This document shows, piece after piece, positions 1-64,000 of a stretch of 64,000 nt of DNA. The stretch lies in the NCBI RefSeq assembly GCF_020382885.2, contig NC_058499.1:9595872-9659871 (forward strand). Direction: 5' to 3'. The notes beneath the pieces were generated by a model. It had not been told where the DNA came from. It worked only from the letters and a program-made list of their open reading frames with translations, and made no database searches. Each line of letters starts with the position of its first letter. The stretch's first letter is position 1. Source of the stretch: Scatophagus argus (taxonomy: Eukaryota; Chordata; Actinopteri; Scatophagidae). Made by a program: the position numbers and the translations under genes.

Positions 1-3000
1 TGTAGAGAAATCATTCGACGAAAAGCAGTCCTGGCACTGTATAAATTCTACTTAATAGCGCCGAATCAAGTTCAACACATCCACAACAAATTTCGCAAAG
101 CTCTCTGTGATAAGGATCCTGGTGTCATGACAGCTTCACTCCACATCTACATGCAGATGATTCAGGTAATTTGTTTTTCTGGACTGTAATTATTTAGAGT
201 TTATTGGCAAACCATCATCCAGCCATTGGTTTAATTTACTGTGGTGTAATCCAGTCATACTATTGTGTGTATTTTTATTTTGCTACAGGAGAATCCAGAA
301 AGTTATAAGGACCTGACAGCAAGTTTTGTCACCATACTGAAGCAAGTGGTGGGAGGAAAACTTCCTTTAGATTTTAACTATCACAGTGTCCCTGCTCCAT
401 GGCTGCAAATTCAGCTTCTTAGAATACTGTCTCTACTTGGGAAAAATGACCAGAGGTAACTGTTACAGATTTGTCCCTTGATGAACTGGATGTTTACGCT
501 GTCATGTGGTTGTGCTCTGTACTTAAATCTTTCCAAGTTGTGAGTTTATTCTTTCTTTAACAGCACAAGTGAGATCATGTATGATGTCCTTGACGAGTCT
601 TTACAAAGAGCAGAAATGAATCATAACATCACCTACGGTATGTCGAAGTTAAAGTAGAGTTAACTTGTAAATTTGGTTGTAGTGCTTTTCTTCAACCGGT
701 TTCTGACATCTGTCTTTATTTCCAGCAATATTATACGAGTGTGTAAAATGTATTTACACAGTTCATCCCAAGTCTGATCTTTTGGAAAAAGCTGCAAAGT
801 GCATTGGCAACTTTGTTCTGTCATCGAAGATTAATCTCAAATATCTCGGTAAGATCCAAAGAAAATCTTTGATTTGAATCAGGATTTTAGTTTTTGAGAT
901 TTACTGTATTAAACTGGTTTATTTGATGCTATTGTAGGCTTGAAGGCCCTGACCTACGTGGTCCAACAGGATCCTAAACTGGCCCTGCAGCATCAGATGA
1001 CCATCATCGAGTGTCTTGATCACCCCGACCTTATCATCAAGCGTGAGGTGGGAGTTTCAGGTGTCATGGAATTGTAGTTTTACTCCCACCCTCTGCACAG
1101 AGTTGACTGATTCTGACTGTGAAAAATGTGTAGCAAATTAGCAATTCTGTCTGATCTGAAAAAGTCGTTTCAAAGCATTATGGCGCTTTTTCTGTTTCTT
1201 TTATAGACCTTGGAGTTGTTGTTTCGGATCACTAACGCCCAGAATGTCACAGTGATTGTTGAGAAGATGCTGGAGTTTCTACGCACCAGTAAAGATGACT
1301 ACACTACCATCGACCTGGTCGGGAAGGTGGCAGAGCTGGCAGAGAAATATCCTTCTGAGTGTGTTGATCACACTACAAGCAAGAGATAGCACAGTGTTGC
1401 ATACCTGTAAAGGTGGAAATCGGAGTCACAAATGCCTGTTGGAGTTGCTTCACCGATCTGAGAGGCAGATTACACTTAAAATCGGATTCTGTGACAATTA
1501 TTCTGGTGATTAATTATTGTGCATTGCATAACTTTATCGCAATGGTGACATAGTAAATTTCTTGAAACCAGCTCTGCTTTTTTGTAGCAGTTTTTCGCTG
1601 GAACACTGAACACTAAACAGATCATCTTTAACTGTGCTGAAGTCTGGTGAGCTGCAGCTGAGACTCTCAGTTTCTCAATGTTGAAGCTACTGGTTAAGAT
1701 GTGCTAAAGCACAACTTTTAAATTAGTTCTGTGTTGAAAAACAGAAATCTAGTCCTATTTGTTCCGTTCCTTGTTACTCGGTGGATTGTTTTTCCTATAA
1801 ACCTTTATACATATGCACCAGACAATGAATGGTTCATTGAGACCATGAACACAGTCTTTTCAGTAGGTGGAGACATGATGCAGCCTGACATCCCAAACAG
1901 TTTCCTTAAACTGTTGTCTGAGGGTGAGATAAGCACACACTCAACTTAATCTCTGTTGTTGCTGTGTTGTAATATTTCAGTTCAGTAAATGATAATTTCT
2001 GTTTAATGGCCCAGGGTTTGACAGCATCGAAGAAGACAGGAAGTTGAGGCTGCTTGCTGTGGATTCATATATTTCTCTGCTGCAAGGACAGCCTGAAAAA
2101 CTGCCACAGTGCTTCCTCCAGGTCATTTGTTGGGTGAGTGTGTTATGCACTGGATCTCTACTGAAGTCAGCATGGAAGCCAGCCAGCCCTAGGTCCATCC
2201 TGTCTCATAATACCACTCTGTACCTCTAGAAGTAGCAGCTCCCTGTGGTTTTACAAGCTCTATCAGCGTTTAGTCTAATAAGTGAACAAGACAAACAAAC
2301 ACAAAATGTCCAAAAAGTAAACATCTGTTTTCCTTACTAAACAGAAAAATACAACTACACACCTTCTGATTTCAAGTTCTCACTTTTATTGTATTAAAAC
2401 GAGCTTAACTGCCTTGTTAACTCATTGTAAAGCACACCTAATTCCAGCAAGACATATATGGAATAAAACTCACCAAAACAGTCTTGGTTTGTCACCTCTT
2501 TTTTGCAATAAATCCTCAATTCACAGAGTAAGATGTGAAAATATTGCATCTCTACATGCCATATCCACTGCTGCTGATGCCCTACGCAAGATCCAATACA
2601 CTTGAAGTCTTGCCCCTCTCTGCCATGTGCAGGTCCTTGGAGAATACTCCTGTTTGCGGGATGAACTTGAACCGGTCACAGTCCTGAGGCTGCTGGCCAA
2701 ACTGTTGGACATGAAGAACACCAGCAGTGAAACAAAGACCTGGGTCCTCATGGCAATGACCAAACTCTGTGAGGGCGGGGCAGGTCTTTCTGTGGCTCAG
2801 GAGGTTTCTGAAACATACAGCAACTCTCTGGACACAGTGCTGAGACAGAGGGCTCAGGAGCTGCAGCACCTCAGTAATGACTCTGAGCTGCGAGCCAGGG
2901 TACTACCTCGAGACTCTGGCATGGAGCCCCTGGAGGTAACATGCAAACATGAAGAGCTGCAGAAATACATTAGTGATGTTTAGTTGTTATTATGTCACTG

Positions 3001-6000
3001 TAATGTTCTAATGGTATGAAAACAGAGAAATGTTAAGTTTTTAATGCTTTAATTAATTTAAAGCTTTTAATGTCAAACTATGCAAGATGCCAAAAACAAC
3101 AAACTGTGATACTCTTGAGCTCTGACAGGGCAGATGATGGCAGTTTGCAGTTCCTCCTCTCTTGGAAACATGACCTGCATAAACTTGTCTGAAACACACG
3201 GTTGTTTAAAGACAGTATTGACCAAAAAGTCAGGATTATCATTTCGTTTGTAATTACAGCAATTGTTTGAGCATGTTTAGAACAGTCTGAATGTTTAGAA
3301 CAGAACTCCATTTAGTTTCAGATGCAGTTTCAGTCAAGCACAGAACAAGAACAATATTCTAAATATGCAAACACCTCTTTTTTACTGATCAGGCTGTCAT
3401 TTTATTATCTTTTGTAGCAAAAAGAAGTGTAAACATGTTTTGAGATATATTTGCAAACACTCACCTGTGACCTTTTTTTTCAAAATGATCTTCCCATCCC
3501 CATCAATGGAGAAATTTAAACTTGCAGTTGTTATTGGTTTCCAGGTGGATTCTTCTCTTTCATTTCTGGATGGGTTCGTGTCGGAGGCGTTGTCCGCCGG
3601 CGCTGCTCCATACAAGCCTCCCCATCAACGGCAGGAGGAATTAGCTCAGGCAAAAGGTAAAACTGACTGAAACTATTCAGACTGGGAGATTTGGCAGCAC
3701 TTTTTGGTTTGTTTTTGACTGTGATGTCTGCCTCAGCGTTGAGCCTGGAGCCATATGGCCTGTCCCTGCCCATCAGCATGTCCTCCTGCAGCATCGCTGA
3801 CAGACAGTCTCCCACACTGTTGTCCATGAGCTCTGGTCTGTCAGGCGATAGCACCGACCTCTCACACAAAGGAGGGTGCGTAGACACCAAGTGCGTACTT
3901 TGTCTGAGTTTGAAGTTTGAGTTTGCTGGTTTTTGAAAGTCATACTTTCTGATTTTTGTTTCAGCTCTACCACTCTGAAGCTGGATGGTGTGAAGAGGGT
4001 GTGGGGGAAGGACGGCTACTTGGCACAGAGGGAGCCTGTGGAGGAGGCTGTCCAGGTTGAGGTTCCCAGCCCCCTCCGGTCAGCCAGCCAACAGTTGGAA
4101 GCCGACAGCTCCCACTTGCAGACTCCCACTCCGATACCCACCTCTGAGCCTGAACAAGAGAAACAGCAGCTGGCCTCTTCGCTGTTTGTCGGCCTGAGCT
4201 CCCACAGCTCTGTGTGTCTGGTAAGCTTTTCAGTTGTTATTGACCTGTTGGAGGTACATCTGCACAGCATGAATAAAGATGCAAGCTGTGATCAGTTTGA
4301 TATTGAAATTCCAAAATGAGATTAACAGTTAATCGCCTTTTTGTGGCAGCTGGAAGTCAAAAGCATATGTGATGGGGCACACAACTAAAGCTGCATATGA
4401 AGTTATTTTTTTAATGATCAGTATGATATCAGCTGATTGCATTGATCGTTCGGTTTATAAAATGTCAGGAAGTGGTGAAAACTCTTGCTTTTTTATACCT
4501 GACCAACTGTCCGAATTCCAAAGATATTGAAATTATTAATAGTCAGCTCTATACATTACATACATATATATATTAATATACATACTCTGATTGCAGAACT
4601 TTTAGTGTTTATTTTTTCACCTTCTTACAATCGAACGCTGCATCACACATTGCTACAAATACATCTGCTACAATTTAAATTTTTCCTTTAAACAGATGGG
4701 AAAATCTGAGCCCCAGCGATTTAGAAGAAAAGCCAAAGGTCCAAGCTTGTCCTCTGATGCCAGCGGGAAAATATCCAGCTCAGTTGAGTCTACTGCGAGC
4801 ACAGTGGATAAGTTGCTGTGTGACAACCTCCTGGACTCCAACATCACCTCAGAGCTGGTCGTTTCTTCACCCACAGACACGTCCCAAGTCTGTCAGAGCG
4901 CCACGACTGCAAATGGCACCCTCGATGAAGAGTTAACTGAGAGTGACGCAAAGGGAGGGAATCCTGCTCTGCACGAAGACGCAGACACGCCTAAAGACTT
5001 GTGTCTCAGCTCTTATCTTCCTGCAGAGCTCGCTGGACTCTCCCACTCTGAAATCATCTCCCTGTGCTCCAACCACAGCCTGAGTGTCTCAGCCTGCCAT
5101 GTGCAGAAAGATGATTCTTTAACACTAGTTGTTTTCATTTACAACTCCTCTCACTCTGACATTTCACAGATACTACTACAACTCGAGTCTGATGAACTTG
5201 AGGTACAGTAATTATGGAGCAGAATCTTATTGATTCCCCTTATTAGTTGACTTTAAGGGTATTTTCTTGTAATGTTTGTTTCAGGCATCCTGTGTGTCCG
5301 ACAGTCCAGTGCTGGAGGCGCAAAGCCGCAGTGCAGCGGTGTGTCAGTATTCCCTGACTGTGAAGAGGCCTTCAGTCCATGTTGAAGTGGTTGGAATGGT
5401 GTCTTACCAGCTGCCTGTCGGGACACCTCAGTCAGTGCAGTTCTCGTACAAACTGCCTCTAACCAGCTTCATCAGGTAAAATCTTATCTTATTGTTTGTG
5501 CCAGTATGACTGAGTGGAGATTATTATTTGCTCACTGTAATTTCACATTCCCATCAGACCTTTGGCTGTGTCCACTGAGGAGTACGGGAAAATGTGGCTG
5601 GCCTTCTCTAACGATACAAAGCAGAACATGACGCTGATAAATGATGGAAGGAAGGAAGCCCTCGCAGCCACTCTGAATGTGCTGAAGAAGAAGCTTCAGC
5701 TGCATGTTGTGGAAATTATAGGTGAGCAGACGTTAATTTCTGAATAAAACGATCAAAGACGGGACATTTGCTCACACATGCTCCTATTATAGATTCTTAG
5801 ACATGTGTGCACACATGCACACACACACAAAATCTATATACAGTATTCAGCAAGATATTTTAGTAATGGCTGCTGGGGCTAAGGCCTCCTGCCAAAGCCT
5901 ATTAAGTTCACTTACTGTCTTTTTTCAGAGCTTTTAACATAACTGATGAAGACCAAGAGATGTGGCTTAAAGGTTTCAGAAAAAAGAACTACTAAGTGGA

Positions 6001-6375
6001 CCTTGTTTTGAATTTTTTTTTTTTTTTTTTTTGTTAAACTAACGCAATCATTTCCACTTATGTACAATATTATTAGTTACTTTTGTACCATTTTCTAATA
6101 AGACATATTTGTGAAGTGTTGTTTGACCAGTAGGTTGACGTGTGTTAATTGAAACCTACTCTTCCTTTGTGTTTTACAGTATTAGTGAGTAACTTTTATT
6201 GTTTTTCCCCACAGGTATGGAAGGCATCGTAGCTTGCCAGCTCCTGCAGGATCAGGCTTGTCTGATGCATTGTCGTGTGAATGCAGGAGCACTCTCGGTG
6301 TGGCTGCGCTCTCCAGTCCCGGACCTGCCCGACTGCCTGATCTACCACTGTCAGAGAGCTTTACAGGAGCACTGA
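1..6375 (+). CDS. ap4e1: AP-4 complex subunit epsilon-1, 3' part (16 exons)
   Basis: Large epsilon subunit of the AP-4 adaptor, which sorts cargo at the trans-Golgi network. The window opens inside the gene. Exons: 1-165, 289-455, 564-637, 726-848, 938-1047, 1207-1346, 1811-1923, 2015-2133, 2633-2935, 3545-3656, 3737-3875, 3965-4220, 4696-5202, 5285-5475, 5558-5721, 6215-6375. The joined frame is open for 947 codons and ends in TGA, so roughly 190 N-terminal residues of the about 1,137 in human AP4E1 lie upstream. The first nine exons give the helical adaptin trunk (for example CREIIRRKAVLALYKFY, and EWFIETMNTVFSVGGDMM). The 507-nt exon at 4696 is a Ser/Thr/Asp-rich hinge. The last three exons give the ear (appendage) domain. 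All introns read here are GT-AG except 1347-1810, which is AT-AC. Family call is firm from recall; individual borders are by eye. Confidence 0.95.
1347..1810 (+). other. ap4e1: U12-type AT-AC intron of ap4e1
   Basis: The exon before ends GAG AA and the exon after begins A TAT GCA CCA, which together read E-K-Y-A-P as expected for AP4E1. This requires an intron starting ATATCCTTC (the U12 AT-AC donor consensus) and ending TTATAC. A branch-like TTCCTATAAAC lies at 1792-1802, about 9 nt before the acceptor, the short spacing typical of minor-spliceosome introns. No GT-AG pair here keeps the frame and the conserved residues. Confidence 0.85.
4386..4556 (+). repeat. Degraded non-autonomous repeat, 'GCTGCAACTAATGATTA' family
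   Basis: In an ap4e1 intron. It carries the landmarks of a repeat very common in fish genomes: an ATCGTTCGGTTTATAAAATGTCAG-like core and a 'CCAAAGATATTGA' stretch. A clearer copy lies at 14555-14840. Probably a non-autonomous DNA transposon relic, judged from memory of fish repeats; ends are approximate. Confidence 0.5.
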
Positions 6376-7745
6376 GCCCTGAATGCAACACCTCCACTGA
6401 CACCACAACATGACCACCTGACCCCTAACCACTGAAGATCCACAGAACAGAGCAGGAGACAGTACAGAACATCTGCATCCTCATCTTTATGTGACAGTGT
6501 TTACTATTTGTTTGTCTCTTCCACTAAAGTTTCAACAGTGGGATTCTTTAAGTCCATCAGTCAGTTATTTTTAATAGTGAAATTGGAGTAATAATTCACA
6601 TGATCACAGTTATTTGGAAGTCATGGTTGGTAGTAACCTCAGGGCCAAAGGACTGTGCTTTTAACCTTCTGTGTGATGTTTCAGAATAACACGTATGTCT
6701 TAAAATGATGACTGGGCTCCGTGATGACTTGAAAACTTCAGTGGCTGAAACATTGCGTCTGAATGAAACGAACGCTAGGTATGATATGAATCTCGACAGA
6801 TTAGTCTTTGTCCATCAGGTCTGCATGCTAAACAGTGTCAGTGAAGCTTACTTTAATCCCACAAAGATATGAAAGTTCATCTCCATTTCTCGTTTAGCAT
6901 CTGAAAGCATTTCATTGTTATTATGAACTACAGTTTTTGGTTCTTCACTGTCTGTAACTACTGACTGAAGCAATACCTAACGAAATGTAAAGAATAACAC
7001 AAACTCTTGCACGTCTTTTAGGAGTACCAAATTAATTGTTCCTCATCTGCCTGCTCGCCCTTACCGCAGAAGTAAAAAGAGGTTTACATCCCTGTTTGTC
7101 TGGAGGACCGACATTATCAGCCTTTGACTGCAGCAGTTACACATATTTCTTACACATATGAGGAGAGTATTCTGTCTTAAATGTAGCTATGAAGATCATC
7201 TCACTCTGCGATTCACTTGTCTGTTCATCTTCATGATGGGGAGCCTTCAAGTTTCCCCCTCGTGTTTTGCAGAGGCGGCCTTCTGTGTGCTATGATTATC
7301 TATGCACTCGTGTATGGTTTGAGGTGGATTTTAGTGGTCTTTGATTATTATATTTTTGTATCAATGCAGTGTTAAAAACATATTTATTGCATTTATATTC
7401 TTACAAAAGATCTTTTTTATTAATTTCTCTCGAAGAAGAAAAGTCATTCACATATTGTTTGACTATGTGGTGCCAGGTTTGACTCAATATGTTTTATTTA
7501 AAACAAGGCAGAAGGGAAAGTCACCTTTTGTTTGTTTGTTTTTTTTGCATGTGTTCTGATTTAAAGCCCAGCTTGAAGCTGACTATTTGTCTAAATTTCA
7601 ACTTTAACCCAACGCCTTATGTTCTAATGCCAAGGTGGCGTGTTTGATTTGTGCCTGTGGTACAGAGAAAACCATTTCTTAGTTTCTTAGAGTGCCTGTC
7701 ACTACATTCTGCTAACTTAGGAATAAATTAAACACATGTAAATTC
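6376..7745 (+). other. ap4e1: ap4e1 3' untranslated region
   Basis: No coding feature follows the TGA at 6373-6375 and no repeat is obvious. The first good polyadenylation signal is AATAAA at 7722-7727, which would give a 3'UTR of about 1.37 kb. End inferred only from that signal. Confidence 0.6.
7722..7727 (+). terminator. Polyadenylation signal of ap4e1
   Basis: Canonical AATAAA on the + strand, the first after the ap4e1 stop in a plain AT-rich UTR. The next gene is on the other strand, so it can serve only ap4e1. Confidence 0.6.
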
Positions 7746-8587
7746 ATTTGGTTTTGACTCAGTGGTTATTCATGAAATACACGCTGTGATGTTGATCTGT
7801 AATAGCTCTGAAACAGATGTGCTGGACTGGTAGCCAAATGGGACATTACACATGGAAAAATATTCCATACAGTTATTTTATTGTATTGTATTTTATTATA
7901 CACCACATGCTTTTGCTGCTTATGTCACACAGTCCACATTTCTATTCAGTTAGACCTTGAAATGAAACAATTTCCTTCTTATCAACAAAACCTTTTTTAA
8001 ATGTAGATTAAAAAAAGATGAGATAGTAAAGGTAATGTGTTTTACCTCATTCTAATTTATATTTACCTAATATTTTACATTTCCAGTGTGTGCTGAAATT
8101 AAGACATGATGATTTCATCACTGCTCCCTATACCATATTAAAGCTTTGAACTTTTCACAATGATACTGGATATGTACTGTACACATATGTGACAAGACCA
8201 CAGCTGCTTCATTAACATGATTGAACATCTGACTGAAGCTGTTTGTCTCAGTCCAGGTCTGTGACATCTCAAGACAACAAAACAAAAAGCTGTCCATCCT
8301 GCGTTTCCACAGTGCTTCCCCCCAGGCCAGGAAATCATGCTTCCACTTATCGGCTTAAATCTTCAATTGCACTTGCCTAAAGGTCAGTAATGTCAAAATA
8401 GGAAAAACATCTGCTGTCACATTACTTACTCTTTGAAATCTAACAAGAAAATACAGAACTATGAGAGTACTAGAATTCATGTCTTGTTGTTTTCCCTACA
8501 ACTTGGCCAACAAATATCAGCAGCTTTGTGTGTCCATCCCCTTCATACCTACTAAAACCAACCAAACCAAAACACGATCATCGCATC
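7746..8587. other. Convergent intergenic space and cyp19a1b 3'UTR
   Basis: Tail-to-tail gap between ap4e1 and aromatase. On the minus strand AATAAA signals lie at about 7877-7882 and 7892-7897, giving aromatase a 3'UTR of about 700 nt. I see no exon, RNA gene or clear repeat here. In human DNA this position holds TNFAIP8L3; nothing of it is visible. Confidence 0.55.
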
Positions 8588-11500
8588 TCACTGCTGGCAG
8601 CTTTGGGGTTGTATTGTTCGAGGGATAAAGCGCATGGCCAGGCTGTGCTCGTCCTCCACGGGCTGCTGCGAGAGGTCGTTGGTCTGCTTGATGCTGTTAA
8701 GCGTGCAGCCTTGACGAGGACACACAGTGTAACGGGACAACAGAGTGACCAGGATGGCCTTCATCATCACCATGGCGATATGTTTTCCCACGCAGGAGCG
8801 AGGCCCACAGCCAAAGGGCTGGAAGAAACGACTGGGCACCTGCCAAATAGAGGAGGTAAAGACTCAGCTGTTGTTTAGAGTTTTTAGAGTCACATATTGT
8901 TGCACAACTTACTGTTTTCTCAAAGTTTGTCAGACTGAACTCTTTGGGTTTTGGGAAGAATTCAGTCTTATGCATGAGTCCAACGTTTAAAATGATGTTG
9001 GTTCCTTTTCTAATTTTAGTGCCTTCGATGATGTCATCCTCCAGAGCTTTTCGCATTGTGAAATCAACCACAGGGTGAAACCTCAAAGACTCGTTGATGA
9101 AACTCTCCAGCACTTTCAAGCTTTGATAATCTACGTGTTCAGCACCTTTTTCATCTGGAACTGAAAATGCAGCATGAGTGGTCTGTTGGAATGACTTCAT
9201 TTCTAGCTGACATAGAGTGAAATTGAGATTGATATCACACAATTGCACTTACTCAGGACAGCGTTCATCTCCTCCACTATCCTCAGCTCCACATCTGGGT
9301 TTTGTTTCAGCAGCATCAGCATGAAGAAGAGGCTGATGGACAGTGTGTCAGGTGCTGCAATCACCATCTCCAGTACACACTGTCTGACGTTATCTGCTGA
9401 AAGCTCTCCGTGGTTCTGTTAAAAAGAAAATGTGAGGTATGCAGAACGCAGCAAAAACACACGACATCAGCTCTGTGCCACAGGTGGGAAAGATTTATGG
9501 ACAAACTTGAGCAAAGATGAGCTCTGTAGCAAAGTCAAGATCATCCAACTTCTCAGACTCGTTTATAATCTTTCTTTTAATTTCAAGAAGGCTCTCCATC
9601 GCATCTTGGAGCTCTTGGCTGTTGGCGCACAAAGCAAAAACACAAAGATTAGATTGAAGAAATATCAAAGAAAGAAAAGAATTTCCCTTCGGGGATAAAT
9701 AAAGGAATTCTGATTCTGATCACATGCCAAATGTCGAATTACTGTGCTGTGTGAGGATCTTACGCTGCTCTCTCGTGCTTGTTGTACAGCCATCCAACCT
9801 TGAAGAATATATCTGGCTTTATTAGAACTGCTTGCCAGGTGTCAAAGTAGGCTTGAATTTTCATCAGCAAATCCTTTTCTGAGTTATGAGGAACGAAAGC
9901 AACAGAGTCAAGATCTGCAGGTGTCAGTACAGGAACTGGAAATATCATTTACTGACAGTAAACATGCAACTCACCATTGAACGGCACCCTGAGGAAAAGC
10001 CTGTTGGAGACGTCCAGCACTACGGCTCTCAGCAGATTGAGAGAGTCCACGTGTCCAGTGGGGTCGGTCATCTCCTGCAGGCGGTCCAGGTGTTTGACTG
10101 TGGAGCTCACACAGATTCCCACTGTCCTCTGGAGGCCCGGTCCTGTCAGGGCTGTGAAACAACCACAAAACAGTAAGGTAAAATATACTCTATTGACAAA
10201 AATATCCAGACACACCTCTTCATGGGGCTGTTTATCAGGGTTCTGGCTCGGCCCCTTACTTCCAGTGAAGGGAAATTTTAATGCTTCAGCATACCAAGAC
10301 ATTATGGACATTTTGTTATGCTTCCAACTTTGTGGCAACAGTGTGTTGAAGGCCCTTTTCTATTCCAGCACGACTGAGCCCCAGTGCACAAAGCAAAGTC
10401 CATAAGGACATGGTTGGATGAGCCCTGACCTCAACCACATCAAACACCTTTGGGATGAACTGAAACAGATATTGCGCGCCAGGCCTTTTTGTCCAATATC
10501 AGTGCCTGACCTCACTATTGCTGTGCTGCATGAATGTGCAAAACTTCCCACAGAATCTTGTGGAAAGCCTTCCCAGAAGAGTGGAAGCTGCAAAGCTGTG
10601 TGTGTATTTAGAATACAATGTCACTAAAGTTCCTGTTGGTGTAATGGTCAGGTGCCCCAATTCTTTTGACCATATAGTATAAATACAGTGAGCCAGTGTT
10701 TTAGCAGGAGTTGTACCTCTTTAGCTTAGCTTGTCAGACATGTACAACTGTACAGAAAGGTGAAAAAAGGCACCAGAATACTCAGACTTTGTACACTCTG
10801 TGCTCACCTCTAGAAAAATATGTCCTCAGTTTTTTCCAGAGTGGGACATCACTGTTGAAAATGATGCCCCTTCCTTCCATCCCAATACACTCCAGCCCTG
10901 CTTTGCTGCCAAACCTGGCTATGTAGTTGGCACTCCTCAGAACATGATACACCGCTGAAGACCTACAGGAGTATCCAGGCTTTGACTTATTACAGATTCA
11001 TGGGATGAATTGTGAGTGTAAAGAGTTTTATCTCAACAAACTTGCCCGCTCAGAATGATGGTCTCCTCGCCATTAATCCAGACGCGAACAATGCTGCCAT
11101 ATTTGTTGTTGTAGTAGTTGCTTGCTGTTCCTATACCAGTCCAGATGAATCTGCTGTAGGAGAGGACAGGGCCGAGTCCTGCCAAGAAGGAAGGACCTGG
11201 AAACAGGTAATGATTTAAGGCATAATAGATGCTGGGAAAAACAAAGCAAAAGCAAAGGACCTAATCTATTTCATCTTCAATGATGTGATGCAGAAACATT
11301 TATTTTGGCTCTAAATGACCTGTTCCTGTAATGAAATGTGAAGTCACTATTCACAATACAAACACAGATGTTTCTCATGTCACTTCTCTCTGCTTCCACC
11401 CACTTGTGGGTCAAACTGCATATGTTATGTGAAGGAACTGAAGCCGATGTCTCTTACCTGGTATGTGTGACTGGTGTGTTCGCTTCCAGGTAGTGCAGAG

Positions 11501-11596
11501 CAGCACCAGCAGCAGCAGTAAAAGCAGAAAGGTGGTGACTTCAGGCAATGTTTCGACCACCGAGTGGTCAAAGGTGGGTATCTCCAGTGGCAGCAT
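8588..11596 (-). CDS. cyp19a1b: Brain-type aromatase (cytochrome P450 19A1b)
   Basis: ER membrane P450 that converts androgens to estrogens; in teleosts this duplicate is expressed mainly in radial glia. Coding exons on the minus strand: 11596-11458, 11196-11046, 10962-10808, 10151-9975, 9878-9764, 9618-9507, 9415-9253, 9160-8913, 8839-8588, giving 503 residues, the same length as human CYP19A1. Visible: N-terminal leucine-rich membrane anchor (about 20-36), I-helix AAPDTLS (about 303-309), K-helix E361-S-L-R364, and the haem loop [10 protein letters not shown] with Cys436. Brain-type features are [17 protein letters not shown] and the C-terminal [13 protein letters not shown]. The ERE upstream supports this paralogue over cyp19a1a. 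An in-frame ATG at 11644 would add 16 residues; I prefer 11596 because it gives the family length. The intron after exon 11196-11046 uses a GC donor. Confidence 0.93.
9672..9720 (+). repeat. Retroposon-like tail with TTCTGA repeats
   Basis: Inside an aromatase intron. The sequence reads GGGATAAATAAAGGAATTCTGATTCTGAT, which matches the 3' tail seen on many fish LINE/SINE copies that end in short tandem repeats. No body of the element can be recognised, so the family is open. Confidence 0.4.
10186..10680 (+). mobile_element. Tc1/mariner-like DNA transposon relic
   Basis: About 495 bp in aromatase intron 4 (between exons 10962-10808 and 10151-9975). The 3' end gives GGTGTAATGGTCAGGTG followed by a TTTTGACCATATAGTA-type terminus; the 5' end, TACTCTATTGACAAAAATAT, is a diverged inverted copy. 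A transposase scrap at 10418-10600 reads [18 protein letters not shown], the Tc1 C-terminal region around the last acidic residue of the DDE triad, with that Glu replaced by Lys (normal motif SPDLNPIEHLWDEL). It is internally deleted and cannot encode an enzyme. Flanking TA is consistent with a Tc1 target site. Confidence 0.8.
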
Positions 11597-11952
11597 CTTG
11601 TTAACTCCACTCCAACACCTGAGCAGGCTCTGACCTGAGCTCATAAAGCTTCTGTCTGCTTTAACCACCACAAAGACACAAATCGAGTGAGTGGACAGCC
11701 TTCCTTTTCATCCCTTCTAATTCCTCTGTCCTTGAGGGGCTGGGATGAAGCTCAGCAATGGGTCACATCAAACCGAAAATACACCCACGTAAAGCTTTTT
11801 TCTACATGTAATATCTCACTCAGCCAGCTGAAGCGTCGGTGACAGATTATTCACTTATATTGTAATGTTAACACAGGTTTATCAGACAGTCATAATATAT
11901 TATGTCTAGTGAGTTGCAAAGATATATCCCCTATATCCCCTATTATACTACA

Positions 11953-12023
11953 AAGATAAGTGTGTTTATGCAAAAGTTTTAAGTCTGGATGACTTAAAAC
12001 TTTTGCATAAAAACACTTATCTT
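11953..12023. repeat. 33-bp near-perfect inverted repeat (hairpin)
   Basis: Arms 11953-11985 and 11991-12023 are reverse complements with a single mismatch and a 5-nt spacer (TGGAT). It lies in the first (noncoding) intron of cyp19a1b. Function unknown; it may be a short MITE-like remnant or a foldback created by replication slippage. Confidence 0.85.
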
Positions 12024-12414
12024 ATTATATTTTTACATATATTTCCTTTCTTCTACAGTTATGCCTCATAATAGTTAAACATCATGACCATCGCAGAGTC
12101 AAATTTGTTCTTGTTTTCTGATTGAAACGTGAAGAAATATTTGTGACAGAACATGTCCAGACAGAGATGTGAGAGAGTTAAAGATCACTCCAGTTTCTGC
12201 TTCACTTCAGTGTACTGGCCAACAGTACAGGAAGTCTACGAGATTCAGCTTTTAAATTAGTAAAAAGTTCAGATGGGTTAAGATTTTCAGCATGATGTTT
12301 GCTTTAATGTTTCTACGTCTTTAAAACATCAAAGTTGTATCCTTAAGGGTTTGTTTTACTGTTCTAAGCGCATTTAAATTTACCATGAACAAATAGTGAA
12401 AGAGTAATACTTAC

Positions 12415-12505
12415 GTCGCTTGTTCTGTCCTTGTGCACCTTGACGATCAAGACACTGTGCTTCCTCCGCTGGTTTTTGATCAGAAGATGATCAGCATTCT
12501 TCTGT
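12415..12505 (-). other. cyp19a1b: Noncoding first exon of cyp19a1b
   Basis: A strong donor (GTAAGTATT on the minus strand, 12414-12406) follows base 12415, and a TATA box lies about 30 bp beyond the proposed start near 12505. Teleost aromatase b genes are known to begin with an untranslated exon. The acceptor of the next exon, just before the coding start, is not resolved. The start is inferred from the TATA position. Confidence 0.6.
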
Positions 12506-12530
12506 CAAATAAATCTTAGTGATTCAAGTG

Positions 12531-12538
12531 TTTATAAA
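12531..12538 (-). promoter_or_regulatory. TATA box of cyp19a1b
   Basis: TTTATAAA (read on the minus strand in ATTTATAAACAC), placed 25-30 bp before the proposed start of the noncoding exon that ends in a good splice donor. Position relative to that donor is the main support. Confidence 0.6.
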
Positions 12539-12848
12539 TCCTTGGTTCAGCCTCCACTTTACTGGTTGCTTAGAAACACTGCCACTCTGAGGTTACAAGT
12601 ACCATTACAAAGCAGGCCAGATAACAGTGCACGTCCAAATCACAAAGCAGCTTTAAAGAGGACCAAAAAAAAAAGTGTTTTTTGGAATTGTATGTAAGAA
12701 TGCAAAACCTGCAGGTCTTTCATCACTTGTATTATGCATCATTTTTTTTTTAAAATGGGCTTACTTCACATTTAGCTTTCTTCAAAAGAAAGAAACCCCA
12801 CCGTCCAATTCATCAACGGAGGCTTTTCAAGGGGAAATTAATCAGCTG

Positions 12849-12861
12849 GGTCAGACTGACC
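12849..12861. promoter_or_regulatory. Perfect palindromic estrogen response element
   Basis: GGTCAGACTGACC matches the consensus GGTCAnnnTGACC at all ten positions. It lies about 350 bp upstream of the proposed cyp19a1b start. From memory, the zebrafish cyp19a1b promoter has a functional ERE at a similar distance, through which estrogen induces the gene in radial glia. The site also sits about 0.9 kb upstream of gldn on the other strand. Confidence 0.8.
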
Positions 12862-13787
12862 TGTGTCAAAGGGAGCAGGGATTTACCCAACAGTTTGAGA
12901 AAGAAGAGAGAAGAAAAAGGGAAAATGTGACATTTTTAATTAAAATTCTTAAAAAAAAAAAAATGGATGTGAGGGATCCACTATGTCGCAAATAAAAACC
13001 AGCATGAAGCCAAAACTAAAAAGAGAAAGCAGTATTCATGCGGAGGTTGTGTTCTTATAATGAGCTCAGTAAGTATGAATAGCTGGTATGCTGTTGATCA
13101 AAATGTTGGCCTCACATTTAAGGATTTGTCTGAGGAACTTTTATCCAAGGTTGCTTGAAACTTTCCTTATTTTAGCAAAAAATAAATTGGATAAATGTCT
13201 AATGTCACCTGCAACAAACAAATAGGCAACTTATTTTCTGTATTTGTAAATGCATGAATGCAATGTACAGAAAAGATATAAACACGTTTATTAAAAGGAG
13301 ATTTCAGCACACACACATGCACGTCCAAACACCCACGGTCTCTCACTGAAAGCACTCTGAAAGCTCTTTTGTAGATCCAAAGAATGTTCCCCTTGTTCAC
13401 AACTTATTTATTCCACTTCCATGTAATTTTGTGAAGGACGGACTGTTGACAGTGTTGAGAGGAAGAGCACCAGAATGATGAGAAGCACCACACTGTCTGC
13501 AGGATGTGTCATTTCTGAAATATGTCCATCAGCTGCTTCTAAATCAAGTAAGGCCTATTAGATTTTAACAGTTTCCCAGAAGCTTGTTGTTGCACAATAC
13601 ATTATGTGGTTTCCCCCTGCGCTTGCAGACAGATTTTGACATGTCTATTCCTCTCCAACTGCTTACAGCGTAGTTCCCCTCTGACGTCTCATCTGCTGGC
13701 AGGTGTTCAATTATGAGCTGTATGTGCTTTGGAGTTTCAGAGCCCAGATCACTTCTGCAGTGGAGGACCAGGAAACCGGGTGCAAAC
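12862..13787. other. Rest of the head-to-head cyp19a1b/gldn intergenic region
   Basis: About 0.9 kb between the ERE and the gliomedin start codon. It must hold the gldn promoter and 5'UTR, but I see no clear TATA box or start. An A-rich tract lies near 12950. No exon or repeat recognised. Confidence 0.4.
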
Positions 13788-16700
13788 ATGAAGGAGAGGA
13801 GTGGAGTTTTCCCTGTGTGGAAAGTGCTGCTGGTGGGGATGTGTGCACTGCTGCTCCTGAGCTCAGCAGGTTTGGTGTTCCTGCTGCTGCGACAGAGAGA
13901 GCTGACAGAGGAGCTGCTCAGGTTGGATGCCCAGATGCAACTGCTGTCACAGAGCTGCAGGCTGCAGGCAGGAGTCCTGTCCATGGACCCTGCAGATGCT
14001 GGAGAGCTGAAGAAGCTCCACCGCAGCAGAAGAAACCAGGAGGAACCCACACAAAGCCAAGATGAGAAGGATATGTTAATGCTGATGACATACTCCATGG
14101 TTCCTGTAAGATACCAAAATTCTGCGAATGTGGCGTCTTTTTGGGACATTTTGACTATTGCAGACTTTGATTGTGAATTTCCCACTGTGTTATTATGAGT
14201 GAGAACAGGGGAGCAATCAACCACTCTTTGCTGTCACTTTTAATAGAGTTTCCTCTCTTTTCCCTTTTGAGATTAGAAGCATGTCTGTGCAATGCAAAGA
14301 ATCCAAGAGCATGTTGCAGAGATTAGGAAGAAGTCTGGTTTTCCATTGAGTGTTTCCTGGATAAATACTTTGAGCAGTATGACTGTTGCCTGCTCCTCCC
14401 TTAAGTGCAAACACATCTGCTGGGAACCGGCGTTTCTTTAGAGGGTGTATTTTTTGACAAAGAGGACAGCACATGATCACTGATACACAAGTACTTTACC
14501 AAATTAAAGTCTACTTTTACAATTGACCTGATCAGTCAGTTGTTACCAATAATGATTAAGGTTGCAACTAAGAACTATTCTTATTATCAGTTAGTCTTCT
14601 ATTATTCCTGGATTAATTGTTTAAGTAAGAGATGCCCAACACATGTTCCCTGAGCACAAACTGCTTGTTCTGTCTCAGCCTAAACCCAGAAATATTCAGT
14701 TTACTGTAAGAAGCTGGAACAAGTGAATCTTTGTTATAAAAACAATTACATGACGGAATAATTGGTTATCATAATTGCTATCAGTTAACATTGTCTACAC
14801 CCCTGGTCAATTAATTGATTAATCTTTTCAGCTCTAATTATTGGGAATAATGTGAAAATAAAACAGCTGCATTTGTGAAAAAGCCTCACAAGAAAAGCAA
14901 AAGTGTTTGCATCCAAGTGATTTTGAACCCAAAATGTTTAACTGCTTTTTTCTGTTTTTCTGCATTTCAGGTCAAAGCCTTCATCGATCTGTGTAACAGC
15001 TCCAAAGGAGCTTGTTTAACAGGTGCTCTTCATAGCTATTTACCCTTCCAGTACTCCATTTCGTATGGTTTCTGGTGCTTCCTTTGTATTTGATTTGTGT
15101 AAAATATTCCCTTATTTTTTTCCAGGCCCACCTGGACCACCAGGTAAGAACAGGCACTTTAGGTATTTGCATTGCATTGCATTAGGTATTTAAACTAAGC
15201 TAAATTTGTTACTACAACCTGAGTCCTTCTGTGTGTTAGGTTTGCCTGGTAGAGCTGGTTCACCAGGACCACAGGGTGTGCCCGGGCCTGAGGGGAGACG
15301 AGGAAAAAGAGGTGAGAGATTTGCTCTTTTAATTTCTCACAGTAGATTAACAGATTAACAGAAGTCAGTCACAAGCTTCAGACAGTCTTCCATTGTTGAG
15401 CTGTGGTTACATAACATGAGAAACCCACTCGCTGTCTACGAGAGACTTTGTCTGCAGCTGCCACATTAGAAATGTGTGGGAGATCAATTTGACTGGAAAA
15501 TGTTAACTGGTTTGTATCTTTCCCTCCTTCACTGGGACGATTCAGTAACTCATGATGGCATCGCAGATCAGCTCAGTTGTATTTAAGACTGAGAGGGAAA
15601 AAAATCTAAGATGCCCTGTTGTCATTCCTACAGTTAACCCTTGGACCTCCTGCTTTCATTTATATATTTACCGTATTTTCATTTTCAACTTTGAACTAAT
15701 GTGGCCACCTGTCAATGCTCAGGACCCCCAGGTGAAAAGGGAGACCCGGGACCCAAAGGAGACCCAGGACCTCTCCGAGTGAAAGGCGAACCCTACAGTG
15801 ATATTCTCATTGAGGGTGAGAGATGACAACATCTTTAAACCAGATGTGAATAATATGATTAAGAGAGAGGAAACAGCACTCCGAATGCCTGCAATATTTG
15901 CTCAAGAGTTGTTTTTTTTTTCTTTTCAGGACAAATATGAAATGTTTAAACTAGTGGTGAGGTTCTAAGAATAATAAAACGTCCACTGTGTTTGGTTGAA
16001 CACTTTCCTGTTGTGGAAACACAAACTAACCCCCTGTTATTTGTGCTAAAATCTGTTATTTTTCCCAACTTAAAGTTTCCCTGAAAAGTTACAGAACAAT
16101 ATTGAACAATATTCACCTCAAGAATTCTCATAGGAGCTCACATTTACGCTTTTCTGTTTTTCTTTAATTGTTGCTGTTGTGAAGAGCCTGTCGGTACTGT
16201 TCATTAGGTCGCATTTACATGTCTGACTCGTATCTACTGCGTGTGTATATTTGAAGGTCCTCCTGGTCCAAGGGGTCCACCTGGTCCATCTGGTCCACCT
16301 GGTCCACCTGGTCCACCTTGTCCTGCTTGTTATTCTAATGATGTGACAAACAAAACCTTCAAAGAAAACCTGCATCCAACCAATGTGTTGACAGGTGGGA
16401 ACCTTTCTATAGAATCAGAAACAGACTGTAGGTTGGAAAATCTTGATTTATTGGTTTCAAAGTCTGATTTAGTTTAGCTTAGTTTAGTAACTCTAAAAAC
16501 ACTGAAATCAGCCAACAAAACTTCCATTATGTGTTGGCTTTGGATAGGTATTGTAGCTATGGCCTTGATCGCAAAAAAACATTAAGTACTACCACCTTTG
16601 CTGTTAACATTACAGCACTTCATTAGCTGATTGTAGGTAGGGTCAGAGTGGACTCTTCATGTGCAGAATCACAGAACCACATTGTGCTCTCATATTCAGA

Positions 16701-19700
16701 TTCATCTCCTGTTGTGACCTTCAATGAAACCAACACAGAAAACATCAGCAGCTCCACAGTTAACGAGGCTGGTAGGAAAAACATTCACATATGTCTAAGT
16801 GTTGTACCGAAGTACAACTTTGAGGTACTTTACTTTGGTATTTTCTTTCCATGCCACTTTATACTTGTGCTTGACTACTTTTTATTTACTACAATTACTG
16901 GACAGCTTTATTTACTGGTTACTTTGTCACTATTGATTGTTGGACAGCATTTCTCACTACTTTCAATTGATCCCTCAATGGATAAAATAATTAGTTGCAG
17001 TCCTATACAAAATAGGTAAAAAGTAGCTCCACCTCAACCAGTGGCAACAGTAATATGCTGCCAACATATCAATACATGATTAATAATAATAATAATAATA
17101 ATGTAACAACAAATACGTGATATTTGTACCAACTTCTCTATCTGAAACCTTCCTTTGCACAGAATCACCAACACCACATCCAGCCGACGATAGCAGAGAT
17201 GAGTTGAACGTTACTGACTCTATTAAAGTTGTAGACACAAGCATGGTCCCCGGTAAGCGACTATTTTGAGTGTCAGGAAGACACCATGATATCAACACAG
17301 AGAATGTAACAGATGCACCGATCTGACTGTGTTAAATCTCATGTCTCTCCACAGAATCACCAACACCAGGTCCAACTGACGACAGCAGAGATACACTGAA
17401 TGTTACTGACTCTGTTAAAGCTTTGGGCAGAAGTATGGAAACTGGTAAGCAACTGCTTTGAGTGTTAGAAAGATGTCACTGTCAGTCGTAATTTTGATCG
17501 TGTAAAAAACATGTTTAACGTTTTTCGTTTCTTTTCTTTTCTTTTCCAGAGTCAGTATTGGATACCAATGATACCAACACAGAGGATGTTACAGAGGCAC
17601 TGATTAAATTAAAAGGTATTAACTGTGTTAATAGGAGCTGCCCTACAACATCATTATCTTTTGTAAATGTTACCTGATGTTTCACTCTACGGCCCGTCTT
17701 TCTCCAGACCAGATTCAAAGCATTGACACCTTTGAAGGCAGGGAAAACTTTACCAGCACTATGAGGAATGGTAAGAAAATGTGCATATACTGCATGTGGT
17801 ACCAGTATTGACCAGTTTACACGTATGTGTAGTTAAATCAAGGCACAAGTATACAATCCAAACAATCATTATGAATGGCAGGATGACTTAATTGACAGAC
17901 ATCTTTGCTAATTATGTTAATCCAACAGCTTATTATATATATACATTAGCTTGGAATGTGAATGTATGACTGCATGGTTCAGCATAAAAATTTATGATTA
18001 TCCAAATTCTATTTTATTTTTTACAGACTTCAACACGTGGACTGAAACCAGCAGAGATGGTTTTACAGAGGCACCAGTTAACTTATTTACAGGTAAAAGA
18101 TTCAGCAACTCATTTATGAAATGTTTGTACCAACATATAAAATTTTAGCTTCATACTTTCACCTTTCATTTCAAACACCAAGTCCAGGTTATGAACTCCT
18201 ACATGCTTTTAATATTGACTCTGAGAAACTTCGAGACACAGATGAGGAATCTGGCAAACAAACTTTTTTAGTACCTTTTTAATCCTATAGCCTCTATTAA
18301 TATTAGACTGGAATGTAAAAATATGATCCATTTTAATGCTAAAAGTGATTTAATTTAACACCCTTTGGGTATTAACTCCTCAAGGGTAAGATTTTGGCTA
18401 TAAAAGTGAAAAAATGCACGAAAAGGACACAGGATAGATAAATTAAATCATCGGTATACATGTTAAATCATGTGTCATCTCACTTCAAATTTCAAGAGCT
18501 TCATGTTAAAACAAACTGAAACAATCGGTGGTGGAAGGATTAAAATCTTTCAAAAGTATACAGTACAACCTTGTGAAAATACGGTTAAATTAAAAGTGCT
18601 GCATTAAAAGTAAAAGTACTTGTTCTGCATTAAAATGTCTCCTGGAAGTGACATTATCATATGTGATATTATTACATTGTTAGTCCCGATACATCAATGT
18701 GTAAGTCAGCATTTTACTGTAGCAGCTGCTCAAGTTTTAACTACTTTATATACAGTTTGGGATTTTTTTAGGAGGCATTTTAATCCAGTGATTCCCAATC
18801 TAAGAGTCGGCTTCCCTTCAAAGGGTCATGTGATGAATCTGAGGGGTAGAGACATGATTATTGTGAGGAAGTAAAGAAGTTTTAATTTCTTTGACCTTTT
18901 TCTCTAATCTTTATTTTTTGTGAAATGTCAAATAATTTAAGTAGTTACTGAAATGAAGTCTGGAAAGGAAATTACCCATTTATGTTTTTTTGTGTTGGAA
19001 CAGTAACCAATAATTATAGCTGCCAGATAATGCAGTCAAACTGTAGTAGAAAGTTCAACATGTCCCTCTTAAATGTGGCATATACTCTGCTGAATGCAGG
19101 ATGCATAGAAGACACAGTATTTTGATTATGTGAAACAACATTTCAATATCTTTTGTTTTCTAGGGTCGATATCATTTCATAAAGACCTCAGTCACGACAC
19201 CCTGAATGACTCGAGCACAGACAACATTACAGAGGGACCAATTAAATTACTAACAGGTGGGAAATATTGTGTTTTATATTATGAATAAACTTTAAAAACT
19301 TTAAAGCATCATATATAATGGCTGATTTCATTTTACAGCAGTACACACTGCAGACCAAAACAATGATACCTTCAATATCAGTGGGACCATTACTGATGCA
19401 CTCTTGAAGAGCGGTAAGAGATCTGTTATTAGACAGTGTTTTATCTCTTCATTCTTCTTTTCAATTCTCTCCCAGCAACCTCATTATGCTCTTTTAAAGA
19501 TTTCATTTATCTTGAGGGTAGACAATACATTACTAGTGTTATAATTGATATTTACCTTGCACAAAAAACAAAACAAAATTCAGTACTCAAAAATAAAGAA
19601 CCATCAACATTCATATACAGTTTAAATGAGGATTTATAATAGCTGTGGACTACTTATAATGTATTTCATAAACATTTTGTTATTTATTCTTTTTATTTAT

Positions 19701-22139
19701 TTTATTAAGTGAGAAAATGTGAATTAGCCTATTTTATGATTATTTCTTTAGATTCATATTCACTCCAGAACAACAAGCGAAATCTGACAAGTAACGAGAA
19801 ATGGACCAAAGCTGGTGAGCAAACTTTGTAAATTTGACCTTCAAAAGAAAACTGTACTCTGTAATGATTTTCATGATATGCTGAATAAAGTTGTGAATTA
19901 AGTTGTGATGATATTTCATTGCTGTACCATCTCTTTGTGTTAAATCTCATCTCTCTCCACAGAATCACCAACACCACGTCCAGCTGACGACAGCAGAGAT
20001 ACACTGAATGTTACTGACTCTGTTAAAGCTTTGGGCAGAAGTATGGAAACTGGTAAGCAACTGCTTTGAGTGTTAGAAAGATGTCACTGTCAGACTTAAT
20101 TCTGACCATGTAAGAAACGTGGTTATCCTGATACCTTTTTCTTTTCTTTTCTTTTCTTTTCCAGAGTCAGTATCGGCTCAGTACAGCTACAACACTGCGA
20201 ATGACACCAACACAGAGAATGTTACAGAGGCACCGATAAAATTATTAACAGGTATTAACTGTGTTTTGAAATAAAGGTAAAAGTCTCATGTGTCCCAGCT
20301 GGGGGTGCTGCCCTACAACACTATTATTATTTGTAAAAGTAACATGATGTTTCACTCTACAGCCTCTCTTTCTCCAGACCCGATTCAAAAGAACGACACC
20401 GTCAGCGACAGCGGAAACATTACTGACATACCCATGAAAAGTGGTAAGACAAACGCTGTGTAAATATGTCAGATTGTAAGTTTAATTAAGTCAAGATATC
20501 AATATATAAAATATAGCTGGGAGACTGTAAAGACAAACCTTATCTTTTTCTAGAGTCAGTATCATCTCATCAAGATGACAGCTCTGACACCTTGAACGTT
20601 ACCGGACGAGGAAATGCTACAAAGGCATCAACTGAACTTTTAACATGTAGGAAACACACGGTTTTGTATGTTAAACTAACAATTTCCTAAAAACATTCAA
20701 TTTTGTCTTTTGTATAATTTATGATGCTACACAATAACACCACCGGTGTCTTATATGTATGTATTTATATATGTTTGCTTTTATTTTACAGCCTCACTTT
20801 CTGGAGACCAGGCTGAAAAGAGGGATACCTTCAATAACAGTGGAAACATTATGGATACACCAATGAAAATGGGTATCAAAAAAAAAAAAAGAATTTTGAA
20901 TTGTTTTATCATTAAAATTTGTTTATTTATTTTCTTTCAAATCTTTAAACACTTAAAGACACATTTTATTCCATGGCTCAATGAAATACACCAGTAAGAA
21001 GATTTAAAGTCACCGACCGAATCTTTTTCTTCTCGTTTGTCTCTCTTTAGACTCTTCTTATCCCAACCAGATCAATTCGACAACCAATGAGAGATGGACA
21101 AGAACTGGTTATTGCATTTTGCTGAAATCTAATTACAAGTCTATTTATCTATCTGACTTATTCAAATGCTGAAGTACATATCTTCATTCATTTAGAGTGC
21201 AGAATGAAAACTATTAAATGTTTGGAGAAGACCACCAAAATGGAGAGCACTTTTGGAGCCTGGATGTCCGATGCATTTGCGTTGGATGACGACCGATACT
21301 GGCTGGCTGAGCATTTTTCAGGTGATTTTCACACGTTAACCAAACATTGTGGAGATTTGGGAGTTATTGTGGATTTAATACAGAAACATTTCCTCTCCAG
21401 GTCGACTTTTGGCAGTGCACAGGAACATTTCGACATTTCAAAATAAAAGCAACCAAGTTATAGACCTCAGGAAGTTCTATCAGGGCTGTGGTCATGTCGT
21501 TTACAAGACGTCATTGTACTTTCACAACGCAGGGACAAACAGACTTATAAAGTAAGTGATAAACATGTATGAGACTTTTTTTGGCTTTGTTAACTTATAT
21601 ATAGTGACACTTTTGCCAGGTAACTTGTGACATTTATATTCAGCTTCTGAACTTACCCGTGATGGATATTTTACAGGTTTGACCTGAACACCAGGAGAAC
21701 AAAGACTCTGATCATGCCAAACAGCAGATATCACAACCTCACTTATCTGTTCTGCAACTCCAAGACATACTTCAAGTTTGCTGTGGATGAAAATGGACTG
21801 TGGGTCATTTTTGCAGCAGACACAGATGACAAAACGATGGTTGCGAAGCTTAACCCAGACACGTTCTCTGTGGAGTCACTCATTAACACTCACTACCCTA
21901 CGACTAAAGCAGGAAATGCTTTTATTGTGTGCGGCATGCTATATTTCACAGATGACAAAGACAGAAGAGTTACATATGCCTTTGATTTAGAGAAAGAGAG
22001 TCCACAGGATGCAAGTTTCGATTTAAGGCCAGCAAATGGCATCTTGGCTATGCTGTCATATTATCCCAACAAAAAACTTTTGTACATGTGGGACAACAGC
22101 AGCGTGAAAACCTGTAAAGTTAAACTCAAACTGACTTAA
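13788..22139 (+). CDS. gldn: Gliomedin with greatly expanded linker (24 exons)
   Basis: Type II membrane/secreted collagen-olfactomedin protein that clusters sodium channels at nodes of Ranvier in mammals. Exons: 13788-14105, 14971-15022, 15126-15143, 15240-15311, 15723-15815, 16257-16394, 16667-16771, 17163-17252, 17355-17444, 17550-17615, 17708-17770, 18027-18092, 19164-19256, 19339-19413, 19752-19814, 19963-20052, 20165-20251, 20363-20443, 20554-20646, 20792-20872, 21051-21107, 21196-21321, 21401-21551, 21677-22139; 876 residues against about 551 in human. Order: signal anchor (11-34), furin-like RSRR (79-82), conserved MLMLMTYSMVP, collagen Gly-X-Y (about 123-215), repetitive linker (231-630), olfactomedin domain (631-876). 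An in-frame ATG at 13713 could add 25 residues. Collagen plus olfactomedin order makes the call firm; the linker is unusual. Confidence 0.9.
14555..14840 (+). repeat. Non-autonomous repeat, 'GCTGCAACTAATGATTA' family
   Basis: In gldn intron 1. It begins GGTTGCAACTAAGAACTATTC and ends TTAATTGATTAATCTTTTCAG with AGCTCTAATTA, enclosing CCCAGAAATATTCAGTTTACTGTAAGA-like text: the usual landmarks of a repeat common in fish introns. Related to 4386-4556. Probably a non-autonomous DNA element; ends are approximate. Confidence 0.6.
16805..16935 (+). repeat. Fragment of the CAGTGGTGGAA (hAT-like) repeat
   Basis: In gldn intron 7. GTACAACTTTGAGGTACTTTAC followed by 'CCACTTTATACTT' matches the 5' part of a repeat seen more fully at 50596-51065. 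Fragment only; no termini visible. Confidence 0.5.
17082..17102 (+). repeat. (TAA)n microsatellite
   Basis: Seven TAA units in gldn intron 7, about 60 bp before the next exon. Simple repeat with no sign of function. Confidence 0.9.
17163..21107 (+). repeat. gldn: Duplicated small-exon array in gldn
   Basis: Fourteen consecutive exons of 57-93 bp, all with phase 1 at both ends, fall into four recurring types. A (ESPTP...TLNVTDS): 17163, 17355, 19963. B (ESV/GSI...TEAPIKLLT): 17550, 18027, 19164, 20165, 20554. C (D-Q/P-I-Q...TFNISGxI): 17708, 19339, 20363, 20792. D (DSxS...NExWTKA): 19752, 21051. The order A-B-C-(B)-B-C-D then A-B-C-B-C-D shows duplication of a whole multi-exon block. The preceding exon at 16667 also opens with ESQ and may be an older member. 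Any exon can be skipped or added without changing the frame. Confidence 0.85.
18531..18750 (+). repeat. Fragment of the CAGTGGTGGAA (hAT-like) repeat
   Basis: In gldn intron 12. It opens CGGTGGTGGAAGG, like the terminus of the family, and continues with AAAAGTACTTGTTCTGCATTAAAATG and 'GTAAGTCAGCATTTTACTGTAGCAGCTG', typical internal text of this fish repeat. Diverged; right end unclear. Confidence 0.5.
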
Positions 22140-22168
22140 AAAATAACCTCAAACCATTTAAAATGAGC

Positions 22169-22174
22169 AATAAA
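22169..22174 (+). terminator. Polyadenylation signal of gldn
   Basis: AATAAA 30 nt after the gldn stop, implying a very short 3'UTR. A second AATAAA near 22290 could give a slightly longer form. Confidence 0.6.
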
Positions 22175-23600
22175 AGATTTTTTTTAACTGTCAGCTGATC
22201 TACATTAATTTCTTGAAACAGTTTCCTGGTTTTGGCACAGGAGGAATTTGCTGATTGAGGTTCAGTAGGTCACACTGGATATTGTTTTCAATAAATGTGT
22301 GACTCACATAGTCAAATCAATATTACCAACAACTGCTGATGAACTGGCGTGTTGATTTCTAGGAGACAGCAATATTGGTTGTACAAAGCAAATCTGGACA
22401 TTGCATCAGAGAAATAAATAATATTGTTAAAATTCACTGAGTTGCATTTCAGTTTTGAAAATTATATATTTACTTTATACTGCAGAGTTCTGTGACAAAA
22501 TGTTTTGCCCACATTTGTCTCAATATCCATTCAAATGACTTTTCCCAAATGTATTGAGTGTGATTAGAGATTCACTGTAGGAACATGATGTAAGGAAACT
22601 GCTGAAGACTACATCATTGTGGATGAGTTCGCCTGTCCTACATTTTGGCCAAAACAGACAGAAACACTCACTGCTGTGTACCTGCAGCTGATGTGAGATG
22701 TTGGTCAGTATCTTTTGATTTAAATAAAGGAGTTGAATTTTAGCACATCATTTTTTTTTTTTGATTTTGGGCAAATCCACTCTTGGAGGGTAATGACAGA
22801 GATGGCTGTCAGAATGCTCAGTAGGATGTCATAAGATTTTAAAGGTTGGGAAGACTGAATACAAATAGGATTCACCACAGGGTTTATTCCAGCTAGTATT
22901 GTTTTGGGAATATTAGCATTATATTGTTTTAAACTGTATATGTGCATAGCACACACTTACATAGATGGAGTATATTTGCTGAGGGTGAAATCCCATATGA
23001 TTTAAACAGATTTTAATCTCACACTAATCTATTCAATGTCAGGAGTCTCCTATTCCCTCAATACATTATAGTAACTAATTCGTCTCACTCGTATCTGCTG
23101 GACGTTTATCAGAGACCACCATGTAATTTAATGAGCAACAGAGGCAGTAAATATGCCTAATGATTCATGGCAAACAGTACTGTTAATTTTGCGATCTCGA
23201 ATGGCCGTGACTTCGAGACAGTGTTGTAAATTTGCGAAGTTTCATAGTAGAATCTCACCAATCCCTTATCGATGCTGTTCATTACGAGTGTCATTTGAAC
23301 GCACCAGCAGTCATTCCTGTAACGCCTCCTGGGCATTAGTAGATCTTAAAAGATATGGATGTCTCGAACGGCATAGACATGAGAGCAGCCGCCATATTGC
23401 TTACACCGTTTACACTGAATAAATCACTTTTGCTAGCTACTGTACCCACAGTGAAAGCTAGCTAGCTAGCGATTAACCCACCTAGTTCATAACAGCAAGC
23501 GTTAACGTTACATCACTTTCGGTGTCTTACCTGGGAAATAGCGGCCTAAAAGGAGCCAGCGCTTCCCACTTCATGCAATAACTATTAGGTGTACTGACAT
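22175..23600. other. gldn-clpx intergenic region
   Basis: No gene recognised. The first part is AT-rich plain sequence. From about 23150 to 23480 the base composition changes to CpG-bearing text with a YY1-like site and a short GCTA repeat at 23455-23472; this is probably the upstream edge of the clpx promoter. Confidence 0.4.
23388..23399 (+). promoter_or_regulatory. YY1-like site upstream of clpx
   Basis: GCCGCCATATTG resembles the YY1 consensus, which is common in promoters of nuclear genes for mitochondrial proteins. It is about 0.9 kb before the clpx start codon. A single motif match, so weak evidence. Confidence 0.3.
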
Positions 23601-24299
23601 TAGTATGACACATTGATCAGTCAGGCTAAAACACGAGAGCGAAAGTTGCAGTGACTAAACAATTTTGTTTTATCGAAGCGGCTGTCAAGACGCGACTGAT
23701 TTCATCGTGCCCAGTGAGTAAAACTAGCAGACTTGTTATATGTTGTCTCCCATGTCGCTGCTATAATGTTGCAATTAGCTAAGCTAAACATTTTGTTTCA
23801 TGTTAACTTGCGCACCTGACTGTTAGCTACTTATTTATGTCCACACCACGGGCTCAAACCACTTAACTGTGCAGCATTGACTGTCCACCCAGGGCTATTT
23901 ATCATTTCCACTGACAGAGGCTAGGTAGCTCTGGCTTGGGCCTAGCTTACGTAGCTAAGTTAACTGTTTATTTAACCTACATAGCTACATTGTTTGTTTT
24001 GCCATCGGTTACTAACGTAAGATAGCACGATTAGCTGATTAGCCACGATAGCCCAGTCAGTTGATACTTTTTTGGTGGTTAAAGTGATTTCTAAAGGAGT
24101 AAGCATAAGTGATGAACACCTTCATCAGCATATGACCTGTTTTGCTAAGTGCTAACAGTGACGTTGAAGTTATGAAATGTGTTACGCTAACTGGCCTCTC
24201 TTGTTTGCCACTGGCGTTAGCTGGTGGCTAATTTAACCATCCCCTCTTCCCGTATTGACGCTACGTTTATTTTCAGGGTTTTGACACAAAAGACGAGTT
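23600..24299 (+). other. clpx: Proposed clpx promoter and 5'UTR with one intron
   Basis: A good acceptor (TTTATTTTCAG) at 24266-24276 precedes the start codon by 23 nt, so the 5'UTR is probably spliced. A donor candidate CCCA/GTGAGT lies at 23713/23714 within CpG-containing sequence. The proposed intron is thus 23714-24276. No transcription start motif is clear. Confidence 0.45.
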
Positions 24300-31416
<7,117 letters not shown>

Positions 31417-32835
31417 AACACATCACTCATTTCACCTACAGATCATCTTTGAGATCATTAGATTACTATGGACCTTTGGATACCAACTCTGGGTTTTATG
31501 ATAGCCCCCTGACAAATAAGCTGTGGCCATTGTATCAAGGGTAATGAAGGCTGGTGGTTCTGACTAAGGAGTGGTTTCATCATGAACAAGTTCAGTGTTT
31601 GTAACAAGCTTTGGTCCCATGCATCAGATGTTAAGCCTCTAGCAGTGCACTGGCAGGGTGGACCTTTATAAAATATTTCAATCTCTGGGGATTGTTAACA
31701 TTTTATCTATATAAAGATAATGCAATTTTATTCATGAGAGGATTTGTAGCTAGTTGATTTGTTGTTGTTTTTTTGTGGTGATGGGCTGTCATGGCAAGGG
31801 AGGCAAATGTTTTGGGATCATACTGTACACTTGAAAACGTGGGGTGCTGAGCAAGTGTAGATGTGACGTTACCATGTCAAGTAATGCCTTATATATCATA
31901 AGGGCATAATATTCCTTGAGCACATCAATATTTTGATGTTTTCTTCTTTACCACCATTGTAATAATGGTGTTCACAGTAAAATCGGGCTGTAAATGTTGA
32001 GCTGTGCTGCATTTGTATGCAGTTTGTATGACATGACCTCTAATAGGGAGAACACATTGTGACATGTAATGCACCAGCACACTAAACAGAGCAGATGAAG
32101 AATAATGGTGACCTTTTTAAACAACCAGAATGGTTATTTTTCAGTGTTTTGCTTCCTCCTTTAGCCCACTCATTAGGGAATGTATATGTGTTTACTTACA
32201 GACCTCTGCGACTGGATCAGAGGGCTGTCTCACAAAGCGGGATAAGCAGGTTAGCCACTAAGTGTTTCCGTTTTGGACTAACTTTCCTATTTCCTATTTA
32301 CATGACTGAATCGCATTCTTAAACTTGACATTAAAGCTTTATTGTCCACGTTCATATCATTATCAAACAGATCGTCCCGTCACAGTTAGCTGGATGCTGC
32401 TCTAAACCCGCTTTGTGAGAACCCCCTCAGAACAGCGCAGGTGTCTTTACTTTTTTTTTTATTTTTTTGTGCGTACCCCAGCATTGCTAAAACTCACTTG
32501 ACCTTTTGGTGACAAAACATTTTGTTATTAAAAGGTACCTCAGTACATGTTTGTAATCAAGCCTTCATCTAAAATGCTCTCAGACTGAACTGAACCGCGC
32601 TGCTGTACTGCTCAAAAAAATGCTGTTTGTGCTATGAAATAAAATTAAACTAGATCTGTTCTCCTTTTGCTTTAAGTTTCCTTTTCCTTTAGTGAAGGTT
32701 CAGAACTGTTTTCACCTTTCACTGTTTTCAGAGGTCTGTTACAGAACCTGTAAACCCGACACCCAAAGTTTGTGAATCTTAAACTTATTGTGATTGTTTA
32801 AAATATATAAATAAAATGTATATCTCTGTACAGAA
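31417..32835 (+). other. clpx: clpx 3' untranslated region
   Basis: About 1.4 kb after the clpx stop with no other coding signal. AATAAA signals occur at 32638-32643 and 32809-32814. No repeat family recognised. Confidence 0.55.
32809..32814 (+). terminator. Distal polyadenylation signal of clpx
   Basis: AATAAA in AT-rich sequence; a proximal AATAAA is at 32638-32643, so two 3'UTR lengths are possible. Confidence 0.45.
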
Positions 32836-33578
32836 TTTAAATTGTTCTTTGCTTTTAAGCCTGTTGGCAGACCGGCATGTACCCTGAAGTCAGTAAAGAT
32901 GACATTCCCGGACACAACATAACAAATCAGCTAATGAAGATATCACAATGTTCTTCCACACTGATGCACTGCCGCCTTTATCTAATCTGCTAATCTCCGG
33001 AAAGTATCGTGCTGTTCTGTTTCCAGATACCTCAGCATTTCCCTGATCCCCCCCGACAAACCCATACTGAAAGTCACATGGTCTGAAAGGTGGCTTTGAG
33101 TAATGGATGAAAAAGCAAGAAAGACTGAGGAAAAATGTTAATATATCTGACACTGTCAATGTATTAATAGTAAAACAAAATAATTACAAATATATCAATT
33201 ATTAGTGCTTTTCTTTATTTCAGTAATATTCTGGTATATGTGTTTATGTATATATGTATGTATATATATATATATTCAATTGTTTGTAGTGTGCCTCTCA
33301 GGTGGGATTACAACAGGGGTATCACTGGTAAACAACTCAGATGATGTCAGAGGCTTAGTGATGAAGAGGTTTATCACGTACGATGGTGTCTGCGTGTTTA
33401 TCCTCCACTCCAAACGCTCGTCGAGGCTTCAGGGTAAGCCGTGAACATCAGAGTGAGCGGCTGACAAAGGTGAGTACTGATCGAATTGCAATGAACGTTT
33501 GAAAGTTTGAACTTCCAGCTGAGAGGTTGTATCTGATTCTTCTGATGCAGGCTATTTGTTGGTGCTTCTTTGGTGAAA
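32836..33578 (+). other. ubap1l: clpx-ubap1l gap with ubap1l 5'UTR exon
   Basis: An AT-rich spacer with a short TA repeat near 33250. An untranslated exon of ubap1l probably ends at 33469 (AAAG/GTGAGTACT) or 33433 (CAG/GTAAGC), because the coding exon has a clean acceptor (TGATGCAG) at 33543-33550, 28 nt before the ATG. Confidence 0.45.
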
Positions 33579-35921
<2,343 letters not shown>

Positions 35922-37165
35922 AATATTTCGCCCATTTCTAGTCTGCGTGGAGATTATTCTCATGTCAGTATGTGAAATGGACTGAAGACACAGTAACTTA
36001 ACCAGGGTTTCTGCCAGTTTCAACAGGTTAAATTTAGGATATTTTTTTAAGACCATTACGACTGATTTCACATCCCTATTAGCAAAAAGTATGGAGGACA
36101 TAAAAGAAAATCAGCATGGACTTGGTGGTGGCTTTTGCAGCAGGTAGATGCTTTTCTGACTTTCCCCTACATGCTCTGTTCGGTGACCTTACATTTACCC
36201 ACGTTAGATGAAAGTATCATTAAAGCTGAGTTTGTATTTTTCTTAGAGTTTCTAATTAATTTTGCATTTGTAGAAAATCTCTTCACATCCCAACACCATT
36301 TAGTAAATCTGACAATGAAATGCTGACAAAGCCCTGTGGCTGCTGCAGGCCTGTAAACAAGCCCATCCAATTACTTCATTTGGCCCAAGTAGAATGATTG
36401 GACGACATTTGTGGTGAAGCAGGTTGTTATAATGGAGCGCTAATGAGTTAAAGTAATATTAACTGAATAATCCAACAATTTTTAGAACCTGTCAAAATGT
36501 AATTACAGCATTTTAAGACCTCAAGTTCAAATTATTGGACATCAGAGTTTTTAAGGACCTGCTGAAACCATATTAACAGATACTGCTGTCTGACTTTGAC
36601 TCAGCAACCGAAACCTGTGCAACTCAAATCACAGGAGCTAGAATAAAAACATTCAGGTGTTACTAAAAAGGACACAAGATAATAAATAGGTACACTTAGC
36701 TAGGGTGAACGTTTTTTTTTTTTTAAACGTTTATTTACAGCTCGATTTCGTAAAAAGCACTCAAAATATTCTGATTCTGGAGATCAAATTTAGCTGTCAT
36801 TCCAGCTGGGGGGAAAAAAATTATGGTGCACTAGTTAACTGGTACAATACTAAAACAATGTAGTGCTCTAGATATGGTTAAAAAAAGCTTTAAAAAGCTG
36901 AAACCCCAAAAGAAAAATGTCATAATAAAAGCCACAACAGCCTTGGTACAAATGTCATCACAAAACACACAGCAGAGGAAACTCCTCAAGTGGTAAATCA
37001 GAAATGAAGTCTTAGGAAAACAGCACTGATGGAAACACATTAAAATATTTACATGTTTTACAGGAAGTTTACATTAATACTCCCTTCTTGTCCACGATAT
37101 CAAACCTACACCAAACTACTGCTGAGCTGGATGATGTCCAGTGCTGGAGCAGCTGCTTTGACTCA
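35922..37165. other. Tail-to-tail gap, ubap1l and prc1 3'UTRs
   Basis: ubap1l 3'UTR on + and prc1 3'UTR on -. A repeat fills 36003-36569. AATAAA on + at 36642-36647 could serve ubap1l; AATAAA on - at 36730-36735 could serve prc1, giving a 3'UTR of about 430 nt. Confidence 0.5.
36003..36569 (+). repeat. CAGGGTTTCTGC-ended non-autonomous DNA repeat
   Basis: Begins CAGGGTTTCTGCCAG and ends AAGGACCTGCTGAAACC, an imperfect terminal inverted repeat. Internal 'TTTAAGACC' motifs recur on both strands. This structure is common in fish genomes; hAT-like by its CAG start, from memory. It lies in the ubap1l 3' flank. Confidence 0.6.
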
Positions 37166-40100
37166 TCACTGATGACTGACGGTGGAGTTCAGCTGTCCTG
37201 ACTTAACATTCGCCTCCGACAGGTTTCTCTGCAGAGAAAAGTCAAAATCAGCCGTCACTGTGTTTGTTCATATTTAATGTGTCAAAAGTTAAAGTCAAAT
37301 GATTGAATATAAATGTTTACATGTTTGCATTCACACAGTGTTGGCACAAGTCATTGAGTCTCAATTGTTCTGACTCTATATATCAGGATTCACAGTAGAA
37401 TATTAGAAGTTTTTCACTATTTTCTCATGAACTACTGCATTAGCTTAAATAAAGAGAATCTATTGTGTGTTTTGATTGTGTGTGTATTGTTTACTATTAT
37501 GTAAATTTGGATGAAGATAATTAATTTCTTAAAATGCATTTTTAATTGTCAGAAATTCTGTTGCTCAGTTTGACAATTACCTAAACTCTCACTGTTCAGC
37601 CAATTAAGTTGTTTTTTTTTTTAAAAAAAAAAAATCGTGTTTTGTCCACATGCTAGCAAACCTTTTTGTCATTTTACTGGATGTTTTTGTTTCAAAACTA
37701 CATGACCTGTGAATTTTGTCCACATAATAGAAAAACATATTGGATCGCAAAAAGACATTTTGAAAAGCAAAAATTTACTACTTACTTAAATTTACTAAAC
37801 GTAATTTTAAATTGTGTTTTATCCTCAATTCACATTGTATTTTTGTGAATTTTTGCATAGCTGGGGACTAAACAGATGTAAAACCGCATTTACCGCAAAT
37901 TCCGAATAGGAGCCAGCAATAGAGTTAATGGTGAAGGTGTGATCTTGAGTATCCTGAGACCTTAGTGTGGCACTTGGAGTATTTCTGCTAAGATGGGAGA
38001 TGTTTTCCTTGTTTCGGTCTAATGCACGGGGAGTCCTTCCGTGTCCAGTGTTTCGTAGGCCAAGACCCTACAACAAAATCAATCATAATGTGTTTTTTGG
38101 CCATCTCATGTAAGACTACAATGAATGGGGGAAAAAAAAAATCCCAAAGAAAACAAACAACAAAAAAATCCCACTTGTACATTGTAAGAAAAATGAAAAA
38201 GATCTATAGCACCAGTCCTTCAAAGCTCCCACAAAGTATCAGAAGAACAGCATTTTGATAATTGTCCAAAGATATCAGATATCATCATCTGCAAGTTGTC
38301 AGCTTGATGATGAAATTTACATTTAAGAATCACCTCAAACACATGGGTTAAAACACCTGACTTACTGCATATTTTCTGTCTTATTCTGGTTAAGATATTT
38401 GAGCTCAGTGCTTACTTTCTCCACAACCCTCAACAATTGTCAAGACACACAGTATTCTAATTTGTCATCAATTTGCAGCCATGACAAGTCATCCATATAC
38501 AACTTAAACAAAAACAGAAAACACTGTAACATGCCTCACCACATTACCATTAAAAAATGGATTGACAAGATAGTCAGAAACGCAGCTAACCAATCTAACC
38601 CTCAAGGTCTGACAGGCTGTCAAAAACATAATGTAAACTCGGTCAGTGAGATGAATCACAAAGATGGCAGTGATCGTACCTTGCTGGCAGACAGAGGTGG
38701 TTTCTGGATGGAGGACTGGCACAAGGTTCCACTGAGGCCTGAACTAAGGAAGCTGGTGGGAGTGGAGATGGTCGAGGTGGCATTGAACTGGGTGGGCAGA
38801 GGAAGAAGTGTGGTTCAACTCAGATTTTTAACTCACCCAGTCTTCACTCAGGTACAGTCAGTCAGTGTCACCGCACAAGCAACAATCACATAGAATAAAT
38901 CAAATAAAAGAGCTGCACCTCCTTACCTTTTTTACTTTTCCAGGAGTGGGAGTTCCTGCTATGCGCCTTTTAGATGGTGTTCTCTTCACAGTTCCATATA
39001 ACATGTCCTCCTGCGTCTGTTTAGTTTTCTTCAGTTGCTATTTCAAACCACAACAAAAAAAAGTCTAGTTGTACGGGCAGCACTTTTGTGACAGGAAAAT
39101 TTAAGAACTTGTGCAGTTTTTAAACTGTAAGAATAACACACCCTTTCCAGTTTCTCTTTCTCCTTCTCAGTGTGGTGATTATCCCACTGGTGCTGCACAT
39201 ACTCAAGAAATTTCTGTCCGTTGACCAGGAATTCCTTGCCATGCTGCTGCTCCCAAACATCAATTTGGGCCTTCAGGCTCTTTTCCAGCTGCAACAAACA
39301 GGAAACACCAACTTTTCTTTGTTGCCATGTTATCAGATTTAGGCATCGACAGCTGACTCTCAGTCTACATTACATAATGGTCCAATCCCTAAAATGCTCT
39401 TTCAATGCAAAATCTGGGACACGACAATCAATTGCACATGAAGTTCAGGCCGAAATAATTAATGTTAAATTTCCCCATCTGTTGGCCAAACCCGGTAATG
39501 CACTACCTGACACTCGTGGTTAGCTTGACACGAGTGTCAGTTAGTGCATTACATTTGTTTTATTGTCATTAATTAAGTTGACCATTTATTTCCTCAATTT
39601 TTTTGCTTTCAGAAGCAGAAAACCACTTGAATAGCTTTTTTGTATTTAACAAACAACACAATAAAATAAATAAAGATCACTTTAAATCATTTCCTCACCT
39701 TAGGCAAACTTTTCTGCAGGTCAGCTCTCTGCTTCTCTTCTTTCAGAAGGTTCCCACCTCTGTTGTTGAACCTTGAAGGGTCATTAGCCTTTTTCTGAAA
39801 CAGAAAGTATAAGTATATACATCCACACACGTTCCAACGACAGCAGAAGTTTGTTTTAAATACTTCCCCAATAATTTATGAAGTTACAGAAGAACTTACG
39901 TCAAGTTCCAAGTACACGGTCCAGTTCTCCTGCCACTTTGTGACCCCCTCAAAGAGTTCTCTGTGGTCCTCATAATACTTCTCCAGAGTCTTGACCTCAG
40001 CCTCATGCTGATTGAGAAGCTCTTCAGTGAAATCATCTGTGGAAAGACAACATGCACTGAGACCCACACTTCCTTCATAATTATCAACCACATATACTCA

Positions 40101-41880
40101 GTGTAAGGGATTTGTTACTGTACAATATTGTTTACCAGCATAATATGGAACAAAAGCCTGTCGCTGCTCTTGGCTGTAAAAGCATTTTTCCCAGAAAAGG
40201 GCCATCTCTGTTCTGATGGCCTCAATGACACTTTTCATGCTGTGCATTTTCAGGACTTCTAGACGCTGGACCTCAGCCTGGAGCTGGAAAGACAGAATGC
40301 ACACACTTTAAACTTTCCATGAAGATGTTAGAAGTACTTGGGAAAATAACACACTACCACAGTGTCTCAAATCATTTACAATTCATGTAAAGGACTTACT
40401 GCCTCAATGTTTCTCTTCTTCGACATGACCATATGCTCAGAGAGGGCTTCCCTCTCCTCTTGGGGAATCTGAAGTCTTTCCCACAGTCCCTGGATCTTCG
40501 AACGGAAAGCTGAACAACAGACCTCATTCTCTGCTTTGCGTGTTTGTAACTGCATAGAGGAATAAAAATTATAAATCCATTATGGTGTAATACATGTCAC
40601 TTCAGATTGACTAACACATATCAAGATGTACAGATCACAAATTCACCTGACTGAGAAGTAGTTTAAGAGCATTAATGTTGTCATCCGACAGACAAAATGC
40701 TTCTTCATCCTCACACATCACATCCATCTCAAAACTGGTCTCTGGTTGCTGCTCCAGGTCATCCATGCATGCGATGATCTCCTTTTTGATGCTCACAAAT
40801 TCATCATGGCGGCGCCCCTGGAAAGACAATACAGGTTATGACCACAATAAAAAAAAAAAAAACATGCAAGTAATTAAGAAAAGCAGTAACACACCTTCTC
40901 TTTGGTCAGCTCATCCAGGTAGGCATGATATGTCTTCAGTTGCTGCAGTGATGGGATGGAGTCCTGGTCAATGCAAAAGGGGGTGGTGCACATAATACCA
41001 CAGAGCTCACGGTCTTTGGCAATGAGCCCCTTAAGCTCTTCCATTCTCTGTTTCTTGTGCTCCTTCATCACCTCTAGACGTGTGCGACTATTCTTCTCCA
41101 TCTGCAGCATGGTGCAACCATCCTCCTCCTTCACGGAAATCAATAAAGTTAGTCCAAACGAGTTAGCAGTTTTCCCAGACAGGTTTAAGAAATCAACTGC
41201 AAATTCCCAAAAGAGACTGTACCTCAAAGGGGGGCAGCTGAAGTTCACTGTACAAAATGCTGAGTTCCTTAAGACATGACTCTATGCTTTTCAGTAATCT
41301 CTTCTTGAGCTCCTCCTCTTCGGCAATCATTAGGTCCAACAAACCCTGTGGGACAACGAAACAAAAGACTTAGACTTCACTTTATGTCTAAAAATATGAG
41401 TTTGTTAACTCTGCAAGGTCAAAAAAAAATCCCCAACTTTAATTTAAACTGATCTGGGACTCACTTTAATGTGCTTGTGAACCTCGTTGGTTCTCTGAAG
41501 GCGCTGCTCCTCTGGAATCCCAATTTCTTCCCAAATATCCTGCAACCTCACCAATGCTCTGTTGAGGTAGGCAACAGACTCTGCTGCGTGGACTTCACTG
41601 GAAAGAACAGCAAAGTGTGGGTCAGTTTTCTGCTCTTTAGGCTACACACCTGATACAAGTCAGGCGGGTCCTCTATTAAAACTATAGCTCGAGTCATTTA
41701 AAATCAGTTAGCAGGGAGCTAACGTTTCAGTCCTTTCATCCACTGACATAGCTAACGTTAGCTATAGCATCCCGACGGTGTATTGTAGCGTTAGCTGTAA
41801 CGTCAAATAATACCAGCTCACCGGGAGCATGAGCGACATGGGATTAACACAGAACATAATTACCGTTCAGAATTACTCAT
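37166..41880 (-). CDS. prc1: Protein regulator of cytokinesis 1
   Basis: MAP65/Ase1-family antiparallel microtubule bundler of the anaphase midzone, partner of KIF4 and Polo kinase. Exons (minus): 41880-41864, 41597-41465, 41345-41223, 41128-40895, 40817-40647, 40549-40400, 40283-40136, 40036-39900, 39794-39699, 39288-39142, 39028-38927, 38787-38680, 38067-37894, 37228-37166; 600 residues (human 620). Seen: long charged coiled-coil N-terminal half ([20 protein letters not shown]), the conserved Lys-rich [19 protein letters not shown] of the spectrin-like microtubule-binding domain, and a basic Ser/Thr-rich tail with KRTPSKRR and SYSEFA. All joins keep the frame. Teleosts have prc1a and prc1b; I cannot assign which. 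Confidence 0.93.
39495..39552. repeat. 24-bp near-perfect inverted repeat (hairpin)
   Basis: Arms 39495-39518 and 39529-39552 pair with one mismatch around a 10-nt loop, in a prc1 intron (between exons 39794-39699 and 39288-39142). No flanking transposon signals. It could be a foldback or a short structured RNA; nothing shows it is expressed. Confidence 0.8.
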
Positions 41881-43402
41881 TGCAGCATACACAGACAGCT
41901 ACTCCGTCCCAACGTGACACACGATGTGAGCGTCAGCTCACACTAAAGCTAGCTTTATCTAAAATCAGTAAGCCAATCAGGAAGTAAACTTGCTAACAGA
42001 ATATACCATTGTTATCATAAACAGTTCATGCTCTAATTGATAAAAATGTAAGTTACCAACCTCACTCTCATGTTGCCACCGCAGACAGCTAAAATTTATT
42101 TGAAACAAATTTTCTTAACGCAAAAGCGGTCTTAACCTATTAACTAACAACTAGGGTTATCGGGCTGTCCGTTCGTTTGTCGACTCATCGGCGTTTGAAA
42201 TTTGCACCGAAACAACATCTGGGATTTGATTGGCCGCTTCTAGTGACGTCAGCGGAAGCTATTATAGGGGTGGTACTTAATTCGTCGTCCGTTGGGAAAA
42301 TTTTTGGTTGCAAATCTCCCGAAAGTAACGTTATGATTAATATCTGTTTGCTGACATGTTGTAAAAGTATAGTAAACAATCCATCACAGGCATCAGTTAC
42401 GATATCATTTGTTCGCTCTCTGTTTTGTGAGGTAATTAATTAAATAAAATTCATATCACATAGCGCGAAATCATAAGGAAGTGCCTGGCTGTACTGTTAT
42501 GCTATGCACTATTGTTTCACGTTATTTCTCAACAAATATTTCTTATAATTAGTGTTAGCAATGACTGATGCCAATTGGAGCTGACCAGAGTGAACAACCA
42601 GAGTGAAACTTTCTGTCCGGCTGGAAACATCTATCAAACCGGAACAACTCTGCTTCGATATAAGATAATTCTAGGTTAGCGCGGCAGTTATAAAGCAGTT
42701 GTAGATGTGGACGCATAAACGTCGTCACATCAGAACAGACAGTCACTTTCGATCTGTCTGTTTTCTATTTATGATTCTTTATTTCGGTCGAGGTTGTTTT
42801 TCCCCCCTTCTACTATGTTTATTGTCATGCAGCATCACACCAAGGCAAACTTCTCATGTGTGAAAACTCCTACTTTCTTTTTGCAGGACTACTGTTGGTC
42901 TCAGGCCATAACTCCTGTTTGTGTTTCCCTTCACAGTTGCTTTCCATTTCTCCAATTGAAAAAAGTCTTAAAATCAATGAGATATTAATTTGCAGCCATT
43001 TAGTCTTAAGTTCAGTATTAAATTAGAGATAGACTACGCTGTGCTCTAAAACAGAATGTGTTTTGTGCTTGTTTAAGGGTTGATTCAGTGCATTTGACCA
43101 AAACAATAGAAAATAAAATTTATTTGCAGACATTCATGACAAACAAACGCTTGAATTTTTGTATTTTTTTAACATGTCTCGGATTTTTGATCATTCTTTA
43201 ATCCTAGTACACAGACACAGATATGCAAACTCTTTTTTTAAGTCTGAAATGAAGTTTATATAGAAGCAAATGCTTTAGAGGATGTACATCACAAATAAAT
43301 AGGTGAGAAAACTTGGTGGAAAGTGAAATTGCAAACAGGTAAAACACAGTCTTGGCTAGTTTAGGGATTTGAGCGTAATAAAAGACAGCCTTTGTTCCTT
43401 CA
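41881..43402. other. prc1 upstream region and spi1a 3'UTR
   Basis: The prc1 5'UTR and promoter fill roughly 41881-42260, with the motif cluster listed separately. The rest is AT-rich; on the minus strand AATAAA at 43119-43124 would end a spi1a 3'UTR of about 280 nt. No exon or repeat recognised between 42260 and 43100. Confidence 0.45.
42194..42251 (-). promoter_or_regulatory. CHR / CCAAT / CRE cluster of the prc1 promoter
   Basis: TTTGAA (CHR-type) at 42194-42199, ATTGG (inverted CCAAT, NF-Y) at 42229-42233 and TGACGTCA (full CRE) at 42244-42251. Closely spaced CCAAT and CHR are the usual control of G2/M genes by DREAM/MuvB and NF-Y, and PRC1 is such a gene. The arrangement lies about 310-370 bp before the start codon. 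Confidence 0.5.
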
Positions 43403-45158
43403 TCAGTGAGGATACTGACGTAAGTAGAGGCTCCTCAGCACGGTCTCACTGAACTGGTAGGTTAGTTTCTTCTTGACCTTTCTGATCTCTCCAGTTTTAC
43501 CATAGTTCCTCAGAGCTCGAGCCATCTTTTGATAGGTCATTTTTTTGCGGTTTCCTTTTTGAATTCCCCAGTGGCTGGCCAGAACTTCTTTGTGTTTTGT
43601 GGAGAACTGGAAGATGCCCTTGTCCTGGTCCACCCACCAGATACTGTCACTCATGTCACCATTTCTTAGCAAGTCCAGAAGGAACTGGTACAAGCGGATT
43701 TTCTTCTTATTGGCTGAATCGGAAAATATGAGACACGTTCAAGAGATTTTATCAGGTATCAATCAGTTTCTCGAGGCTTTTGGTACCTTTGAGGTCTGTG
43801 GAAAACTTGCACTGAAGGTACTCACTAGTGTCTTTCCTAAAGGAGGAGTGGTTGTGGTCTTCAAAGTCATCCTCCCCATCTGATACCTGAAGCAGGGGAC
43901 TCGTTCCTCTTTGTTCCTCTTCAGAGTAGTATTGTCCAGGCGAGGCAGAGGGTTGGTACTGGTAGCACTGGGATGAGGTGTAATATGGGATCTTTAGGAG
44001 AAATTAAAAGCATGCCACAGTTTAGGTTTACAAAAGGAGTGACAGAGCTCTGTTGTTTTTTGTTACTCACTGCTTGACATTTTCATTTAAACACTGTCAT
44101 TGTCCTAAAAGAGGAAGTAACTCCACCAAAATAGAATTCAATGATCAGCAAGACTGTGTGGTGTAGATGACATTTCAGCAAAAATATCTTTGACTGTCCA
44201 AATCATGCATGGCACTGCGCTGTGATAAAACCAATTTTTCTCTTTATTTCAGATGATCAGAATCCATGAAATCTTCTTTAGAGTAGTTCCTGAAAATAGA
44301 TTATGTTGTTATTATGGGCGCTAGTACATTCATTTCTACTCAAGAGTTTACTTGTGGTGACACAGCGAGAGCGCCGAGTGCTGGGTCCAGCTGAAGCGCC
44401 AGAGGTTCGCTGCTGTAGCGGTAGGGTATCAGCTGTTGAGGAGACACAGACTGGAGCTCTGTGAGGTGATTCACTGGTGAATTATCAAAGTCTGTTGGCT
44501 GGATGCGCTCAGAGTGGAAGGGCCATCTGTGGTCTGAAAAGTGACAGAGGGTAAGGCACACACTTGTGTAGTGATCCTATCCTATTTTTAACGGTTAAAT
44601 CCAGTCCTCCCACCTTCATAAATCTCTCCCACATTAGGGAGGTAGGGGTACAGCTCTGCGGGTGGTCGATAATCCTCATGTTCATTAGGAACGATTTCCT
44701 CTGAGGCCTTATGTGGGGGGAAAATTAGATTTTGTCATAAAGAAAGTAAAAGCTGGAGTCCATTTGTCAAATATGATCATTAGGTGTTATACAAGAGTTA
44801 GTTTTATCTATTTATTTCACTTTATTTTTACTGGTTTTAACAGGACACAATGAGTGGGAAAGGAATAAAGTACCAGAACAGACCAGCTTATACATATGTC
44901 CTCAGTGAGCACAAACAAAACCCAGAAACACAAGTTTTCTCAGATATGCATCTTAATCAATAAATGAAATTCTAAGTCCCACCTTGGTCACTAGAAAACC
45001 GTTTTTAGAAACACAAAGAACAGACAGCATAACAAACACAAAATCATCCTCTCAACATAACAAACTCTGATCATAAACTAGTCCCCTCATCTGTCCTGTC
45101 AAAGTTGAGAGAATAAAGCAGAAACACTTACAGATGATATGACATATCCGTCCATCAT
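43403..45158 (-). CDS. spi1a: PU.1-family ETS transcription factor
   Basis: DNA-binding regulator of myeloid development. Exons (minus): 45158-45132, 44707-44614, 44533-44352, 43991-43826, 43713-43403; 259 residues (human SPI1 about 270). The N-terminal part is like PU.1 ([28 protein letters not shown], then [12 protein letters not shown]), the centre is acidic with a PEST-like [15 protein letters not shown], and the ETS domain (about 160-247) carries [15 protein letters not shown], the recognition helix [19 protein letters not shown] and KKLTYQF. All five exons match the SPI1 pattern. Substitutions such as [14 protein letters not shown] suggest the teleost spi1a copy rather than spi1b, and linkage to cyp19a1b agrees with what I recall of zebrafish; the paralogue label is less sure than the family. 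Confidence 0.85.
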
Positions 45159-46947
45159 GTAAACAAGGCAGCATGAGAATCTTGCTTCTGAAAGCTTGTG
45201 ACGAATTTTAACTTTATCTTATTGCTTCACAGAAAAACACGCAACGTCGCCGAGCACTGACTTCACCAGACAAATGGGAAGTGAGAAATAAGCTGAACCC
45301 TCTGCAGTCTGCGTTCATAACATACAATTGTCAGACTCAAGTGATCAGCTAGTTCCTGATGATGGCTGAGTGTAATGTACAGTATGGGCCAATCGTATCT
45401 GCATGCATTTTACTGAATATTTGAGAGACATAATTGAACATTAATTCAGGCTAATTCATTTTTTTCTGAGGGTAGACTATAAGCAATTACATTATATCTA
45501 TAACTAGTCAAAATATTTTTTATTATGGAACAGAGGAAAAGTAGAAAACAGCAACAGGAACCGTGTTGTTCAAGAGTTCTTTTCCCTAAACCGTCCACTT
45601 TTTAAAAAATCAGGATCCATTTTGGTTGATTTAGAGGCCTTTATAAACCATCTTAATTGTGCAAAAAGTCACCCTGGGTTATCAGACATGTTCACTGTTG
45701 TGTTGTTTCATGTTTCAATGCCCCCCGCTGGCAATTCAAATGCTGCTGTGATGTAACCTCAGAGCAACGTTAATGCTAATCCTGCACTCGTCCCTCACAC
45801 GTGATAAAACCCAGATTAGAAAAAAAAATTTAAAAATCAGGTTTTTCTAAATTTGCTGTGCAGGAAAACATGACTGACTTGTTTTCTGTGCAGTCACAGC
45901 AAATCTCCAGTGAGATTTATTCATGTAGGAAAGTTTAGAAGAGTTACTGAACAGAGCCAAAACCAAAAGTGAAGTTTGGAATCGAGCTTGTTCCTCTTTT
46001 TTTGTTTGGCATTATGGTTTCAATTGAGGAAGTGTTGACCAAGAGAATGAAACCAGTGACAAAATGACTGAAATGTCCAGAGTCGCGGGGTCCATATAAC
46101 TCATTTGTGTTTGTGTTTGTGTTTTTTTTACCTAAAAATGTGTGAACTAAATCTCAGAAGTATTTAGATACAAAGACAGACATTAGACATCATGAGCTAA
46201 AACCAGTGCTTGAATCATATACGATCTTCTTTGTGCTTAAACAACCACCTTTTGACTTTTTCCTCCATTTCTCCACATTTATTGTGACACCTCTATAAAT
46301 TATACAATGATCCAAACAGTATTCCACTGTATTGTTTTCATGTTTGGCGCCTTGGGAATGGAAAGTTACCAGAGGCGATGTGTTGGATGTGATGAAACTG
46401 TTTCCTGTACTGCAGACAGAGCAAATGAGGCCCTCTGAGGGGCCTAATATGGTCTGACTTTCACAAGTGTCACTTAAGCCTACAGCAGCGGGGGTGATGC
46501 GTTCGAAGACGTGAGGGAGGACGCCTCTTTCACTATAAAACTTTGGCCATCGTTTGCTGCGGTTCATGCTGAAGTGGAAGCCTGGGGGGGAGCTTGATGT
46601 GCTTTCAAATATTTGCTCTGTCTCCATCTACTGGAAAGAAATGTTGGACTGGCCAGTATCTAGGCTAGCCTGAGTTCAGAGGCATAGAGGAGACAACCAA
46701 AATAGCTCATCGAGGCCCAAATTTATTTACCCTGCGCCTCGGAATTTGGCTCTTTTCGGCTGAGGTTGACAAATCAAAGAAATGAGAGCTTTGGGGGTTT
46801 ATCAGCATTTCAGACTTCCACGTATTGCTGAATTTCTTCCCCACCTCGAATACTGACAGCAGCAGCAGCAGCAGCAGCGGCAGCCAGGAGCGGAGTCCTG
46901 CTGTCCCGTGGAATTATCACGGCACCGAGGCGAGATACGCATGGAAC
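45159..46947. other. Head-to-head spi1a/tmem178b intergenic region
   Basis: About 1.8 kb that must contain both promoters. No TATA box stands out for either gene. A (CAG)7 tract lies in the presumed tmem178b 5'UTR. No exon or repeat family recognised. Confidence 0.4.
46857..46877 (+). repeat. (CAG)7 tract in presumed tmem178b 5'UTR
   Basis: Seven CAG units 70 bp before the tmem178b ATG. The frame is open through it, but no upstream ATG reaches it, so it is most likely untranslated. Confidence 0.8.
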
Positions 46948-48621
<1,674 letters not shown>

Positions 48622-49240
48622 CAGGCCGTCGCACATCTAACGGACACCTGTCTCATCCTGAAACAGTGACGAGCCCTGCTCCAGAGACACTTTCATCCAG
48701 GGGACTCATAGCGGGGGCACAGCCTTCGCGCAGCTTGGCGCAGAGACGGCACAGGACGCTGGCTCTCGCTCATATGAAAATGAAAGGGAGGTGACACTTG
48801 ACTGAAGACAAGTTCCTCTGGTGCTTATCCCCCCCGTCCCTCTCCCTCTTTATGAATGAAACTGTTCAGTGTTATTGCCTGCTCTTCAAGAGGAGAATAG
48901 TTACACAAATTATTCTTCCTGCAAATTCTGCTAGTTTGACCAGAAAAAAAAGAGAAAAAGAAACACTGGCAGAAGATCAATCAATAGCACAACTTTGAAA
49001 ATCTGTACTGAAGATCAAACTATGGACGTGTACTGTCACATTTCATTATGTACCCGTTCAAAACAAGATATGTAGGCTACATGTACTTTTTGAATTGTAT
49101 GTATGCAGATGCATTTGTGTTTATTTAAAGGAAAATATGAGCATTAAGACCAAACTGTGTTTGAGGGAAATGTTTTATTGTTCATGAGGTCTTATCCCAA
49201 TCATAATATTTTTGAGAAATAAAACAGCCATGCAAAAATT
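48622..49240 (+). other. tmem178b: tmem178b 3' untranslated region
   Basis: Follows the TGA at 48619-48621; AATAAA at 49218-49223 marks a likely end. No other feature. Confidence 0.55.
49218..49223 (+). terminator. Polyadenylation signal of tmem178b
   Basis: AATAAA about 600 nt after the stop, the first canonical signal in the UTR. Confidence 0.5.
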
Positions 49241-50595
49241 TTAACATTTTTTTCTTTTGCCTGTATAACACACTGAACCGACATGCTATAAACTTGTTTG
49301 CGGTCGCCTTTTCTCTTCTTATGACATGAGTTCACTGGTATGTCAACAAGCAGAGAGGTCTGCTAATGTAGTCTAAACTTTTACAGCATTAAACAGCAGC
49401 TGTTTATATTTCTTGTTAGTGCTACAAGGAGTCTGTTTTATTCAACCACTTCTGAATGCAGCGACCAGAGCTTGAGTCAGTGACCAAAGCTGAGTGACAA
49501 AAATAAAACAGTCCAAATAAAAATGAACAGAAAAAGTGAAGTGACCATTTGCTGTGAATTGCAGTGAAATAAAACCTCCTTTAATGAGCAAAAATGTCAT
49601 TAAAATTCACATGAAATCCAGATAAATGCACCAAAAGCCCTCTGTTCGCACACTTTATTCTGAAAAACATCGAAAATACACACTTGTATTCTAATTACCC
49701 ACTGTTTTTACTCCATTTACAACAATCAATCATTTCCCCACAGCTATAATGAGAAATTTAATTTGTCTGACATCCAGTTGAAGCGATGGCTTCGCTCATT
49801 TCCTGAGGTTTCTTTGCTCCTTTGCTTTTGTGTTGCTCAACAAAATTTATTTGTTATTATGTGCAGCTGCAACCATGAAATAAAAGCCCTGCTGTTGGTT
49901 AAGACCGGATTGACCACTGGAGACTGTGTTTTTGTAAATAATTATGAGTTCATTGCATAATAAGCGTCAGGCCTATTATAAACGCAGATAGAAAATCTAT
50001 AATGGATGATCTGCACAGTTTTAAAATCAATCATCATTTTACATTTAGTGCAGCAGGAATCTGCAGCTGCTTACTGCCCATGAATGACTTCACACAAACT
50101 GCAGCAGGGGAAGAAGTAGACCTGGTTCTTTGGTGAAGTTAAAGTATCCGTAACGCCCAAGAACAACCCATTAGAATTAGATTTATTTAATTCCATATTG
50201 AAACAAAAGTATCTGCAGTACAACGTATTGTATAAGAAGTCTTCCTCTTGCAGTGATTTAACATTGTTGCTGTATCGCCCTGAACTCTGTGCTTTATGTG
50301 ACACAAAACACCTGCAGCTTGGCTCATGTGTAATGATGAGAAAAGACTACATGTCCTGCATTGAAAAGTAACCCGATATTGTCAGCAGTCTAATCCTTCC
50401 TCCTACTCCTGGCTGGTTCAAAGTCACACAGTCGATAGTTTTGCACGTGAAATCTCTCGGTGGAAAGTGACGTCCAACTGGGTGTCAGATTAAAGTGGTA
50501 GATGAAGGGACAATATAAGTTTACTCCTGAACTGTAGATAAGTGCTTCAAATGTGAACGTGAGCGCAGAGTATCTGTGAAAGTAGGCTGTCTGAG

Positions 50596-51065
50596 CAGTG
50601 GTGGAAAATAACTACGCTACGTATACGTACTCAGCTATTGTGCAGCCTTGATGTACTTTAGTAACTCATTTTTCTGTCAGGTTGTACCTCTACAAGGCAA
50701 ATATTGTACTTTTAATTCCACTACATTTATCCTGCAGTTTCACTAGTTACTTTACAGATACTTCATTCAGAATTTGAATTAGTCTGTACTGTCACAACTA
50801 AGCTACTCAGCAGTATGTAAAGTAGTTCCAGTTAAGCTCCACCCTCACAAGCTGCAACACTGAAGTGCTTACACATGCATTTATAGTGCAGTTATATAAT
50901 GTATATGACTCCAAAATGGGCCAAGCTGCATGAGTACTTTTACTTCTCGTCCTCTGAGTGCTTTTTTGATGTGTTGAATTTTGAAGCCAGGGCTTTTACT
51001 TGCATCAGAGTATTTCTACACTGTGGTATTGCTCCTTTTAGTTTAGGAAAAGATCTGAGCGTCTC
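50596..51065 (+). repeat. CAGTGGTGGAA-ended hAT-like non-autonomous repeat
   Basis: Opens CAGTGGTGGAAAATAACTAC, a terminus seen on a very abundant fish repeat, and continues with CTTTTAATTCCACTACATTTAT and, towards the right, TTTTACTTGCATCAGAGTATTTCTACACTGTGGTATTG. The right terminus, normally the inverted TTCCACCACTG, is eroded. CAG-start inverted termini suggest a hAT-derived element. Confidence 0.65.
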
Positions 51066-53244
51066 TGCTGCTGTGTCGGAGTGAACATTAGACCGTGGTG
51101 AGGACATTGTTATATTCGTCAAAGATGTAAATTCATTCTACAATGGAGCATGAAAGTTCATTGTTTACAACAAAAGCGCAGTTTGACAAAACAAACTCAA
51201 GGTCTGCTTACCAGTTTTACAGCTCGGTTGTCATGTGTTGACCTGCTGATGAGGACCATGAGATGCTGTTCAAAACCTCCTGAAAAAGCCACTAAGCAGA
51301 CTTAAAATTATTCTGTCAAACTCTGTTATTTAAGCTTGTTGCATTAAGGATTCCCAAAGGAAAACATTTATTGGCAGATGTAGCTGAGGGATGGTAATAC
51401 TGTTAGTAGTGGTAGCAGTTGTAACAGACAGGAGTATTCACTGCAGTGATAATAATAGCAGGCAGCAGTTGAGTTCAAATAGCTCTCATCTTTCCAACAC
51501 CACAGAGGCACGAGGCTTTTGGGGCTTTGTGCTTCGCACAGGGAGGGATCAGCGTGTTCTCGGGTCAACTCTGGCCCGCATTCCTGACCTTTCTTTGTTT
51601 GTCCTTAAAAATATGTCAGTGAGAAGAATACTTAACACGCAGGTCTTCCTTCTTCCAGGGACTTGAAACAAATCTACAGAAAAAAAATACCCAACTATTC
51701 TTCTATAGGTGGGATGAATGATTTGAGCCAAAAGAGACTAATGAAGTAAGACGAGTGGGTTGCTTACGAGAGGTTTCATGACCAGCTCTGCTCTTACATA
51801 TCCAGTGGAAATTTTTAACCAGATCTTTTAATCAGATCCTGTGAGCCCTGTGCAGTGCCCCTGAAAATTAACCGCCACGCAGACATATAGGGTTTCTCTG
51901 TATATGGATATCCTGCAGCTCTTGGTTTTTTTGACGGAGTTGGCCCGCACAGCGCTGAGCTACAGAGAACTGTTTTTAAAAAAGGGGTCCCTCAGGGGAA
52001 GCTGGACTGTGAGGAAAACCAGACAGAGGAAATCACACCCAGTTGCGCCCATGGCAGCCCATCTGGCTCCCTCACATATGCAGAGACATTATCTCTGCGT
52101 AAAAAAAAAAAAAAAAAGAGGGCACACTTCTGGCAGTTACTTTGTGGTTGTAGCAGACTTTGGCTAAAACAAGAGCATTTAAAACGGCAGTTAAAACTAG
52201 AAAATAAACAGATTACTACCAAAGGCATTCAAAATATTAAATTCATAGCACTGCAAATTAAAACAGCGTGATGGTAGATTAGTTTGTGAGTTAATGTCTT
52301 TTAGGAATTCAAAACAACTTTCCTCCCATAAACATTTCTCTCTGAAAGATGTCGCATGTCGACACAGCGGAGTAGTTTTGCTTAGAGATTTAAACAAGCT
52401 GTAAGTCATTTATAAGTCTATTCTTTTTTTTTTTTTTTTTTTTTACTAAAACTGCATCATACAATCAACTCAAAATGTCAACACACAATATTTCATATCA
52501 CCACAAATATTAGAGATCACGACAGACCAAAGAGTAGATAAAGCTGAGAGCGACTGTCTCCGGACAAACATATTTCATACTTGAGTAGATTGTTTCCAGA
52601 TGGAAGTGGGAGGCAGTGACAGACTTCAGACGCCAATTAACCAGGGCCACTTGACAGACCAGTCAAGTCTGGCACTTGTGCCAACAACAAACACTGTGAC
52701 GTAGAAGACATGACAGAGGAGGAAAATCAAAAGTTCAGATTTCAAAGGTTTTCAGTCTTCAAAGGGCGGAGATGGTTTTTACAGTACAACACTGCATGGC
52801 AACGTAACAAACGCTTCAGGACACATGAGCAGCAGAGCACCGATGTTGGTGAAACATATGTTGTCTTACTTTAAAAATAAAAGGCAAATTAAAAACGTAT
52901 GTGATGAATTATTTGATCAGTAATAACCCACAGACCAAATTGCTGATATATTATTGATTAAAAGGCTGATAAATCCACTCAGGGGGCTTTTGTTTTCACA
53001 CTCCCTCCTGATTAAAACTTCTCCTCAGCGGTGGCACCCAAAGCTCCATGAAGACATAATTCATGTCCACATTTCCTGTTGTCCCTCCTGACTCAGAGGA
53101 ACTTGGAGATGTTTTTGTTCCAGCTCCATTTAATGACACATGTTGAAGGAATGGGGATAACCCAAGGTGAAGGATATTCGAGATACTCAGGAAGAATATT
53201 CATAAGCCGCAATCAACTTTCCAGTTGTTTGTTGAACTGGAGGG

Positions 53245-53246
<2 letters not shown>

Positions 53247-53283
<37 letters not shown>
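53247..53283 (+). repeat. (CT)n(CA)n simple repeat
   Basis: Compound dinucleotide tract about 150 bp beyond the fibin stop. No function suggested. Confidence 0.9.
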
Positions 53284-53430
53284 TCACTGTGATTCATGTC
53301 ACTTTTGGACACATTACATAGACTTGCATTCATTTCAGCTTATGCCCCCAATTCGACAAGCCCTCCCAATTCTATCAATTCTGCAGTCTGAAATGTAGTC
53401 CCCCAGAGACAGCAAGCTGCAGTAAGCCCA

Positions 53431-54060
53431 CTATGAGCCAACATTAAGATACTCTGTCTTCAGGCGGCTCAGTCTGGTGCCGTGGCTGCGGATGATAAGA
53501 GACAGAAGCTCGTGTTTATCTTTAAGTCCCACAGAGATGTCCGTAGTGGACCTCAGAGCGTCCCTGATGTCACTCACTTGCTTCATTACGTAGCCGTTCA
53601 GCTGTTGCTCCTCTCTCAGCTCAGTCTCTTGACTCTGTTTAAACTTCACTTCCAGCTCCTGCAGAGACTTGTCCACGCTTGAGAACGCCTCGCCGATCTG
53701 GGAGACCTCTCGCTGGAGGAACTTGCCGTAGGTGTCCTCTCCGTCCAGGTCGTGCGCCACAGTCCGGCCGATGCCCTCCAGTAGCCGCGCTGCGTCCTCC
53801 GCCTGCAGCTTGGTTATGATGAAGTCGTCCCGCACCACGGAGTCCCTCTCTTCAGAGGCCCCGCATGGATACACATCGGAGAACTTAAACAGCATCTGGC
53901 ACTCCTCCGGGTCTTCAGTCTCCTCGTAATCCCCGTCCGGAACAAAGAAGTGATGGAAGGTGCCGTTGGATATCTCCGGTTGGAGCGGCCCGTCGTAGAC
54001 AGCTGAGCAAAACGGCAAAGTTGTGACCAGGATGAGCAGCGCTGTGACGGGGTCCATCAT
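53431..54060 (-). CDS. fibin: Fin bud initiation factor homologue, single exon
   Basis: Secreted factor reported to act upstream of tbx5 in pectoral fin bud initiation. One uninterrupted exon of 209 residues (human FIBIN 211). Seen: signal peptide MDPVTALLILVTTLPFCSA; then YHHFFVPDGDY-type HHFFVPDGDYEETEDPEECQ, RDSVVRDDFIITKLQAEDAAR, a glutamine/glutamate-rich helix KFKQSQETELREEQQLNGY that looks coiled-coil, and the strongly conserved end DISVGLKDKHELLSLIIRSHGTRLSRLK. The open frame continues upstream to an ATG at 54129, but that longer start puts 23 charged residues before the signal peptide, so I chose 54060. Confidence 0.92.
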   Translation of the reverse strand: MMDPVTALLILVTTLPFCSAVYDGPLQPEISNGTFHHFFVPDGDYEETEDPEECQMLFKFSDVYPCGASEERDSVVRDDFIITKLQAEDAARLLEGIGRTVAHDLDGEDTYGKFLQREVSQIGEAFSSVDKSLQELEVKFKQSQETELREEQQLNGYVMKQVSDIRDALRSTTDISVGLKDKHELLSLIIRSHGTRLSRLKTEYLNVGS

Positions 54061-54686
54061 GCACCTCCTCTCTCTCTCTTTGGCGAACAGCATCTGCACT
54101 GGCAGCCGGATCCAGCGCACAGTTTTCATCCCTGCTCATGTTACACAGTCCCCCGTCACCTAAAAGGCGCAGGCCACTTGTTTCAAATCAGGAGGGCCCC
54201 TGGTGGCCCCCGCTTCAACCCCGCAGTGTCAGCGCGGTCAGGAAGCTGCTCTCCAGCAAAAGTCACACGATACGTGGGTCTATAATCAGTCAGATGACTT
54301 TGAAGCAGGATTTAGATAAGTTTGCCAACTTTTTCATTCATTTACATTTAAAAAGAGAACTTTTTTTTTTGCAAATGCTTTTTGTGCATTTTACCACAAC
54401 AGTATTTAAGAGTTACCCTGTGGTTCTTGTTTAAACTGCTGCCAATAGTTTTTATTATTATTATTTTAGTATTATTATTTTCTTTTTAGCCTGCATAACT
54501 CATTCAGTTGTATGGCCCTGACTGTGATATTACAACTAACTGTATAAATAAGTGAACTGAAAATCCCGTATTAAAAAAATCACAGTGCCAAATTCACATT
54601 ATCAAAAGGAAAGGAAATCAGACCAGTTATTTTAACTTCTAACAAAACTTGCAAGAAAATAGAACAAATGGTTTGCTGTTTCTTCG

Positions 54687-54717
<31 letters not shown>

Positions 54718-57700
54718 AGCAGAAACAGGCTGAATAGGTTTTCCAATACGTATGCATAACTTTTAACCATAAATTAGTGTGTATTAGAGGAGCTCTTCAA
54801 TGCTGCACTTCCATTGGATTTCCTGACTGTGAGAGTGCAGTTAGAGCTCACTGATGACTTCAGTCAGGTGATTACGTTACTGCACAGAGGGAGGGTCCTC
54901 TGGGCTACGATCCCCTCTGCTGCACATCCTGACTTGGATAATTACATCATCACAGGGTGGTCTCCAATACGGCTCTCATCATGGCAGAAAAACTGGAAAC
55001 ATATGGCAAGCTGTAAATACAGAGCTGGAAATATCTCTTTTCGTCCTCAGTAAGATGCATCTGTTCATGTTCCATATGTGGAGTGTTTGGTTGTGTTTTT
55101 GTTGCCACACAACATAGAAGAGACAGTATAATGAAACACATAAGGTGTGGGAATATCAAAGAACTGATTTAATCTAAACTAAACTAAAAGCCACAAGCAG
55201 ATTTCACCAACAGCAGGGGAGAAACGCAAGATTCACTTTGCCGGTGGGCAGAATACACGTCGGTGTCAGCTAGACAGTCAGCAGTAAAGCTAAATGGAGG
55301 GCAGCCCCTTTATGTCAGACTGTGAACTGAGAGGAGAGTACAGCGCTTATTGACGAACAGGGCGATTAATCAGATGCAGATCAATGTGTCGTGGTGCCTT
55401 CACTGCAGGTTCACCTCCTTTGTCCACCATTCACATGTCACGGTTTTCCTGCGTCTTGTCCTTGTATACTCTGAGCTGCATTTAAAGCAGTAATAACTTG
55501 TTAACTGACTGACTTTTTACATTTTTTATGCCACTGAGGGGAACTTTTAGCCTGTTAGCCACGGTTTTGGTCTCTAACAACTCCACCAACATCTGGCTCT
55601 TTAGCTGCTAAATGCTCCCTCTCTGCTCACTAGTTAAATATGAACTTTGAGCAGGCAGTGTGCAATAGGTTTTCAGAGCTTTTTCACTGTAAGAAGTGGC
55701 CTTTTGCAGCTGGAAATGATGCTGATAAGAGCAGCAAGATTGAAACAAAACAGTAATGAGCCAGAAAACCAAAACAATGAGCTGAGAGATTTAAAAAAAA
55801 GAGTTAAAAATCTCAGATCTGTGGGGAGCTGCAGGGTCCAGTGATATCTGAGAATATCACGTGGGAAAAAAAAAATCATTCACATTACACCCAATGTTTT
55901 ATCTATTGTTATTGTTGAAGCTTTAAAGACTTCATCCTTTTATGTAAATTCTTCCAGACCTGAACTGAAGCTGATCTCTCTGCAAAATGAGGTCTTTGGG
56001 ACTATTTCTGACACAGACACAGTTTGCAACTTCTCTTGCATTTATTTTTAAAGTCTCAGCCCAACAGTAGCACATGATAGATCTGTACAAGTTGTGTTGC
56101 ACCGCAACAGTGCAGTCATAACATTTCGGTAAAAAGTTGTGGAAATGTTGTACAGTTAAGAACAAATGTGGGAAACTTTGAGGAAACCGTGAACGCACAT
56201 GCTTTGCTTTTCTCAACAACTTTAATTTTGGGTCACCAGAGCAAAGCTGTTTAGGAAAAAAAAAAAAAGAGTTGTTTGTTTGAAAAACAACTGTTGTACT
56301 GCTGTACACACTTAGATGAAGGATACCAGCTAAGCCAGCTTGAGGCTTCGGGTTTTCTCTGTTTCTTCTAAAGTAAAACACCTGAATAAATACAGCGTCA
56401 CTCAACGTAAACACTGACTGAGCAAACTGACCGGCCCGCCAAAGCAGAGCGGGGTACTGCAGGGCAAAGCTGCCTGAAAACAGATGTAACAACAAACATA
56501 TTTTAGCAGAGTCGGGAGGATGTTGATCCTGTTCTGTATAATGTGTGTGTGTGCGTATAAGGCAGCAGATTGGACAGATGCCTTTCAGATGGTGGTGATG
56601 GAGTTCCTCTCAGAGCAGCCTGCAGGCTGTGTGGGAGGCTGCAGAGACGTGCAGCTGACTCTCAGTCTCACTGTGAATCGTAATGAATTCATGCTCATTA
56701 CAGTGTCAAAAAAAATAATTCGATTTGCTAATTCATTTCAGTTTTCAGTTTTCTTGCTTTGAATTTTTTAGAGGAATTTAGATAAAATAAAATAAAATTA
56801 TAAATTATATTGCATAGAAATAGTAGAATAATCAGGATAAAAGAGTTATTTTTCACCAAGAATGAAAATTTTGGCAATGATCCTCATGCTTGTGGCCAAA
56901 TTAGTGCTTTAGCAGTATGTTGTTTTATTCTTGCCAAATCTGGACCGATCGCTTCACATACAAACATATCCAGAGCAGCTGCATATTGATAATGATTACC
57001 TAAAAATCTAAAGCACCAATGCATCAGAGTTTTCATCTAACAGAAAAGTCTTACGTTAAGACTCACACAGGGGAAAACCCAGCGAAGCAGAGCAAGTTAT
57101 CTCTCCACGGTCAGAAACTTCAATAGACCATAATACAACACAGCCTCGAGACGCATCACTCTGTGCTATCTTCACCTGCTGTAGTATTATAACCACTGCC
57201 AGTTTTTGTTTCTCTCTTCCTACACATATGAAACACATTTGACTGGGGACACTTAAATAAGCCCACACACGCAACCGTCATCCAAAAGCAGGTCACGAGC
57301 CTTCTGGAACGTGGGTGCATTAAAAACGGATCCGCTGGAAACGAACCCACTGAAGGTTAGAAACGTGCGTTCAACAGTACGAATGAGAGTAGGTGCTGTG
57401 ATCACAACCCTGATAGTGTTGTTAATTGGAACAATGCTGATTACAAATAAACATAGGTTTCAATTCTGAGAGACGACATGTGGAAGCACGTTTTATGTTC
57501 TTAATCAGCCCAAAATGAGATGATGAGAGATGCTACAATGTTCAAACCCTGATTCTGCTCTTCCTCCAACAATAAACACATGCACAACTGTCTTTGTGAA
57601 TCATCCTTAAATCAAGTCAGAATTACGTAATATTACATGTTAACAGGTGAAGAGGATCACTTCTAAGGATGAAGTCCTTCAGCCTCCTCAGTCTGCTCAT

Positions 57701-59264
57701 CAGACTGTAATCTTCCTGCACAAACCCCAGACAAATCTGTTGTCATGACATCAAGCGGTTGTTGCTCTTCCACTAGTGATTTCAAGCTCTCCGTTTCACA
57801 GGCTCATGCTGTAATAAGCTTATCTAATTTCCAAGAGAAGTTTCCAGGTTTTCAGGACTGAAGGTTGCAGTTTCAATGGCTATAAAATTTGTATATTTAA
57901 ATTTGAACAATAAGTGCTGTGGCTGTTAGCTTCAGTGCTCTTTAGGACTAACAGACATTTGTGCAAACACAAAACCTGCTTAATGTTATTTACAGATGAT
58001 TCTGCACTGCACATCACAGACATAAACCAGCAGGACACCAAGCAGTTGCAATATATATCACATTTTTAGATGTGAGGAGGACAATATGGTGGATGAACCT
58101 GTAGCTGCTTTCTCTGGAGCCACCTGCACTTTAGTGACACTGACTGCATCCTGCATAGGAGGACAAATTACACAACAAAGGGCCAAAATTTAGAATCATT
58201 ACACTTTACAAAAGCATGGGTATGAATAACTTAATCAAATGCGGCACAATTGCTTATTTTTGTTTTTCCTATAACATCAAATCTAACATACAAATACAAC
58301 TTGTTACGCTATCAATTATGTAATTAAAAGTTTTAGGAGTAGATCGAGTGTAGTTGTATTTACAGCAAATCAGACTAGCTCAGCTCAGTTATTCCTTAGT
58401 GCTGCAGGAGGTTTGATGGCAGGTTGTGTTGCCTTGACCCTCTGCAGAGGTGTCAGTTCCTTCATCCATCCAATGCTGAAAAGTAATTTGAGACTGCTGC
58501 TTCTCTGTGCAGGAGGCTTTACTCGGGTCAACTCATCTGTCGCTGCGGTTACTCGCATCTGAATCTCACCCCGCTGTCACCCAGCCAGGCATTTTACCAG
58601 CAGGCCTGCTGTACTGTTATCTTCACCAGCTGCTGTGCAAAATACATTATATAAAAAAAGAATCTGTTTGGTACTTGAAATTCTCAGTAATTCTCAGACA
58701 ACAATCTCAAAATTGCCTACATTTTCTGCATCAACAGTTTATGATTTTAAACAAGGCATGTTGATAAGAAATATGCTGACCATCTGTGAACAGGGACGCT
58801 TCTCTGAAAGTGCAATAGCTTAACAAAACTTGACAAGAGTCTAAAGCCACACAAGTGTCAAGCAAGGATTTATAGACACAGTGACATGCTAACATCATCA
58901 GCAGGTATGATGTTCATGTTCACTCATCTCCGTTTAGTATGTTAGTATGCATTTTCTAATCAACACTAAGCATAAAGTGGAGCTGATGCTGATAGTTAGT
59001 ACGTTTGTAGGTATTTAAGCAAAGTACTGGACCGATTCTGATCTGAGATTGGTGCTAGATGAAAAATAAAATGAGCAAATATGAAAATGTAGTTCATCCT
59101 CTAGCTGTCAAGACATTTCATTCAGGACATCAGTTGTCAAACTCATTGTGGTTTAGAGAAAAAGGGGGAATCAGTAAAGTCAGTGGGGTTCAGCCTCTGG
59201 GGAACATGAAGCTAATACTCATTAAGATGTCAGTAAGTTTGGAGGACTTCAGCTGTAGACATGG
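54061..59264. other. Gene-free region downstream of the fibin promoter
   Basis: The first few hundred bases beyond 54060 should contain the fibin 5'UTR and promoter; no TATA box stands out. The rest is AT-rich, with a CT/CA repeat at 54686-54717 and short homopolymers. Open frames here are short or lack any family features. I see no exon, RNA gene or clear transposon. Confidence 0.45.
54686..54717 (+). repeat. (CT)n(CA)n simple repeat
   Basis: Compound dinucleotide tract similar in form to 53247-53283. Confidence 0.9.
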
Positions 59265-59690
59265 ACACAAGGTGTAAAATGAACAAAAGCAATTTAATAA
59301 ACCAAAAGGACACAAAAGCAGAAAGACTCAAAGCAGCCAGAACGGCAGGCATAAAACAGTCCAAACAGAGACTAATCTAAACTGAAAAATCAACAACAGC
59401 AGTCCAAAAGGCAAGCAAAGAAAATTACCAACACAGGAGATTTAACGGAAGCAAAATGAAGAAAATGATGGTGGAAGAAAGATACGACAGGGAACAGAGA
59501 CAACTCAACAAACACAGCAGGAAGACACAGCAGAGCTTACATACACAAAGGAGACTTGACAGAAGTGAAAACAATCAGGGTGGGGCTGGCTAGCAAAAGT
59601 GGAGGGAAAACAGACACAGACAGGAAATGTAAAGGGGAAACAAGACGTGAGACGAGAAAACTGCAAAATAAAACAGGAACCAACTAAACA
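59265..59690 (+). repeat. Purine-rich interspersed repeat, unclassified
   Basis: A strongly A/G-rich strand with CAATTTAATAAACCAAAAGG, AAAACAATCAGGGTGGGGCTG and AAGGGGAAACAAGACGTGAG. Text like this recurs in many fish genomes as an interspersed element, from memory. I cannot see termini or a coding part, so the class is left open. Confidence 0.45.
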
Positions 59691-60954
59691 GACCAATAGC
59701 CATGGCAGTTATTTTAGTTTGACTCAAAGTGGTGGACAAAGGTGTCACCATGAAACATTTACTACTAAAATGAAAACAGTGAAAAGTATTTTCATTAAAC
59801 ATTTTCTCATGTATGTTTGCGTGAATGGATTTTTTGCATCCAGATAGCAGATCTCGTTCAATGCTGGCTATGGAGCAGCAAGTTCCTTTGGAAACTTGGA
59901 AACGATTGGCTGCACCCAGCCGACTGAGTTATCTGATGATTTGTGGATGTCGGTGTTGTGACTCCTTTGTCCCCTGCTGGTTATCCTTGGCTCCCGGTCC
60001 TGTTTTTACACCTCAGTGCTGGTGGATTTATGGTCACAGTCTCGGTGGGCCCGCTGATTACCTTTCTAACCTGCACTGTAAATTCGTGCAGCGTGAATCA
60101 GTCACTTGGAAGTGCTTGTAGAGACAGAAAACTAACGTCTGCAGTCCGTACAAGAGAGAGGGTGGTTAATATAACTGATATACGAGACTGCGGTTGGAGT
60201 TATGTCCACTCTGGAAAACTGCTCTGCCCAGCATGTGAATAATGCTCTGTTATAGACCCACAGCTTTCATTTTGGTTCCAATGATGTGCAGCTCAAATGG
60301 AGAATAAAATGTGTGTTGAACCAAAACATCTTTCTGTTTTCACTACAGCCTGTTTCTTAGCATTGACAGGTCTAATGTGTTAAATTATTAAAGTTACCCT
60401 GTAGAAGTTTTGACAAGACACACTCTTGCTCATGGTTTCACATTATTTCACTGATCTCGAGGAAGGAAATGCAACAAAAAGCCAGCAAAACCAGTAATGA
60501 AGAGGACTGCTGGCACGTAACCAAAGATGTAAACAATGCAGGTTCTGCTCTGCTTTGATGCAACACATTTGCGAGATCTCACGGATACACATGATGCGTT
60601 TTAGTGAGTGACACTAAATGTTAACAGAAAGTCATTTTTGTTCACATGGAAGCTCCTCTGGGCCTTTTAAATTTCAGTCCAATGATTATCTGTTAATTTA
60701 TCAGTCATACAAAAACAGAGAACACAAGTAGGCTCCAGTTAGGTGCAGCTGAGAAGGTAAAAAGCCATTCACCGGAGTAATAAGAGAGTAATGCGGAGAA
60801 AAGTACTAGTGCCTAAATTCAGTTAGTATAATAAAGCTATAAAGGTACATTTAATTGTAATGCAATGCAAATAATCATGATTTCCCCTCTAAATTTTTCA
60901 TAAAGATATGAAATGATTAAACATTTCACAAAAAGAGAAACAATATATTTTATC

Positions 60955-61134
60955 AGCCAGAAGAAATACTTTTACTTTGGAGACTTTGAGTGCAATTTGC
61001 GGTTAATAATTCTGTATTTCAACTTTGGTAAGATTTCGAAGGCAGGATTTTTACTTGTAATGAAGTATTTGTACATTGTTGTATTGCTACTTTTACTTAA
61101 GATTAAGAGCTTGAGGACTTTTTCCACCACTTCA
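60955..61134 (+). repeat. 3' end of the CAGTGGTGGAA (hAT-like) repeat
   Basis: Contains TTTTTACTTGTAATGAAGTATTTGTACATTGTTGTATTGCTACTTTTACTTAAG-type text and closes with TTTTTCCACCACTT, the inverted form of the left terminus at 50596. It is thus the right half of the same family. Confidence 0.65.
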
Positions 61135-64000
61135 GATGACTCCTTGTTGCGACGTTGCAGCTTTTAGCCATTGTTTTAGCCAATTTTGACTTTTTGTTGC
61201 TTTTGCCTCTTTTTAGTTTTATTGCCAAATCCCATCTTTTTGGACTTTGTCTGCAGATATACCTCTTCAGCATTTTTTTGTAAGTTTTCCAGTCAGACAC
61301 AACATCTACCACTCCTTATATGGTGTGGCAGCACCACAAGATAGAAATGCAGAAATTCATTTCTGAAACCACAGCTTTTTATGCCAGCGTGTTGGTCAAA
61401 CTGGTGAAAGGAAACGTCTTTGTGTGGGGATCCAACAGTAAGACAGACCGCAGGGAATAATAAAAGTATTAAACCTCTGTCATCAGAGCTCAAAGTAAAC
61501 CAAACCTTTCTATGTTCTGTCTGAAGTGTTTAGATTTCTCTGTAAAAAAAAACTGACGTCAAGCATTCATTGACATGGCACGAATGGAAAAGCAGTTAGA
61601 AGGAAAGGCTGGACGGCAGCGGCAGTCATAACGTCATAACGTAGTGGGAAAATCCTGCAACACTCAAATAGCGGGGTTTGAAAAAGAAACACAATCCTTT
61701 TCAACAATATGCTACACGAACTCTCTTTGGCAAGAAGATTTGTGGTTTGTGATAATAGCAGGGGTAAAAGAAGAAAACAATCTGCACTCTGCTGTGCTCT
61801 GGTTTGTTCCATAAGCAGATTTCTTTAAACTTGGATAGCCACGAGGATGATATCAGCTAAAGGCTGTTGTTCTCTGCTGTTTTAGCTTCTAACTAACAAA
61901 AGACAAGGAGAGCAGATTTGATTTAAAAGATACAATCCATGATTTATTACAGAAAAAAGAGTGATATCCAAATTATTTTATGTTACATCATTTTTATACA
62001 TTTCAGAATGTTTTTACATGTAAACAGGAACAAAGTAAACAATGTTGATACACTTCATGTCACAACTGATACTGTCCTACTGTACAGGTAAATCTATGGT
62101 CTAACGTCAACTGTGCTTCCACGTCAAGTACGTCACTTGCTCAAGCACAATCCTATTAGGAGGCATAGCATAGAACAGAAAGCTTAATCCCTCTCTAGAC
62201 TGCTATGTTTTCAGAGATGTGCAAGGTCATGCCATTATTACTTATTACATAATATTTTAACATTTTGTGCTATTGCCAACAGTGGAAGGTGTGAGAAACA
62301 CCCTTCCACCACTGTGCAGCATTTGTATTAGTGAGAAGGTGAACTGATGCTCAAAGGGAGGAGCAGAGAGGAGGAAAAAGATCCACCAAGAGATGATTAG
62401 TAGCTGGACAAGTCATGTAGCTTTTTCATTCATATAATTCCTCCAATGCCATTAGAGGTTAAACACTTCAGCTGTTAGGTGGTAAACATAATTCTAAATC
62501 TAAAGTTTAGACAGAGAAAGCCTTTAGTGACTATCAGACTAACCAGGCCAGTTTCTACTCTATGAATCGGTCTGGAGTCCAAGCTATTCTTTAGAAAATA
62601 CTCTCATAATATAAAAGTCCACCACATCAAAGAAGCATAAGTCTTGTCTGGACCACAAAAAATGATCAACACCAAACAAGGGAGGTGATATGTTTAAGAA
62701 GCTGTTAACAACTTTACAGAAGTTAGCTCTGCTCAAAGCAGGAGTTAGGTCATGCATACTCTACAGTACAAATGTATCAGTACATTTACATCTGCATCTG
62801 TTTGAAATAAATATAGCACTCGAGGATAACAACATGCATAGATTTTCAATGTTCACATAGCAGGGAAGGTATTCTGAAAACCTGGACTAGTTTCCTAATA
62901 TCTCTCTCTTGTGAATGCAATGATTACGACCATATGATCGGACATTATGACCTTCTTAACTAACAATCTGTTTCTGTGTCTCCATAATGAGCTGTGATTG
63001 TATTGATCTACATCGGCTCTGGTGTACTTACTGTGATTATGCAAAAAAAAAGGAAAAAATCTAACATGCCTTTAACTGTGAGTGAGCCTTGTAGTCATGC
63101 AAATGCACTGCAGTGCAAAAATATATACCTAAAAAAGCAGGATAACTTTGATTGCATCTTAGAAAATATGATAAAAAGTTGATCATCTGCAAACATTCAG
63201 AGGACACCTGAGAAATGTGGACGTTACTTTATCTATCTGAGGGTGAAAACAGGTAAACTCATACTGAGAGCACAAAATAAAAAGTATAAAAACATCACAT
63301 TAAACATTACACCAGAACTCAGAACAGCAAAATGAATTAATATACAAATTGAACTAATGTACACTTCTTTTAAAATGATAAGTTTTTCAGCGTTGTGCAA
63401 TGCATTCAGGGTAGCGATATTCTTTATCTAGTAGCTTGGTGGAACTTTCATGTTTACTGTGCATAATGTGGCTAAATCTTATTCACCATCATACGATCAA
63501 CATGACCTGTACTGGAGCTCATGGGCTTTAGTTTAAGTTCTCATCACCCACAAAATCAACCCCCCCCTCAGTATTACAGTATGTACTCCACAACTCTCCA
63601 TCTCAACACGGACGAAGCAGGAAATGATTGTGATTCTGACTCAGCCGCATAGATGGATGGTGTTGCTCATGCTGCCTGTCTTCCTGAGTTCTCAAATCCG
63701 TGAAATCAGAAGTGACCACAACACAAGGCAATGTCATGACTCCGCATTTAACAAGACCTCATTTCACAGTTTCACATCTGTAAAGGTCAGAAAATGGCAG
63801 AAAGCGCATGTGTTTAGCAAAGGACTAAAACTGAAGCATGTTGATGTGCCTTGTAGGAGAGGAACAGCGGATGGATGTTCTTTGCAAACTGAACGTCCAA
63901 GCCACAGGTATGTCGAAGTGATCCAACGTTCGACCATGCTTCAGAGCTTCCAACTACAAATTTAAAACAGGCTGCGGGTGTAGGACAGAAGAGCAGATTT
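61135..64000. other. Terminal region, no gene recognised
   Basis: Low-repeat AT-rich sequence. From about 61940 it could be the distal 3'UTR of a minus-strand gene beyond the window, since a minus-strand AATAAA lies at 61943-61948 and the text is free of recognisable repeats for 2 kb. This is only a guess; no coding exon is visible. Confidence 0.25.

Follow-up and report, generated by a model that had tools for sequence, protein, structure and literature searches.

Gene organization of the locus

The window analyzed here is a 64,000-nucleotide stretch of the Scatophagus argus genome (NC_058499.1, 9,595,872–9,659,871). A gliomedin gene occupies positions 13788–22139 on the plus strand. A minus-strand aromatase gene, matching human CYP19A1 at 4.7e-181, lies to its left; it is arranged head to head with gliomedin, and we take it to resemble brain-type aromatase in its sequence features. 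AP4E1 is also situated on the left, where segments of the gene matched AP-4 epsilon (5.8e-25) and the AP4 epsilon appendage platform (PF14807, 1e-15) and two other segments gave no Pfam match. The gene on the right is clpX (3.4e-55). An Ets-domain gene (43403–43738) and a gene for the fin bud initiation factor, Fibin (53431–54135), were also observed, both on the minus strand.

The section of PMC9141715 on neighbouring genes describes cyp19a1a as adjoined by gldn and dmxl2 and cyp19a1b as adjoined by ap4e1; that section names no gldn on the cyp19a1b side. AP4E1 is described in the available text of PMC11580623 as positionally conserved with CYP19B. The same text names CLPX in the other of its two sex-linked regions, and for this reason we did not draw on it for CLPX as a neighbour of CYP19B. 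Read together with these two sources, the position of AP4E1 beside the aromatase gene indicates that, of the two copies left by the teleost genome duplication, the window gliomedin is most probably the one belonging to the cyp19a1b side.

The gliomedin gene was assembled in silico from 24 exons, giving a CDS of 2598 bp with a single terminal stop codon and a protein of 865 residues. The model is free of internal stop codons, and its introns are bounded by AG and GT throughout; the exon joins, and with them the splicing as drawn, are predicted. Pfam identified a collagen region (PF01391, 1e-11) and an olfactomedin (OLF) domain (PF02191, 9.4e-65) in the protein and gave no match between them. 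The closest solved structures were the gliomedins 4xav, 4d77, and 5yby (5.1e-64 to 1.7e-62), and the next family in this search was noelin (7.7e-30), which bears out the gliomedin identity given in the original prediction.

Exon 1 (13788–14105) contains the start codon, a short cytoplasmic end, a hydrophobic stretch that was read from the sequence by eye without a predictor, and a juxtamembrane R-S-R-R motif, also recognized by eye, which is presumably used by furin. Exon 2 (14971–15022, 52 bp, phase 0-1) is followed by the four collagen exons c1 (15126–15143, 18 bp), c2 (15240–15311, 72 bp), c3 (15723–15815, 93 bp), and c4 (16257–16394, 138 bp), the last of which has a CPAC motif and the beginning of the linker at its end. 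The OLF domain is encoded by o1 (21196–21321, 126 bp), o2 (21401–21551, 151 bp, phase 1-2), and o3 (21677–22139), which carries the stop codon. All of these exons are on the plus strand. Exons c1–c4, all 15 stalk exons described below, and o1 are every one in phase 1-1, so that units can enter or leave this part of the gene frame-neutrally. The CPAC motif lies just ahead of the stalk and might form an interchain knot.

A second gliomedin gene in the same genome

A second aromatase gene was found in the same genome (570.7 Mb, 48 contigs) at C1:22622950–22625551 on the minus strand, and a sister gliomedin gene lies head to head with it at about C1:22629470–22633425. The sister gene consists of ten exons. 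We set its start codon at position 6470 of the sister locus (L010), an alternative ATG being present at position 6419, and the encoded protein then has 575 residues. The order and phases of the exons outside the linker are the same in both copies. Exon 2, c1, o1, and o2 have identical lengths in the two genes (52, 18, 126, and 151 bp), whereas exon 1, c2, c3, and c4 are 495, 99, 102, and 135 bp in the sister gene versus 318, 72, 93, and 138 bp in the window gene. The linker between c4 and o1 is a single exon of 84 bp in the sister gene, in phase 1-1 and with no sequon. As judged from the two assembled genes, the 15-exon array is a property of one gliomedin copy and not of both, and any comparison of "gldn" with other fish consequently needs the correct copy. 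The original prediction had recognized the gene as gliomedin, but overlooked that it is the copy on the AP4E1/cyp19a1b side and that it has a sister with one linker exon.

Several minor features of the sister gene and its relatives were noted. The c3 exon of the sister gene (L010 8561–8662) apparently has a GC donor, and this copy has no cysteine at the position matching the CPAC of the window copy. WD-repeat sequence lies downstream of the sister gene on the minus strand; the search of solved structures gave no dmxl2 name to it, and we assume that it is dmxl2. A third gliomedin was not recognized in this genome among the matches listed. Many olfactomedin-domain matches were found on both strands over about 61 kb at C7:20905438–20966811, apparently representing a tandem gene family. 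Pattern matches to the last OLF exon included no relatives among 4 in viral contigs and none among 25 in genome contigs, as expected for collections without fish.

Stalk exons and sequons

The linker separating c4 from o1 is made up of fifteen exons of 57–93 bp, each flanked by AG and GT, which together encode a stalk of 389 residues. The original prediction of 15 exons in phase 1-1 at this place agrees with the model in all 15 cases. Its shortest exon (57 bp), the end of its span (16667..21107), and the existence of a long linker were likewise confirmed; its longest exon of 105 bp, its start, and its count of 400 residues were replaced by 93 bp, position 16700, and 389 residues, respectively. 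A 105-bp form of exon s9, with the acceptor before 19710, was set aside, because the related exon s15 has a later acceptor, which supports a start at 19752.

We grouped the stalk exons into four module types, A to D, from our own alignment, and profiles of each group recovered all its members. Type A comprises s2 (17163–17252, one sequon), s3 (17355–17444), and s10 (19963–20052, one sequon). Type B comprises s1 (16700–16771, B-like, two sequons), s4 (17550–17615, one sequon), s6 (18027–18092, no sequon), s7 (19164–19256, two sequons), s11 (20165–20251, two sequons), and s13 (20554–20646, two sequons). Type C comprises s5 (17708–17770, one sequon), s8 (19339–19413, two sequons), s12 (20363–20443, two sequons, with an in-frame alternative acceptor before 20378), and s14 (20792–20872, one sequon, with the donor gtatca). 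Type D comprises s9 (19752–19814, one sequon) and s15 (21051–21107, one sequon, with the donor gttatt). All are on the plus strand.

The stalk contains 20 N-x-S/T sequons, 16 of which are N-x-T, and at least one is present in 14 of the 15 exons, the exception being s6; about 20 sequons, with one or two in nearly every exon, had been predicted. The stalk is acidic (66 D+E versus 31 K+R) and contains no cysteine. From its N-x-S/T motifs, it is probably N-glycosylated. In 20,000 shuffles of the whole stalk, the number of sequons averaged 9.5 and reached a maximum of 19 versus the 20 observed, and shuffling of residues within exons reached 20 sequons in 7 of 20,000 cases. The stalk exons are related copies, so the figures obtained with one exon per module type, fractions of 0.027 and 0.014 for two choices of exons, are fairer, and weaker.

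We scanned the 4.75 kb block for exon-like phase 1-1 intervals with one scoring rule and obtained 14 on the plus strand and 4 on the other strand; the same scan of one 6.7 kb control stretch gave 2 and 2 on the two strands. At the threshold of a separate exon search, 12 of the 15 stalk exons passed with the boundaries used and s12 passed with the neighbouring acceptor, and s8 and s14 failed. Exons s8 and s14 and the boundary used for s12 are absent from the list of that search and rest on homology.

Duplication, decay, and conversion of modules

The stalk modules were multiplied by block duplication, introns included. Positions 17314–17779 and 19923–20452 are 76% identical over 531 columns, and two further repeated blocks, likewise with their introns, pair 20151–20453 with 20539–20882 (60%) and 19312–19416 with 20766–20875 (70%). 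The order A-B-C occurs twice (s3–s5 and s10–s12), as does the order B-C-D (s7–s9 and s13–s15).

Two additional modules appear decayed. A dead type B module is present on the plus strand in the s2–s3 intron (17285–17322, nhmmer E 7.4e-5) and has a stop codon in the B frame. A probable dead type A module lies on the same strand in the s6–s7 intron (18172–18252, nhmmer E 0.005); its acceptor place has no AG and its donor place has GC, and one frame is still open. Dispersed repeats occupy parts of the s1–s2 intron (approximately 16797–17108) and the s6–s7 intron (approximately 18590–18877).

Exons s3 and s10 are identical at 88 of 90 bases, and both differences are replacements, with zero silent change. 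The identity extends beyond the exon: 17376–17485 aligns with the s10 region without a single difference over 110 columns, a run of identity reached in 0 of 20,000 permutations. The near-identity of s3 and s10 is best read as recent gene conversion rather than selection.

No stalk-exon DNA was found elsewhere in the genome among the 43 matches listed (from 63 candidates, of which 40 were scored, with frequent words ignored), and s11–s15 as protein were not found elsewhere among the 34 matches listed. We considered whether the modules were founded by the sister gene's only linker exon. None of the 15 stalk exons resembled it significantly more than shuffles did (s15 came closest, at 0.083 of shuffles); descent of the modules from that exon is therefore not supported.

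Divergence of the OLF domain

The OLF domains of the window and sister copies are 55% identical (131/237). The identity to 4xav was 57% (127/224) for the sister copy and 45% (99/219) for the window copy, with bit scores of 306.6 and 219.1, respectively. We took the OLF domain of 4xav for that of mouse gliomedin, since a length of 271 residues agrees with the construct 279–549 given in the available text of PMC4488277. In a relative rate comparison with this domain as the outgroup, 37 sites differed in the window copy only versus 9 in the sister copy only (chi-square 17.0), which indicates that the array belongs to the faster-evolving copy. DENGLW and GCG, listed as invariant OLF motifs in the corresponding passage of PMC4206993, are both present in the window domain.

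In both fish copies, a cysteine is present where the OLF region begins and another in the FI-x-C-G stretch (21196–21321 and 21677–22139 in the window); the latter is common to noelin and absent from the three solved gliomedins. The window OLF domain has further cysteines of its own that are absent from the sister copy.

Constraint on the stalk and its interpretation

With moderate confidence, we regard the array as an N-glycosylated spacer, specific to this copy and under weak constraint, that was multiplied in blocks on the cyp19a1b side and extends the reach from the collagen region to the OLF domain. After the two copies parted, which is the probable timing of the expansion, the linker position, held by one symmetric exon in the sister gene, would have been filled by multiplying A-B-C and B-C-D blocks. 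Such growth would be easy because c1 through o1 are all in phase 1-1 and the gain or loss of a unit keeps the frame. The predicted product is a type II membrane protein or a shed collagen trimer, in which three OLF heads would be carried on long, acidic, cysteine-free spacers of 389 residues, giving each trimer as many as 60 sequons. At 0.35 nm per residue, the upper length of the stalk would be approximately 130 nm. Most likely, the stalk would act through its length and through shielding, so that the OLF head could reach farther.

The amino acid sequence of the stalk would be weakly constrained, with the frame and the sequons better kept. The pooled pN/pS of 25 module pairs (s3–s10 included), whose comparisons share copies, was 0.70, with 0.456 silent and 0.318 replacement changes per site, and replacement change equalled or exceeded silent change in several pairs (s1–s13, s4–s6, s6–s11, and s6–s13). 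When the modules were compared in each direction, asparagine was conserved in 46 of 69 cases inside sequons versus 16 of 47 outside, and serine or threonine in 65 of 69 cases at the third sequon position versus 143 of 248 elsewhere; these comparisons are not independent, and they omit the s3–s10 pair because of the gene conversion. The values fit a spacer in which the frame and the sequons may matter more than the exact sequence, and they are compatible with drift too.

Neutral growth is a possible, though rather unlikely, alternative to the spacer reading: a tolerant linker would have been enlarged by unequal recombination and gene conversion, the sequons would derive from a sequon-bearing founder module, and the length would have no function. 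The pooled ratio, which is 1 or more for some pairs, is in line with such growth, as are the dead and the probable dead module, the conversion tract, the dispersed repeats in the two introns, and the faster evolution of the OLF domain in this copy. It accounts less readily for 389 codons without a stop, for exon lengths that are all multiples of 3, and for sequon residues that are better kept than like residues outside sequons. When neutral change of 5, 10, 15, and 20% was simulated (4000 runs), all stalk frames stayed open in 16, 3, 0.6, and 0.1% of the runs, respectively; for copies changed by only 5% or 10%, frames open by luck would thus not be rare.

It is improbable, in our judgment, that most of the stalk exons are skipped, with a short protein as the main product and the array used rarely or in isoforms of graded length. 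Skipping would be permitted by the symmetry of all the stalk exons and by the forward exon junctions, 135 of 136 of which are free of stop codons, and the donors of s14 and s15 look weak to us; the open frames and the kept sequons, however, suggest that the array is translated. The one junction that forms a stop (a TAG codon) is that of s13 to o1. The frame-neutral skipping foreseen in the original prediction holds for the symmetry of the exons but not for this junction, and tuning of the stalk length by skipping would be a possibility.

An array already present in the ancestor of the two copies, with later loss in the sister gene and in mammals, is very doubtful. Two separate losses would be needed. 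The sister gene has one linker exon, and profile scanning of its locus (L010 and L011, 20 kb) revealed no module trace at E <0.08, the lowest E being 0.084. The spacer of mouse gliomedin is short, with an OLF construct of residues 279–549 in the available text of PMC4488277. Decay of the window gene, which the faster OLF evolution and the OLF cysteines absent from the sister copy might suggest, is scarcely credible in view of 865 open codons, AG and GT at the model introns, an OLF match of 9.4e-65 that includes DENGLW and GCG, and pooled module pairs in which silent change outweighs replacement change.

Comparison with known proteins

We know of no such exon array in mammalian gliomedin. Symmetric exon arrays whose units change protein length in frame are familiar from the variant exons of CD44 and the repeats of tenascin, which encode known domains or regulated variants; the window stalk differs from these in consisting of sequon-rich modules without a Pfam match. 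The window array is a real, copy-specific expansion of symmetric linker exons in a known kind of protein.

The window copy resembles mammalian gliomedin (GLDN) in having collagen repeats and a C-terminal OLF domain, which in the window copy follow a putative membrane helix, and in lying in reverse orientation beside an aromatase gene; the first GLDN exon is located within the pig CYP19 locus, according to the relevant passage of PMC8067493. Unlike the window copy, mouse gliomedin has a short spacer and a numbering that ends near 549 in PMC4488277, as far as its available text goes, which fits a protein of about the size of 551 residues that the original prediction gives for human gliomedin. 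The predicted expansion relative to a short spacer is supported by this comparison. Mammalian gliomedin is described in the available parts of PMC3810605 and PMC4206993 as being shed by furin and BMP-1, oligomerizing, and joining the matrix; it binds neurofascin and NrCAM and serves the clustering of nodal sodium channels. Colmedins such as UNC-122 have the collagen and OLF architecture in common with the window gliomedin (PMC7848082 and PMC4206993, in the parts available). UNC-122 is an invertebrate protein, and the likeness is one of domain architecture.

A published account of such an array or of a fish gliomedin pair was not found by title or start of abstract among the matches listed, in a literature mostly outside subscription journals. 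The two genes form a matched pair within one genome, most likely derived from one duplication, with one versus fifteen linker exons. The pair allows one to ask whether the distance from collagen to OLF and its glycosylation matter for the working of glial ligands, and in what way symmetric exons multiply and decay.

Region between the aromatase and gliomedin genes

An exact palindromic GGTCAnnnTGACC, presumably an oestrogen response element, is located at 12849–12861 (plus strand) between the two start codons, approximately 1.25 kb from that of aromatase and 0.93 kb from that of gliomedin. By our estimate, the exact element is expected about 0.06 times in the window. With at most one mismatch, the element matched 3 times in the window, an ordinary number (22 of 100 shuffles), and had no match in 10 kb at the sister locus. 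In a highly speculative proposal, the window gliomedin, sharing a divergent promoter region of 2.2 kb and the oestrogen element with brain aromatase, would have turned into a different molecule after the duplication. It would be a collagen-olfactomedin ligand of radial glia, possibly responsive to oestrogen, and the number of glycosylated stalk exons included would determine how far it reaches. According to the available text of PMC10449831, developing female gonads of tuna show a rise in a gene named gldn.
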